From: Mycolicibacterium baixiangningiae
Lineage (GTDB): Bacteria > Actinomycetota > Actinomycetes > Mycobacteriales > Mycobacteriaceae
DNA length: 64,000 nt
Assembly: GCF_016313185.1 (NCBI RefSeq)
Contig: NZ_CP066218.1
Location: forward strand, 1,364,001-1,428,000
Reading direction: 5' to 3'
Below are positions 1 to 64,000 of this stretch, piece after piece (position 1 is the stretch's first letter; each line of letters opens with the position of its first letter). Made by a program: the position numbers and the translations under genes. Under the pieces are notes generated by a model that saw only the letters and a list, made by a program, of their open reading frames with translations, made no database searches and was not told the origin of the DNA.

Positions 1-161
1 GATTCCCCTTAGCTCCACTTTCGACGGTTCGGCGGCCGTGCATCGGGTTCATTCCGATGCCGGAATACCGCCCCCGAAAATTCACAGGATCTGGTACTCC
101 CGTGCGGGTGCGCGGGTTGATCCGCCCTGATAATCTGCTCGGGCGCGCTGACGTCAACAAC

Positions 162-176
162 CGGGATGCAATCCCG
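162..176. promoter_or_regulatory. Short perfect palindrome in the 5' region of the first gene
   Basis: CGGGAT and ATCCCG flank a 3-base centre, ending 8 bases before the ribosome binding site AGGGGAG (184-190). It could be a small RNA hairpin in the leader or a protein-binding operator. The sequence does not decide between them. Confidence 0.35.
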
Positions 177-194
177 CAGAGAAAGGGGAGGCAG

Positions 195-572
195 ATGGCC
201 GAACACGCCGAAGCCCTCGTCCGCAAGTCAAAGAAGCTGGGCATTACGGGTCTTGGTGCGCTCGCCGTCACGGGAGCCTTCCTGGCGTTCGGAGCCGGAA
301 CAGCCGGCGCTGACGTCTCGGACGTCGAGGGCGATCCCGCGGCACCGTCTGCATTCCCCGTCGCCGAAGACGGCATCCGCGTCGCCGATCCCGGCGTCGT
401 GAACGCCGGTCCGTCCGAGGTTCGCGCGGCCGACATCAATGCGCCCCTCGCCCCGGCCGGCGGCGAGTCCAAGGATTCCCTGCGCGCCGTGCCGTCCATC
501 ACCGGCGGCATCGGGACCTACGTCGACTTCGGTCCGTTCGGCGGCCCCGGCGCGCCGATCTGGGACTGGTGA
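195..572 (+). CDS. Small secreted protein of unknown function
   Basis: Encodes 125 residues. The ATG at 195 is chosen because a strong ribosome binding site (AGGGGAGG, 184-191) lies just upstream; an in-frame start at 57 would add a non-signal-like extension. Residues 10-40 form a signal peptide: basic KSKK, hydrophobic core, then a likely cleavage after AGA in GTAGADV. The mature part is about 85 residues, rich in Ala, Pro, Gly and Asp, has no cysteine, and ends in a Gly/Pro/Trp-rich tail (APIWDW). No catalytic motif or known family was recognised. It is a single-gene unit followed by a clear terminator. Function unknown; export is inferred from the signal peptide. Confidence 0.75.
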   Translation: MAEHAEALVRKSKKLGITGLGALAVTGAFLAFGAGTAGADVSDVEGDPAAPSAFPVAEDGIRVADPGVVNAGPSEVRAADINAPLAPAGGESKDSLRAVPSITGGIGTYVDFGPFGGPGAPIWDW

Positions 573-602
573 CCCCGGCCCAGCCGGCCTGAACCACGAA
601 GG

Positions 603-640
603 GCGCCCGGTTTCCGTTTCGACGGAGTCCGGGCGCTTTT
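603..640 (+). terminator. Rho-independent terminator
   Basis: Arms GCGCCCGG (603-610) and CCGGGCGC (629-636) close a hairpin whose inside also pairs (CCGT with ACGG around TTCG). TTTT follows directly. It sits 30 bases past the stop codon of the secreted-protein gene. Confidence 0.85.
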
Positions 641-727
641 CGTTGTGCCTGACGGTGATGCGTGCCGGCGCTCGGCGTTCCTTGCCGCGCCCGTCGGCGA
701 CGCCGTAGCCTCGGGAGCGTGGCCGGT

Positions 728-1717
728 GTGACCGCCGCCCGTGCAGACGAACTCGCGGCGTTGGACTTTTTCGCCGGCTGCTCCACCGGGACGCTGGAGC
801 CGTTGGCCGCGCAGTTGCGGCCACTGACCGCCGCGCCGGGGGCGATCCTCATGCGTCAGGGCGAACACGCGGTGTCGTTCCTCCTCCTCGCGTCCGGGCG
901 CGTCCAGGTCTGCCACACCGGCGCGGAGGGTCTGCACGCCGTCGCCGACGTCAACCAGGGCATGATCGTCGGCGAGATCGCGCTGATGCGTGAAACCCCG
1001 CGCACCGCCACCGTCATCGCGCTCGACGACGTGGCCGGCTGGGTCGGCGCGCACGAAGCCTTCGCCACGATGCTCGAGATTCCGGGCATGATGAACAAGC
1101 TCGTCCGCATCGCCCGCCAGCGGCTCGCGGCGTTCATCGCACCGATCCCGATCACGGTGCGCGACGGGACAGTGCTCTACCTGCGGCCCGTACTCCCAGG
1201 CGACAACGAACGCACCATCAACGGTCCGGTCGAGTTCTCCAGCGAAACGCTCTACCGGCGATTCCAATCGGCCCGCAAACCCACGCCGCGACTGATGGCG
1301 TATCTCTTCGAAGTGGACTACGCCGATCATTTCGTATGGGTGCTGACCGACGGCGCCGACGGGCCGGTGGTCGCCGACGCCCGGTTCGTGCGCGACGAAG
1401 CCGATCCGTCGACCGCCGAAGTCGCGTTCGTTGTGGGGGACGACTACCAGGGCCGCGGCATCGGCACGCTGTTGATGGATGCGCTCGTGGTCGCGGCGAG
1501 CTACGACGGTGTGCGCCGCTTCACCGCCCGCGTGCTCACCGACAACTATGCGATGCGCAGGATCCTCGACCGGTTCGGGGCGCAGTGGCACCGCGAAGAC
1601 CTCGGAGTGGTCACCACCGTCGTCGACGTGCCCGACCCCGCCACCTTGGCGTTCCCGCCCGAGCTCACCGCCCTGATCCGCGACGTCACCCGCCAGGTCA
1701 TCCGGGCTGTCGGCTGA
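728..1717 (+). CDS. pat: cAMP-dependent protein lysine acetyltransferase (Pat/PatA, Rv0998 type)
   Basis: The cytosolic enzyme transfers acetyl or propionyl groups from acyl-CoA to lysines of target proteins and is switched on by cAMP. Residues about 10-125 form a cyclic-nucleotide-binding domain with the phosphate-binding cassette GEIALMRETPRTATV. Residues about 145-329 form a GNAT domain with the acetyl-CoA loop YQGRGIG and the glutamate in TAEVAFVV that matches the catalytic Glu of the mycobacterial enzyme. At 329 residues it is close to the M. tuberculosis protein (333). GTG 728 is preferred because GGGAG at 713-717 is well spaced from it; GTG 719 is also in frame. The next gene starts on the stop codon (TGATG), so the two are probably co-transcribed. 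Known targets of the family are acyl-CoA synthetases, two of which lie in this window. Confidence 0.93.
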   Translation: MTAARADELAALDFFAGCSTGTLEPLAAQLRPLTAAPGAILMRQGEHAVSFLLLASGRVQVCHTGAEGLHAVADVNQGMIVGEIALMRETPRTATVIALDDVAGWVGAHEAFATMLEIPGMMNKLVRIARQRLAAFIAPIPITVRDGTVLYLRPVLPGDNERTINGPVEFSSETLYRRFQSARKPTPRLMAYLFEVDYADHFVWVLTDGADGPVVADARFVRDEADPSTAEVAFVVGDDYQGRGIGTLLMDALVVAASYDGVRRFTARVLTDNYAMRRILDRFGAQWHREDLGVVTTVVDVPDPATLAFPPELTALIRDVTRQVIRAVG

Positions 1718-2544
1718 TGGGCCGCCCGCCCCTGAGCAAGGACACCCGGCTGTGCATTTCCCTGGCCGGCCGCCCCAGCAACATCGGCACCCGCTTCCAC
1801 AACCACCTCTACGAGGTGCTCGGGCTGGACTTCCTCTACAAGGCATTCACCACCACCGACATCGCCGCGGCCATCGGCGGGGTGCGGGCGCTGGGCATCC
1901 GCGGGTGCTCGGTGTCGATGCCGTTCAAACGCGACGTGATCGCCCTGGTCGACGAGGTCGAGCAGTCCGCGCGGGTGATCGACGCCGTCAACACGATCGT
2001 CAACGACGACGGACATCTCACCGCCGCCAACACCGATTACCTCGCCGTGCAGCGACTCGTCGACCAGTACGCGCTCGACCCCGGCCGGCCTGTGGTGATC
2101 CGAGGAAGCGGGGGGATGGCGTCCGCCGTCGGCGCCGCATTCCGCGACCGCGGGTTCACAGTCGGGACCGTGGCGGCGCGCAATGCGCGGACCGGGCGCG
2201 AGCTCGCCGGCCGGCTCGGCTACGGCTACGCCGCCGAGGTCGGATCGTGCGAGGCCGCCGTGCTCGTCAACGTCACGCCGATCGGGATGGCGGGTGGTCC
2301 CGAAGAACAGCAGCAGGCCTTCGACACGGACGCGATCGCGAAGGCGGACACCGTGTTCGACGTCGTCGCCACCCCTTCCGAGACGCCGCTGATCACCGCT
2401 GCGCGCACGGCGGGTGTCCGGGTGATCACCGGGGCGGAGGTCGTGGCGCTGCAGGCCGCCGAGCAGTTCGAGCGGTACACGGGTGTGCGGCCGACGCCGG
2501 AGCAGGTCGCCGAGGCGTCGGCGGTGTCGCGCAGTGCCGGCTAG
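1717..2544 (+). CDS. Shikimate 5-dehydrogenase-like NADP-dependent oxidoreductase
   Basis: A 275-residue AroE-family protein. The N-terminal substrate domain has SMPFKRDVIALVDE, carrying the conserved Lys of the shikimate-binding site, and NTIVNDDG followed by NTDYLAV. The Rossmann part has a glycine-rich loop (RGSGGMASAVG) and VNVTPIGM, all typical of the family. AroE reduces 3-dehydroshikimate in aromatic amino acid synthesis, but mycobacteria usually keep the housekeeping aroE beside other aro genes, so this may be a paralogue acting on a related substrate such as quinate. The ATG overlaps the stop codon of the acetyltransferase gene by one base, implying translational coupling. Confidence 0.85.
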   Translation: MGRPPLSKDTRLCISLAGRPSNIGTRFHNHLYEVLGLDFLYKAFTTTDIAAAIGGVRALGIRGCSVSMPFKRDVIALVDEVEQSARVIDAVNTIVNDDGHLTAANTDYLAVQRLVDQYALDPGRPVVIRGSGGMASAVGAAFRDRGFTVGTVAARNARTGRELAGRLGYGYAAEVGSCEAAVLVNVTPIGMAGGPEEQQQAFDTDAIAKADTVFDVVATPSETPLITAARTAGVRVITGAEVVALQAAEQFERYTGVRPTPEQVAEASAVSRSAG

Positions 2545-2839
2545 GGCGTGATCGTCGACCCGCAGTGACGTCGCCATGTCAGGCGGGGTAATCGCCACGC
2601 GTTGCGGTAAGCGCCGGGGCAAACGATGGCGAAATGACTTTGAAACTCCTGGAGCATTGCCGACGCTGGTCGCGGCCAGTGCTGTCGTTGCCGGTGTAAA
2701 GAGTTGCTGGCCGTCGTCAACGCTTCCTGTGATTTTCCCAGGACCGAGTGCGAAACTCCATGTGGCACGCTGCGCAGCTCCCTCCCGGGGAAGTCAGCTG
2801 AAGGTCGGATGGCTTGCTGTCAATCCTTGGGGGAGTTCA

Positions 2840-4327
2840 ATGGTTCGGACGTCCGCGCGTTCGCTGGCTGTCGTCGTGGGCGCCATATTCGGAATTCTGG
2901 CGATCGGATGGTCGGTAACGCTCACGTCGGCGGTGCAGTTGCTGGCGGTCACGGTGCTGGCGATGGGGGGCACGCAACATCCGCTCGTGGACGGCCAGGG
3001 CGGATGGGCCGACGACCCCGCCTTCGTCTCGGCCTACGTCGACGACGCGATCCGGGTGTACGTGGCGCCGAGTGGGGCCGTCCGCGGTGATCCCGCCGAC
3101 GCGGAGTACGCCGGGGTCGCGGTTCATACGCCGGAGGAGTTCGGCCCGGTCTTCGGCACCAAGACGTTCGACGACTCGGTCGCGGCGGGGACGGACAACC
3201 TCGACAAGTGCGTCCACGGATCGGCCCAGTGTGTCTCGCACACCATGACCGGCGATCCCCAGCCAGGGGCACCCATCGTGGTGTACGGGTATTCGCAGAG
3301 CGCCGTCATCGCGACGATCGAGAAGCGCAAGCTGATCGAGCAGTACAACGAGACGGGCGAGGCGCCTGACGTCACGTTCGTGCTGCTCGCCAATCCGAAC
3401 CGCCCCAACGGCGGAGTCCTGCAGCGTTTCGACGGCTTCCACATCCCGATGCTCGACGTCACCTTCAGCGGGTCGACGCCGACGGACAGCGAGTTCACGA
3501 CGGTCGACATCGCCCGTCAGTACGACGGCTGGGCGGACTTCCCGGCGTACCCGGTGAACATGGCGGCCACCGCGAACGCCCTTCTCGGCATCTACTACCT
3601 GCACGGCGACTACTGGAGCGACGATGTCGGCGCCCCGCTCGAACAGGGCCAAGTCGGCGATACCACCTACTACCTGATCCCCACCGAGCGCTTGCCGCTG
3701 CTGATGCCGCTGCATCAACTCGGGGTACCGACCCCGCTCCTGACGGCGATGGACGCACCCCTGCGCGTCATCGTGGAGTTCGGCTACGACCGGGATCCCG
3801 ACCATGTCGGCACGCGGACGCGGGCCGGCCTCATCCCGCTGATCAACCCGATCACCGGCGTCACCAGCCTGGTGCTCGCCATCCCGACCGGTCTCGACGA
3901 CGGCCTCGCCGAAGCGAGTGCCGACCCGCAGTTCCGGCCACTTGGCACGTCGGCGGCCACCAGCCCCTACGGCGTGGGCGGAGTGGAACTGGGCGACCCG
4001 ATGCCGTCGCCCGAGCCCATCACAACGACGGCGTCCAGCGAGTCCACCGAAGTGGCCCCGATCGAAACACCGGTCGCCGAGCGGAACTCGGGCACGCAAC
4101 CCGTTCCCGTGCAGCCGGTCCTGGATCGGCCGCGGACGAACATCCTTCGCAACCTGGTACCGCCGCGTGGGGACACCTCCTCGGAGGCGCCGGCCGTGGA
4201 GCGTCGGCCGCTCAAGCGGTTGTTGACCCGTCTGACCGGTCCGCGCGAGGAGACGCAGGGGCCGGCCGCCGCCACCGGTGGGGGAGATCCGGAGCCCGCG
4301 GCCCACAGCGACCCGGACGCCGCCTGA
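2840..4327 (+). CDS. PE-PPE domain-containing serine hydrolase
   Basis: A 495-residue protein. A hydrophobic N-terminus (residues about 8-45) serves as signal or anchor. The PE-PPE (PF08237) alpha/beta-hydrolase domain follows, with the nucleophile elbow GYSQSA near residue 155. From about residue 375 the protein becomes a Pro/Thr/Glu-rich low-complexity tail. It lacks the PE or PPE head itself, like the stand-alone PE-PPE proteins of fast growers. Known members are esterases or lipases acting on short acyl or mycolate-related substrates in the envelope; the substrate here is unknown. ATG 2840 is preceded by GGGGGA, which favours it over the in-frame start at 2576 that would give an unlikely 88-residue leader. 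Confidence 0.85.
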   Translation: MVRTSARSLAVVVGAIFGILAIGWSVTLTSAVQLLAVTVLAMGGTQHPLVDGQGGWADDPAFVSAYVDDAIRVYVAPSGAVRGDPADAEYAGVAVHTPEEFGPVFGTKTFDDSVAAGTDNLDKCVHGSAQCVSHTMTGDPQPGAPIVVYGYSQSAVIATIEKRKLIEQYNETGEAPDVTFVLLANPNRPNGGVLQRFDGFHIPMLDVTFSGSTPTDSEFTTVDIARQYDGWADFPAYPVNMAATANALLGIYYLHGDYWSDDVGAPLEQGQVGDTTYYLIPTERLPLLMPLHQLGVPTPLLTAMDAPLRVIVEFGYDRDPDHVGTRTRAGLIPLINPITGVTSLVLAIPTGLDDGLAEASADPQFRPLGTSAATSPYGVGGVELGDPMPSPEPITTTASSESTEVAPIETPVAERNSGTQPVPVQPVLDRPRTNILRNLVPPRGDTSSEAPAVERRPLKRLLTRLTGPREETQGPAAATGGGDPEPAAHSDPDAA

Positions 4328-4362
4328 CCGATGCGGCGCGCGCGTTGTGATATCAACGCGAC

Positions 4363-5016
4363 GTGCGCCGCTTCGCGGTCATCATGGCCGCCGCCCTGAG
4401 CGTGGCTTCCTGCGGTCAACCGTCGCCACCTCCTCCCGCTCCGTCGAGCACCAAGGCGGCCGGGCCGATCGACCCGTCTCGCATCAACCGGGCCCGCTAC
4501 GAACTGCCGCCGGACTACGAGGTGGCGGACGTGCAGGGCCGCGTCGCACCGCTCGCGCAGTGGGGGTACGGCCCGGACTGGTCGGCCGATCCGCCCCAGT
4601 GTGGCGCGCTCGCCGACCCCGTGGTCGATCCGGCCACGGCGCGGGGCTGGTCGGCATCCGGCGCCGGCGGCATCGTCTTCGCGGTCGCGGCGGATGGCGC
4701 GGTGCCGCCCGACCCGGCACTGCTCGCGCAATGCGGTGCGTGGACCATGGCGGCCGGTCCGACGTCCGGCACCGTCCGGTTGGTCGACGCGCCATCGGTG
4801 CCCGGGGTCCTCACCTCCGGCGTGGTCGCCGACACCCTCACCGTCGTCGAGGGTGGTACCGAAACCCGTTCGCACGCGCAGACTTTTGTTGCCCACGAGG
4901 GCACGCGCCTGGTGTACGTCACCGTCGTCACCGACCCCGGTTCGCCGCACCCCGCGCTGGGCGGGGACTTCGGCGCGGATCTGTTGGCCAGGACAGTGGC
5001 CGCGTTGCGGAGTTGA
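4363..5016 (+). CDS. Putative exported lipoprotein (DUF5642-like)
   Basis: A 217-residue protein starting at GTG 4363. The N-terminus MRRFAVIMAAALSVASC has a lipobox (VASC) at residue 17, so it is predicted to be lipidated on the outer face of the membrane. A proline-rich spacer leads into a domain with the segments INRARYELPPDYEV and PPQCGALADPV and two further cysteines. The same general plan (PPEC/PPQC cysteine, later CxK or CGAW) is seen in the next gene, suggesting tandem paralogues. I believe both belong to the mycobacterial DUF5642 family, but that is from memory. By position one of the pair corresponds to Rv0999. Function unknown. Confidence 0.75.
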   Translation: MRRFAVIMAAALSVASCGQPSPPPPAPSSTKAAGPIDPSRINRARYELPPDYEVADVQGRVAPLAQWGYGPDWSADPPQCGALADPVVDPATARGWSASGAGGIVFAVAADGAVPPDPALLAQCGAWTMAAGPTSGTVRLVDAPSVPGVLTSGVVADTLTVVEGGTETRSHAQTFVAHEGTRLVYVTVVTDPGSPHPALGGDFGADLLARTVAALRS

Positions 5017-5044
5017 GTGTCGGCCGCCGGGTACATTGGCGGCG

Positions 5045-5080
5045 ATGTTTTACCCGAGAGCGATGTTTCACCCGAGAGCG
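5045..5080 (+). repeat. Tandem 18-bp duplication at the start of a lipoprotein gene
   Basis: Units 5045-5062 and 5063-5080 differ at one base (TTTTAC versus TTTCAC) and each begins with ATG. The next codon after the second unit is also ATG. Three in-frame start codons are thus spaced six codons apart. Confidence 0.9.
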
Positions 5081-5728
5081 ATGACGGCTGTGGCCTGTGT
5101 CGGCGTGCTCGCCGGGTGCGGTTCCAGCCCCGCCGAATCAGATTCTCCCACCGCCGACATCTCCCGTGTCGCGCAGGTGAAGGCGATGTTCGGACCGCAG
5201 TTCCAATACCGCGACGTCGCGCCGACGGGCATCGACCCCAAACTGCTGCAACCGCAGAAGATGCCGCCGGGCTTGACCTTTCGGCCTCCGGAGTGCGCTG
5301 CGTTCGCCGAAGGTCAGCTGCCCGAGGCGGATCTGAAGGGCAACATGGCCGCGGCGACCGCCGAGGGTGAGGGCAACCGGTTCATCGCGCTGGCGGTCGA
5401 GACCAACGAACCGGTGCCGGTCCCCGATCCGGGCGAGGCCTGCAAGAAGGTCGAGTTCGGAGGCACCGGGCTGCGCGGGCTGGTCGAGGTGGTGGAGGCC
5501 CCGCAGATCGAGGGCGTGCAGACCGCCGCCACCCATCGCGTCCTGCAGACGGTCGTGGCGGGCGCGCCCCGCACCGGCGAGTTGTACAACTACACCGCCC
5601 GTTTCGGGCCGTACCTGGTGATCGTGACGGCCAATCCGCTCGTGATTCCCGGCAAACCGGTGGCGCCGGTGAACACCGAGCGGGCCCGCCGACTGCTCGT
5701 CGACGCGGTCAACGCGGTGCGGGGCTGA
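5045..5728 (+). CDS. Putative exported lipoprotein, paralogue of the preceding gene
   Basis: If read from 5045 it has 227 residues; starts at 5063 and 5081 are equally in frame because of an 18-bp tandem duplication. The lipobox LAGC (CVGVLAGCGSS) follows a short hydrophobic stretch, and the start at 5081 (MTAVACVGVLAGC) gives only a short signal with no basic residue, so one of the upstream starts may be needed to supply the arginines. The mature part has PPECAAF and EACKKVEF cysteines and a C-terminal segment NTERARRLLVDAV, comparable to the upstream lipoprotein. Likely envelope-located. No enzymatic motif was seen and function is unknown. Confidence 0.75.
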   Translation: MFYPRAMFHPRAMTAVACVGVLAGCGSSPAESDSPTADISRVAQVKAMFGPQFQYRDVAPTGIDPKLLQPQKMPPGLTFRPPECAAFAEGQLPEADLKGNMAAATAEGEGNRFIALAVETNEPVPVPDPGEACKKVEFGGTGLRGLVEVVEAPQIEGVQTAATHRVLQTVVAGAPRTGELYNYTARFGPYLVIVTANPLVIPGKPVAPVNTERARRLLVDAVNAVRG

Positions 5729-5734
5729 CCACGC

Positions 5735-6331
5735 TCAGCGGACGTCGTGCGGCCGAAACTGGATGCTGATCCGGGGGCCGGTGGGCCTGGTGGTCTTCGG
5801 AATCGCGTGTTCCCAAGTGCGCTGGCATGATCCGCCCATCACCAGCAGGTCGCCGTGGTGGTGCTGGATGCGCAGCGACGGGCCTCCGCCGCGCGGCCGC
5901 AGCGCGAACACCCGGGTGGCGCCCAGGCCGACGATCGCGACCATCGTGTCCTCGGTGCTGCTGCGGCCGATGTTGTCGCCGTGCCAGGCGACGCTGTCGT
6001 TGCCGTCGCGGTAGAGGCACAGCCCCGCCGTCGTGAACGGTTCGCCGAGCTCGCCGCCGTAGGTGTCGTTGAGGCGGCGGCGCATCTGTTTGAGCCGCGG
6101 ATGGGGTGCCTTGCCGTCGGCCAGATCGTGGAAGCTGAGCAGCCGCGGTACGTCGAGCACCCGGTCGTACATCTGCCTGCGCTCGGCACGCCAGGGGATG
6201 CCGTGGCGCAATTCGTCGAAGAGCGTGTCGGCGTCGGTCAGCCAGCCAGACCGCACGTCGAGCCATGCGCCGTTGCCCAGCATGCGGCGGTCTGCGTGCT
6301 CGAAAAGCGAGCCCTGTAGAGCCAGCTCCAT
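5735..6331 (-). CDS. alkB: AlkB-family 2-oxoglutarate/Fe(II)-dependent dioxygenase
   Basis: A 198-residue protein of the AlkB family, which removes methyl and etheno adducts from DNA or RNA bases by oxidative dealkylation. The Fe(II) ligands are visible: the HxD pair in AWHGDN (around residue 117) and the distal His in TWEHAIPK. The 2-oxoglutarate-binding arginines lie in RISIQFRPHD. The nucleotide-recognition lid residues YRDGNDS precede HxD as in other members. By order it matches M. tuberculosis Rv1000c. It ends only 6 bases from the convergent lipoprotein gene and lies downstream of soxR on the same strand. Confidence 0.9.
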   Translation of the reverse strand: MELALQGSLFEHADRRMLGNGAWLDVRSGWLTDADTLFDELRHGIPWRAERRQMYDRVLDVPRLLSFHDLADGKAPHPRLKQMRRRLNDTYGGELGEPFTTAGLCLYRDGNDSVAWHGDNIGRSSTEDTMVAIVGLGATRVFALRPRGGGPSLRIQHHHGDLLVMGGSCQRTWEHAIPKTTRPTGPRISIQFRPHDVR

Positions 6332-6364
6332 GTCGCCGAGTGTATCGCACAGGCGTTCGACGGG

Positions 6365-6796
6365 TCAGAGGCGAACGGGCCCGGGTCCGCTGTCGGCGAG
6401 GACGTCGCCGGGGTTGGCCAGGGTGCACGTCTTGAGGCTGAGGCAGCCGCAGCCGATGCAGCCGGCGAGGTTGTCGCGCAGCCGTTGCAGGTGCAGGATC
6501 CGCTCCTCGATGTCGTCGCGCCAGCTGGCGGACAGCTTGGCCCAGTCCTTGCTCGTCGGCACCCGGTCGCCGGGAAGGGTCGCCAGGGCCGCGCGGATGC
6601 GGGCCAGCGGGATGCCGAGCCGCTGGGACATCCGGATGAATGCGACACGCCGCAGGGTCTCGCGCGCGTAGCGCCGTTGGTTGCCCGCGGTGCGCCGGCT
6701 GGTGATGAGCCCTTCGCGTTCGTAGAAGTGCAGCGCCGAGACCGCGACACCGCTGCGGGCGGACATCTCGCTCGGCGTCAGCTCGTGGCCGTCCAT
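6365..6796 (-). CDS. soxR: Redox-sensitive MerR-family regulator SoxR
   Basis: An N-terminal MerR winged helix (LTPSEMSARSGVAVSALHFY, then ERE) is followed by a dimerisation helix and the [2Fe-2S] cluster motif CIGCGC-x5-C (residues about 112-120), diagnostic of SoxR. The cluster senses redox-cycling compounds, nitric oxide or superoxide and twists the promoter DNA. Start 6796 (143 residues) is chosen because an ATG at 6808 lies inside a SoxR-type operator (6799-6816) that should be promoter DNA. Starting at 6808 would add four residues (MVQV). In actinobacteria SoxR usually controls a few genes involved in redox-active compounds; here the divergent neighbour is arcA and the downstream gene alkB. 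Confidence 0.9.
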   Translation of the reverse strand: MDGHELTPSEMSARSGVAVSALHFYEREGLITSRRTAGNQRRYARETLRRVAFIRMSQRLGIPLARIRAALATLPGDRVPTSKDWAKLSASWRDDIEERILHLQRLRDNLAGCIGCGCLSLKTCTLANPGDVLADSGPGPVRL

Positions 6797-6798
6797 GA

Positions 6799-6816
6799 CC
6801 TGAACCATACTTGAGG
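6799..6816. promoter_or_regulatory. SoxR-type operator
   Basis: CCTGAACCATACTTGAGG matches the classical SoxR box (CCTCAAG..CTTGAGG) at 13 of 18 positions as I recall it. It lies in the 47-bp gap between divergent soxR and arcA. On the minus strand it holds TATGGT, a possible -10 for soxR, so autoregulation is likely. Confidence 0.7.
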
Positions 6817-6843
6817 TCTCCGGCGGGAGGTGGGGGCGCTACG

Positions 6844-8052
6844 GTGCTACATGTGACATTGGGCTGCGATTCCGAGGTCGGCACGTTACGGGTGGCGATC
6901 CTGCACCGCCCCGGCGCGGAGCTGCAGCGGTTGACCCCGCGCAACAACGATGCGCTGTTGTTCGACGGATTGCCGTGGGTGTCGCGCGCCCAGGAGGAGC
7001 ACGACGCGTTCGCCGAGCTGCTGCGGTCGCGAGGTGTCGAGGTGCTGCTGTTGGCCGACCTGCTGACCGAGGCGCTGTCCAGCGGGGCGGCGCGCATGCA
7101 CGGGATCGCGGCGGCCGTCGACCCGCGCCGGTTGGGAATACCACTGGCACAGGAACTCTCCGCGTACCTGCGCACCCTGGAAGCCGCCCCGCTGGGACAC
7201 GTGCTCGTCGCGGGCATGACGTTCAACGAGTTGCCGTTCGCCGCGAGCGACCTGTCGCTGGTGCGCCGCATGCACCACGGCGGAGATTTCGTGATCGATC
7301 CGCTGCCCAATCTGCTGTTCACCCGCGACTCGTCGTTCTGGATGGGGCCGCGGGTGGCGATCACCTCGCTGTCGCTGCCCGCCCGGTCCCGCGAGACGTC
7401 GCTGACCGACCTGATCTACGCCCACCATCCGCGGTTCCTCGGGGTGCGACGGGCCTACGAGTCGCGCTCGGCGCCGGTCGAAGGCGGTGACGTGCTGCTG
7501 CTGTCGCCGGGCGTTGTCGCCGTCGGGGTGGGGGAGCGCACGACGCCCGCGGGGGCGGAGGCATTGGCGCGCAGCCTGTTCGACGACGATCTGGCACACA
7601 CCGTGCTCGCGGTGCCGATCGCCCAGGAGCGCGCGCAGATGCATCTGGACACGGTGTGCACCATGGTCGACGTCGACGCCGTCGTGATGTACCCGAACGT
7701 CGTCGACTCGTTGTCGGCGTTCACGATTCACCGCAACGGCGACGGCGGGGTGCGGATCGACGATGCCGCGCCGTTCGTGGCCGCCGCCGCCGAGGCGATG
7801 GGGATCGACCGGTTGCGCGTCATCGACACGGGGCTCGACCCGGTCACCGCCGAACGCGAGCAGTGGGACGACGGGAACAACACCCTAGCGCTCGCCCCGG
7901 GTGTGGTGGCTGCGTATGAGCGCAACACCGAAACTAATGCGCGGCTTGCGGATTCGGGCATCGAGGTGCTGGCGATCGCGGCATCGGAGCTGGGCACCGG
8001 CCGCGGCGGGCCGCGCTGCATGTCGTGTCCGGCCGCGCGCGACCCGCTCTAG
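6844..8052 (+). CDS. arcA: Arginine deiminase
   Basis: Hydrolyses L-arginine to citrulline and ammonia, in the cytosol. The 402-residue protein has the family landmarks: [15 protein letters not shown] near the start, NLLFTRDSS, the catalytic His/Glu region [10 protein letters not shown], and the C-terminal nucleophile Cys in [18 protein letters not shown] 6844 is chosen because GGTGGGGG (6829-6836) is correctly spaced; GTG 6853 is an alternative start. It matches M. tuberculosis Rv1001 closely. No other arc genes are next to it, so ammonia release or arginine turnover rather than a full ATP-yielding deiminase pathway is supported locally. It is divergent from soxR across a SoxR box, so redox control is possible but not shown. 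Confidence 0.95.
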
Positions 8053-8061
8053 GGGCGCCTT

Positions 8062-8092
8062 CGCCGCGAAACAGCATTCCCGGTCGTCAAGC
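8062..8092. repeat. Left 31-bp inverted repeat flanking the DUF559 gene
   Basis: It pairs with 9022-9052 in inverted orientation at 29 of 31 positions, including an unbroken 22-bp run around CGAAACAGCATTCC. The inner end overlaps the stop codon of the enclosed gene (8087-8089). The outer end abuts the arcA stop codon by 9 bases. Confidence 0.9.
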
Positions 8093-8956
8093 CGAGCGGT
8101 TGGCAGCCCTGCGTTCTGTCTCGCGCTGGGCCCACGACTCGCGCACCCGCTGCACGATCTCGTAGGGCCGGTCCTCGGCGATCACCCGGACATGTAGCCA
8201 GCCACGTCGTCGCAACCTGGTCAGCCGTTTGTGATCCCACACATATCGCAGGCGGTCGTGTTGGTGCTGCTTGCCGTCGTACTCGACGGCGATCATGACG
8301 TCCTCCCAACCCATGTCGAGATAGGCGAAGGGGTCACCGTAGTCGTCCAACACGGGGATTTGGGTGGCCGGTCGCGGGAACCCGGCATCGATCAGCAACA
8401 ACCGCAGCCAAGTCTCTTTCGGCGACTGGGCGCCGGCGTCCATCAGATCGACGGCCTCCCTGCACCGCTGGAGACCGCGTGCTCCCTTGTACCGATCCGC
8501 GAGTGGGAGGACGTGTTCGACCGACAAGCCCGTCGCCCTGGCGAGCGCATCGAGATGCGCGACGGCCGCCCCGCGGGGAAGGAATCGGCCGAGATCGAGA
8601 GCAGTTCGCTGAATCGAAGCGACCGCCATGCCGCTGATCTCGACGACCTCGTCGCAGGCGAAGCGGTCATTGCGCGCGATGATCCCCCGCGGCGGGCGGT
8701 TGTTGCGCCATATCAATTCGATCGGAGCGTTCTCGTCGACCCACTCGGCTCCGTGCAGCGCCGCTGCGGCTCTGCCGGTGACCACACCGCGACGTTTCGA
8801 CCACAGCCACGCGCCAACGGTGTTGTGGTAGAGCGACGGCTCTGCGATCGCGGGTTGGTACACATCCGGGAAAATCGCCCGGTACGCCGTTCGTAAGCGT
8901 GCCCGTGACATCTCGCCACGAGCCAGCGCTTCGCTGCCCAAGAATACGGTCCTCAT
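8087..8956 (-). CDS. DUF559/VSR-like endonuclease-domain protein
   Basis: A 289-residue protein with two parts. Residues 1-170 resemble the AbiEi-like N-terminal region common in mycobacterial proteins of this type (GSEALARGEMSRARLRTAYRAIFPDVY, split here by a helix, then GRAAAALHG). Residues 195-285 form a PD-(D/E)XK fold of the DUF559/VSR type, with the acidic site in MIAVEYDGKQHQHD and a following basic helix KRLTRLRRRGW. This supports DNA nicking or cleavage, but no substrate is known. The gene lies between inverted repeats and is absent between arcA and pmt in M. tuberculosis, so it looks like a mobile or cargo gene. It could also be a stand-alone relative of abortive-infection proteins. 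Confidence 0.8.
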   Translation of the reverse strand: MRTVFLGSEALARGEMSRARLRTAYRAIFPDVYQPAIAEPSLYHNTVGAWLWSKRRGVVTGRAAAALHGAEWVDENAPIELIWRNNRPPRGIIARNDRFACDEVVEISGMAVASIQRTALDLGRFLPRGAAVAHLDALARATGLSVEHVLPLADRYKGARGLQRCREAVDLMDAGAQSPKETWLRLLLIDAGFPRPATQIPVLDDYGDPFAYLDMGWEDVMIAVEYDGKQHQHDRLRYVWDHKRLTRLRRRGWLHVRVIAEDRPYEIVQRVRESWAQRETERRAANRSA

Positions 8957-9021
8957 GCGCAGATGATGCTCAGCTCGTCCGACAGGTCGACGAGACAGCA
9001 GCGAGGGCTATCAACAGGCGC

Positions 9022-9052
9022 GCTTGACAGCCGGGAATGCTGTTTCGCGGCG
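9022..9052. repeat. Right 31-bp inverted repeat flanking the DUF559 gene
   Basis: Partner of 8062-8092 (two mismatches in 31). It ends 21 bases before the stop of pmt. Outside the repeats some weaker symmetry continues (GGCGCCTT on the left against CAAGCGCGCC on the right). No clear direct target duplication is visible. Confidence 0.9.
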
Positions 9053-9073
9053 CAAGCGCGCCAAGCGCGAAAG

Positions 9074-10615
9074 CTACCGCCAGCTGGGCAGCCAGATCTG
9101 CATGTTCCACGTCGACTGGCTGATCGGGATGCCGGTGAGAATCGGGAACAGCCACGCGAAGTTCGTGATCACCAGCGCCACATAGCCGGCGACGACCATC
9201 AGCCCCAGCGTGCGCCGCTCGGCGTTCTGCCGCGGCGCCCGCAGGATGTCCCCGAGGATCAGCGCGATCGCCATCACCAGGAACGGCGCCATCACGGCCG
9301 CGTAGAAGAAGTACATCTGCCGGTCGATGTCGGCGAACCACGGCAGGAAGCCCGCCGAATATCCGGTCAGCACCACCGCGTACCGCCAGTCGCGCTTGAC
9401 GAACGCGCGCCAGATCGCCCACCCCAGCACCGGCACCGCGATGAACCACATGGCCGGCGTGCCGACGAGCATCACGGCCTTCACACACGACTGCGCACCG
9501 CAGCCCGGCACGTCCTGGTTGTCGATCGCATAGAGCACCGGCCGCAGCGACATCGGCCATGTCCACGGCTTCGACTCCCACGGGTGGTGGTTGCCGTCGG
9601 CGTTGGTCAGCCCGGAATGGAATCGGTACGCGGCGTAGGTGTAATGCCACAGCGAGCGCACGGCATCGGGGACCGGCCACGCGCTGTGCTCGCCGATGGA
9701 CTGTCCGGCCTCATGCCGGTTGACCCCGGTCTCGGAGGCGAACCACGGCGTGTACGACGCCAGGTACACCGCGACGGGGATGAGCCCGAGCGCGTAGGCG
9801 GCCGGACCCGTATCGCGGCGCAGCGTGCCCACCCACGGCCGCGCCACCCGGTACTGCCGGCGCGCCGCGACGTCGAGGGCCAGCGTCATCACGCCGAAGA
9901 ACACGACGAAGTAGAGCCCCGACCACTTCGTCGCGCACGCCAGGCCGAGAAGCACACCCGCACCGAATCGCCACCACCGCACGCCGAGCCGCGGCCCCCA
10001 CGGCGTCTCCGCGATCCGCCCTTCGAGCAGGGCGACGTGCATCCGTTCCCGGACCTGGTCGCGGTCGACCATCAGGCAACCGAACGCCGCGACGACGAAG
10101 AAGGTGAGGAACCCGTCGAGCAGCGCAGTGCGCGACGCGACGAAGGTGACGCCGTCGGCGATCAGCAGCAGCCCGGCGATACCCCCGACGGCCGTCGAGC
10201 GGCTGATCCGCCGCGCGATCCGTGCGACGAGCAGGATCAACACCACCCCGCACACCGCTCCGGAGAACCGCCAGCCCAGCCCGTTGTAGCCGAACAGCGC
10301 CTCGCCGATCGCGATCAGCTGTTTGCCGACGGGCGGGTGCACCACCAGCCCGTAGCCGGGGTTGTCCTCGACGCCGTGGTTGTGCAGCACCTGCCAGGCC
10401 TGCGGGGCGTAGTGCTTCTCGTCGAAGATCGGCGTGCCGGCGTCGGTGGGTGAGCCGAGGTTGAGGAACCGGGTGATCGCGGCGAGTGCGGTGACGACGG
10501 CCGTCATGGCCCAGCCCTGCAGCCGGTCGACCGGTCCGAAGTCGGCGACCGGGACCAGAGGGGCCGGGCTGATGACCGGGACCGCGCGCGGAGCTTCGGT
10601 GGCGGGGGCGGTCAC
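9074..10615 (-). CDS. pmt: Dolichol/polyprenol-phosphate-mannose protein O-mannosyltransferase
   Basis: A GT39-family integral membrane enzyme that transfers mannose from polyprenyl-phosphomannose to Ser/Thr of proteins being exported by Sec. It has 513 residues with about eleven hydrophobic segments. The first extracytoplasmic loop has the catalytic Asp-Glu pair in IFDEKHYAPQAW, and HPPVGKQLI follows. Start GTG 10615 is chosen for match in length to M. tuberculosis Rv1002c; upstream in-frame codons read through the divergent rsmI gene. It is divergent from rsmI with 24 bases between starts, so the two must share a very compact promoter region. Confidence 0.94.
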   Translation of the reverse strand: MTAPATEAPRAVPVISPAPLVPVADFGPVDRLQGWAMTAVVTALAAITRFLNLGSPTDAGTPIFDEKHYAPQAWQVLHNHGVEDNPGYGLVVHPPVGKQLIAIGEALFGYNGLGWRFSGAVCGVVLILLVARIARRISRSTAVGGIAGLLLIADGVTFVASRTALLDGFLTFFVVAAFGCLMVDRDQVRERMHVALLEGRIAETPWGPRLGVRWWRFGAGVLLGLACATKWSGLYFVVFFGVMTLALDVAARRQYRVARPWVGTLRRDTGPAAYALGLIPVAVYLASYTPWFASETGVNRHEAGQSIGEHSAWPVPDAVRSLWHYTYAAYRFHSGLTNADGNHHPWESKPWTWPMSLRPVLYAIDNQDVPGCGAQSCVKAVMLVGTPAMWFIAVPVLGWAIWRAFVKRDWRYAVVLTGYSAGFLPWFADIDRQMYFFYAAVMAPFLVMAIALILGDILRAPRQNAERRTLGLMVVAGYVALVITNFAWLFPILTGIPISQSTWNMQIWLPSWR

Positions 10616-10639
10616 GTCTTCAGATCGTAGGCTGTGGGC

Positions 10640-11476
10640 ATGACCGCCGGACGTCTGCTGCTCGGCGCAACCCCACTCGGCCAGCCCGGCGACGCCTCGA
10701 AACGGCTGGTGGCCGCCCTCGCGAACGCCGATATCGTCGCCGCCGAGGACACCCGGCGCGTGCGCCTGCTCGCCCAATCGCTGGAGGTGCAGCCCACGGG
10801 CCGGGTGCTGAGCCTGTTCGACGCGAACGAGGCGTCACGGGTGCCGACGCTGATCGAGGCGATCAAGTCGGGGGCGACGGTGCTGGTGGTCAGCGACGCC
10901 GGGATGCCGCTGATCAACGATCCGGGGTACCGGCTGGTGAGCGCCTGTGCGGACGCCGGGCTGATCGTCAGTTGCCTCCCGGGACCGTCGGCGGTGACGA
11001 CGGCGCTGGCTGTCTCCGGGCTGCCGTCGGACCGGTTTTGCTTCGAGGGTTTCCCGCCGCGCAAACCGACCGCCCGACGGACGTGGCTGCGGTCCCTGGC
11101 GACCGAGCAGCGCACCTGCGTCTTCTTCGAATCACCCCGCCGGCTGCCGGACACCCTGCGCGACGCCGCCGACACGCTCGGCGGTGACCGCAGGGCCGTG
11201 GTGTGCCGGGAGCTGACGAAGACCCACGAGGAGGTCAAACGCGGCACGCTGGCCGAGCTCGCCGACTGGGCCGGCGACGGGGTGCTGGGGGAGATCACCG
11301 TCGTGCTCGCGGGTGCGGTGCCGTCCGCCGATCTGGACACCCTGGTTGCCGACGTCAACGAGCGCGTCGCGGCGGGCTCACGCGTGAAGGATGCGTGCGC
11401 CGAGGTGGTCGCCGCCAACCCCGGGGCGCCGTCGAAACGCGACCTCTACGACGCGGTCCTGCGCTCGCGCGATTAG
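10640..11476 (+). CDS. rsmI: 16S rRNA (cytidine1402-2'-O)-methyltransferase
   Basis: Methylates the ribose of C1402 in the decoding centre of 16S rRNA using SAM. It is a 278-residue tetrapyrrole-methylase-fold protein: GATPLGQPGDAS at the N-terminus, VSDAGMPLINDPGYRL, and PGPSAVTTALAVSG line the SAM pocket, and FEGFPPRK is the family signature. The C-terminus has the helical SKRDLYDAVL element. ATG 10640 is chosen over GTG 10634. Its stop overlaps the stop of the convergent DUF1330 gene by four bases. Confidence 0.95.
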   Translation: MTAGRLLLGATPLGQPGDASKRLVAALANADIVAAEDTRRVRLLAQSLEVQPTGRVLSLFDANEASRVPTLIEAIKSGATVLVVSDAGMPLINDPGYRLVSACADAGLIVSCLPGPSAVTTALAVSGLPSDRFCFEGFPPRKPTARRTWLRSLATEQRTCVFFESPRRLPDTLRDAADTLGGDRRAVVCRELTKTHEEVKRGTLAELADWAGDGVLGEITVVLAGAVPSADLDTLVADVNERVAAGSRVKDACAEVVAANPGAPSKRDLYDAVLRSRD

Positions 11477-11859
11477 GACTCGGTGACCGGCCACTGCGCG
11501 GTGGCGATCAGCTCCGCGCGTTCCAGCGCCTGCGCCCGGTGCACGTGGATGGCGTTGTACTCCTCGCTGGTGACCATCTCGAGGAAGGCCGACGGCGTCG
11601 GGTACCGGACCGCGAGGATGGCGTCCCACCACGGGCTGCCCTCGTCGCCGATGACGAATGCCGGCGAGGTGCCGCCGTACACGATCGACGCGCCGACCCG
11701 TTCGAGGAACGGCGCGACCGCGGCGCCGTAACGCTGGTAGCTCTCGAGCCCGTCGGGTTCGGCGAATTTGAGCAGGTTCACCATCACGACCGGCTGGTCG
11801 GACGCGAACTCGGTCAGCGCGGGCAGCGGCAGCGGGCCGATGCCGGTCGGTTCACTCAT
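11473..11859 (-). CDS. DUF1330-like small alpha/beta-barrel protein
   Basis: A 128-residue cytosolic protein with the features of the dimeric ferredoxin-like DUF1330 group: VVMVNLLKF, then YGAAVAPFLERVGASIVYGG, and WDAILAVRYPTPSAFLEMV with a following SEEYNAIHVHRAQAL helix. No cofactor motif is visible and the function of the family is not established. The ATG overlaps the pabB stop by four bases (ATGA), so it is translated from the pabB message. Confidence 0.7.
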   Translation of the reverse strand: MSEPTGIGPLPLPALTEFASDQPVVMVNLLKFAEPDGLESYQRYGAAVAPFLERVGASIVYGGTSPAFVIGDEGSPWWDAILAVRYPTPSAFLEMVTSEEYNAIHVHRAQALERAELIATAQWPVTES

Positions 11860-13124
11860 ACCGGGTTGATTACCACAGTTCGGTCGCCGCGCGGAACCGG
11901 CGAGCGTGCGCCGACGATGGGCGCCGCTTTGTGCAGGCATTCGTCCCATTCGCGGTCCGGATCGGAGTCGGCGGTGATGCCGCCGCCGACACCGAGCACC
12001 GCGGACCCGTCGGCGCCGAACTCCACAGTCCTGATCGCGACGTTAAGTTCACAGCCCGCCACCGGAGACGCGAAACCTACTGAGCCGCAGTAGATTCCGC
12101 GCCGCCGCGGCTCCCATGTCCGCAGCAGGCTGCGCGCCCTGACCTTGGGTGTGCCGGTGACCGACGCGGGCGGGAACGTCGCGGCGAGCACGTCGCTCAT
12201 CGGCAGGCCGGTGCCGACCTCGGCGGTGACCGTCGACACCAGGTGCCACACCCCGGGCGCCGGGCGCACGGCCAGCAGTTCGGGCACCGTCACCGTTCCG
12301 ATGTCCGCGATGCGGCCGAGGTCGTTGCGCACCAGGTCGACGATCATGATGTTCTCGGCGACGTCCTTGACCGACGTCCGCAGTCCGGACGGATCCGCCC
12401 ACGACGGCAGCGTGCCCTTGATCGGGCTCGACGTCACCGTGGTGCCGCGCCGGCGCAGGAACAACTCCGGCGACAGCGACGCCACCGCACCCCAGTCGCC
12501 GGCCAGGTAGGCGGCGCGGGCGGGGGTGGTGCGCATCGCGGTGTCGACGAAGAAGTCCAGCGGTGCGCCGCGCAGGCGGCCGGTGAACTGTGTGCACACA
12601 CACGCCTGGTACACCTCGCCGGCGGTTATCGCGGCGAGGCAGTCCGTCACGCCCCGGTGGTGGACGTCGCGATCCGCTTGCGTCCAGTCCATCTCGTACG
12701 CCGACGGCGCCACCGGCGCGCGCACCGAGTCGACGACCCACGCGGCAGGCGTTGCGCCGCTAAGGCTTTCGTACCACCAGCACCCGTCGGCGTCACGGCG
12801 CAGTACACAGTCCGACCATCCGCCCGCCGCCTCGGGGATGCGAGGCCCCGTGCCGTCGGCGCCGGCGTCGGGGTACGACAGGTAGCCGAACCATCCTCCG
12901 CCGACGGCGTTCCCGGCGGCGGTTCCCGAGGCGGCCGCCACGTCGAACACCTCCGTCGCACCGACGGGCGCGATCGTCACCGACGGAGCGATCACGGCGC
13001 TCGATCCGAACCAGTCGCCGAGCAGTGCCGCGGGCGGCGCCAGCCCGAGCGCGGCGCCGGCCCGGCCGACGGCGGCCAGCACCGCGGGCGCATCGCCCAG
13101 GTCGCCGAGCCGCTCGATGCGCAC
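11856..13124 (-). CDS. pabB: Aminodeoxychorismate synthase component I
   Basis: Converts chorismate and ammonia (from the PabA glutaminase) into 4-amino-4-deoxychorismate, the precursor of p-aminobenzoate and folate. The 422-residue protein has the chorismate-binding domain with SSPIKGTLP, whose lysine (PIKGT) distinguishes PabB from anthranilate synthase (PIAGT). DVAENIMIVDLVRNDLGRI, PPASVTGTPK and GIYCGSVGF follow in order. GTG 13124 was chosen as the start just before the conserved N-terminal domain; earlier in-frame codons fall within the neighbouring gene. It matches Rv1005c by position. No pabA or pabC is present in the window. Confidence 0.9.
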   Translation of the reverse strand: MRIERLGDLGDAPAVLAAVGRAGAALGLAPPAALLGDWFGSSAVIAPSVTIAPVGATEVFDVAAASGTAAGNAVGGGWFGYLSYPDAGADGTGPRIPEAAGGWSDCVLRRDADGCWWYESLSGATPAAWVVDSVRAPVAPSAYEMDWTQADRDVHHRGVTDCLAAITAGEVYQACVCTQFTGRLRGAPLDFFVDTAMRTTPARAAYLAGDWGAVASLSPELFLRRRGTTVTSSPIKGTLPSWADPSGLRTSVKDVAENIMIVDLVRNDLGRIADIGTVTVPELLAVRPAPGVWHLVSTVTAEVGTGLPMSDVLAATFPPASVTGTPKVRARSLLRTWEPRRRGIYCGSVGFASPVAGCELNVAIRTVEFGADGSAVLGVGGGITADSDPDREWDECLHKAAPIVGARSPVPRGDRTVVINPV

Positions 13125-13143
13125 CGGCCAAGCCTGACACAAC

Positions 13144-14028
13144 TCAGCGGCTGATCTCCCGGGGGATGTCGACGCCGGCGAGCTTGTCGGGGTTGCGCAT
13201 CGCATAGAAGTGGCTGATCTTGCCGTCGACGACCTCGACGGTGACGATGCCCTCGAAACTGTCACCGAGGTAGAGCTTCAGCGCGGGGGCGTTGTTGTAC
13301 ACGGCCGGTTCGACGCGTCCGCCTTCGCCTGCGACCCGCAGCAGGCCCAGGACCAGCTTGCTGACCCGTTCGGCACCGGTGACCGGACGGCGCGCCGCGC
13401 TGCGCTTGCCCGCACTGTCGGCGGTCCACACCACGTCGGGGGCCAGCATCTCCATCAGGCCCTCCACGTCGCCGGTCGACGCCGCGGCGAAGAATCGTGC
13501 GGTGATCTCCATCGAGGTCTGGGGGTCCACCGGGTCGAACCGTTTGCGCCGCGACTGGACGTGCTCGCGGGCACGGTGGGCCATCTGGCGCACCGAGGCC
13601 ACGGATCTGCCGACGGCAGAAGCGATCTCGTCGTGGCTGAACCCGAACACCTCCCGTAGGACGAAGACGGCGCGCTCGTCGGGCGAGAGTGTCTCGAGGA
13701 CCACGAGCATCGCCATGGACACCGATTCTGCAAGCACCACGTCCGCCGAGGCGTCGTTGCTCTCGACCAGCAGCGGTTCGGGCAGCCAGGGTCCGATGTA
13801 GTCCTCCCGCCGGCGGGACTGCGCCCGCAGCGCGTTGAGAGCCTGACGGGTGACGAGCTGGGCGAGGTAGGCCTTGGTGTCCTGCACTCCTGCCAGGTCC
13901 ACCTCGGCCCAGCGCAGGTAACTCTCCTGCAGTACATCGTCGGATTCGGTTGCGCTGCCGAGAATCTCGTAGGCGATCGTGAACAGCAGCGGACGCAGCA
14001 GCGTGAACCGCTCGGCGTGGTCGTTCAC
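13144..14028 (-). CDS. ECF41-type sigma factor with C-terminal SnoaL-like domain (SigJ-like)
   Basis: A 294-residue extracytoplasmic-function sigma factor. Sigma region 2 (residues about 5-75, LLFTIAYEILGSATESDDVLQ split by a loop) and region 4 (about 110-165, LSPDERAVFVLREVFGFSHDEIA-type helix-turn-helix) are joined to a NTF2/SnoaL-like domain (about 175-290). The hallmarks of the ECF41 group are present: AGEGGR, corresponding to the DGGGR linker element, and YAMRNPDKL near the end. In this group the attached domain replaces a separate anti-sigma factor. As usual for ECF41, the adjacent gene encodes an oxidoreductase, with the reading frames overlapping by four bases. M. tuberculosis SigJ is the family relative. 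Confidence 0.9.
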   Translation of the reverse strand: MNDHAERFTLLRPLLFTIAYEILGSATESDDVLQESYLRWAEVDLAGVQDTKAYLAQLVTRQALNALRAQSRRREDYIGPWLPEPLLVESNDASADVVLAESVSMAMLVVLETLSPDERAVFVLREVFGFSHDEIASAVGRSVASVRQMAHRAREHVQSRRKRFDPVDPQTSMEITARFFAAASTGDVEGLMEMLAPDVVWTADSAGKRSAARRPVTGAERVSKLVLGLLRVAGEGGRVEPAVYNNAPALKLYLGDSFEGIVTVEVVDGKISHFYAMRNPDKLAGVDIPREISR

Positions 14029-15224
14029 GACACCGGCGCATCGTGGTCATCCAAGGCGAGCCGCTCGGCGCGCTTGCCGCCCTTGAGCCAGAAGTAGCTC
14101 CCCGGCTTGCGCGCCTCGCGGGACAGGAACGTGATCGTGCCCTTGCACACGGCCTCTTTGATCGTCGCCGCGGCGCGGCCACCGATGTACAGCGGCGTCA
14201 CCCGGTCGTCCAGGTGCGCCACCTGGATGGTGCCCGCTTTGCGGCCCAGGCTGATGCACTGTCCGGTGAACGCCTGGTTGATCGGGGTGGGTTCGGTGCC
14301 GGCGATCCGGCTGAGCACGGTGTTGGCGGCCTGCGCGCCGAGCGGGATCGCTGCCTGGCAGCTCATCCGCAACGGTGAGTTCGACGGCGCGGCAGCGTCT
14401 CCCGCCGCCACGATGCGCGGGCTGTCGATGCTCGTCAGCGTCTCGTCGGTGAGCAGGCGTCCGAGGGCGTCGGTGGCGAGTCCGCTGCGGGCGGCCAGGT
14501 CGGGCACCCCGAATCCGGCGGTCCAGATGGTGAGCGTGCTGGACAGTTCGCGGCCGTCGGCCAGCACGACCGAGCGTTCGCGGACTTCGCCGACCTTGGC
14601 GTCGGGGCCGTCGACGACGGTCACGCCCAGTTTGCGCATCCGTCGCGCAACGGACTTGCGTGCGGGGGCGCTGAGGTACGGCCCGAGCACACCGCCGCAG
14701 ACCAGGGTGACGGCGTGGCCTTCCTCGCCCAGCTCGGCGGCGGTCTCGATGCCGGTGGGCCCGGCGCCGACGACCGTGATCGGGTCTCCGCGACGGACGT
14801 CGGCCATGGCCGCGCGCAGCGGTTCGCCGTGCTCGAATTCGGCGATGGGATAGGCGAATTCGGCGGCGCCGGGCACGGTGAGCGACGCACCCGTGCTGCC
14901 GACCGCGTAGATCAGGTAGTCGTAGTCGAGCATGTCGCCGGAGGCCAGTTCGACCCGCTGGGCCGCCGCGTCGATCCGGTGCGCCGAATCGACCACCAGC
15001 CGGACGTCCGCTCCGAGCACGTCGCCGAACTCCACGACCGCGTCATCGGATCCGGTGACGAGTTGATGCAGCCGGATGCGCTCGACGAACCGCGGCCTGG
15101 GGTTGACCAGCGTGACGGCGATGTCACCGTTGACGCGCAGGTGGTTGGCGGCGATGACGCCGGCGTATCCGCCGCCGATCACCACGACGTTGGTCTTCGG
15201 TACGGCGTTGCTCTTCTCGGTCAT
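14025..15224 (-). CDS. FAD-dependent pyridine nucleotide oxidoreductase (NDH-2-like)
   Basis: A 399-residue flavoprotein. The FAD-binding motif is VVVIGGGYAGVIAA at residues 12-25, the NAD(P)H-binding loop is VVGAGPTGIETAAELG near residue 150, and the second FAD contact is IVAAGDAAA near residue 275. It lacks redox-active CxxC and clear membrane segments, so it resembles type II NADH dehydrogenases or AIF-like proteins. As the gene next to an ECF41 sigma factor it is the likely target (the O in the COE set of carboxymuconolactone decarboxylase, oxidoreductase, epimerase). GAGGAGA precedes the ATG. Substrate unknown. Confidence 0.85.
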   Translation of the reverse strand: MTEKSNAVPKTNVVVIGGGYAGVIAANHLRVNGDIAVTLVNPRPRFVERIRLHQLVTGSDDAVVEFGDVLGADVRLVVDSAHRIDAAAQRVELASGDMLDYDYLIYAVGSTGASLTVPGAAEFAYPIAEFEHGEPLRAAMADVRRGDPITVVGAGPTGIETAAELGEEGHAVTLVCGGVLGPYLSAPARKSVARRMRKLGVTVVDGPDAKVGEVRERSVVLADGRELSSTLTIWTAGFGVPDLAARSGLATDALGRLLTDETLTSIDSPRIVAAGDAAAPSNSPLRMSCQAAIPLGAQAANTVLSRIAGTEPTPINQAFTGQCISLGRKAGTIQVAHLDDRVTPLYIGGRAAATIKEAVCKGTITFLSREARKPGSYFWLKGGKRAERLALDDHDAPVS

Positions 15225-15354
15225 CTCGATCTCCTCGGGTCACCCGGCTCGTCGTCGGCCGCGGAGCGGCCGACCCAGAAGTGCCGGTCTGTCCTCGAGA
15301 CACCACGCACACCGGGAGTGTGACAGCCCAGCCGCGAATTGTGGTTCAGATCAC

Positions 15355-18287
<2,933 letters not shown>

Positions 18288-18312
18288 GTGGACTGACTCT
18301 ATGGTGTGGGGC

Positions 18313-19152
18313 GTGAGTCGCTCGAACCGTCCGGCACCGCCGCCTCCTGAGCCGTTGGCGCCGCTGATCGATGCGCACGCCCACCTCGACGCCTGCGGCG
18401 CCCGCGACGCCGACGGCGTGCGGGCGGCGCTGGACCGGGCCGGCGCGGTGGGCGTGCACGCCGTGGTGACCATCGCCGACGATCTGGCGGCGGCGCGCTG
18501 GGCCACACAGGCCGCCGAATGGGACGACCGGGTGTACGCGGCGGTGGCGCTGCACCCCACCCGTGCCGAATCGCTGACCGACGACGCCCGCATCGAACTC
18601 GAGCGCCTGGCCGCCCATCCGCGGGTGGTCGCGGTGGGGGAGACCGGGATGGACCTGTACTGGCCGGGCCGGCTCGAGGGCTGCGCCGAACCGGACGCGC
18701 AGCGCGAGGCGTTCGCCTGGCACATCGATGTGGCCAAGCGGACCGGCAAGCCGCTGATGATCCACAACCGCGACGCCGACGCGGCCGTCCTCGACGTCCT
18801 CGCCGCCGAGGGGGCGCCAGAGACCGTGATCTTCCACTGCTTCTCCTCGGACGCGCAGATGGCCCGCACGTGCATCGACGCGGGCTGGCTGCTGAGCCTG
18901 TCGGGAACGGTCAGCTTCCGTAACGCCCACGCGCTGCGGGAGGCGGCGCAGCTGATCCCCGGCGACCAGCTCCTGGTCGAGACCGACGCCCCGTTCCTCA
19001 CCCCGCATCCGTACCGCGGCGCCCCCAACGAGCCGTACTGCCTGCCCTACACGGTGCGCGCGCTGGCCGAGGTCTGCGGCCGGCCGGCTGAGGACTTGGC
19101 CCACCAAACCACCGGCAACGCAATCCGCGCATACGGGCTGCGGAAGAGTTGA
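18313..19152 (+). CDS. tatD: TatD-family metal-dependent deoxyribonuclease
   Basis: A 279-residue TIM-barrel hydrolase with the TatD metal ligands: IDAHAHLD (HxH), GETGMDLYW (Glu), MIHNRDAD (His), FHCFSS (His), and [16 protein letters not shown] (Asp). Members cut 3' DNA ends and assist repair. GTG 18313 is chosen; the proline-rich first 15 residues may be an unstructured extension. It matches Rv1008 in order between metS and rpfB. Confidence 0.92.
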
Positions 19153-19185
19153 TCTTAGTAGAGGTTTCCGTTACCGTTCTGTGAC
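19149..19185 (+). promoter_or_regulatory. Candidate rpfB promoter with MtrA-like direct repeats
   Basis: TTGATC (19149-19154), a 17-base spacer and TACCGT (19172-19177) form a SigA-like promoter whose -35 overlaps the tatD stop. GTTAC (19170-19174) and GTGAC (19181-19185) are direct half-sites 11 bases apart across the -10, resembling the MtrA recognition repeat. MtrA is reported to bind the M. tuberculosis rpfB promoter; the site here is inferred. Confidence 0.45.
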
Positions 19186-19213
19186 CGTAAGCACGTTTAT
19201 CCGAGCTTTTTGA

Positions 19214-21255
<2,042 letters not shown>

Positions 21256-21279
21256 CTGCGCTGCAGCCCGACGCCGGGC

Positions 21280-22770
21280 CTACGGTGACGGCTTGTCGCG
21301 GTCGCTGTGCTCGTCCATCAGTCGGGTCTCGGCACGGATCGGGTAATCGCCGGTGTATCCGATTCGCTCCTGCGCCATGGCCAGCACCCGTCCGCGCACC
21401 GCGTACCAACCCGCCGCCAACGTCGGCACGATGATCAGCAGTGCGATGAGGTTCCAGTAGTTCTCGTAACACATGAGCGCGGTGACCCCGACCAGGAAGA
21501 CCAGGGTGGCGTAGCTCGTGTAGGGCGTGCCGAACAGCCGGAAGCTCGGCCGCTCCAGGATGCCCTTCTTCGACCAGCGGTACAGCTGGATCTGGCAGAT
21601 CACGATGGTGCCCCACGACGCGATGATGCCCAGCGCCGACAGGTCGAGTGCGATGTTGAACGCCTCCGACGGCACCACCATGTTCAGGAAGACCCCGACG
21701 ACGGTGAAGGCCGCCGTCAGCGCGATACCTGCCCAGGGCACACCGCTGCCGGACATCTTCGCGGTGAACTTCGGGGCGCTGCCGTTCATCGACATCGACC
21801 GCAGTATCCGGCCGGTGGAGTAGAGCCCGGCGTTCAGACTGGACAGGGCCGCGGTGAGGACGACGAAGTTCATGATGTCGCCGGCGGCGGGCACGCCGAT
21901 CTTGGAGAAGAACGTCACGAACGGGCTGGTGCCCTCCTCGTACGAGGTGTACGGCAGCAGCAGCGCCAGCAGGACCAGTGAGCCGACGTAGAACACCGCG
22001 ATCCGCAGGATGACCGAGTTGATCGCCCGCGGCATCACCTTGGGCGGGTCCTCGGTCTCACCCGCGGCGGTCCCGACCAGTTCGACGGCGGCGTAGGCGA
22101 AGATGACGCCCGAGGTGATGATCACCAGTTGCAGCACACCGGTGGGCAGGAGTCCGCCGTTGGCGGCGATCACCGACGGACCCGTGGTCTGCCCCTCGAT
22201 CGAGAAGCGGCCGGCCAGGAAGACGATGCCGACCACCAGGAAGATGACCAGCGCGACGACCTTGATGAGTGCCGCCCAGAACTCCATCTCCCCGAACCAC
22301 TTGACCGAGATCATGTTGACGGCCAGGACGATCACCAGGGCGACGAGCGCGATGGACCACTGGGGAATGGCCTCGAAGGCACCCCAGTAGTGCATGTAGA
22401 GCGCGATCGCGGTGACATCGACGATCGACGTGCAGGCCCAGTTGAAGAAGTACATCCAGCCGGCCACGTATGCGGCCTTCTCGCCGAGGAACTCACGCGC
22501 ATAGGAGACGAACGACCCCGACGACGGCCGGTGCAGCACAAGCTCTCCGAGCGCTCGCAGGATGAAGAAGACGAACACCCCGCAGATGGCATAGACGATG
22601 AACAACCCCGGCCCCGCCGAGTTGAGCCGGCCGCCTGCGCCCATGAACAGGCCGGTACCGATCGCCCCGCCGATCGCAATCATCTGCAGCTGACGGGGTT
22701 TGAGCCCTTTGTGATAGCCCTCCTCCTCGTGGGCGAGTGCGGAGTTGTCGTACGGCGCGGGCGCGGTCAT
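21280..22770 (-). CDS. Amino acid permease of the APC superfamily (AnsP/GABA permease-like)
   Basis: A 496-residue membrane transporter with twelve hydrophobic helices. The N-terminus has the APC signature [20 protein letters not shown], broken here before FMGAG, and [12 protein letters not shown] in helix 2. Members import amino acids with protons; the sequence is closest in feel to L-asparagine and aromatic/GABA permeases, but substrate cannot be fixed. ATG 22770 starts the soluble N-terminal segment typical of the family. It lies between ksgA and ispE, on the opposite strand, and follows the kinase gene with an 86-bp gap. Confidence 0.85.
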
Positions 22771-22833
22771 AGCGCGTAGCTTGCCGTGGCCGGGTAAACG
22801 CAAACGCCACTGCGGTTAAAGCCCTGTAACGGC

Positions 22834-22863
22834 GGTGCGGCTCAGTACGGTGCGGCTCAGTAC
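22834..22863. repeat. Tandem 15-bp repeat at the 3' end of the kinase gene
   Basis: Two identical units of GGTGCGGCTCAGTAC (22834-22848, 22849-22863) and a partial third (22866-22877) span the stop codon of the kinase gene, so the last codons and stop have been duplicated downstream. Confidence 0.9.
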
Positions 22864-23654
22864 AAGGTGCGGCTGAGCAGCCGAATCATCTCCTCGCAGG
22901 ACTGGTAACGGCTCTCAGGGTTCTTCGCGAGCGCCTTGGCCAGAATCGAGTCGAAGGCGCGCGGGATCCAGGAGAGCTTGCGCGACAGCTGCGGTGGCGG
23001 CCGCCGGAGGTGGGCGTCCATCAGTTCCATCGCGGTTTTCGTTCGGAACGGCGGGGCACCGCAGATCACCTCGACAGCGGTGCACGCCAGGGCATATTCG
23101 TCGACCGCCGCCGTCGGTGCCCGCCCGGTGAGCAGTTCGGGCGCCGAGTACGGCAGCGACGCCTCCACCCGGGTGGGCGGCTCGGTGACCTCGTCGGCTA
23201 CCGAATATGCCGCGCCGAAATCGATGAGCACCGCACCGCCCGATCGAAAATCCTTGTGCGTGAGGATGTTTGTGGGCTTGACGTCGCAGTGCACGATTCC
23301 GCGGCGATGGATGTGGTCCAGCGCGTCGGCGATCTGGCCCAGCGCGGCGAGCCGTTCGCTCATGGTCACCACGTTCGTCAGCGGGCCACCGTCGAGGAAA
23401 TCCATGGCCAGCCAGTCGGGACCCGCGTCGTACATCGTCACCACATGCGGATGGTCCACGCTGCGGCCGAGGTCGAACTCGCGGTGTAACCGCGCGAGAT
23501 CGCTGTGACCCCGACGTCTCTCGTGGAGCACCTTGAGTGCGACGATGCGGTCGGGTTCGACCCACTCGTGTGCGCGGTAGACCAGCGCGCGCCCACCATG
23601 GCCCAGTAGACGGTCCACGACGTAACCCTCGAACCGGTCGCCGGGTACGAGCAC
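22857..23654 (-). CDS. Soluble Ser/Thr protein kinase, non-RD type
   Basis: A 265-residue protein that is just a Hanks-type kinase domain, with no transmembrane or sensor part, unlike most mycobacterial Pkn proteins. The glycine loop is GHGGRALVYRA, with alanine at the third glycine position. VALKVLHE supplies the ATP lysine, and the catalytic loop reads HCDVKPTN, with Cys in place of the RD arginine. DFG (LIDFGAAY) and the APE-like YSAPELL are intact. Activity is therefore plausible but without standard activation-loop arginine control. The last residues and stop lie in a tandem repeat. It is divergent from ispE by 50 bases. Substrate unknown; the adjacent permease is a candidate. Confidence 0.85.
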   Translation of the reverse strand: MLVPGDRFEGYVVDRLLGHGGRALVYRAHEWVEPDRIVALKVLHERRRGHSDLARLHREFDLGRSVDHPHVVTMYDAGPDWLAMDFLDGGPLTNVVTMSERLAALGQIADALDHIHRRGIVHCDVKPTNILTHKDFRSGGAVLIDFGAAYSVADEVTEPPTRVEASLPYSAPELLTGRAPTAAVDEYALACTAVEVICGAPPFRTKTAMELMDAHLRRPPPQLSRKLSWIPRAFDSILAKALAKNPESRYQSCEEMIRLLSRTLY

Positions 23655-23704
23655 GGCACGAGCCTAAGGTTTGCGCGGCGCTGGTGCGCGGATAGTGTCG
23701 AACG

Positions 23705-24673
23705 GTGCGCAACGGCAACACCGCTTCCGAGTGGGTGCCCACCGGGTCGGTCACCGTGCGGGTGCCCGGAAAGGTCAACCTGTTCCTCGGGGTCGGTGAA
23801 CTGCGGGACGACGGCTATCACGACCTGACGACGGTCTTCCACGCCGTCTCGCTGCTCGACGAGGTCACGGTCTCGACGGCCGATGCGCTGTCGGTGGAGC
23901 TGTCCGGTGAGGGTGTGGAGTCGCTGCCCACCGATCGGCGCAACCTCGCGTGGCGAGCGGCCGAGCTGATGGCCGACCACGTCGGCAGGGCGCCCGACGT
24001 GGCGATCACGATCGAGAAGTCGATCCCGGTGGCAGGCGGCATGGCAGGCGGGAGCGCCGACGCCGCGGCCGTGCTGGTCGCGATGAATCACCTGTGGGAA
24101 CTCGGTGTGCCCCGGCGCGATCTGCACACCATGGCCGCGCAACTCGGCAGTGACGTGCCGTTCGCACTGCACGGCGGCACCGCGCTCGGCACGGGCCGCG
24201 GTGAGGAGCTCGCGACGGTGCTGGCCCGCAGCACATTCCACTGGGTGCTCGCGTTCGCGCGCAAGGGTCTGTCGACGCCGAAGGTGTTCGGTGAGCTCGA
24301 CCGGTTGCGCGCGACCGCCGGGACCAACCGGGCCGAACCCGCCCGGCTGGCGGATCCGGAACCGATGCTGGCCGCGCTGGCGTCCGGGGATGCCGACCAG
24401 CTGGCTCCGTTGCTCGGCAACGATCTGCAGGCGGCGGCGCTGAGCCTCTACCCGGAGCTGCGGCGCACGCTGAGGGCCGGCATGGAGGCCGGTGCGCTCG
24501 CGGGGATCGTCTCCGGTTCGGGGCCGACGTGCGCCTTCCTGTGTACGTCGTCGCCCGCGGCGATCGACGTCGGCGCCCGGCTGGCCGGTGCCGGGGTGTG
24601 CCGGACCGTGCGGGTGGCCAGCGGGCCGGTGCAGGGGGCGCGCGTCGTGCCCGCGCCGTCATCGTCGGTGTGA
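23705..24673 (+). CDS. ispE: 4-diphosphocytidyl-2-C-methyl-D-erythritol kinase
   Basis: Phosphorylates CDP-methylerythritol in the MEP route to isoprenoids. The 322-residue GHMP kinase has [20 protein letters not shown] at the N-terminus, the ATP loop [15 protein letters not shown] near residue 110, and the C-terminal GHMP motif [17 protein letters not shown] 23705 is the start. In M. tuberculosis it is the third gene of the rpfB-ksgA-ispE operon; here it must have its own promoter in the 50 bases before it. Confidence 0.94.
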
Positions 24674-24720
24674 TCGCCGGGTCGTTCGGGTGTGACCCAC
24701 GCCTCAATCCGCGCTTTGGT

Positions 24721-24749
24721 TTGGCAGTTACTTAAGGGTCTCTTAAGAT
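24721..24749 (+). promoter_or_regulatory. Predicted SigA-type promoter for pks16
   Basis: TTGGCA (24721-24726), a 17-base spacer and TAAGAT (24744-24749) form a near-canonical promoter in the ispE-pks16 gap. Initiation about 7 bases on would give a leader near 245 bases. The spacer contains a CTTAAG repeat (24731 and 24742). Confidence 0.55.
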
Positions 24750-24795
24750 GGTCGACGGTGAAAGCTAGCGGTCGAGCACCGGACGCGTGTCCTTT

Positions 24796-24816
24796 CCCGC
24801 CGGCGTCGCCGGCGGG
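24796..24816. other. Strong hairpin in the pks16 leader
   Basis: CCCGCCGGCG and CGCCGGCGGG are perfectly complementary around a single T. No T-tract follows, so it may be an intrinsic terminator of the mycobacterial U-less kind ending ispE transcripts, or a leader structure. The rest of the 326-bp gap (24674-24999) shows no convincing gene; an ORF at 24692-25003 has poor codon features and no ribosome binding site. Confidence 0.5.
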
Positions 24817-24999
24817 TGTCGAGGTGGACCCGCAGGGCCTGGTCCGGCCGGGCTCGCACCTTCCGACCGGGCACGACCGCCCATCACCGTTTCGATACCC
24901 AACTGCTCCTGAATCGTGTGCGCGTGCCTACTCGGCATCGCTCGTGGACAGGCGGAGCATGAGATGCCGGGCAGTGGCGCCGGTCCCCAGGAGGATGCC

Positions 25000-26634
25000 G
25001 TGAGCAGGTTCACCGAGAAGATGTACCGCAACGCGCGAACCGTGAGCACCGGCATGGTGACCGGAGAGCCGCACGAGCCAGTCCGCCACACCTGGGGTGA
25101 GGTTCACGAACGGGCGCGCCAGATCGCCGGAGGGCTCGCCGCCGCCGGTATCGGCCCCGGCGACGCCGTCGGTGTGCTGGCCGGTTTCCCGGTCGAGATC
25201 GCCCCGACCGCCCAGGGTGTCTGGATGCGCGGCGCGAGCCTGACGATGCTGCACCAGCCCACCCCGCGCACCGACCTCGCCATGTGGGCCGAGGACACCG
25301 TGACCGTCATCGGGATGATCGAGGCCAAGGCCGTGATCGTGTCCGAACCGTTCAACGTCGCGATCCCGGTGCTGGAGGAGAAGGGCCTGCTGGTGCTGAC
25401 GGTGGCCGATCTGCTGGCCGCGGAGCCCATCGACCCGGTCGAGGTCGGCGAGGACGATCTGGCGCTCATGCAGCTGACCTCGGGATCCACCGGGTCACCG
25501 AAGGCCGTACAGATCACCCACCGCAACATCCACTCCAACGCCGAGGCGATGTTCATCGGCGCCGAGTACGACGTCACCAAGGACGTCATGGTCAGCTGGC
25601 TGCCCTGCTTCCACGACATGGGCATGGTCGGGTTCCTGACCATCCCGATGTACTTCGGCGCCGAACTGGTCAAGGTCACGCCGATGGACTTCCTGCGCGA
25701 CACCCTGCTGTGGGCGCGGCTCATCGACAAGTACAAGGGCACGATGACGGCCGCGCCGAACTTCGCGTACGCGCTGCTGGCCAAGCGACTGCGCCGCCAG
25801 GCGACCCCGGGCGAGTTCGATCTGTCCACGCTGCGGTTCGCGCTCTCGGGCGCCGAACCGGTCGAACCGGCCGACGTCGAGGACCTCATCGACGCGGGCA
25901 AGCCGTTCAACTTGGCGCCCGAGGCGATCCTGCCGGCCTACGGCATGGCCGAGACCACGCTGGCGGTGTCGTTCTCCAAGTGCGGCGCGGGTCTGGTGGT
26001 CGACGAGGTCGACGCCGACCTGCTGGCCGCGCTGCGCCGCGCCGTGCCCGCCACCAAGGGCAACACCAAGCGGCTGGCCACCCTCGGCCCGCTGCTCGAG
26101 GGTCTCGAGGCCCGCATCATCGACGAGCAGGGCAACGTGATGCCCGCCCGCGGAGTCGGTGTCATCGAGCTGCGCGGTGAGCCGCTGACGCCCGGTTACA
26201 TCACGATGGGCGGTTTCGTGCCGGCCCAGGACGAGCACGGCTGGTATGACACCGGCGACCTCGGTTACCTCACCGAGGAGGGCCACGTCGTGGTGTGCGG
26301 CCGCGTCAAGGACGTGATCATCATGGCCGGCCGCAACATCTACCCGACCGACATCGAACGGGCCGCGGGCCGTGTCGAGGGTGTGCGCCCCGGTTGCGCC
26401 GTCGCGGTGCGCCTGGACGCGGGGCATTCGCGCGAGACCTTCGCCGTCGCCGTGGAGTCCAACGCCTGGCAGGACCCCGACGAGGTGCACCGCCTCGAGC
26501 GTCAGGTCGCCCACGAGGTGGTGGCCGAGGTCGACGTGCGGCCGCGCAACGTCGTGGTGCTGGGTCCGGGCACGATCCCGAAGACGCCGTCGGGCAAGCT
26601 GCGCCGCGCCAACTCGGTCTCGCTCGTCACCTAA
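25000..26634 (+). CDS. pks16: Fatty acyl-AMP/CoA ligase, Rv1013 (Pks16) type
   Basis: A 544-residue ANL-superfamily enzyme that adenylates fatty acids with [22 protein letters not shown] is the P-loop (A3), [11 protein letters not shown] is A5, [10 protein letters not shown] is A7, and [12 protein letters not shown] carries the C-terminal catalytic lysine (A10). Length and sequence agree nearly throughout with M. tuberculosis Rv1013, named pks16 although it is not a polyketide synthase. The lysine in SGK is the kind of residue modified by the window's cAMP-dependent acetyltransferase. AGGAGG (24989-24994) sets the GTG start. Whether acyl-AMP or acyl-CoA is the product cannot be told from sequence alone. 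Confidence 0.92.
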
Positions 26635-26647
26635 TCCCCGCGACCGC

Positions 26648-26669
26648 GCGTGTCTGTACGCAGACACGC
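26648..26669 (+). terminator. Hairpin terminator after pks16
   Basis: GCGTGTCTG and CAGACACGC form a perfect 9-bp stem with a TACG loop, 14 bases after the stop codon. No T-tract follows. The flanks (CCGCGACCGC before, GCGCTCGCGG after) look like part of a longer dispersed mycobacterial palindrome. Confidence 0.6.
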
Positions 26670-26759
26670 CGCGCCAAGCGGACAAAGGTGTGCGCTCGCG
26701 GTGACGGCATTGACGCAGCGTGATCGAAACCGTTCTGCGCGAAGGCGTCTCGCGCCACG

Positions 26760-28106
26760 ATGGTCGGCATGCCTGTGCCGCCGCTGCGCCGTGAGCAGCT
26801 CGACGGAATACTCGACCGCCTCGACACCACCGGAATCGGCCGTCGAGACCTGCTGAAGGTGTTCGGCGCCGCCGGTGCGCTGGCCGCCGCAGGCGCGGTC
26901 GCGGGCGGAGTCGGCCGATTCGCCGGTGAGGCGAGCGCGTCGGTGGTGGCGCACGACAAGGTCGCCATCCTCACCAACTCCCGCGACTCTGAATACAGCA
27001 TCACCTGGGAGGCAGGCGGTCTCGCGGCAGCGAAGCAACTCGGCCTGCGCGCCGTCGCGCTCGACGCGCACTGGAACGCCACCGAGCAGGTCAACCAGTT
27101 CAACCAGATCAGCGGGCAGGGTTATGGTTCGGCGATCCTGCTGTCCACTGACGGCGCCGCGGTCAAGAGCATCGCCAAACAGGCCGACCGCACCAGGACC
27201 TACATGTCCAGCGCATGGGACACCGCGCCGTGGAACACGCCGTGGGACAGCGCCGGCTACTACGCCCAGTACAGCCAGGCCGACGAGTTCACCGCCGAAT
27301 CCCAGGTCGTCGAACAACTCCTGCGCAGCATCGGCGGCGAGGGCACCGTCATTCGAATCGCCGGCGCCGCAGGCAGTCTCGCCGAAGAGCAGCGCCGCAC
27401 CGCCGCCGAGGAGGTGCTCGCGAAGTATCCGAAGGTCCGGCTGGCGGGCAGCCTCAACACCGACTGGAGCCCCCAGCAGTCGCAGCAGGCCACCGGTGCG
27501 CTGCTGAGCCGGTTTCCCGACACCGTGGGCGTCATCGCGGTCAACGACGACGTCGCGACCGGAGCGGTCGCCGCCATCCGCGGCATCGGCAAGGCGCCCG
27601 GAAAAGACGTCCTGGTCGTCGGGGCCAACGGCAGCAACGAGGGCATCAACCGCGTCGCCGACGGCGCCCAGCTCGCCACCACCGGAAACTCGCCCGCCTA
27701 CTGCGGTTTCCAGCAGGTCACCCGGCTCTACGACATGCAACGCGGCTGGACACCCGATCCGGCCGAACGCATGCTGCAGTGGCGCGCCATCCTCATCACC
27801 CGCGACAACGTCGCCGGCTATCAGGCGCGGTTCGTCCACCAGCCGCCGGACCGACAGGTCAACGCGACACTGCTGTCGCGGGTGCAGAGCCCGCAGAACT
27901 GGGACACCCAGTTCCTCACCTATCCGATCGTCGATCTGGAGCGGCAGTTCGTCGGCCTGCCCAAACCCGCCGGGTGGACGGCCCCGCAGGCGTGGCTCGA
28001 CGCAAAAACCGACGGTTCGTTCGAGCGCATCACCGCGCTTTACCGCGACCATTTCCGTTCCGACCCACTCAAATCCACACCAGACCACCAGGGACGCCAG
28101 ATATGA
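26760..28106 (+). CDS. Tat-exported sugar-type ABC transporter substrate-binding protein
   Basis: A 448-residue periplasmic-binding-protein type I member (RbsB/Peripla_BP_4 group). The N-terminus has a twin-arginine signal, GIGRRDLLKVFGAAGALAA, so the protein is folded before export. The mature domain shows VAILTNSRDSEY, AILLSTDGAAV, VIRIAGAAGSLAEEQR and VIAVNDDVATGAVAAI, the usual two-lobe pattern. The insert RTYMSSAWDTAPWNTPWD, rich in Trp, may line a pocket for an aromatic or hydrophobic ligand, though this is speculation. ATG 26769 is an alternative start. The stop overlaps the ATPase start (ATGA). Ligand unknown; the co-transcribed monooxygenase suggests it is not a simple sugar. Confidence 0.88.
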   Translation: MVGMPVPPLRREQLDGILDRLDTTGIGRRDLLKVFGAAGALAAAGAVAGGVGRFAGEASASVVAHDKVAILTNSRDSEYSITWEAGGLAAAKQLGLRAVALDAHWNATEQVNQFNQISGQGYGSAILLSTDGAAVKSIAKQADRTRTYMSSAWDTAPWNTPWDSAGYYAQYSQADEFTAESQVVEQLLRSIGGEGTVIRIAGAAGSLAEEQRRTAAEEVLAKYPKVRLAGSLNTDWSPQQSQQATGALLSRFPDTVGVIAVNDDVATGAVAAIRGIGKAPGKDVLVVGANGSNEGINRVADGAQLATTGNSPAYCGFQQVTRLYDMQRGWTPDPAERMLQWRAILITRDNVAGYQARFVHQPPDRQVNATLLSRVQSPQNWDTQFLTYPIVDLERQFVGLPKPAGWTAPQAWLDAKTDGSFERITALYRDHFRSDPLKSTPDHQGRQI

Positions 28107-29665
28107 CCACCAGTCCGCATCTACGTATCACGGGGCTCTCCCAAAGTTTCGGTTCCCACCGGGCGCTGCGCGACGTCAGCCTCGACCTCGACCGCGGCCA
28201 GGTCCTCGGCCTGATCGGCGAGAACGGCGCGGGCAAGAGCACATTGCTCAACATCGTCTCCGGGGTGTTGGCACCCGACGCCGGGACGGTCGAACTGGCA
28301 GGTGAGCCCATCCGGCCGCGCAGCTACCAGGAAGCCAACCGACTGGGCATCTTCCGGGTGTTCCAGGACACCTCGCTGGTCGCTGACCTGACGATCGCCG
28401 AGAATCTGTTCTTCGGATGGGAAGCGCTGTTCCGCAACAGGTTCGGACTCATCGATCACCAACGCCGCCGCCGCGAGGCGGCCGAGGCGCTGGAGCAGGT
28501 CGGGCTCACCGACATCGACGTCCGGCGTCCGGTGAGCACTCTCGCTGTCGGCGCGCGTCAGGGTCTGGACATCGCGCGTGCCACGACACTGGCCCGCAAG
28601 CTCGAGATCGAAGCACCGGTCGTGCTTTTCGACGAACCCACCACCGCCCTCGACCAGTCACACGAGGAGAACTTCCTGCGCCTACTGAAGCGGCTCGAGG
28701 GCTGGGCGTCGGTGGTGTTCGTCTCCCACCGACTCCAGGAGATCCTCCGTTCGACGCACCGCATCGTGGTGCTCAAGGACGGGCAGGTGTCCGGCGGGCT
28801 GCCGACCGTCGACGCCGACGAGGACACGCTGCACCGCCTCATGGTCGGCCGGGTCCGCACCGCGAACTACTATCGCCAACCGGCACAACCGAATCCGAAC
28901 CAGGTGGCCCGCCTGCGCGCCCACGGTATCAGTGTGCTGCCGCTCGTCGCCGGGGTCTCCCTCGAGGTGGCGGGGGGTGAGATCCTCGGCCTTGCCGGCG
29001 CCGAGGGGTCGGGCAAGCGGGTGATCGGCGAGGCCGTCGCGGGTGCGGTCGCCCGCGACGGCGGCACCGTCGAGGTCGACGGCGAGGCGATCACGCCGTC
29101 GTCGGTGAGCGCCGCCGTGGACCGCGGACTGGTATTCGTGCCCGCCGACCGAAAAGACAAGGGGCTCATCCTCTCCGCGTCGATCTCCGACAATCTGCAG
29201 TTGCCGATCCTCGACCGTCGCTACCGCACCCGCCTCGGACTGTGGGACCGGGCGGCGGCCCGCCGCGACGCCCAGCGGGTGATCGACCAGCTCGGGGTGG
29301 TCACCCGCACCATCGACACACCGGTATCGGCGCTGTCGGGCGGCAATCAGCAGAAGGTGCTGATCGCCAAATGGCTCGGCCCTGACCCCAAAGTGGTAGT
29401 GCTCGACAACCCCACCCAGGGCGTCGACACCGGTGCGCGCGAGGGAATCTACGAACTCATCCGCGGCATCGCCGCATCCGGCGCCGCCATCCTGCTGATC
29501 AGCGATGACCTGTCCGAACTGATCGGACTGTCCGACCGCATCGGCGTCGTCGTCGACGGCGCGGTGACCGAGTACGTCGACGCACCGGGCGACGCCAAAC
29601 CCGACGAACACTCCATCGTGGCCAAGATGATCGCCACCCCCACCCCCGCCCTCACCGCATCCTAG
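28103..29665 (+). CDS. Sugar-type ABC importer ATPase with two ABC domains
   Basis: A 520-residue RbsA/XylG-type protein. Domain 1 has Walker A GENGAGKSTLL near residue 40 and Walker B VVLFDEPTTALD, but its signature reads LAVGARQGLDIAR. Domain 2 lacks a normal Walker A (GAEGSGKRVI) and has the signature LSGGNQQKVLIAKW and Walker B VVVLDNPTQGVD, with Asn where the catalytic Glu is expected. Such asymmetric sites are usual in this class. It energises import with the permease at 29673. Start ATG 28103 overlaps the upstream stop. Confidence 0.92.
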   Translation: MTTSPHLRITGLSQSFGSHRALRDVSLDLDRGQVLGLIGENGAGKSTLLNIVSGVLAPDAGTVELAGEPIRPRSYQEANRLGIFRVFQDTSLVADLTIAENLFFGWEALFRNRFGLIDHQRRRREAAEALEQVGLTDIDVRRPVSTLAVGARQGLDIARATTLARKLEIEAPVVLFDEPTTALDQSHEENFLRLLKRLEGWASVVFVSHRLQEILRSTHRIVVLKDGQVSGGLPTVDADEDTLHRLMVGRVRTANYYRQPAQPNPNQVARLRAHGISVLPLVAGVSLEVAGGEILGLAGAEGSGKRVIGEAVAGAVARDGGTVEVDGEAITPSSVSAAVDRGLVFVPADRKDKGLILSASISDNLQLPILDRRYRTRLGLWDRAAARRDAQRVIDQLGVVTRTIDTPVSALSGGNQQKVLIAKWLGPDPKVVVLDNPTQGVDTGAREGIYELIRGIAASGAAILLISDDLSELIGLSDRIGVVVDGAVTEYVDAPGDAKPDEHSIVAKMIATPTPALTAS

Positions 29666-29672
29666 GAGCGCC

Positions 29673-30710
29673 ATGACCGCGACCGACGTCACCGACACCA
29701 CCGCCCCCGCCCCGCTACCCGCTCCGGAACCGTTGGCGGACAGCCTCTCTGCGGCACACCGCAAGGCGGTGACGGCCCGCTTCGTCGACATCCTGCCGAT
29801 CGCCACCCTTGCTGCGCTGGTGCTGTTCTTCAGCGTGCGCTCCGAGGCGTTCCTGTCGGCGGAGAACCTGACCCTGCTGTCCGGGCAGGCCGGTGTGCTG
29901 CTGCTCGTGGCACTCGGCGCCACCCTCGTGGTGCTCACCGGCAGCATCGACCTGTCCGTCGGCGCGGTGGTGCTGCTGACCTCCGCGGTGGTCGGCACCG
30001 TCCTGGCCGGCGGGGTCACCAGCGCCTGGCTGGCGATATTGGTGGCCCTCGGCGTCGGCGTGGTGACCGGCGGCCTCAACGGGCTGGTGTTCGCCTACGG
30101 GCGGGTGCCGTCGTTCATCACGACTCTCGGCTCGCTGTCGGTGTTCTCGGGCATCGCGCTGCTGCTGATCAACGGCAAGGCCGTCCCGTTCGCCGCGCCG
30201 AACGTCGAGCGGCTGTCCACCGGGCAGCTCATTCCCAACGTGCAGAACGCGGCGCTCATCGCGCTGCTGGCGCTGGCCGTGGTGTGGGTGCTGTCCAAGC
30301 GCACCAGCTTCGGGCTCTACGTCTACGCGATCGGGGGTAACGAGGAAGTCGTCCGGCTCGCGGGCATCAAGGTCGCCCGCGTCAAGGCCGCCACCCTGGT
30401 GCTCTCCGGTGTCACGGCCGCGTTGGCCGGCCTGCTGCTGGCAGGGCAGCTGAGCGCCGCGGGTCCCTCGCTCGGCTCGACGTCGCTACTCGACTCGGTC
30501 GCGGCCATCGCGATCGGCGGCACCGCACTGTCCGGCGGTCGCGGCGGGGTCGGCCGCACCCTGCTGGGTGTACTGCTGCTGGTGGTGTTGTCCAACGGGC
30601 TCAACCAGCTCGGTGTGCAGAGCTTCACGCAGACCGTCATCAAGGGTCTGGTCATCATCGTCGCCGTGGTGTTCACCACCGCGTCCACCCGCCGCCTCAC
30701 GGTCAAGTAG
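29673..30710 (+). CDS. Sugar-type ABC importer permease
   Basis: A 345-residue membrane protein of the BPD_transp_2 family (RbsC-like) with about ten helices. TGSIDLSVGAVVLL and the cytoplasmic coupling segment YAIGGNEEVVRLAGIKVARVK are the family signatures. One permease gene presumably forms a homodimer. TAGGAGCGCC before the ATG includes a ribosome binding site and the ATPase stop, 7 bases upstream. Confidence 0.92.
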   Translation: MTATDVTDTTAPAPLPAPEPLADSLSAAHRKAVTARFVDILPIATLAALVLFFSVRSEAFLSAENLTLLSGQAGVLLLVALGATLVVLTGSIDLSVGAVVLLTSAVVGTVLAGGVTSAWLAILVALGVGVVTGGLNGLVFAYGRVPSFITTLGSLSVFSGIALLLINGKAVPFAAPNVERLSTGQLIPNVQNAALIALLALAVVWVLSKRTSFGLYVYAIGGNEEVVRLAGIKVARVKAATLVLSGVTAALAGLLLAGQLSAAGPSLGSTSLLDSVAAIAIGGTALSGGRGGVGRTLLGVLLLVVLSNGLNQLGVQSFTQTVIKGLVIIVAVVFTTASTRRLTVK

Positions 30711-30715
30711 GGGAT

Positions 30716-32095
30716 ATGACGAAGTCTCCTGAACCGCTGCACTTCTCGGCGTTCGTGATGAACACGACGTCGCACATCCTGCAGGGCCTGTGGCGGACGC
30801 CCGACGCCCGGCAGACTGATTTCAACGACCTCGAACACTGGGTGTCGCTGGCCAAGGTACTCGAACGGGGCCGGTTCGACTTCATCTTCTTCGCCGACGT
30901 CGTCGGGCTCTACGGCGACTACGGCGGGTCTTACGAGAAGTATGTGCAGAGCGGGCTGCAGATCCCGAGCAACGACCCGAGCGTCATCGCGTCGGCGATC
31001 GCTTACAACACCACCGATCTGGGCATCGCGATCACCAGTTCGGTGATCCAGGAGCACCCGTTCAACTTCGCCCGCAAGATGTCCACCCTCGACCACGCCT
31101 CCCATGGCCGGATCGCCTGGAACATCGTGACCAACGCCCTGGCCAACGGCGCACGCAACTTCGGGTTCGACGAACTCGAGGAGCATGACGAGCGGTACCG
31201 CTGGGCCGACGAGTACGTCGACGTCGCCTACAAGTTGTGGGAGGGGTCGTGGGACGACGGCGCCCTGCTGGCCGACCGCGAGCGGGGCCTGCACGGCGAT
31301 TTCGCGAAGATCCACAAGATCCACCACGTCGGCGAGCGCTACCGGGTGGAGGGGCCGCATCTGGTCGCCCCGTCGCCGCAGCGCACGCCGGTGCTGTTCC
31401 AGGCCGGCTCGTCCGAGGCCGGGCGGGAGTTCGCAGCCCGCAACGCCGAAGCGCAGTTCATCATCACCCCCGGCCCGCGCCAGGCCCGTGCGCTCATCGA
31501 CGACACCCGCCGCCGGGTGGTGCGGCACGGCCGCGGCGCACACGATCTGAAGTTCTTCCAGGGCCTGCACTTCGTCATCGGCAGCACGGAGGCCGAAGCC
31601 CGCCGCAAGGAGGCCGAACTCGACGAGGCCATCGACCTCGACGGGATGGTCGCGCACCTGTCGGGCGCGGTCGGCGTCGACTTCGGCGGCCATCCGCTCG
31701 ACACCCCTCTGGGCGACATCGCCCACACCGACGGCACCCGCAGCATCGTGACGTGGGTGCAGGAGTCGGTGTCGGGCCGGGAGGCGACAGTCCGCGACCT
31801 CGGGCTGCTGCAGGGCCGAAACTCGCGGGTGGTGGGCACCCCGGAGAGCATCGCCGATCAGCTCGCGCAGTGGCGTGACGCCGGCGTGGACGGAATCAAC
31901 GTCGTCAACGCCACCATCCCGGGCAGCTACGTCGACTTCGTCGACCACGTCATCCCGGTGCTGCAGGACCGCGGCCTGGCCCAGCGCGAGTACTCGCCGG
32001 GGACGACGCGGGCCAAGCTGTTCGGCTCCGACCTGCTGCCCGGCACGCATCCCGCCGCGCGCTACCGGGGCGCGTTCAGCCAGGTGGCCGTCTGA
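30716..32095 (+). CDS. Flavin-dependent monooxygenase, NtaA/SnaA/DszA family
   Basis: A 459-residue luciferase-like TIM-barrel enzyme that uses FMNH2 and oxygen, with a separate flavin reductase supplying FMNH2. Typical signatures are FADVVGLYGDYGGSYEKYVQ (cut here), AITSSVIQEHPFNFARKMSTLD, GRIAWNIVTNALANGARNFG and GSSEAGREFAARNAEA. Relatives oxidise aminopolycarboxylates (NtaA), dibenzothiophene sulfone (DszA), dimethyl sulfide (DmoA) or pristinamycin (SnaA). It starts 5 bases after the permease stop, so it is the last gene of the importer operon and probably attacks the imported compound. No flavin reductase is in the window. Substrate unknown. Confidence 0.9.
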   Translation: MTKSPEPLHFSAFVMNTTSHILQGLWRTPDARQTDFNDLEHWVSLAKVLERGRFDFIFFADVVGLYGDYGGSYEKYVQSGLQIPSNDPSVIASAIAYNTTDLGIAITSSVIQEHPFNFARKMSTLDHASHGRIAWNIVTNALANGARNFGFDELEEHDERYRWADEYVDVAYKLWEGSWDDGALLADRERGLHGDFAKIHKIHHVGERYRVEGPHLVAPSPQRTPVLFQAGSSEAGREFAARNAEAQFIITPGPRQARALIDDTRRRVVRHGRGAHDLKFFQGLHFVIGSTEAEARRKEAELDEAIDLDGMVAHLSGAVGVDFGGHPLDTPLGDIAHTDGTRSIVTWVQESVSGREATVRDLGLLQGRNSRVVGTPESIADQLAQWRDAGVDGINVVNATIPGSYVDFVDHVIPVLQDRGLAQREYSPGTTRAKLFGSDLLPGTHPAARYRGAFSQVAV

Positions 32096-32147
32096 CCGTC
32101 GGAATTTCGTTCGCCGGGTGTCGCACCGCCCGGCTACCGTCGTGGGC

Positions 32148-33101
32148 ATGACACCGGCCATCGAAGCGATCGACCTGGTGAAGCGGTTCGGCGACCAGGT
32201 CGCGGTGGACGGGGTGAGTTTCACCGTCCCCGCCGGCACGGTGCTCGGGCTCCTCGGCCCCAACGGGGCGGGCAAGACCACCACCGTGCGGATGATGACG
32301 ACGTTGAGCGTGCCGACGAGTGGCACCGCGCGGGTCGCCGGATTCGACGTGCGCCGCGAACCCGACCAGGTGCGCCGCAACATGGGGCTGACCGGTCAGG
32401 TGGCCACCGTCGACGAACTGCTCACCGGCCGCGAGAACATCCGCATGATCGGCGGGCTCTACGGCATCCGTCGCAAGGAACTGGCCCGGGTGGGCGACGA
32501 ACTGCTCGAGCGGTTCTCGATCGGCTACGCCGCGGACCGGGTGGTGAAGTCCTACTCCGGGGGGATGCGGCGGCGCCTCGACCTCGCGGTCAGCCTGCTG
32601 GCCGCCCCGCCGGTGCTCTTCCTCGACGAGCCGACCACCGGGCTGGACCCGCGCAGCCGCAGTGAGCTGTGGGAGGTGCTGCGCGGCCTCGTCGAAGGCG
32701 GCACGACCCTGCTGCTGACCACGCAGTACCTGGAGGAGGCCGACCAGTTGGCGGACAACATCGTGGTGATCGACAAGGGCCGCATCATCGCTCAGGGGTC
32801 CCCGCTGGAACTGAAGCGTCAGGCCGGCAACGCCAGCCTGGTGGTGACGGTCGCCGACGGTGACGACCTCGCGGCGGCCCAGGCACTGCTGGCCAAGACG
32901 GGCGCGGAGGTGTTCGTCGACCGGGGCGCCCGCCGGCTGACCGCCGCCGCCGACGGGCTGACCGATATGGTCCGCGTCGCCGGCTGGCTGCGGGACAGCG
33001 ATATCGACGTCGACGACATCGGCCTGTCGCGGCCCAGCCTCGACGACGTGTTCCTCTCACTGACCGGCCATCGCACCGAGGACGAGGAGGCCAGCGCATG
33101 A
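32148..33101 (+). CDS. ABC-2 type exporter ATPase (DrrA-like)
   Basis: A 317-residue ATP-binding subunit. Walker A is GPNGAGKTTTVRMM (near residue 42), the signature is YSGGMRRRLDLA, Walker B is LFLDEPTTGLDPRSR, and LLLTTQYLEEADQLADNIVV is the switch region. The C-terminal extension of about 90 residues is typical of the daunorubicin-resistance subgroup. It overlaps the permease gene by four bases. The exported substrate is unknown. A 52-bp gap separates it from the monooxygenase, so it may share the upstream promoter. Confidence 0.92.
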   Translation: MTPAIEAIDLVKRFGDQVAVDGVSFTVPAGTVLGLLGPNGAGKTTTVRMMTTLSVPTSGTARVAGFDVRREPDQVRRNMGLTGQVATVDELLTGRENIRMIGGLYGIRRKELARVGDELLERFSIGYAADRVVKSYSGGMRRRLDLAVSLLAAPPVLFLDEPTTGLDPRSRSELWEVLRGLVEGGTTLLLTTQYLEEADQLADNIVVIDKGRIIAQGSPLELKRQAGNASLVVTVADGDDLAAAQALLAKTGAEVFVDRGARRLTAAADGLTDMVRVAGWLRDSDIDVDDIGLSRPSLDDVFLSLTGHRTEDEEASA

Positions 33102-33946
33102 CCGCCGTCGACTCGCGGCCCCAGGAGCAGTCCCGCCGCCCGTCGACCCATCGCACCAATCTCGCGCAGCAGTCCTGGATCATGGTCAAACGCAACATGA
33201 TCCACACCAAACGGATGCCGGAGATGCTCAGCGACGTCACCGCGCAGCCGATCATGTTCGTGCTGCTGTTCGCATTCGTCTTCGGGGCGTCGATCACCAA
33301 CACCGGCGGCGCCTCCTACCGGGAGTTCCTGCTGCCCGGCATCCAGGCCCAGACCATCGTGTTCTCCGCGTTCGTGGTGGCCGCAGGCATCACCGCCGAT
33401 GTCGAGAAGGGGATCATCGACCGGTTCCGGTCGCTGCCGATCTCGCGGTCGTCGGTGCTGATCGGGCGCAGCATCGCCAGCGTGATCCACTCGTCGCTGG
33501 GTGTGGTCGTGATGGCGCTGACCGGCCTGGCGATCGGGTGGCGCATCCGCGGCAGCGTCGGTGAGGCAGCGCTGGCGTTCGCGCTGCTGCTGTTGTTCGG
33601 GTTCGGGATGATCTGGTTCGGCATCCTGATCGGCTCGCTGATGCGCACGGTCGAGGCGGTCAACGGCGTCATGTTCACCGCGCTGTTCCCGATGACGTTC
33701 CTGGCCAACACGTTCGTGCCGACCGAGCCGATGCCGCACTGGCTGCGGGTGATCGCCGAGTGGAATCCGGTGTCCTCACTGGCGCAGGCGATGCGGGAAC
33801 TGTGGGGCAACGGCGGCCCGGCCGCGCCCGATGCGCAGTTGCCGCTGCACCATCCGGTGCTGGCGACGGTGCTGTGGTCGTTGGCGCTGACTGCCGTGTT
33901 CGCACCGTTCGCTTTGCGTGCCTACGCCAAGCGCACCGGCGGCTGA
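33098..33946 (+). CDS. ABC-2 type exporter permease (DrrB-like)
   Basis: A 282-residue membrane protein with six hydrophobic segments. The ABC-2 family signature TEPMPHWLRVIAEWNPVSSL precedes the last helix. It pairs with the ATPase upstream (ATGA overlap). Such two-gene exporters carry lipids or drugs in mycobacteria; nothing here tells the substrate. Confidence 0.9.
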   Translation: MTAVDSRPQEQSRRPSTHRTNLAQQSWIMVKRNMIHTKRMPEMLSDVTAQPIMFVLLFAFVFGASITNTGGASYREFLLPGIQAQTIVFSAFVVAAGITADVEKGIIDRFRSLPISRSSVLIGRSIASVIHSSLGVVVMALTGLAIGWRIRGSVGEAALAFALLLLFGFGMIWFGILIGSLMRTVEAVNGVMFTALFPMTFLANTFVPTEPMPHWLRVIAEWNPVSSLAQAMRELWGNGGPAAPDAQLPLHHPVLATVLWSLALTAVFAPFALRAYAKRTGG

Positions 33947-33953
33947 CGTCCCT

Positions 33954-33996
33954 GCCTGAACGTCCCTGCTCGCGGGGAGAAGCGCCATGTTCAGGC
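33954..33996. terminator. Bidirectional hairpin between convergent drrB-like and pth genes
   Basis: GCCTGAAC (33954-33961) and GTTCAGGC (33989-33996) form the outer stem, and TCCC with GGGA pair inside around CTCGC. It lies between converging genes and overlaps the pth stop codon, so it probably ends transcription both ways. Confidence 0.5.
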
Positions 33997-34569
33997 CCAG
34001 GCGTGCACGAGATTCTGGGCCGGCTCCAACCCCTGGGCGATCAGCAGCTCGGTGGCGTCCGCGGCCTGCTCGCAGATCGTCGGCACCTCCGCCCGTTCGG
34101 GGGCGGTGAACGGTTCGAGCACGTACGTCGCCGCGTCCTTACGGCCGGGCGGCCGGCCGACGCCCACCCGGACACGCTGAAAATCCTTGGTGCCCAACGC
34201 CGCCGCCACCGATTTCAGGCCGTTGTGACCCGCGACACCGCCGCCGAACTTGAGCCGGATGCGGCCGAAGTCGATGTCGAGTTCGTCGTGGATCACGATG
34301 ATGTCGGCGGGTGCCACGGAGTAGAACTTCGCGAGCGGGCCGACATTGCGGCCCGATTCGTTCATGTACGTCCGCGGTTTGGCGACCACGATGGCCCTGC
34401 CCGCCAGGCGGCCGGTCACGATGTCGGCGCCGGACTTCCGGTGCGCCTTGAATCCTGAACCGATCCGCCCGGCCAGCAGATCCGCAACCATGAAGCCGAC
34501 GTTGTGGCGGGTCTTGGCGTAGTTGGGCCCGGGATTTCCCAGGCCCACCACCAGCAACGGCTCGGCCAT
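33991..34569 (-). CDS. pth: Peptidyl-tRNA hydrolase
   Basis: Releases tRNA from peptidyl-tRNA that drops off ribosomes. The 192-residue protein has [19 protein letters not shown] with the catalytic His, RTYMNESG, and [14 protein letters not shown] with the catalytic Asp, then [13 protein letters not shown]. It starts 6 bases after the rplY stop on the same strand, as in M. tuberculosis Rv1014c-Rv1015c. Confidence 0.96.
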
Positions 34570-34575
34570 ATCGGG

Positions 34576-35241
34576 TTATTCGGCCGATTCCTCGGCGGCC
34601 TCGGCAGCTTCGGCCTCGGCGACCTCGACGGCCTGCTCCTCCAGCGAGGCGCCGCCGCCCTCGGATTCGAGTTCTTCCTCGGTCGGTGCCGCGACGACGT
34701 TGACCACCAGGAGCTCGGGATCCGAGACGAGCGTGACGCCGTCGGGCAGCTCGACCTGCGCGGCGGTCACCTGGGTGCCTGCCGCGACGCCCTCGACCGA
34801 GATGGTGAGCGACTCGGGGATCGACATCGCGTCGGACTCGATCTCGACGGTGTTGGCCTCCTGCGTCACCAGCGCGCCCGGCTCGGCGTCGCCCTCGACG
34901 AGGACGTTGACCTCGACGGTGACCTTCTCGCCGCGGCGCACCACGATGAGGTCGACGTGCTGGATGTTGCGGCGGATCGGGTGGATCACGAGCTGCTTGG
35001 GCAGCGCGAGCGCCTCGGTGCCCTCGATGTCGAGCGTCAGGACCGCGTTGGTGCCGAAGTTACGGAGCACCGCGGCCAGCTCACGCGCGGGGAGCTCGAG
35101 GTGCTGCGGGTCGGTGCCGTGGCCGTACAGGACCGCGGGCACCTTGCCCTCGCGGCGAGCGCGACGCGATGCGCCCTTGCCGGTCTCGGTGCGGACCTGG
35201 ACGGCCAGGTTGTTCGGGGTGTGGGCCTTGGTCTTGGCCAT
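34576..35241 (-). CDS. rplY: 50S ribosomal protein L25/general stress protein Ctc
   Basis: Binds 5S rRNA in the large ribosomal subunit. The 221-residue long (Ctc/TL5) form has an N-terminal L25 domain ([21 protein letters not shown] split by the loop) and a C-terminal TL5 beta domain. A Glu/Ala-rich acidic tail of about 35 residues follows. ATG 35241 is preceded by AGGAGCAACACC. It is co-directional with pth and conserved in order. Confidence 0.95.
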
Positions 35242-35400
35242 GGTGTTGCTCCTGTGTGCCGGTTGTGGACACGGCGCGGGTGGCAACAGCCTGGAGAAAA
35301 AGCGTGTTCCCGTCGATAACGGTGGCCGGGCCACCCTCGCCGTGATGCGGCGTCGAGGTTACCGCAACCGGGTGCTCCGGCGGAAATCCGGAGCGGGGAC

Positions 35401-35532
35401 CTAGACCGCGAACGCGGTGCCGGTGAGCAGCGCGGACAGCTCCCACAACGCCGTCGCGGTCTTGGGATCCCTGGCCCGGCGGCTGCGCCACACCGGACCG
35501 GACGGACCGCCGGCGGCGGTCCAGTCAGTCAC
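35401..35532 (-). pseudogene. Internally deleted short-chain dehydrogenase remnant
   Basis: A 43-codon frame begins VTDWTAAGG, as short-chain dehydrogenases of the mycobacterial retinol-dehydrogenase type do, and then passes straight to a C-terminal segment (RARDPKTATALWELSALLTG) that resembles the end of the same family. The Rossmann loop and the YxxxK active site, about 230 residues, are missing. The simplest reading is one in-frame deletion in an SDR gene that once lay between lpqT and rplY. It cannot be an active enzyme. Confidence 0.6.
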
Positions 35533-35550
35533 GGCTGCCACTGTAGGCAG

Positions 35551-36207
35551 TCACTTCCTCGGTGCGACGGTGAAACCGGAGAGGATCGCCTCGATGTCCT
35601 TGCCGTACTTCTCCGCTTCGTTGGCGAAGCTCGTCACGGTCAGCTGGACGAGGTAGCGCTGGTTGGCCGGCGGCGCCCCGGTCGCGATGACGATGCGGTT
35701 GTAGCTCTGCATCCGCTGGCCGTTGAGGTCGTAGGTGCCCTCGACCATCGCCGACGGCAGCCCGCGCCAGTTGTCCTGTGAGGCGTTGAGTTCTGTGAAG
35801 TTCTCCGAGAGCCGGGCGTCGTCGTCGCCGTGTGTGACCGCCTCGGCGGGGTCGAACTGACCGGTCAGCTCGATCGCCACCAGCATCGCGATCGGGTAGG
35901 TGTCGCCCTTGGCGATCACCCGGGTGCCCGGTTCGAACTGCGTACCGGGATACGGCTGCCAGCCCGGTGGGGTCGGGATGCTCACGGTGAGATCGGGCAG
36001 CTTCTCCGGGGCGACGGTACGGCCGGTGACGCCGACTCCCTCGAGGTACTGGGCGATCGGCACCGGGGCCTCGGTGGGCGCCGACGACGTCGGGGGAGCG
36101 CTACTCGACGTGCTCCAGACCGATTGGTAGTCAGGGGTTTCCGCGCCGCACGCACTCGTGGCGAGAACCAGCAGCGCGACGGCCGCCGCGGCGCGGCGAC
36201 CTGTCAC
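35551..36207 (-). CDS. lpqT: Lipoprotein LpqT (LpqN/LpqT family)
   Basis: A 218-residue lipoprotein with signal MTGRRAAAAVALLVLATSAC and a lipobox (TSAC) cysteine at residue 20. A Ser/Thr/Pro spacer follows, then a domain of the mycobacterial LpqN/LpqT family: SIPTPPGWQPYPG, ANEAEKYGKDIEAILSGF. Family members sit on the outer membrane face; a role near trehalose-lipid transport has been proposed for LpqN. The ATG overlaps the arsC stop by four bases. It corresponds to Rv1016c. Confidence 0.88.
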   Translation of the reverse strand: MTGRRAAAAVALLVLATSACGAETPDYQSVWSTSSSAPPTSSAPTEAPVPIAQYLEGVGVTGRTVAPEKLPDLTVSIPTPPGWQPYPGTQFEPGTRVIAKGDTYPIAMLVAIELTGQFDPAEAVTHGDDDARLSENFTELNASQDNWRGLPSAMVEGTYDLNGQRMQSYNRIVIATGAPPANQRYLVQLTVTSFANEAEKYGKDIEAILSGFTVAPRK

Positions 36208-36542
36208 AGGATCTCGCGCACCGCGTCGATCGGCCGCGCCAACCGGGTGCCCTTCTCGGTCACCACGAACGGGCGCTCGATGAGGATGGGGTGCTCGGCG
36301 AGGGCATCGAGAAGTTCGTCGTCGGTGGCGTCGGCCAGATTCAGCTCGGCGTAGAGCGATTCGCGTTTACGGACCGCGGCGCGCACCTCTATACCGGCGG
36401 CGGAGATCATCTCGGCGAGTTCGGCGCGCGACGGCGGTGTCTTGAGGTACTGCACGACCTGCGGCTCGATGCCGTTGTCGCGCAACAGGTCCAGAGTCTT
36501 GCGCGACGTCGAGCAGCGCGGGTTGTGGTAAATACGGGCCAC
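36204..36542 (-). CDS. arsC: Arsenate reductase, glutaredoxin/ArsC family
   Basis: A 112-residue thioredoxin-fold protein with the ArsC site HNPRCSTSRKTL (Cys10) and LKTPPSRAELAEM. The C-terminal RPFVVTEKGTRLARP carries a conserved arginine. True members reduce arsenate to arsenite with glutathione and glutaredoxin. Mycobacteria lack glutathione, so the reductant, and perhaps the role, may differ. It lies between prsA (abutting, 0-base gap) and lpqT, a position that is empty in M. tuberculosis, and no arsB or arsR is nearby. Confidence 0.88.
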   Translation of the reverse strand: MARIYHNPRCSTSRKTLDLLRDNGIEPQVVQYLKTPPSRAELAEMISAAGIEVRAAVRKRESLYAELNLADATDDELLDALAEHPILIERPFVVTEKGTRLARPIDAVREIL

Positions 36543-37523
36543 TTACGCCGACCCGTCGAAAAGACTTGTCACCGAACCGTTGTCGAAGACCGCGCGGATG
36601 GTGTTGGCCAGCAGTGGGGCGATCGACAGCACGGTCAACTGCGGGAACTGCTTGTCCTCGCCGATGGGCAGCGTGTTGGTGACGATCACCTCGCGGGCCC
36701 CGGACTCCGCGAGCCGCTCGCGCGCCGGATCCGAGAGCACGCCGTGCGTCGCGGCGATGATCACATCACCGGCGCCGTCCTGCTTGAGCAGCTTGACCGC
36801 ACCGGCGATGGTGCCACCGGTGTCGATCATGTCGTCGGTCAGCACGCAGGTCTTGCCCTTGACGTCACCGACCACGCGGTTGGACACCACCTGGTTGGGC
36901 ACCAACGGATCGCGGGTCTTGTGAATGAACGCCAGCGGGACGCCGCCCAGCGCGTCGGCCCACTTCTCGGCGACGCGGACGCGGCCGGAGTCGGGGGAGA
37001 CGACGACCATGTCGTGGCCGGTGTAGTTCTCGGCGATGTAGCCGGTCAGCAGCTTCTGCGCCCGCATGTGGTCCACCGGGCCGTCGAAGAAGCCCTGGAT
37101 CTGATCGGTGTGCAGATCGACGGTGAGGATCCGGTTTGCGCCCGCGGTCTTGAGGAGGTCGGCGACCAGGCGGGCCGAGATCGGCTCGCGGCCGCGGTGC
37201 TTCTTGTCCTGCCGGGCATACGGATAGAACGGCAGGATCGCGGTGATCCGCTTCGCGCTGCCGCGCTTGAGCGCGTCGATCATCAACAGCTGTTCCATCA
37301 GGTGCTGGTTCAGCGGCGCCGGATGGGATTGCAGGACGAACGCGTCGCAGCCACGAACGGATTCGTCGAAGCGCACGAAGATCTCGCCGTTGGCGAAGTC
37401 ACGCGCGGTCTGCGCGGTCACCGGGCTGTCGAGCTCCTTGGCGACCTGCTCCGCCAGTTCCGGGTGTGCGCGGCCCGAGAAGAGCATCAGATTCTTGCGG
37501 TTATCGGTCCACTCGGTGCCCAC
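36543..37523 (-). CDS. prsA: Ribose-phosphate pyrophosphokinase
   Basis: Makes PRPP from ribose 5-phosphate and ATP, feeding nucleotides, His, Trp and, in mycobacteria, decaprenyl-phosphoarabinose. The 326-residue protein has FANGEIFVRFDESVRG, the flexible loop YARQDKKHRGREPIS, the PRPP loop VLTDDMIDTGGT, and VVVSPDSGRVRVAEKW. The order prsA after glmU matches Rv1017c-Rv1018c. Confidence 0.96.
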   Translation of the reverse strand: MGTEWTDNRKNLMLFSGRAHPELAEQVAKELDSPVTAQTARDFANGEIFVRFDESVRGCDAFVLQSHPAPLNQHLMEQLLMIDALKRGSAKRITAILPFYPYARQDKKHRGREPISARLVADLLKTAGANRILTVDLHTDQIQGFFDGPVDHMRAQKLLTGYIAENYTGHDMVVVSPDSGRVRVAEKWADALGGVPLAFIHKTRDPLVPNQVVSNRVVGDVKGKTCVLTDDMIDTGGTIAGAVKLLKQDGAGDVIIAATHGVLSDPARERLAESGAREVIVTNTLPIGEDKQFPQLTVLSIAPLLANTIRAVFDNGSVTSLFDGSA

Positions 37524-37623
37524 TGTGCGCCTCGCCGTTCGGGGATCGTGTCGGCCTCATCGTACGTAGCGATTCTGTGTGATCGTGCCCGGGTTGCCGG
37601 ATCGCAGACAGAAGTGGTCGGGG

Positions 37624-39090
37624 TCACGACCCCTGGGAGTCCTCGCGGTGCCCGAGCGCCTTCTCCGCTGCGGCCGCTGCGGCGGCTGCCGCCGAGCCGG
37701 GGCGTTTGCGCGCCACCCAGCCCTCGATGTTGCGCTGCTGTCCGGCCGACACGGCCAGCGCGCCCGGCGGGACGTCGTCGCGGACCACCGTGCCCGCGCC
37801 GGTGTAGGCGCCGTCGCCGACGGTCACGGGCGCGACGAACATCGTGTCCGACCCGGTGCGCACGTGCGAGCCGATCGTGGTGCGGCTCTTGTTCTCCCCG
37901 TCGTAATTCACGAACACGCTCGACGCGCCGATATTGCTGTGCTCACCGATGTCGGCGTCCCCGACGTAGGTCAGGTGCGGCACCTTGGTGCCCGCGCCCA
38001 GCGTCGCGTTCTTGGTCTCGACGAACGCGCCGAGCTTGCCGCCGTCGCCGAGGACGGTGCCGGGCCGGAGGTAGCTGAACGGGCCGACGGTGGCGCCGTC
38101 GCCGATGACGGACGCCGAACCGTGGGTGCGCACCACCGAGGCGCCGTCGCCGACGGTGACGTCGGTCAGCGTGGTGTCCGGTCCGACGTCGCAGCGGCCG
38201 CCGATGCTGGTGCGGCCCAGCAGTTGGGTGCCGGGCCGGAGGACGGTGTCGCGGCCGATGGTCACGTCGACGTCGATCCAGGTGGAGTTCGGGTCGATGA
38301 CCGTGACGCCGGACCGCTGGTGGGCGGTGACGAGGCGCCGGTTGAGCTCCGCGCCGAGCGCCGCGAGCTGGACGCGGTCGTTGACGCCTGCGACCAGGGC
38401 GCTGTCGTCGACGTGCGTGGCCCGCACGCTCAGCCCGTCCTGGCGGAGGATCGCGATGGCGTCGGTGAGGTACAGCTCGTGTTGGGCGTTGTCCGAACGC
38501 AGACGGCGCAGCGCCGAACGCAGCGCGGTGGTGTCGAATGCGTACACGCCGGCGTTGACCTCGCGGATGGCCTGCTGCGACGGGCTGGCGTCGGCCTGTT
38601 CGACGATGCCGGTGACCTCGTCGTCCTGGGTGCGCAGGATGCGCCCGTAGCCGGTCGGATCGTCGACGGTGGTGGTCAGCACCGTCGCCGCGGCCGACCC
38701 GTGGGTGGCCAGCAGCTCGGCCACGGTGTCGGCGTCGAGGAGCGGGGTGTCGCCCGTGGTGACCACGACGACGCCGGAGAAGTCTTCGGGTAGCGCGCCG
38801 AGCCCGCATTCGGCGGCGTGGCCGGTGCCGAGCTGCTCGTCCTGGATGGCGATCTCGATGGGCCGGCCGAGCTCGGCGGCCAGCGCGTCGACGGCGGGGG
38901 CGATGCGCTCACGGTCGTGGCCGAGCACGACGACCAGGTGCTCAGGTGCGACCTTCGCCACGGCGTGCAGGGTGTGCGCCAGCATGCTGCGGCCACCGAG
39001 GGTGTGCAGCACCTTGGGGATGTCCGAACGCATCCGCGTGCCTGCGCCTGCGGCCAGCACGAGAACAGCGGTGTCGGGGGTTCCGGTCAT
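37624..39090 (-). CDS. glmU: Bifunctional GlcNAc-1-P uridyltransferase/GlcN-1-P acetyltransferase
   Basis: Acetylates glucosamine 1-phosphate and then couples it to UTP, giving UDP-GlcNAc for peptidoglycan. Its 488 residues comprise an N-terminal pyrophosphorylase ([18 protein letters not shown]) and a C-terminal left-handed beta-helix of hexapeptide repeats (from about residue 255) with the acetyl-CoA site. The last 30 residues are an Ala-rich tail, as in mycobacterial GlmU. A tRNA gene lies immediately upstream on the same strand. Confidence 0.96.
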
Positions 39091-39094
39091 ATTG

Positions 39095-39166
39095 CTCCGT
39101 CGCCAGGACTCGAACCTGAACTATCTGAACCAAAATCAGAGGTGCTGCCGATTACACCACGACGGA
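39095..39166 (-). tRNA. tRNA-Gln (anticodon UUG)
   Basis: On the minus strand TCCGTCG (39166-39160) pairs with CGACGGA (39102-39096) as acceptor. The anticodon stem TCTGA/TCAGA holds the loop TTTTGGT, with TTG at positions 34-36. The T arm CAGGTTCGAACCTG is canonical. It is 72 bases without encoded CCA, directly upstream of glmU. Confidence 0.95.
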
Positions 39167-39208
39167 TCGATCACCCGAGATCGTAGTCGAAGCCGATACG
39201 CTCGCCTT

Positions 39209-39847
39209 ATGGCAGCGCCCGACAAGGAAGTGCGTGCACCCCGCGCCAGGATGACGGGCAGCGAACGCCGCCACCAGCTCATCGAGATCGCCAAGGCGCT
39301 GTTCGCCCAGCGGGGATACGACGGCACCTCGATCGAGGAGATCGCCCAGCGGGCCAACGTGTCCAAACCCGTGGTCTACGAACACTTCGGCGGCAAGGAG
39401 GGGCTCTACGCGGTGGTCGTCGACCGCGAGATGTCGGCGTTGCTCGACGGCATCACCTCGTCGCTGACCAACAACCGCTCGCGGGTGCGTCTGGAGCGGG
39501 TCGCGCTCGCACTGCTGACCTACGTCGAGGAGCGCACCGACGGCTTCCGCATCCTGATCCGGGATTCACCGGCGGCGATCACCTCGGGCACCTATTCGAC
39601 GCTGCTCAACGACGCCGTCAACCAGGTGAGCTCGATCCTGGCCGGCGACTTCTCGCGCCGGGGGCTCGACCCCGAACTGGCCCCGCTCTACGCCCAGGCG
39701 CTGGTCGGTTCGGTGTCGATGACCGCGCAGTGGTGGCTCGACACCCGTGAACCCAAGAAAGAGGTCGTCGCCGCTCACCTGGTGAACCTGATGTGGAACG
39801 GGCTGACACACCTCGAGCCCGACCCCCAGCTGCAGGACGAGGACTAG
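39209..39847 (+). CDS. TetR-family transcriptional regulator
   Basis: A 212-residue regulator. The helix-turn-helix lies at residues about 18-62 (ALFAQRGYDGTSIEEIAQRA, then NVSKPVVYEHFGGKEGLY). The C-terminal ligand domain has IRDSPAAITSGTYSTLLNDA. It precedes mfd by 54 bases, as Rv1019 does in M. tuberculosis, so it may control itself and mfd. Ligand unknown. Confidence 0.9.
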   Translation: MAAPDKEVRAPRARMTGSERRHQLIEIAKALFAQRGYDGTSIEEIAQRANVSKPVVYEHFGGKEGLYAVVVDREMSALLDGITSSLTNNRSRVRLERVALALLTYVEERTDGFRILIRDSPAAITSGTYSTLLNDAVNQVSSILAGDFSRRGLDPELAPLYAQALVGSVSMTAQWWLDTREPKKEVVAAHLVNLMWNGLTHLEPDPQLQDED

Positions 39848-39901
39848 CCGGTCCACCACGGCGGGCGGCGACCTCGCGCCGTTGCCTAGAATGGGGTCAT
39901 C

Positions 39902-43527
<3,626 letters not shown>

Positions 43528-43528
<1 letters not shown>

Positions 43529-44478
43529 TGACGGTCGTCCTGGTCGATCCGCGCCGTCCCTCGCTGGTCCCGGTCGAGGCGATCGGGTTGCTCGCCGGCG
43601 ACGTGCAGTACACCGAGGAGATGCCGATCAAGGTGCCGTGGTCGCTGCCCGCGGCGCGGCCGTGGTTCTCCGATGCGTCCGAGGACGACGCCGCGGCAGT
43701 GCTGCTGTCGTCGGATCCGGGGCACCCCGCAGTGCGGGCCCGCCTCGCCGCGGGGGAGCGGGTGATCTGCGCACCGGATCCGCAACCGGGTGAACGCCTG
43801 GTCGACGCCGTGGTGATGATGGACAAGCTGCGGACCTCGGGGCCGTGGGAGAGCGAGCAGACCCACGATTCGCTGCGCCGCTACCTGCTCGAGGAGACCT
43901 ACGAGCTGTTCGACGCGGTACGCAGCGGCGACGCCGACGAACTGCGTGGCGAACTCGGAGATGTGCTGCTGCAGGTGCTGTTCCACGCCCGTATCGCCGA
44001 GGACGCTCTGGAGCATCCGTTCTCCATCGATGACGTCGCCGATTCGCTGGTCCGCAAACTCGGCAACCGGGTGCCGGCTGTGCTTGCCGGAGAATCGATT
44101 TCGCTCGACGACCAGCTGGCGCAGTGGGAGGAGCGCAAGGCGCTGGAGAAGACGCGCGATTCGGTGATGGACGACGTGCCGACGGGCCAGCCTGCGTTGG
44201 CGCTCGCGCAGAAGGTGCTCGCACGCGTCGCCACGGCGGGTCTGCCCGCCGATCTGATCCCCGCCGAGCTCACCACCGTCACCGTCTCGGCGGACTTCGA
44301 CGCCGAGAACGCCTTGCGCACAGCGGTTCTGGAGTTCATGGACACGGTGCGTAGCGTCGAGCACGCGGTCGCGGCCGCGCGCCGTGGTTCAGACGTGCCG
44401 GAGCAACTCGACAGCGCACCGCTGACCCGGATCACCGAGGAGGAGTGGCGGGCGCACTGGCCGGCAGAACAGCCCTAG
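43528..44478 (+). CDS. mazG: Nucleoside triphosphate pyrophosphohydrolase MazG
   Basis: Hydrolyses NTPs, including oxidised dCTP in mycobacteria, to monophosphate and pyrophosphate. The 316-residue protein has an N-terminal extension of about 95 residues unlike E. coli MazG and a single MazG domain (about 97-195): LLEETYELFDAV supplies the EExxE metal ligands and ELRGELGDVLLQVLFH the ExxD part. Coupled to mfd by a one-base overlap, so repair and nucleotide-pool cleaning are expressed together. Confidence 0.93.
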
Positions 44479-44491
44479 CGTCTGGGGCGAC

Positions 44492-45820
44492 TCACCGGAA
44501 CAGTGTCGAACCCCAATACGCCGACGTGTCACCGTCACGCACTCCCGGCGGGCAGGCGAACAGCGCGCTGCCGGTGTGGGTGATGTATTCGTTGAGCAGG
44601 TCGCGGCGAGCCAGTTCGGCCTGCATCGGGATGAACTGCGTCCGTGGGTCGCGCATGAACGCGATGAAGAACAACCCGGCGTCGAGGTGTCCGAAGCCGT
44701 CCGAACCGTCGGTGAAGTTGTAACTGCGCCTGAGCAATTCGACGCCACCCAGGTGTTCGGCCGACGCCAGTCGCACGTGCGCGGCCGGATCGATCAGCGG
44801 TTCGTCGTCCTTGTCCTTCAGGGTCAGATCGAGCGGCGCGAACTCGTCGGTGAAGCCGATCGGCGCACCGCTGCCCTTTTCGCGGCCGATCACGCGCTCC
44901 TGCTCCTGCAGGGTGGTGCGGTCCCAGTTCTCGATGCGCATCCTGATCCGCCGGGTGACCAGGTAACTGCCTCCGGTCATCCAGTCCGGTCCGTCGCCCG
45001 GGTTCACCCACACGTCGCGGTCGACCTTCTCGGTCTCCTCCGCCTTGATGTTGCGCGTTCCGTCCTTGAAGCCGAACAGGTTTCGCGCGGTGGTCTGCCC
45101 CTGGGTGGTCGACGACGTGCGCCCGAACCCGAGTTGGGTCCAGCGGATGGCGACGGTGCCGAACCCGACGCGCGCGAGGTTGCGGATCGCGTGCACGGCG
45201 ACCTGCGGGTCGTTGGCGCACGCCTGCACGCAGATGTCGCCGCCACACTTGGCGGGGTCCAGCGTCTCGTTCGGGAACTTGGGCAGGTTCTGCAACGGCT
45301 CGGGCCGCTGACCGGCGATGCCGAAGCGGTCCGTGCCGTCCTTCTCGAAGAACGACGGTCCGAACCCGATGGTGAGCGTCAGCTGCGACGGCGGAAGCCC
45401 CAGCGCCTCACCGGTATCCGACGGCGGTGCGTAAGGGTTGCCGCCGACGGCGCCGTCGGCGAACGCCTCCCCGCCGGTGGCCATCCGTTCGGCCATCGCG
45501 GTCCACTCCTTCAGCAGCGCGATGAGGTCGTCACGGTTGTCGGTGGTGACGTCGAACGCCGCGAAGTGCAGGCGGTCCTGCGATTCGGTGACGATGCCGG
45601 CCTGGTACTCGCCCCGGAACGGCACGGCCGTGGTCAGGTGGTCGGACGTCGCCGACGCGGCAGAAGCACGGCCGGCCAGCGCTCCCGCGCTGGCCGCACC
45701 GACTACCGCGGCGCCGACCCCCGCTGCACCGAACAGCGTCCGCCGGGAGATCCCGGTGGCGGGGGCGGCGTCCCGGTCATCAGGGTCGCTACTGGGGGTC
45801 TTATTGGGGAGCGATGACAC
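44492..45820 (-). CDS. efeB: Dye-decolourising peroxidase/deferrochelatase EfeB
   Basis: A haem peroxidase exported by Tat, the third component of the EfeUOB ferrous-iron system. Its 442 residues begin with a long Tat signal (SRRTLFGAAGVGAAV near residue 25). The DyP signature GFKDGTRN, with the catalytic Asp, lies near residue 240, and HVRLASAEHLGG holds the haem-ligand region. It overlaps efeO by 20 bases. In other bacteria it oxidises Fe(II) for EfeU, or was proposed to extract iron from haem. Confidence 0.94.
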   Translation of the reverse strand: MSSLPNKTPSSDPDDRDAAPATGISRRTLFGAAGVGAAVVGAASAGALAGRASAASATSDHLTTAVPFRGEYQAGIVTESQDRLHFAAFDVTTDNRDDLIALLKEWTAMAERMATGGEAFADGAVGGNPYAPPSDTGEALGLPPSQLTLTIGFGPSFFEKDGTDRFGIAGQRPEPLQNLPKFPNETLDPAKCGGDICVQACANDPQVAVHAIRNLARVGFGTVAIRWTQLGFGRTSSTTQGQTTARNLFGFKDGTRNIKAEETEKVDRDVWVNPGDGPDWMTGGSYLVTRRIRMRIENWDRTTLQEQERVIGREKGSGAPIGFTDEFAPLDLTLKDKDDEPLIDPAAHVRLASAEHLGGVELLRRSYNFTDGSDGFGHLDAGLFFIAFMRDPRTQFIPMQAELARRDLLNEYITHTGSALFACPPGVRDGDTSAYWGSTLFR

Positions 45821-46964
45821 CTTGCACCTGGCTGACTTCCTTGCTCAGCGCGTCGATCGCGCGGGACAACTCCTGGCGCTGCGGCTCGGTGACCTTGTCG
45901 TAGGACACGAACCCGTCGCCCTCGCGGTAGCGCTCGAGCAGTGCCTCGACGTCCTCGAAGCGCTGGTCCACCCGCTTGCCCAGCTCGGCGTCGCGCTCGT
46001 CGAGGATCGGCCGGACGGAGGCGACGGCGGTCTGCGAACCCTGCAGGTTGGCGTTGAAGTCCCACAGGTCGGTGTGGCTGAAGATGTCCTCTTCACCGGT
46101 GATCTTGCTGATCGAGATCTCGTCGAGCAGACCCTGTGCGCCACCGGCGATCTGGGTGGAGTCGATGGTGTAGTCGGGCGCCTTGACGCCGTCGTTGAGT
46201 TCCTTGACGTCGGCGACCAGCTGATCGGCGATCGCGTTGGTGTCGGGCTGCGGGCCGGTCACCCACAGATCCTTCTCGAGCCGGTGGAAGCCAGTCCACT
46301 TCTGACCGGGCTCCAGGTCCGCCTCACGCAGGTCGATCCGCGGGTCGAGGTCGTTGGGGAACGACTCGGCGACGGGCTCGATGCGCTCGAAGTACGTCCG
46401 CGTCGGCCCGAATTGCGCCTTGGCCGATGCGATGTCGCCGGCCTTGATCGCGGCGACGAACGCGTCGACGGCGGGCACCAGCGCCTCGGCCTGGCTGTTC
46501 ACGTAGCGCTTGTAGTTGTCGGCGGCCTCTTTGAACTTGCCTTCGGTGTCGACCTGCTTGGCCTCACCGGTGACGGTGAAATCGCCGCGGATGCCGTCGC
46601 CGACCATGCCGGGACGGCAGGACGTCTGATAGGTACCGGGCTCGGAGAGCTGGACGATGAGTTTGCGCTGCAGCCCGGGGGAGATGTTCTCCACCTCGCC
46701 CATCACCCGGTCGCCCTCGCTGTAGACGTAGAACTCGGTGACCTTGCTGCCGTTGTTGGTCACCACGAAGGTGCTCGGACCGGTGCCGGCCTCGGTGCCC
46801 GACAGCTCGCAGCCGTCGTCGGTGGCGGCGACGGTGATCTCGCCCGGCGCCTCTGCGCCGCCCTCGCCACCCTGGTCCTTGGCCTGGCAGCTGGTCAGCG
46901 AGAGCCCGGTGAGCAGGGCGGCGGTGGTGGCGATACCGACCCTGGCGGCTGGGAAGACGTTCAC
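45801..46964 (-). CDS. efeO: Iron uptake lipoprotein EfeO
   Basis: A 387-residue exported protein. The signal GIATTAALLTGLSLTSC has a lipobox (LTSC), so it is membrane-tethered. Residues about 40-125 form a cupredoxin-like domain (FVVTNNGSKVTEFYVYSEGD-type, split; YQTSCRPGMVGDGI), and residues about 135-385 an imelysin (M75) helical domain with KWTGFHRLEKDLWV. It passes iron to EfeU. GTG 46964 overlaps the efeU stop by four bases. Confidence 0.93.
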   Translation of the reverse strand: MNVFPAARVGIATTAALLTGLSLTSCQAKDQGGEGGAEAPGEITVAATDDGCELSGTEAGTGPSTFVVTNNGSKVTEFYVYSEGDRVMGEVENISPGLQRKLIVQLSEPGTYQTSCRPGMVGDGIRGDFTVTGEAKQVDTEGKFKEAADNYKRYVNSQAEALVPAVDAFVAAIKAGDIASAKAQFGPTRTYFERIEPVAESFPNDLDPRIDLREADLEPGQKWTGFHRLEKDLWVTGPQPDTNAIADQLVADVKELNDGVKAPDYTIDSTQIAGGAQGLLDEISISKITGEEDIFSHTDLWDFNANLQGSQTAVASVRPILDERDAELGKRVDQRFEDVEALLERYREGDGFVSYDKVTEPQRQELSRAIDALSKEVSQVQGVIAPQ

Positions 46965-47875
46965 GTGGTGGACCTTTCGGTGGCGGGACTCGGTGACGGG
47001 GTGCCGGGGCGCGCGGCGCGCGCACGGGACGGCCGGAGGAAGACGAACAGCACCACGACCAGGTAGGCCGACCACGCCACGAGTTGCAGCACGGTCGGGG
47101 TGGGCGTGATGTTGAAGATGCCCTGGATGACCTCGCCGTACCAGGACGACCAGTTGAACCAGGAGCTGATGTCGAAGGCGCGCGCGGTCAGGCCCGGCAG
47201 CCAGCCGACGGTCTGCAGCGCCCCGATGCCGTAGGAGAGGATCCCGGCGGCCACGACGATGAGGAACACGCCGGTGTATGTGAAGAACTTCCCGAGGTCG
47301 ATGCGGATCGCACCGGCGTACATGCCGTAGGCGATCGCGACGGCGATCAGCACTCCCACGATCAGCCCGACCAGCGGCCATGCGGTCTCGGCCTCCGCGT
47401 AACCGACCATGAACAGCGCCGTCTCCACACCTTCGCGGCCGACGGCGAGGAACGCCAGGGCGGTCACGGCGAGCGCACCGGTCTCCAGGGCCTTGCTCAT
47501 GTTGGTGCGCAGTTCGCCGGACAGGCCCGCGGCGGCCGACTTCATCCACAGCACCATCGTGGTGACGATCGCGACGGCCACCAGCGAGGCGATACCCGCG
47601 ATCGCCTCCGCACCCAGGCCGGTGATCGTGTAGGCGCTGAACTGGATCGCCAGGAAGACCACGACGGTCATCGCGACCGCCGTGCCGACACCGATCCACA
47701 CCCATTTGAGCGCGTCGCGGCGATCGGATTTGACCAGGAATGCGACGAGGATCGTGACGACGATCGCGGCTTCCAGGCCCTCCCTCAGGCCGATCAGGCC
47801 GCTTCCGAGAAGCTGGGAGGTGAGATTGGGTGACGCGGCATTGACGCTGGTCGACAGGGTCTCAACAGCGGTCAT
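46961..47875 (-). CDS. efeU: Ferrous iron permease EfeU (FTR1 family)
   Basis: A 304-residue membrane protein with seven helices. The two REXXE iron-coordinating motifs are LREGLEAAI (near residue 30) and GREGVETALF (near residue 150). ATG 47875 is chosen over 47914, which lies within the promoter region. It heads the efeU-efeO-efeB operon, whose upstream DNA carries an IdeR-like box. Confidence 0.93.
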   Translation of the reverse strand: MTAVETLSTSVNAASPNLTSQLLGSGLIGLREGLEAAIVVTILVAFLVKSDRRDALKWVWIGVGTAVAMTVVVFLAIQFSAYTITGLGAEAIAGIASLVAVAIVTTMVLWMKSAAAGLSGELRTNMSKALETGALAVTALAFLAVGREGVETALFMVGYAEAETAWPLVGLIVGVLIAVAIAYGMYAGAIRIDLGKFFTYTGVFLIVVAAGILSYGIGALQTVGWLPGLTARAFDISSWFNWSSWYGEVIQGIFNITPTPTVLQLVAWSAYLVVVLFVFLRPSRARAARPGTPSPSPATERSTT

Positions 47876-47927
47876 GGACGCATCCTCGCTCGATCTACCT
47901 CGCCAATTCAGCATTGGCTTGCCATAG

Positions 47928-47946
47928 CAAGGTGTGGCTCACCTTA
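47928..47946. promoter_or_regulatory. IdeR (iron box)-like operator of efeUOB
   Basis: Read on the minus strand, TAAGGTGAGCCACACCTTG matches the mycobacterial iron-box consensus at about 12 of 19 positions and keeps the AGGT..ACCT halves. It lies 53 bases before efeU, as expected for iron-repressed uptake. The match is by eye. Confidence 0.6.
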
Positions 47947-48050
47947 ACAGCACGGATACCCGGATTTGAGGGGTTCACCGCGGCGTGAGGTTGCCACCCC
48001 CGCGTCGGCGCATGGAACTATGGAGAGACCGAAGGGGTTTAGGGAGTCCG

Positions 48051-48782
48051 GTGTCGCCAGTTCGTTGGCTGCGGGGTATCGCGGTGGTAGGAGCCACGGC
48101 CCTGCTGATGGCCTCAAGTTGCTCGTGGCAGCTGGGCACACCCATCCCTGAAGGCGTTCCGCCGCCGGCCGGAGATCCCGTCCCCGCCGTCGACACCTAC
48201 GCCGGCGGCCGGGCGGCCGATGCGCTGCACGAATGGGCCGCGGAGCGGGCGCCGCAACTGGGCATCCCGGTGACCGCGCTCGAGGCGTACGCCTACGCGG
48301 CGCGGGTCGCCGAAGTGGAGAACCCGGACTGCCACCTGACCTGGACGACGCTGGCCGGGATCGGGATGGTGGAAAGCCACCACGGCAACTACCGCGGCGC
48401 GATGGTCGCGGCCAACGGCGAGGTCACCCCGCCGATCCGCGGGATGCGGCTGGACGGTTCGAGCGGCAACCTCAAGATCGGCGACACCGATGCCGGTGAG
48501 CTCGACGGGGACGACGAGCTGGACCGCGCGATGGGGCCGATGCAATTCATCCCGGAGACGTGGCGGCTGTACGGCGTGGATGCCAACGGCGACGGCAAGG
48601 TCGACCCGGACAACATCGACGACGCCGCGCTGTCCTCGGCCGGCTATCTCTGCTACACCGGCAAGGATCTGTCCACCCCCCGCGGCTGGATGAACGGGTT
48701 GCGGGCCTACAACTACTCCGAGCAGTACGCCCGCACCGTGCGGGACTGGGCCACCGCCTACGCCGAGGGCCGCCGCCTGTGA
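48051..48782 (+). CDS. lpqU: Lytic murein transglycosylase-like lipoprotein LpqU
   Basis: A 243-residue exported protein with a signal and lipobox (LLMASSC). The MltB-type SLT_2 domain has GIGMVESHHGNY, with the catalytic Glu, and AMGPMQFIPETWRLYG. VDANGDGKVDPDNIDDA resembles a Ca-binding loop. It is expected to cleave peptidoglycan glycan strands to anhydro-muropeptides. GTG 48051 is preceded by GGGAG at 48042-48046; upstream ATGs at 47985 or 48012 would put charged residues before the signal. It matches Rv1022 in length and position. Confidence 0.9.
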   Translation: MSPVRWLRGIAVVGATALLMASSCSWQLGTPIPEGVPPPAGDPVPAVDTYAGGRAADALHEWAAERAPQLGIPVTALEAYAYAARVAEVENPDCHLTWTTLAGIGMVESHHGNYRGAMVAANGEVTPPIRGMRLDGSSGNLKIGDTDAGELDGDDELDRAMGPMQFIPETWRLYGVDANGDGKVDPDNIDDAALSSAGYLCYTGKDLSTPRGWMNGLRAYNYSEQYARTVRDWATAYAEGRRL

Positions 48783-48853
48783 CTCCTGCGCCTGTAACTC
48801 CTGGTGGCGCCCCCGGCGGCCGCAGCATCTAGGCTGATGGGCGCACTCCGTAG

Positions 48854-50197
<1,344 letters not shown>

Positions 50198-50200
50198 CTC

Positions 50201-50878
50201 GTGCCCGAATCGAAGCGGCCCGATCCCAAGCGTCGATCCCCGGCCTCCAGGCCGGGGAAGCCGGGTAAGCCCGGCGGCGCGGATCGGGGCCGCCCGAAGG
50301 GCACGTCCACCGCACGCCGTGAGCCGCGCGCCATCGAGGCCCGGCCGCAGTCCGAACAGCAGGACACCGAATCGGTCGGCCACGCGATCGTGCGGCGGGC
50401 CGAACAGCTCGCCGAGGAGCAGTCCGAGCAGCGGTTCGGTTCGGCGGCGCGCCGCGCGGCGATCCTGGCCGCGGTGGTGTGTGTGCTCACGCTGACGATC
50501 GCCGGGCCGGTGCGGACGTATTTCTCGCAGCGCACCGAGATGAAGCAACTCAAGGCCACCGAGGAGCAGTTGCGTGAGCAGATCACCGAACTCGAGCAGC
50601 AGAAGGTGAAGCTGGCCGACCCGGTGTTCGTCGCCGCGCAGGCGCGCGAGCGGCTGGGTTTCGTGATGCCCGGCGACATCCCGTTCCAGGTGCAGCTGCC
50701 GCCCGGGGCGGTGGTGCCCGGCGGCGGTCCGGCCGCCGAACAGCCGACCGCCCCGTCCGGACAGCCCTGGTACACCTCGCTGTGGCACACCATCGCCGAC
50801 GAGCCCCACGGGGCCACGCCCGCCGTCCCGCCGGGGCCACCGCCTCCGCCCGCTCCGCCCCCGCCGCCCGGTGGTTGA
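50201..50878 (+). CDS. FtsB/DivIC-family septum formation initiator
   Basis: A 225-residue bitopic membrane protein. About 85 N-terminal residues are cytoplasmic, disordered and basic (Lys/Arg/Pro/Gly). One helix (ILAAVVCVLTLTIAGPV, near residue 90) is followed by a coiled coil (TEMKQLKATEEQLREQITEL), then the DivIC motif DPVFVAAQARERLGFVMPG. The C-terminus is a proline-rich tail (PPPPPAPPPPPGG). It should join FtsQ and FtsL in the divisome, as Rv1024 does. It overlaps the next gene by 8 bases and follows eno by 3. Confidence 0.9.
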   Translation: MPESKRPDPKRRSPASRPGKPGKPGGADRGRPKGTSTARREPRAIEARPQSEQQDTESVGHAIVRRAEQLAEEQSEQRFGSAARRAAILAAVVCVLTLTIAGPVRTYFSQRTEMKQLKATEEQLREQITELEQQKVKLADPVFVAAQARERLGFVMPGDIPFQVQLPPGAVVPGGGPAAEQPTAPSGQPWYTSLWHTIADEPHGATPAVPPGPPPPPAPPPPPGG

Positions 50879-51371
50879 GCGCACCGATCTGGACGCCGTC
50901 GCGCAGCAGTTGGGCCGTGAGCCGCGTGGTGTCCTGGAGATCGCCTACCGCTGTCCCAACGGTGAGCCCGGCGTCGTCAAGACCGCGCCGCGGCTGCCCG
51001 ACGGCACCCCGTTCCCGACGCTGTACTACCTCACCCATCCGGCGCTGACCGCGGCGGCGAGCCGCCTGGAATCCGAAGGCCTGATGCGGGAGATGACCGA
51101 AAGGCTCTCGCAGGACACCGATTTGGCCGACGCGTACCGGCGGGCGCACGAGTCGTATCTGGCCGAACGCGATGCGATCGAACCGCTGGGCACGACGTTC
51201 ACCGGTGGCGGTATGCCCGACCGGGTGAAGTGTCTGCACGTGATGATCGCCCACTCGCTCGCGAAGGGACCGGGGGTGAATCCGTTCGGTGACGAGGCGT
51301 TGGCGATCCTGGCCGCCGAACCGGGTATGCGGGGGATCGTGGACCCGAAGATATGGAGAACGCGTGGTTAG
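50871..51371 (+). CDS. DUF501 family protein
   Basis: A 166-residue cytosolic protein matching Rv1025 and DUF501: REPRGVLEIAYRCPNG, PTLYYLTHP, ESEGLMREMTERL, and GGMPDRVKCLHVMIAHSLA with a conserved Cys-His pair. The family has no established biochemical role, but it nearly always lies between divIC-like and ppx/gppA genes. It overlaps both neighbours by 8 bases, so the three are translated as a unit. Confidence 0.92.
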   Translation: MVERTDLDAVAQQLGREPRGVLEIAYRCPNGEPGVVKTAPRLPDGTPFPTLYYLTHPALTAAASRLESEGLMREMTERLSQDTDLADAYRRAHESYLAERDAIEPLGTTFTGGGMPDRVKCLHVMIAHSLAKGPGVNPFGDEALAILAAEPGMRGIVDPKIWRTRG

Positions 51372-52314
51372 GGTGGCGGCGGTCGACTGTGGGACCAATT
51401 CGATCCGGTTGCTGATCGCCGACGAGGCCGACGGCCGGCTGACCGACGTGCACCGCGAGATGCGCATCGTGCGGCTGGGCCAAGGTGTGGACGCCACCGG
51501 TGAATTCGCGCCGGACGCTCTGGCCCGCACCCGCGCCGCGCTGGTCGACTACGCGGAGCTGATGCGGACCTTCGAGGTGGGCAGGGTCCGGATGGTGGCG
51601 ACGTCGGCCGCCCGTGACGTCTCCAACCGTGACGAGTTCTTCCAGATGACCGCCGAGGTGTTGGGCGCGGTGGTCGATGGGGCGGTCGCGGAGGTCATCA
51701 CCGGCACCGAGGAAGCCGAGTTGTCGTTCCGCGGCGCGGTCGGCGACCTCGATCCGGCGGCCGGACCGTTCGTGGTGGTCGATCTCGGAGGCGGGTCGAC
51801 GGAGGTGGTGGTCGGTTCGGGTGCGCCCGGAGACGGTGTGCAGGCCAGCTTTTCGGCCGACATCGGCTGCGTGCGGTTGACCGAACGGTGCCTGCATTCA
51901 GATCCGCCGACCGTCGAGGAGGTCGACGCCGCACGGGCGGTCATCCGCACGGCGCTCGACGAGGCACTGAGTCACGTGCCGGTGCAGAGTGCGCACACGT
52001 GGGTCGGGGTGGCGGGCACGATGACGACGCTGGCAGCGCTGGCGCATCAGATGACGACCTACGACCCCGACGCAATCCACCTGTCGCACACAGGATTTCA
52101 CGCATTGCTCGAGGTGTGTGACGATCTCATCGCGATGACCCGTCAGCAGCGTGCGGCGCTCGGGCCGATGCACGAGGGCCGCGTCGACGTGATCGGCGGA
52201 GGGGCGATCATCGTCGAGGAGTTGGCGCGCCTACTCGGTGAGCGGGCCGGCATCGACGAGCTGGTGGTCAGCGAGCACGACATCCTCGACGGTATCGCGC
52301 TGTCCATCACCTGA
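51364..52314 (+). CDS. ppx: Exopolyphosphatase/guanosine pentaphosphatase family protein
   Basis: A 316-residue ASKHA-fold phosphatase of the short Ppx type. VDCGTNSIRLLI and VVDLGGGSTEVVVG are the phosphate-binding loops, the catalytic Glu lies in TGTEEAELSF, and GVAGTMTTLAAL follows. It lacks the C-terminal HD-like half of E. coli Ppx, like Rv1026 (Ppx2). Members hydrolyse polyphosphate or pppGpp. GTG 51364 overlaps the DUF501 stop. Confidence 0.9.
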   Translation: MVRVAAVDCGTNSIRLLIADEADGRLTDVHREMRIVRLGQGVDATGEFAPDALARTRAALVDYAELMRTFEVGRVRMVATSAARDVSNRDEFFQMTAEVLGAVVDGAVAEVITGTEEAELSFRGAVGDLDPAAGPFVVVDLGGGSTEVVVGSGAPGDGVQASFSADIGCVRLTERCLHSDPPTVEEVDAARAVIRTALDEALSHVPVQSAHTWVGVAGTMTTLAALAHQMTTYDPDAIHLSHTGFHALLEVCDDLIAMTRQQRAALGPMHEGRVDVIGGGAIIVEELARLLGERAGIDELVVSEHDILDGIALSIT

Positions 52315-52334
52315 ATAGGGTGCCCGACTCCCCT

Positions 52335-52398
52335 GCGCGAGCAGACGCAAAGCTGCCCCATTTCGACGAATTCTGGACAGCTTTACGTCTGCTCGCGC
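52335..52398. repeat. Long imperfect palindrome (GCGAGCAGACGC family), copy 1
   Basis: Arms 52335-52358 and 52375-52398 are complementary at 22 of 24 positions with a 16-base loop. The core GCGAGCAGACGC recurs at 56871. It separates the converging ppx and DUF4383 genes and could act as a two-way terminator. Confidence 0.85.
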
Positions 52399-52404
52399 CA
52401 GGAA

Positions 52405-52896
52405 TCAGGCGCCGGATTTTGCGCGCGATTTGGCGCGTGCCCTTGCGCTTGCGCGCGAACGGGGCTTCGTCGGATCATGTTGCGCGGCAAGGGTCAGGGC
52501 CAGTATGACCATCACGACACCGAGGGCGAGGTGCAGCCAGTTGTCCGCGGGGTTGAGCGGGAACAGTTCGGCGACACCGCGGTGCCCCGATGCCGCACGG
52601 TAGATCCACATGCCGAGCAGCGTGATCCCGCCGGCGAGCAGATACGCGCGCGATGCGGCATACGTGCGGGCGCAGAACATTCCGGCCGCCCCGAGCGCCA
52701 GGTGGACGAGGTTGTGCAAACCTGAGACGGCAAACACTCCGAACAGCAATGCGTCGGAGTCGTGGCCGGCCCACCGCAGCGAGTCGTAGTTGGTGGTGAC
52801 GCCCGGTAGGAAGCCCAGGGCGCCGAGCAGGAGATAGCCGGTACCGACGAACAGCGCCGCACCCTGGACGGCCATCAATGTGGGCCTCTTCACCAT
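52405..52896 (-). CDS. DUF4383 family membrane protein
   Basis: A 163-residue protein with four hydrophobic helices. Family marks are LGFLPGVTTNYDSLRWAGHDS (trimmed), the LHNLVHLALGAAG segment with conserved His, and NPADNWLHLALGVVMV. The C-terminus is a very basic Arg/Ala/Lys tail. Function unknown. A second member follows on the same strand; the two share the order TNYD, HNLVHL, DNWLHL, so they are paralogues. The conserved His-rich helices might bind metal or haem, but nothing shows this. Confidence 0.85.
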   Translation of the reverse strand: MVKRPTLMAVQGAALFVGTGYLLLGALGFLPGVTTNYDSLRWAGHDSDALLFGVFAVSGLHNLVHLALGAAGMFCARTYAASRAYLLAGGITLLGMWIYRAASGHRGVAELFPLNPADNWLHLALGVVMVILALTLAAQHDPTKPRSRASARARAKSRAKSGA

Positions 52897-52979
52897 CGCT
52901 TGCCTCCCTTGACCTGCACAGAATCAATACCCGGGCGGCCCATTGTTCAACCGGGGCGGCCCGGGTATCGCTGCGTCGG

Positions 52980-53471
52980 TCAGCGGGTCGCCGGAGGCGT
53001 GCGACCGGTGGCGTGGGCGGTGTCGCGACGGCTCAGTACGACGCCGAGTCCGATCATGGCGAGTGAGAGCACGAGGTGCAGCCAGTTGTCGGCGTTGTTG
53101 ACCGGCACGAAGTTCGCGCTGCTGTTGTGGTCGATCAGCATGCCGTAGATGAAGAGCACCAGATAGATGACGCCGCCGCCGATGAGGTAGGTGCGCGCGC
53201 CATTCCAGGTGCGGGCCATCAGGACGCCGGCCACGCCGAACAGCAGGTGCACGAGGTTGTGCAGGATCGACACGTTGAAGATTCCGAGCAGGGCTGCCTC
53301 AGAATGGTGGCCGGCGAACGTCATGGTGTCGTAGTTCGTCGTGATCCCCGGGATGAAACCGAGGATGCCCACGAGCAGGAACACGACGCCCACTGCGGCC
53401 GCCGCCTTCTGTAGCGAGGTCGCGTATCTCCCCATCACTCCGCCGGACCGCGCAGAATCGTTGTATGCCAT
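52980..53471 (-). CDS. DUF4383 family membrane protein, paralogue
   Basis: A 163-residue, four-helix protein with ITTNYDTMTFAGHHSEA, ILHNLVHLLFGVAG and NNADNWLHLVLSLAMIGLG. It lacks the long basic tail of its neighbour at 52405. AAAAGGAGTGACC precedes ATG 53471, a strong ribosome binding site. Genes of this family in actinobacteria often appear in tandem. Function unknown. Confidence 0.85.
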   Translation of the reverse strand: MAYNDSARSGGVMGRYATSLQKAAAAVGVVFLLVGILGFIPGITTNYDTMTFAGHHSEAALLGIFNVSILHNLVHLLFGVAGVLMARTWNGARTYLIGGGVIYLVLFIYGMLIDHNSSANFVPVNNADNWLHLVLSLAMIGLGVVLSRRDTAHATGRTPPATR

Positions 53472-53574
53472 GGTCACTCCTTTTCCTGGATGGACGACAG
53501 CACACGTACCCGGGCAGGGTGGGTGCAAACGCGCGCTCATCCCACCGGCCCGGTGCATAGCTGGTCAGCGACGG

Positions 53575-54918
53575 TTATTCGGGCTCGCCGTCCTGGTCTT
53601 TGTGGTCGGTGAGGTAGCGCTGTGGGTGGAAGTAGTTATTGACTCGGGGTTGGCCGGTGTCGAGGTGTTTGGGTGGGATCCAGTGGGTGCGGCCGTTGCC
53701 GGGGCGTTCGGTGGTGTATCCGGTTTTCTCGACCATGAGGTTGCCGGGTTGGCAGGCCAGGGTGAGGTCGGGGATGTCGGTGCGCCCGCCTTTGGCGTGG
53801 TCGTGGGTGTGGTGGGCTTCGGTCCAGTAGAACGGCACGGTGCAGTGGGGGTGGGTGCATCCGCGATCCCGTGCGAACAGGGCCAATCTCTGAGCGGTGG
53901 TGGCGTTGCGGCGGGCGCGGCCGAGGTAGAGGATTTCTTCGGTGTGGTCGTCGAACACCGCCAGGTAGTGCCGGGAGCGTGCGGCCATCCGGATCAAATC
54001 CCGGATGGGGAGTTTGTTACCGCCGCCGGTGTCGGCCCACCCCGCCGCACGTTCGAGTTCGTTGACGGTGGTGGTGGCGACGATGGTGGCGGGCACCCCG
54101 GCGACCTGACCGAGGGTCCCGGATTCCACGGTGTCACGCAGGACCCGTTTCAGCGCGTCGTGGTGGCGTTGTTCGGGGGTGCGGTCATCGCGTCCGGTGT
54201 GGGTGTCGTCGTGGGGCAGGTTGACCCCGGGCGCGGCGTGTTTGGCGGCCGCCACATCCCATAGGGCGCGGGTTTCGGCGTCGATGTAGCCCTCGACGCG
54301 GCTCATCCCATCGGCTTGCTGGCGACCCATTTTCAGGCTGCGGCGCCGCTGCTGAGTTGCGTAGTCGGGTTCGGTGCCGTCCTGGTCGATGAAGTCCAGC
54401 AGGGCTTTGGCGGCCTTCTTGAGCTGGTCGGGTCGCAACTCCTTCGCGTGGCCGACGAGGGTGTGTTCGTAGTCGTCGCGGCGGGCGAAGGACACCCAGA
54501 CGGGGAGTTTCTTGACGAAGTCCTGGATGACCTCGACATGCTCGCGGCTGATCTGCCCGCGCGCGACCGCGGCGGCGGTGTGGGCCAGGTCGGTGCGCAC
54601 GCGTTGCCCGGTGAGGGTGACCCGCGGCCCCAGCTGGGTGGCGTCGGTGAGCCGTTGTGTGGCGTCTTTGGCGGTGATCCGCAGGTGGTTGGCCAGCACA
54701 TCGCGCAGCGAGGTCCCACCCAGGTCATGCGGATTGGCTTCCTCGACCAGCCGCGCGGTCAACCGGTGCTCCACGCTGGGCACCGCCCACACCGCCTGCT
54801 TGATCCGATCCAACTCCCCGACGATCTGCGGATGGGTCAGGTCGTTGATGGAGGCGGCCTGCATCTCCGTGACGGCCGCCAACAGGCGATCGACCGCGGT
54901 GCTGAACTCCCCATCCAT
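53575..54918 (-). CDS. DUF222/HNH endonuclease-domain protein (13E12 type)
   Basis: A 447-residue protein of the mycobacterial 13E12/REP family. DUF222 covers residues about 25-310, with ISREHVEVIQDFVKKLP and DTHTGRDDRTPEQRHHDALK. The C-terminal HNH-like region reads RGCTHPHC then TEAHHTHDHAKGGRTDIPDL and LACQPGN. The last position, usually His, is Asn here, so nuclease activity is uncertain. ATG 54918 begins 4 bases after a perfect LexA box, so expression is SOS-induced. It is absent from the ppx-kdpE junction in M. tuberculosis and is a likely horizontally spread gene. Confidence 0.9.
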   Translation of the reverse strand: MDGEFSTAVDRLLAAVTEMQAASINDLTHPQIVGELDRIKQAVWAVPSVEHRLTARLVEEANPHDLGGTSLRDVLANHLRITAKDATQRLTDATQLGPRVTLTGQRVRTDLAHTAAAVARGQISREHVEVIQDFVKKLPVWVSFARRDDYEHTLVGHAKELRPDQLKKAAKALLDFIDQDGTEPDYATQQRRRSLKMGRQQADGMSRVEGYIDAETRALWDVAAAKHAAPGVNLPHDDTHTGRDDRTPEQRHHDALKRVLRDTVESGTLGQVAGVPATIVATTTVNELERAAGWADTGGGNKLPIRDLIRMAARSRHYLAVFDDHTEEILYLGRARRNATTAQRLALFARDRGCTHPHCTVPFYWTEAHHTHDHAKGGRTDIPDLTLACQPGNLMVEKTGYTTERPGNGRTHWIPPKHLDTGQPRVNNYFHPQRYLTDHKDQDGEPE

Positions 54919-54921
54919 GCA

Positions 54922-54937
54922 TCGAACACTAGTTCGA
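54922..54937. promoter_or_regulatory. LexA (SOS) box of the HNH gene
   Basis: TCGAACACTAGTTCGA is a perfect match to the mycobacterial SOS consensus TCGAAC-N4-GTTCGA. On the minus strand the spacer supplies a -10-like TAGTGT 7 bases before the start codon, so LexA would cover the promoter of a leaderless message. Confidence 0.9.
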
Positions 54938-54966
54938 ACCACCGACAAATAATGGCCGCGCCGAAG

Positions 54967-56844
54967 TCAGCCGCCCGAGCGCAACACCGGATGCAGCTTG
55001 TCGAGCACCGACGGGTCCTCGATGGTCGAGGGCAGCGGTTCGTCACGGCCTTCGGCGATACCGCGCATCGTCTTGCGCAGGATCTTGCCCGAGCGGGTCT
55101 TCGGGAGCGCCGGGACCACATCGACCCGTCTGAGCGCCGCGACCGCGCCGATGTTGTCGCGCACGGCCGCGACCAGTTGCGCTTCGATCCCCTCGGCGTC
55201 GGCGCCGGTCTTGAGGACCACGAAGCCACGCGGCACCTGCCCCTTGATCTCGTCGGCCACCCCGATCACCGCGCATTCGGCGACCGCGGGGTGTGCGGCG
55301 AGCACCGCCTCTATCGAGCCCGTCGACAAGCGGTGCCCGGCCACGTTGATCACGTCGTCGGTGCGGCCCATCACGAACAGATAGCCGTCCTCGTCGATGT
55401 AACCACCGTCGCCGGTCAGGTAGTACCCGTCGAACGCCCGCAGATAAGAGGCGACGTAGCGGTCGTCGTCACCCCAGAGCGTCGGTAGCGTGCCGGGCGG
55501 CAGCGGCAACTTCACGCAGATCGCGCCCTCTTCGTTCGGATTGCATTCCGAGCGGTCCGACCGCAGGATCCGGACGTCGTAACCGGGCATCGGCACCGTC
55601 GCGGAGCCTGGTTTGACGGGCATCTGTTCGACGCCCATCGGGTCGGCGGCGATCGCCCACCCGGTCTCGGTCTGCCACCAGTGATCGATGATCGGAATGC
55701 CGAGCCTGTCCGACGCCCACTGGTACGTGCCGGGGTCGAGCCGTTCACCGGCCTGGAAGAGGTATTCGAGCTTCGACAGGTCGTACCGGGCGAGTTCGCG
55801 GCCCTGCGGATCCTCCTTCTTGATCGCGCGGATCGCCGTCGGCGCGGTGAACAACGCTTTGACGCCGTACTCGGAGGCGACCCGCCAGAACGCGCCCGCA
55901 TCGGGCGTGCCGACCGGTTTGCCTTCGTAGAGAACGGTTGTCGCACCGAGGAACAACGGCGCGTAGACGATGTAGGAGTGGCCGACCACCCAGCCGACAT
56001 CCGAGGCGGCCCAGTAGACGTCGCCGGGTTGGGTGTCGTAGATGTGGCGCATGCTCCACAGCAGGGCGACCGCGTGACCGCCGTTGTCGCGGACGATGCC
56101 CTTCGGCTTACCGGTGGTGCCCGAGGTGTAGAGGACGTAGAGCGGGTCGGTGGCGGCCACCGGCACCGGGTCGACGGGATCGGCCCCCGCGACCAGTTCG
56201 GCCCAGTCGTGGTCGCGGCCCCCGGTGAGCTCGCAGCGGTGGTGGTCGCGCTGCAGGATCACGCACGCGGCGGGTGGGTGCTCGGCCATGTCGAGCGCGG
56301 CGTCGATCATCGGCTTGTATTCGACGGTGCGCGTGGGTTCGACGCCGCAGGACGCGGATACGACCACGGTCGGGCGGGCGTCGTCGATGCGGGCGGCGAG
56401 TTCGTGGGCGGCGAATCCGCCAAACACCACGGAGTGCACCGCGCCCAGCCGCGCGCACGCCAGCATCGCGATCAGCGCCTCGGGCACCATCGGCAGGTAG
56501 ATGACGACGCGGTCGCCCTTCTCGACGCCCAGCCCACGCAGCGCGCCGGCGAACCGCGCGGTTTCGTCGAGCAACTCGCGGTAGGTGTAGGTGCGCTTGC
56601 TGCCGGTGACCGGGGAGTCGTAGATGAGCGCGGCCTGGTCGCCGCGACCGTCGTCGACATGGCGGTCCAGGGCGTTGGCGCAGGTGTTCAGCTCCCCGTC
56701 GGGGAACCAGCGGTAGAACGGCGGATTGGTGTCGTCGAGGATGCGGGTCGGCTCGCGGATCCAGGTGACCGCGGTGGCGGCGTCCGCCCAGAACTTCTGG
56801 GGATCTTCGATGCTGGCCGTGAACAGGTCGCGATAGCCGCTCAT
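54967..56844 (-). CDS. prpE: Propionyl-CoA synthetase (acetyl-CoA synthetase family)
   Basis: Activates propionate (or acetate) to acyl-CoA via the adenylate. The 625-residue ANL enzyme has VLYTSGTTGKPKGIVRDNGG (P-loop), the WWQTETGW motif, YLTGDGGYIDEDGYL, and the C-terminal PKTRSGKILRKTMR with the catalytic lysine that bacterial acetyltransferases modify. DNGGHAVALLWSM and the overall pattern favour PrpE over Acs. No prpBCD genes are nearby. It follows a GCGAGCAGACGC palindrome and kdpE on the same strand. Confidence 0.9.
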   Translation of the reverse strand: MSGYRDLFTASIEDPQKFWADAATAVTWIREPTRILDDTNPPFYRWFPDGELNTCANALDRHVDDGRGDQAALIYDSPVTGSKRTYTYRELLDETARFAGALRGLGVEKGDRVVIYLPMVPEALIAMLACARLGAVHSVVFGGFAAHELAARIDDARPTVVVSASCGVEPTRTVEYKPMIDAALDMAEHPPAACVILQRDHHRCELTGGRDHDWAELVAGADPVDPVPVAATDPLYVLYTSGTTGKPKGIVRDNGGHAVALLWSMRHIYDTQPGDVYWAASDVGWVVGHSYIVYAPLFLGATTVLYEGKPVGTPDAGAFWRVASEYGVKALFTAPTAIRAIKKEDPQGRELARYDLSKLEYLFQAGERLDPGTYQWASDRLGIPIIDHWWQTETGWAIAADPMGVEQMPVKPGSATVPMPGYDVRILRSDRSECNPNEEGAICVKLPLPPGTLPTLWGDDDRYVASYLRAFDGYYLTGDGGYIDEDGYLFVMGRTDDVINVAGHRLSTGSIEAVLAAHPAVAECAVIGVADEIKGQVPRGFVVLKTGADAEGIEAQLVAAVRDNIGAVAALRRVDVVPALPKTRSGKILRKTMRGIAEGRDEPLPSTIEDPSVLDKLHPVLRSGG

Positions 56845-56870
56845 ATCGGCACGGTATACCGACCCCGTGC

Positions 56871-56930
56871 GCGAGCAGACGCAAAGTCCCCCGAAATCTG
56901 TGCCAAAACGGTGATTTCGCGTCTGCTCGC
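56871..56930. repeat. Long imperfect palindrome (GCGAGCAGACGC family), copy 2
   Basis: GCGAGCAGACGC (56871-56882) and GCGTCTGCTCGC (56919-56930) are perfect inverted arms, with CGAAATC/GATTTCG nested inside. It lies between the end of kdpE and the start of prpE and may terminate kdpE. Confidence 0.85.
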
Positions 56931-56937
56931 TAGGGGG

Positions 56938-57618
56938 TCACTGCTGGAACCGGTACCCCATCCCGGCTTCGGTGAGCAGGTGCACGGGGCGCGATGGGTC
57001 GTCTTCGAGTTTGCGGCGCAGCTGAGCCAGATAGACGCGCAGATAGTGCGTTTCCTTCGCGTATGCCGGGCCCCATACCTCTTTGAGCAACTCGTCACGC
57101 CCGACGAGTTTGCCGCGGTGGCGCACCAGCATCTCGAGCATGCCCCACTCGGTCGGGGTGAGATGGACTTCCGCGCCGTGCTTGGTCACCCGCTTGGCCG
57201 CGAGGTCGACGGTGAACGAGGCGGTCTCGACGACGGGTTCGTCGCCGTCGGACGCCGCTGTGGCGCGGCGCACGGCAGCCCGCAGCCGGGCCAGGAGTTC
57301 GTCCATGCCAAAGGGTTTGGTGACGTAGTCGTCGGCGCCGGCGTCCAGTGCTTCGACCTTGTCGGCGGAGTCGGTGCGGGCGGACAGCACGATGACGGGT
57401 GCCGACAACCAGCCGCGCAGCCCGGCGAGCACCTCGATACCCGAGATGTCCGGAAGGCCGAGGTCCAGCACAATGACGTCGGGTCTGTGGTCGGCCGCGG
57501 AGCGCAGCGCCTCGGCGCCGGTGGCGGCGGTGGTGACGTCGTAGCCGCGGACCGACAGGTTGATCCGCAATGCCCGCAGGATCTGTGGTTCGTCGTCGAC
57601 GACGAGCACCCGGGTCAT
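56938..57618 (-). CDS. kdpE: Two-component response regulator KdpE
   Basis: A 226-residue OmpR/PhoB-type regulator. The receiver domain has VLVVDDEPQ, the phospho-acceptor Asp in VIVLDLGLPDISG, and KPFGMDELLARL; the winged-helix output domain is residues about 130-226. It normally activates kdpFABC on potassium limitation or osmotic stress. It overlaps kdpD by four bases, but no kdpFABC genes are seen here. Confidence 0.93.
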   Translation of the reverse strand: MTRVLVVDDEPQILRALRINLSVRGYDVTTAATGAEALRSAADHRPDVIVLDLGLPDISGIEVLAGLRGWLSAPVIVLSARTDSADKVEALDAGADDYVTKPFGMDELLARLRAAVRRATAASDGDEPVVETASFTVDLAAKRVTKHGAEVHLTPTEWGMLEMLVRHRGKLVGRDELLKEVWGPAYAKETHYLRVYLAQLRRKLEDDPSRPVHLLTEAGMGYRFQQ

Positions 57619-60140
57619 GCGACGGCCTCCTGCGGTGCGGGGAGGTCGATCTCGACCGTCAGGCCCCCACCCGGGGTGTCGCCCGCGGTGACGGTACCGC
57701 CCATCGCCTCGACGAATCCGCGTGCGACCGACAGCCCGAGTCCGACGCCGATGGTGGTGTCTTGATCACCGAGGCGCTGGAAGGCGCCGAACACCTGGTC
57801 CTGCGCACCGGAAGGGATGCCGGGTCCCGTATCGGCGACGGCGATCAGCACCCGGTCGCCGACGCGTCCCGCGGTGACGCGCACTGGTCGGCCGGGCGCA
57901 TAGCGCAGGGCGTTGTCGATCAGGTTGGCCAGAGCGCGTTCGAGCAGACCGCTGTCCGCGGCCACCACGCAACCGTCGACGTCGACGTCCACGCGGTCGA
58001 TCTGATCGTGACCGGAACCCGTTGAGCCGCGGCTGATTCCGAGCAGTGCGCGCTGCACCGTCTCCTCGAGGTACACCGGGCGCAGTTGCGGGCGTACCAC
58101 TCCGGCGGCCAGGCGCGAGGAGTCGAGCAGGTTGGCGACCAGAGCGGTCAGCTGGTCGACCGACTCTTCGACGGTGGCCAGCAGTTCGGCTCTGTCGTCG
58201 GCGGAGAAGGTGACCTCGTCGGTGCGCAGGCTGGACACCGCGGCCTTCGCCGCGGCCAAGGGGGTGCGCAGGTCGTGGCTGACCGCCGAGAGCAGTGACC
58301 GGCGCAGCTCGTCGGCGCGGGTGATGGCCTCTGCCCGCCCGGCCTCCTCGATGAGCTCGCGTTGCCGGACCAGCCCGGCGGCCTGCCCGGCGACCGCCGC
58401 GAGCACACGGCGGTCACGCGCGGCCAGCTTGCGGCCGGCCAGCAGCAACCAGAACTCGTCGTCCCCGACTTCGATGGCGGTGTCCGCGGTGGCGATGTCG
58501 ACGCACGGATCCGCACCCACGCACGCAACGATTCCCGAATTCTCGCGCACCAGGCTGACCGCGCGCTGGGCGTAGGTTTCGCGAACCCGCTCCAGTAGCA
58601 CCGTGAGATCGCCGCCGCGCAGGACCGATCCGGCGAACAGCGCGAGCAGTTCGGCCTCCCGCGAGGCGTGGCCGGCTTCGCGGCGTCGGTTGGCGGCACT
58701 GTCCACCAGGGCGGCGACCGCGACGGCGACGGCGAGCAGCACCACGATGGTCAGTGCGCTGTCGGGTTCGGAGATGGTGAACGTATGCCGCGGGCTGACG
58801 AGGAAATAGTTGAGCAGAAGACCGGACAGGACGGCGGACAGCGCCGCGGGTGCCACGCCGCCGAGCAGCGCGACGAGCAGCACGCCGACGAAGAACAGCG
58901 CGCTCTCGCCGGCCACCCCGAGCATCGGGTCGAGGAGCAGGACGGTCAGCGCGCAGATCGCGGCGGGGACGACCACCGCGGCCAGCCACGACGTCGCATG
59001 TCGGAAGCGGGGCTTCGCCGTTGAGCCTCGGTGCGCCTCGTCATGGGTGACCATGTGGACGTCGATCTTCTCCGACCGCTGGACCACCGCCGCGCCGATG
59101 CCCTCGTCGAAGATGCGGGCCCAGCGGGACCGACGCGACGTGCCGATCACCAGCTGGGTGGCGTTGCGTTCGCGCGCGAAATCGAGCAGGGCGGTAGGCA
59201 CGTCGTCACCGGTGACGGTGTGCAGCGTCGCGCCGAGGCTGGCCGCGAGCTCGCGGACCCTGCCCATCTCCGGTGCCGAGACGCCGGTCAGGCCGTCGCC
59301 GCGCACCACGTGCACGACCATCAATTCGGCGCTCGACTTCGACGCGATGCGGGAAGCGCGTCGCACCAGCGTCTCGGATTCGGGTCCGCCGGTGACCGCG
59401 ACGACGACGCGCTCACGGGCCTCCCAGGTGTCGGTGATCCGGTTGTCGGCGCGGTATTTGGCCAGTGCGGCGTCGACCTGGTCGGCCAGCCACAGCAGCG
59501 CGAGTTCGCGCAGTGCGGTGAGGTTTCCACGTCGGAAGTAGTTGGACAGCGCCGCGTCGATGCGTTCGGGGGCGTAGACGTTGCCGTGAGACAGCCTGCG
59601 GCGCAACGCCTCCGGTGTGATGTCGACCAGCTCCACCTGATCGGCGGAGCGGACGACTTCGTCGGGCACCGTCTCGAGCTGTTCGATCCCGGTGATCTGG
59701 GCGACGACGTCGTTGAGGCTTTCCAGGTGCTGCACATTGACCGTCGAGACCACCGTGATGCCTGCGGCCAGCATCTCTTCGACGTCCTGCCAGCGCTTGG
59801 CGTTGCGGCTGCCGGGGATGTTGGTGTGCGCCAGCTCGTCGACGAGGGCGACCTCCGGGCGGCGGGCGAGGACCGCGTCGACGTCGAGTTCGGGGAAGCG
59901 GCCGCCGCGGTAGGTGAGGTAGCGCGGGGGGATCACCTCGATGCCCGCGAGCAGTTCGGCGGTGTTGGCGCGGCCGTGGGTCTCGACGACGGCGGCCACC
60001 AGGTCGGTGCCGCGCGCCAGCCGTCGGTGTGCTTCGCCGAGCATCGCGTAGGTCTTGCCGACGCCGGGTGCCGCACCCAGGTAGATGCGCAGCTCCCCGC
60101 GTTTCGGGCCGTTGGCCACCGTCACTGGTTCATCATCCAC
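57615..60140 (-). CDS. kdpD: Sensor histidine kinase KdpD
   Basis: An 841-residue sensor. The N-terminal KdpD domain has Walker A GAAPGVGKTYAM and ALVDELAHTNIPGSRNAKRW, followed by a universal-stress-like domain (about 245-370). Four helices lie at about 395-500, then a GAF-like region, the phospho-acceptor His in SAVSHDLRTPLAAAK, and the ATPase domain (NLIDNALRYAPG, DTGPGIP, GLGLSVARGFVEAMGG). GTG 60140 is chosen just before KRGELRIYLG; GTG 60125 is possible. In M. tuberculosis kdpFABC lies divergently next door; here that place holds an unrelated gene. Confidence 0.92.
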   Translation of the reverse strand: MDDEPVTVANGPKRGELRIYLGAAPGVGKTYAMLGEAHRRLARGTDLVAAVVETHGRANTAELLAGIEVIPPRYLTYRGGRFPELDVDAVLARRPEVALVDELAHTNIPGSRNAKRWQDVEEMLAAGITVVSTVNVQHLESLNDVVAQITGIEQLETVPDEVVRSADQVELVDITPEALRRRLSHGNVYAPERIDAALSNYFRRGNLTALRELALLWLADQVDAALAKYRADNRITDTWEARERVVVAVTGGPESETLVRRASRIASKSSAELMVVHVVRGDGLTGVSAPEMGRVRELAASLGATLHTVTGDDVPTALLDFARERNATQLVIGTSRRSRWARIFDEGIGAAVVQRSEKIDVHMVTHDEAHRGSTAKPRFRHATSWLAAVVVPAAICALTVLLLDPMLGVAGESALFFVGVLLVALLGGVAPAALSAVLSGLLLNYFLVSPRHTFTISEPDSALTIVVLLAVAVAVAALVDSAANRRREAGHASREAELLALFAGSVLRGGDLTVLLERVRETYAQRAVSLVRENSGIVACVGADPCVDIATADTAIEVGDDEFWLLLAGRKLAARDRRVLAAVAGQAAGLVRQRELIEEAGRAEAITRADELRRSLLSAVSHDLRTPLAAAKAAVSSLRTDEVTFSADDRAELLATVEESVDQLTALVANLLDSSRLAAGVVRPQLRPVYLEETVQRALLGISRGSTGSGHDQIDRVDVDVDGCVVAADSGLLERALANLIDNALRYAPGRPVRVTAGRVGDRVLIAVADTGPGIPSGAQDQVFGAFQRLGDQDTTIGVGLGLSVARGFVEAMGGTVTAGDTPGGGLTVEIDLPAPQEAVA

Positions 60141-60215
60141 CGGGTGTTCGCATTGGCCGGAGGGTCCCAGCGTTTGTCCAGGTTGGCGGGAGGTGGCGCC
60201 GACACCATCGGGGGC

Positions 60216-60890
60216 ATGATTCATTTTCGCCGTTCGCAGTCCATGCCGCGCCACGCCGTGTGCCACCGGGCGTTACGGGGGACGCCGCTGCACGTCCCCG
60301 CCGAGTTGTTGACGACGGCTTCGGTGGCGGAGTGGGTGCGACGGCGGGGGCTGGGTGTGGACGTGTCGAGCGCGTCGGAGTTGCAGCTGACGCTCGACGC
60401 GGGCTTGCCGGCGTCTCGGGTGGCGGCGCAGTGCGGTGATGTCGAGACGGTCGAGGGGGCGGTGGCCGCGGGGGTGGGGCGGTTCGTGCTCGGCGGGTGG
60501 TCGGACGTGATGTTGCTGGCGGGTCGGGCGTCGTCGCACCGGGTGGTGGTGGACGTCACCGAGCGGACGGGTGAGCGGCTGGCGGCGTCGGTGATGTCGA
60601 TGGGGAGGCTGGACGTGGTGGGGTTGCGGTGCAGCGTCTCTGGTGGCGAGGCCGAGGCGGGGGAGGCGGTGCGCAGGATGATTTCTCAGATGGCGCGGTT
60701 GCGCCGCATGCACGGGGTGATCCTGACGCGGGTGTGTCTGTCGGGGTACGGCCGGGGTGACGCGGATTCGGGGGAGCTGCGGCGAGGTGTCCTCGGGTTG
60801 CAGTTGGCGGCGGAGGAGGCGTGTGCGTCTCTGCGGTATCCGAGGCCGGCGCTGGTGTTGTCGCTTCACGCGGCGGCGTTGGTCGGCTAG
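60216..60890 (+). CDS. Degenerate LysA-like (group IV decarboxylase barrel) protein
   Basis: A 224-residue protein resembling the PLP-barrel half of diaminopimelate/ornithine decarboxylases: VAEWVRRRGLGVDVSSASEL, LDAGLPASRVAAQCGD and GVGRFVLGGWSDVMLLA follow the family order. The PLP-binding lysine expected near the N-terminus is replaced (CHRAL where YASKA-like is usual), and the C-terminal beta domain is absent. It is therefore unlikely to decarboxylate amino acids and may bind another ligand or be non-functional. It is divergent from kdpD by 75 bases, where kdpF would begin in M. tuberculosis. ATG 60216 follows GGGGGC; ATG 60243 is an alternative. Confidence 0.75.
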   Translation: MIHFRRSQSMPRHAVCHRALRGTPLHVPAELLTTASVAEWVRRRGLGVDVSSASELQLTLDAGLPASRVAAQCGDVETVEGAVAAGVGRFVLGGWSDVMLLAGRASSHRVVVDVTERTGERLAASVMSMGRLDVVGLRCSVSGGEAEAGEAVRRMISQMARLRRMHGVILTRVCLSGYGRGDADSGELRRGVLGLQLAAEEACASLRYPRPALVLSLHAAALVG

Positions 60891-60949
60891 TAGGGCGTTT
60901 CGGGCTGTTGGTTGGTCACATGCGCCCCACCCGTCTCTCGACGGAAGCG

Positions 60950-61035
60950 ATGTGCCTTTTGCCCGGCTATTAGCGACAACATCGAGGCGCGCGACAATCG
61001 AGCGACGTTGTCGCGCATAGGCGGGCACTTCACAT
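60950..61035. repeat. Nested imperfect palindrome, possible MITE-like unit
   Basis: Outer arms ATGTG/CACAT, middle arms GCCCGGCTAT/ATAGGCGGGC (9 of 10), and inner arms GCGACAAC (60973-60980)/GTTGTCGC (61007-61014) are nested. A second GCGACAA at 60991 can pair with the same right arm, giving two exclusive hairpins. It lies between the LysA-like gene and the RidA remnant. Confidence 0.7.
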
Positions 61036-61068
61036 AGTGGCCAGCCGGAACCGCGGGGACAGCTGGGG

Positions 61069-61158
61069 TCAGTCGATGACAGCGGTGGCTTCCACTTCGA
61101 TGAGCATGTCGGGTTCGGCGAGTGTGGCGACCCCGATTCCAGTCAGCCGCTCTTGCAT
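61069..61158 (-). pseudogene. C-terminal RidA/YjgF-family remnant
   Basis: A 29-codon frame with ATG overlapping the transporter stop (TGATG) reads ERLTGIGVATLAEPD, then MLIEVEATAVID and a stop. This is the usual end of RidA-type enamine/imine deaminases; the first 90-100 residues are missing. A deletion joining a transporter-ridA operon, with loss of the ridA N-terminus, explains it. It may still be translated as a short peptide. Confidence 0.65.
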
Positions 61159-62480
61159 CAGGCAGTGCCTGTGCTCGCGTCCTCGCGCTTGATGGCATGG
61201 CCGAGTACCGGTGCCAGCGCGACGCCGATGATCGAGGCGATGATGACGACGTAGAACCCAGCGGACGGGTTGTCTGTCGCGGTCTCGGCCAGTCCGAACA
61301 GGTATGGCCCGACGAACCCGCCGATGAGTCCGATGGTGTTGATGAACGCCAGGCTGGCCGCAGCCATCAAACCGGACATGCGCGCCATCGCGATCGACCA
61401 GAACAGCGGCAGAGTGCCGAACACGAAGATCATCGAGATCGCGATGAGCAGGATGCGGGCCAGCGCGCTGGAGGAAAGCATGAAGGCGATCGAGGTGGCC
61501 AGGGTGGCGGCGGCGAGGATGCCGACGGCGCTGGCCTCGCGCTGGTAGCGGGCGAACAGGCGGGGTACCACCAGCACGCCGATCGTCGCGCCGATTCCCG
61601 CACTTCCGGACAGGAGCCCGATGAGGAACGAGCCGCTGATGTCGAGGTCTTCGACGATCGCCGGGATGTTGAAAACGATGCCCACGTTGGTGATTTGGTT
61701 GAAGAAGTAGATCAACGCCACCACGATGACGAAGGGTCGACCGAAGGCCTTCTTGACGTTGCCACGGATCCTGGTCGCGGTGTCGTGGTGGGCGCCGACG
61801 GCGCGTTCGGTGAGGATGCGCGCCTCATCGGCGGACAACCAGTGTGCCTCGCTGGGTACTTGAGGAAGCTTGAACCAGACCAGGACGCCGACCAGAACGG
61901 TGACGGCACCTTCGATGAGGAACATCCACTGCCAGCCGTGCAGTCCGAGTGCGCTGTCGAGTTCCATCAGCGCTCCGCCCATGGGGCCGCCGACGACCAG
62001 CGCGATGGTGGGCGCCAGGTAGATGAAACCGACGACGGTGGCGCGGTAGCTCTGGGCGAACCAGACGGTGACCATGTACATCAGGGCGGGGTAGAGGCCG
62101 GCCTCGGCGGCGCCGAGCAAGAATCGCATGATGTAGAAGGACAGGTCGCCCTGTACGAACATCATCAGCGCAGACAGGGTGCCCCAGGTGACGGCGATGC
62201 GGGCGATCCACCGGCGTGGCCCGACGCGGTACATGATCAGGTTGCTCGGAATTTCGAGAAACGCGTAGCTGATGAAGAAGATGCCTGCGCCGAAACCGAA
62301 CGCCGCGGCACTGATGCCGACGTCGGCTTCGAGGTGGGTCTTGGCCAGCGCGACGTTGGTGCGGTCGATGTAGGCCATGAAGTACACCGCGCACATGACG
62401 GGGAGCAGCCGCAGCACGGCCTTGCGGGTGGCGCGCTTGTGCAGTTCGTCTGCCGATGCGAGCGCAGAGTCGATGCTCAT
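61158..62480 (-). CDS. MFS transporter, anion:cation symporter family
   Basis: A 440-residue, twelve-helix carrier. AVYFMAYIDRTNVALAKTHL in helix 1 and the GAAEAGLYPALMYMVTVWF segment of helix 4 mark the ACS family, which imports organic acids such as phthalate, tartrate, glucarate or hydroxyphenylacetate. The central loop (about 205-240) is hydrophilic. It is divergent from a TetR-type regulator across a palindromic operator. The RidA remnant at its 3' end suggests a catabolic operon once followed. Substrate unknown. Confidence 0.9.
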   Translation of the reverse strand: MSIDSALASADELHKRATRKAVLRLLPVMCAVYFMAYIDRTNVALAKTHLEADVGISAAAFGFGAGIFFISYAFLEIPSNLIMYRVGPRRWIARIAVTWGTLSALMMFVQGDLSFYIMRFLLGAAEAGLYPALMYMVTVWFAQSYRATVVGFIYLAPTIALVVGGPMGGALMELDSALGLHGWQWMFLIEGAVTVLVGVLVWFKLPQVPSEAHWLSADEARILTERAVGAHHDTATRIRGNVKKAFGRPFVIVVALIYFFNQITNVGIVFNIPAIVEDLDISGSFLIGLLSGSAGIGATIGVLVVPRLFARYQREASAVGILAAATLATSIAFMLSSSALARILLIAISMIFVFGTLPLFWSIAMARMSGLMAAASLAFINTIGLIGGFVGPYLFGLAETATDNPSAGFYVVIIASIIGVALAPVLGHAIKREDASTGTA

Positions 62481-62574
62481 GAGGCCCCTTCTGGTTGTCG
62501 CGGCGTTGATCCAAGGACGCGCGTTGCAGAGCTGAATCGCCGTGTCGAGAGTGGCGCGAAACGTCTACACCAGG

Positions 62575-62590
62575 AATACTACTGAGTATT
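62575..62590. promoter_or_regulatory. Probable TetR operator
   Basis: AATACT-actg-AGTATT is a perfect palindrome between the divergent MFS and TetR genes, in unusually AT-rich surroundings. It is a plausible binding site for the adjacent regulator. Confidence 0.55.
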
Positions 62591-62684
62591 ATCGTAACGA
62601 AGGTCACAAAAGGTGTCAATCGTGAGCGCTGCCGGCCGGCCCGTCCGCACGGTCACGGAGCATGCGCGATGCTGGAGGACGTAC

Positions 62685-63326
62685 GTGACGGCAGTGGGAG
62701 TTGAGTTGAGCGCGAGCGCCGAACTGGAACCGGACGTCAAGGGCCGGATACTGGACGCCGCGGCGGACGCCTTCATGGCGCGCGGGTTCGCGAACACCAC
62801 CATCGACGACATCGCCGACGAGGTGGGGGCGACGAAAGGCCTGATCTACTACCACTTCCGGTCGAAGTTCGACATCTTCCTGGCCGTGTACGAGGACGGC
62901 ATGCGTCGTGTCCGCGAGCGGGTCGAACCGCATTCGACGGCACCGGGGACTGGACACCAGCGGCTCGAGGCGATGTCGATCGCGCACCTGGAGAACTTGA
63001 TGACCGAGCTGGGGTACCACCACGTGGTGCATCAGGGGGTGCGACACCAGGATTCGACGGCGTTGAAGGTGCGCCAGCGGGACGCGTTGACGGCGCTGAA
63101 CGAGCTCAGGCGTGACTATGAGCGGATGTTCCGCCGCGTCATCGCCGAGGGGATCGCGGACGGTTCGCTGCGCAGGGTCGACGAAGCGCTCGCGACCCGC
63201 ACGCTGCTCAGCAATCTGAACGCCGTCGACGTCTGGTACCGCAAGATCGAGGGCCAGACCGGTGAGGAGATTCGCGAGCTGGCGAGCCAGGTGGTCGACA
63301 TGCTGATCGGCGGGCTCGCCGACTGA
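62685..63326 (+). CDS. TetR-family transcriptional regulator
   Basis: A 213-residue regulator with a helix-turn-helix at about residues 20-65 (AFMARGFANTTIDDIADEVG, then ATKGLIYYHFRSKFDIF). The ligand domain follows, with HHVVHQGVRHQDSTAL and a C-terminal DVWYRKIEGQTGEEIREL. GTG 62685 is set by TGGAGGAC (62672-62679); earlier in-frame codons back to 62613 lack a ribosome binding site. It probably represses itself and the divergent transporter gene and is released by the transported compound or its CoA ester. Confidence 0.88.
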   Translation: MTAVGVELSASAELEPDVKGRILDAAADAFMARGFANTTIDDIADEVGATKGLIYYHFRSKFDIFLAVYEDGMRRVRERVEPHSTAPGTGHQRLEAMSIAHLENLMTELGYHHVVHQGVRHQDSTALKVRQRDALTALNELRRDYERMFRRVIAEGIADGSLRRVDEALATRTLLSNLNAVDVWYRKIEGQTGEEIRELASQVVDMLIGGLAD

Positions 63327-63342
63327 CCCGCTTTCCGGCGGG
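63327..63342 (+). terminator. Weak hairpin after the TetR gene
   Basis: CCCGC and GCGGG pair around six bases directly after the stop codon, with no T-tract. It may stop transcription weakly. Confidence 0.3.
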
Positions 63343-63399
63343 ACCTATGGTCTAGCGTCTGACTGCGCACAAGCTGCCGACACGATAAGGGGAGTGCGT

Positions 63400-63456
63400 A
63401 TGTCAGAGCTGCCTGTCGTAGATGCGCACGGATGGCGGTATTGCGCATACGTGTGA
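63400..63456 (+). CDS. Possible 18-codon small ORF with strong ribosome binding site
   Basis: AAGGGGAG (63387-63394) is ideally spaced before ATG 63400. The frame reads MSELPVVDAHGWRYCAYV and stops. It may be a leader peptide for the regulator gene at 63503, a real small protein, or the start of a gene destroyed by a frameshift or deletion. ATGCGCA/TGCGCAT inside it (63422-63428 and 63442-63448) can form a hairpin. Confidence 0.4.
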   Translation: MSELPVVDAHGWRYCAYV

Positions 63457-63502
63457 GGATGATGACGCGGTCGGCACGCGTCGACCGGATCGGAGTCGGG
63501 TG

Positions 63503-64000
63503 ATGCAGCGACCGCATCAGGTGGTGGTTCTCGTACTCGACGGGGCGCTCCCGCTGGACGTCGGGATCCCGGCGGAGGTGTTCCATCCGGAGTCGGGGTT
63601 CCCCTACGAAGTGTCGGCCTGCGGGGTCACCGCCGGAACGGTGCCGTCCCACGGGGGCTTCGGCTACGCGGTCCCGCGGGGCCTGGACGCACTGGCCGAC
63701 GCGGACACGATCGTCGTCCCGGGGTACGCGCCGGCGGGTCGGCCGATACCGGTGGAGGTGCACGAAGCGCTCCGGAGCGCCGCATCCCGCGGGACGCGCA
63801 TCGCGTCGATCTGCTACGGCGCATTCGCCCTCGCGGACGCCGGCCTGCTCGACGGCCTGCGGGCGACGACGCACTGGGATGCGGCGGAGAAGTTCGCGGA
63901 GCGGCATCCGCAGATCACGGTCGAGCCGAACGTGCTCTTCGTCGACGAGGGATCCATCCTCACCTCGGCGGGGGCCGCGGCCGGTCTCGACCTGTGCCTG
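63503..64000 (+). CDS. GlxA-family regulator, DJ-1/PfpI domain (truncated by window end)
   Basis: The frame is open to the end of the window (166 codons seen). It begins MQRPHQVVVLVLDGALPLDV and shows the DJ-1/PfpI fold: DADTIVVPGYAP, then the elbow ASICYGAFALADAGLLDG with the usual Cys, ATTHWDAAEKFAERHP, and LTSAGAAAGLDLCL. This is the N-terminal half of GlxA-type transcription regulators, which continue with an AraC helix-turn-helix. That part is beyond the window, so regulator status is inferred. ATG 63503 lies 46 bases after the small ORF. Confidence 0.85.
   Translation, partial: MQRPHQVVVLVLDGALPLDVGIPAEVFHPESGFPYEVSACGVTAGTVPSHGGFGYAVPRGLDALADADTIVVPGYAPAGRPIPVEVHEALRSAASRGTRIASICYGAFALADAGLLDGLRATTHWDAAEKFAERHPQITVEPNVLFVDEGSILTSAGAAAGLDLCL

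Follow-up and report, generated by a model that had tools for sequence, protein, structure and literature searches.

A hairpin-flanked AbiEi-DUF559 nuclease gene in Mycolicibacterium baixiangningiae as the probable gene-bearing form of a REP-like repeat system

The nuclease gene described here, enclosed by hairpins in the window (the whole stretch of 64,000 nucleotides of Mycolicibacterium baixiangningiae DNA that was analysed), probably represents, in its gene-bearing form, a REP-like repeat system in which a nuclease replaces the transposase and would itself drive movement. As judged from sequence, lineages of AbiEi-DUF559 genes sit between two lineage-specific palindromes of about 55-65 nt, and gene-free palindromes occur elsewhere in the genome, mostly at the 3' ends of genes. 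Since gene-free hairpins are dispersed and related enzymes carry matching hairpins, the ensemble looks like a self-spreading, nuclease-based repeat system. If this is true, the large and unexplained DUF559/AbiEi family of mycobacteria would have a role, and palindromic repeats listed in these genomes without a gene partner would gain one. REP-like repeat populations would also have arisen with an unrelated enzyme, the many orthogonal nuclease-hairpin pairs would make a specificity code directly testable, and the transposase-free spread of DNA would amount to new chemistry.

The window cassette and its nuclease

The two outer arms of the window cassette (Table 1) are inverted copies identical at 29 of 31 positions, with outer limits that give a unit of 991 bp. 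An earlier note on this DNA had described these repeats, and direct comparison of the arms confirmed them. The inverted match is wider than the arms themselves (8045-8123 with 8991-9069; 79 nt, 77%, E 4.7e-14). The gene runs on the minus strand and its stop codon lies within the left arm, an overlap that the same note had pointed out, and the unit does sit between arcA and pmt, as domain matches in both neighbours support. On the inner side of each outer arm lies a decayed partner, giving a decayed hairpin at each end: the degenerate inner arm of the left hairpin falls within the 3' end of the gene, and the right hairpin, whose inner arm is likewise degenerate, lies upstream of the nuclease start codon. 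Pairing at both ends is best when the hairpin measures 61 nt in all, just as long as a solo (gene-free) copy. Of the outer 20 pairs, 13 and 12 are retained at the two ends, values matched by 7 and 33 per 1000 shuffles of the other arm. A simple palindrome scan missed both hairpins because their inner arms have decayed.

Table 1. Positions of the features discussed, in window coordinates
Feature	Position	Strand	Description
arcA	6859-8052	+	left neighbour, convergent with pmt; ADI domain, E 4e-121
Left hairpin	8062-8128	none	61-nt core 8065-8125; outer arm 8062-8092
DUF559/MTES_1575-type nuclease	8087-8956	-	289 aa; ORF, weak domain matches, predicted fold
Right hairpin	8988-9052	none	61-nt core 8989-9049; outer arm 9022-9052
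pmt	9074-10636	-	right neighbour; PMT domains
Solo hairpin of another family	52335-52398	none	arm GCGAGCAGACGCAAA; no nuclease gene adjoining
Second solo hairpin	56871-56930	none	same family as the hairpin at 52335

The predicted model of the nuclease joins an AbiEi-like N-terminus (about residues 2-173) to a C-terminus with a Vsr/I-Bth0305I-like nuclease fold (about residues 176-280), the two-part architecture that the earlier note had read from the sequence. In this model the fold is of the Vsr-type PD-(D/E)XK kind with conserved acidic and His residues: D214, D227, G228, H231 and D241 are invariant across 65 aligned sequences, and E225 is kept in at least 90% of them. We regard the gene product as a probable DNA-cutting enzyme. 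Its likeness to Vsr and I-Bth0305I lies in the predicted C-terminal fold (the EDxHD nuclease fold) and the acidic/His motif; unlike them, it is fused to an AbiEi-like domain, and its association is with hairpin repeats instead of mismatch repair or introns.

A Pfam scan of the window gene returned a weak MTES_1575 REase match (PF18741), below cutoff, and weak AbiEi matches. NCBIfam gave no match for the nuclease, and a sequence-profile search of the PDB gave none at E ≤ 1. Pfam scans of the nuclease genes found no transposase domain, including DDE and HUH single-tyrosine domains, in agreement with what the earlier note had said of the window gene. At the window locus, where the neighbours are arcA and pmt and the cassette holds a single gene, neither an AbiEii nucleotidyltransferase partner nor TnsB or TnsC, the partners of Tn7-like TnsA, is present. 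The protein thus differs from the AbiEi antitoxins of type IV TA systems in having its own nuclease domain and no adjoining AbiEii toxin gene. With no AbiEii partner beside the gene and only weak AbiEi matches in PADLOC, the suggestion that it is a defence cargo finds no support at this locus. One weak match (27%) was found in the phage collection, and the plasmid records gave six weak protein matches (28-38%) plus a single short match at the DNA level, for L124; neither collection therefore points to a phage or plasmid origin. An Rfam search of nine loci at E ≤ 0.1 returned a sub-threshold ALIL match inside a gene as its sole match.

Hairpins and nuclease lineages

A protein search of the genome that holds the window (6.18 Mb; hereafter the home genome) gave 13 matches at E ≤ 0.001, which correspond to 12 DUF559/AbiEi-like loci, window gene included (L007 and L013, which adjoin, look like pieces of a single broken gene, and L011 is a fragment). 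Related hairpins flank both sides at ten of the 12 loci (L001, L002, L003, L005-L008 and L010-L012) and one side only at L004 and L009, and the hairpin sequence differs among most of them. The 11 loci besides the window gene share its layout or show traces of it. At L009 (1432-2268, minus strand) the nuclease motif has degenerated and the EYDG stretch kept in most others is lost, marking a decaying copy; at L003 (2320-2512) the 3' end of the DUF559 gene and the hairpin are duplicated in tandem (76 nt, 95%).

A wider set was drawn from the best 80 of at least 544 confirmed relatives in named genomes, the arcA-pmt loci and L104/L105; 134 cassettes were located, 128 of them with enough flank, and a few genes entered the set twice, from a named and an unnamed record. 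Upstream and downstream flanks resembled each other more closely than did 99% of 2000 control pairs in 83 of the 128 cassettes (nine of 12 in the home genome, 16 of 38 at arcA-pmt, both of L104 and L105, and 56 of 76 from named genomes), the controls being equally spaced pairs from the home genome only and the counts still including identical-protein doubles. The 45 cassettes that failed include L002, where the arms agree and the loops differ, and probably include decayed copies. A whole-flank palindrome score, which for one or the other flank exceeded 95% of controls in five of 12 home-genome, 12 of 38 arcA-pmt, two of two and 33 of 76 named-genome cassettes, was dropped as too noisy. Elsewhere in the order, six of eight genomes from other families hold relatives at E ≤ 1e-10, and the locus's own flank pair beat every mismatched pairing at six of 18 loci (L316, L318, L321, L328, L331 and L332, in three genomes; 18 of 20 matches were used, L330 and L333 being excluded as partial). 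A like pair is visible by eye at L315, which fails the test (28.0 against 29.0).

Protein and hairpin similarity were compared for 80 cassettes at 24 sites, a set from which L014, a second entry for the L001 gene, and cassettes encoding identical proteins had been removed. Among pairs at different sites, hairpins agreed (score ≥ 20) for 27 of the 37 whose proteins are 0.6-0.9 similar (these draw on few recurring lineages and so are not independent), for 15% of 285 at 0.5-0.6 and for no more than 1% at lower similarity. None of the 37 pairs showed tblastx similarity when up to 1.5 kb of flank was compared, and one had a 19-nt blastn match. At the same site, hairpins agreed in just 19% of 70 pairs with a protein similarity of 0.4-0.5. 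When each site was represented by a single cassette, the nearest-neighbour statistic was still significant (15.06 versus 11.61, mean p 0.001), and the overall rank correlation between protein and hairpin was not significant (0.044, mean p 0.35). Taken over these cassettes, the comparison indicates that hairpin sequence tracks protein lineage, not site. A universal motif was also sought and rejected as too weak, the top shared 9-mer occurring in six of 23 nuclease lineages and in 3-5 after shuffling. Several arcA-pmt hairpins of other species (L019-L036) have the common inner letters AGGGTCGT...CACAGCCCT, unlike the window lineage.

The hairpin arm CGAGCAGACGCAAA accompanies a second nuclease clade. 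In G004 and G002, two CGAGCAGACGCAAA pairs about 1 kb apart have between them a DUF559-type gene, the protein of which is only about 30% identical to window-type proteins. Of 60 genomes searched with this protein, 43 had a match at E ≤ 1e-40, and 30 loci were fetched, one per genome, with 56-100% identity. The arm, at up to two mismatches, lies beside the gene in 30 of the 30 fetched cassettes, on both sides in 27 and on one side in three (L269, L279 and L281). These cassettes occupy about 11 sites whose flanks are not shared, three loci having one flank only. Arms can be numerous where no close nuclease is present: the home genome has 22 CGAGCAG-family arms and just a 52% relative, L012, whose hairpin differs. 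One site cluster holds 14 of the 30 cassettes, L254 and L257 among them (set L104, L105 and L254-L283); the gene preceding the cassette there reads like the end of rpoC in the ORF reading, and the cluster would be another hot spot.

Inner stems differ by 57% between copies in 51 CGAGCAG-family cassette hairpins, where pairing is 0.68 within a copy versus 0.44 between copies (permutation maximum 0.50, with relatedness not removed). For 16 of 18 CGAGCAG solos the corresponding values are 0.636 and 0.505 (permutation maximum 0.631), a marginal difference, and solo sets of 10 and 7 gave no extra within-copy pairing.

Gene-free hairpins, empty sites and alternative explanations

At up to three mismatches, the window outer arm has 19 matches in the home genome against one for its control: two in the cassette, 14 at eight solo hairpin sites and three others, of which the one inspected (L242) is not a hairpin. 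The eight solos carry the outer arms of the window cassette, as short derivatives that share the ends of the full-length element. Across 12 other genomes of the genus the same arm has 0-4 matches (controls 0-2), with the exception of G011, which has eight. The L002 arm has 33 matches in the home genome against none for its control (two in the cassette, 31 at 21 other sites), and one match across the other 20 genomes combined. The arm CGAGCAGACGCAAA occurs 22 times in the home genome and was found in 50 of 60 genomes of the genus, up to 77 times in one; its reversed control was found in none of the 60. A 464-kb sample, composed of twenty evenly spaced 20-kb stretches plus the window, held nine solo matches from six of the 12 cassettes, two of them partial (31 and 33 nt), and reversed queries gave two matches of 17 and 22 nt; the window family had no solo in this sample.

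The earlier note held that the cassette idea would fail if the repeats were frequent across the genome in the absence of the gene. Gene-free copies of the window arm and the L002 arm do occur genome-wide, so by that rule the idea would fall; a nuclease gene together with many solo hairpins is the better description. Its nuclease cassette with terminal repeats of its own stands, the REP-like system becomes the better account of the whole, and its suggestion of a small element moved in trans suits the solo hairpins.

These numbers bear on two other explanations. The gene might encode a free-standing homing endonuclease that cuts an allele without the cassette, or with the hairpin only, and is copied in by repair, the solos being deletion leftovers; we consider this unlikely, since homing alone does not place tens of hairpins across a genome. 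Less likely again, another enzyme (an IS200/605-like or other transposase) would move the hairpins, with the nuclease as a passenger or as addiction or defence cargo. The want of a transposase domain in the nuclease genes favours such an enzyme, as do G051 and G046, which have 53 and 12 CGAGCAGACGCAAA arm matches and no nuclease at E ≤ 1e-40. A passenger, however, should not track hairpin lineage, and the nuclease does so at unrelated sites and in two distant clades. Hairpin numbers also increase where the matching nuclease is present: median CGAGCAGACGCAAA arm matches per genome are 13 (n = 34, nuclease at least 57% identical), 5 (n = 9, 49-56%) and 1 (n = 17, none). The uncorrected co-occurrence p of 1.3e-5 counts the cassettes' own arms; subtracting four cassette arms from each of the 34 genomes gives the fairer figure, a median of 9 versus 1 in the other 26 (p 0.006).

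Insertion sites were read across the genus, where arcA was matched in 106 of 118 genomes (E ≤ 1e-50), in a few of them by no more than a distant or partial relative. Of 70 arcA junctions read, 40 are occupied by a DUF559 gene, and at 37 of these pmt is in reach; 21 show pmt and no DUF559 gene, and nine have neither in the fetched stretch. The gene is therefore not fixed at the locus, and empty sites of the kind that the earlier note's cassette proposal called for exist both here and at the L006 site. Seven of the 21 gene-free gaps measure 0-24 nt, two contain other sequence of about 1 kb (L053 and L079) and 12 measure 30-259 nt; seven of these 12 hold a palindrome equalled by at most three of 200 shuffles (L042, L044, L045, L049, L059, L060 and L083). 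As a hot spot, the arcA-pmt junction occurs in three states: filled, with a single hairpin, or bare. The gap of L083 consists of a CGAGCAGACGCAAA hairpin, which shows that a junction may carry the cassette of one lineage in one species and the solo of another lineage elsewhere.

The L006 site, read in 22 relatives, shows a similar pattern, with the same cassette and hairpin type in L284-L287, a diverged hairpin in L288, and other sequence or cassettes in further relatives. L298 keeps a decayed copy in which two like hairpins lie within 525 nt, and at L293 and L299 a short gap contains a single palindrome of a different type. G042 lacks the 52335 solo at the corresponding place, where both flanks align with 62 nt between them in place of 155; by eye it is also missing from G068 and G079, and several relatives have other palindromes at that position. 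Empty sites are seen only between species, and the alignments indicate that hairpin presence differs between species at orthologous sites.

Gene context was assigned to 35 of 37 solos, those with a located hairpin (three from G002/G004): 16 lie between convergent genes, 11 between co-directional and one between divergent genes, six within an ORF call, and one is undetermined. Under the same crude calling, 65 window gene pairs comprise 14 convergent, 37 co-directional and 14 divergent. Solos often lie a few nucleotides past stop codons. This context, together with the palindromes in seven of the 12 gene-free arcA-pmt gaps of 30-259 nt, is what would be expected if the hairpins were ordinary bidirectional terminators between convergent genes, which an inserting cassette duplicates as its target site. 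Hairpin type should then follow the site, yet it follows the protein; one type accompanies the 30 fetched second-clade cassettes at about 11 sites, and almost all L002-family hairpins come from a single genome among 21. We consider this account very unlikely, and contradicted as a full explanation, though terminator activity could be a side function of solos. That the AbiEi-like domain is a regulator and the palindromes are operators for autoregulation and a small regulon is highly improbable, given solos at gene 3' ends with one of 35 between divergent genes, the oddity as operators of 55-65-nt hairpins that flank a gene, one of them over its stop codon, and the turnover of hairpins between species at orthologous sites.

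Proposed mechanism and relation to known systems

In the REP-like, nuclease-based system that we favour, the AbiEi-like part, or the whole dimer, would recognise the conserved outer 14-20 nt or so of the hairpin arms, and the Vsr-like domain would cut at the hairpin in its duplex, cruciform or single-stranded form. Repair or replication of the cut end would copy the short hairpin, as a frequent, non-autonomous event, or alternatively the hairpin-gene-hairpin unit, as a rare, autonomous one. Copies would land at fresh intergenic positions or within a pre-existing hairpin, allelic or related; solos landing directly past stop codons would be tolerated and may act as terminators. From the fold, the pairing and the numbers, we infer cutting at the hairpin and repair that copies hairpin or cassette. 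Direct repeats that might be target-site duplications were found at three of 35 solos versus 2.8 expected, with element edges uncertain by a few nucleotides. Repair-based copying would account better than a cut-and-paste transposase for the shared hot spots and for the apparent lack of target duplications, though neither proves it. Somewhat more tentatively, we lean towards a separate actinobacterial class of REP-like parasites, in which a two-domain nuclease, aided by neither transposase nor recombinase, would recognise its own hairpin by the outer arms and spread it in bare and gene-bearing forms, the two co-diverging into many orthogonal pairs that re-invade the same junctions.

The nearest known counterparts are REPtrons, described in the excerpts of PMC3733652 as REP palindromes with RAYT tyrosine transposases. 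The window system resembles them, as far as those excerpts describe them (PMC3733652), in having one gene between palindromes, repeat-specific genes, dispersed solos and several families per genome. As in REP/RAYT, the gene is flanked by palindromes that are also dispersed in the genome. It differs in having an AbiEi-Vsr-like nuclease where REPtrons have an HUH tyrosine transposase, and in palindromes of 55-65 nt with long stems; none of the hairpins listed in the stem-pairing analysis begins, at the core edge used there, with GTAG, one of the two tetranucleotides (GTAG or CGTC) that mark the foot of REP palindromes. The cassette would work like a REPtron and is not a member of that group, because it lacks the HUH tyrosine transposase.

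Mycobacterial stem-loop families have been listed before, among them Myt-1 and Myt-8 (excerpts of PMC2267715) and a CGAAA-N19-TTTCG motif (excerpts of PMC5217627). Like the hairpins here they are dispersed palindromes of the same genus, by a comparison of their occurrence, and possibly they are in part the same elements; unlike them, they have no gene partner named in the excerpted text of either source. The titles, abstract openings and excerpts of the open-licence PMC literature contained no link between DUF559 or MTES_1575 proteins and palindromic repeats, and those of PMC2267715, PMC3733652, PMC5217627, PMC3710099 and PMC10117815 mentioned none.

Two further places in the window resemble gene-free hairpins. 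A strong palindrome of another sequence type at 60960-61027 (score 16.2) is perhaps a solo of yet another family, and a 31-nt stretch at about 26641-26671, which matches the hairpin of the L012 cassette at 87%, is a possible decayed solo.
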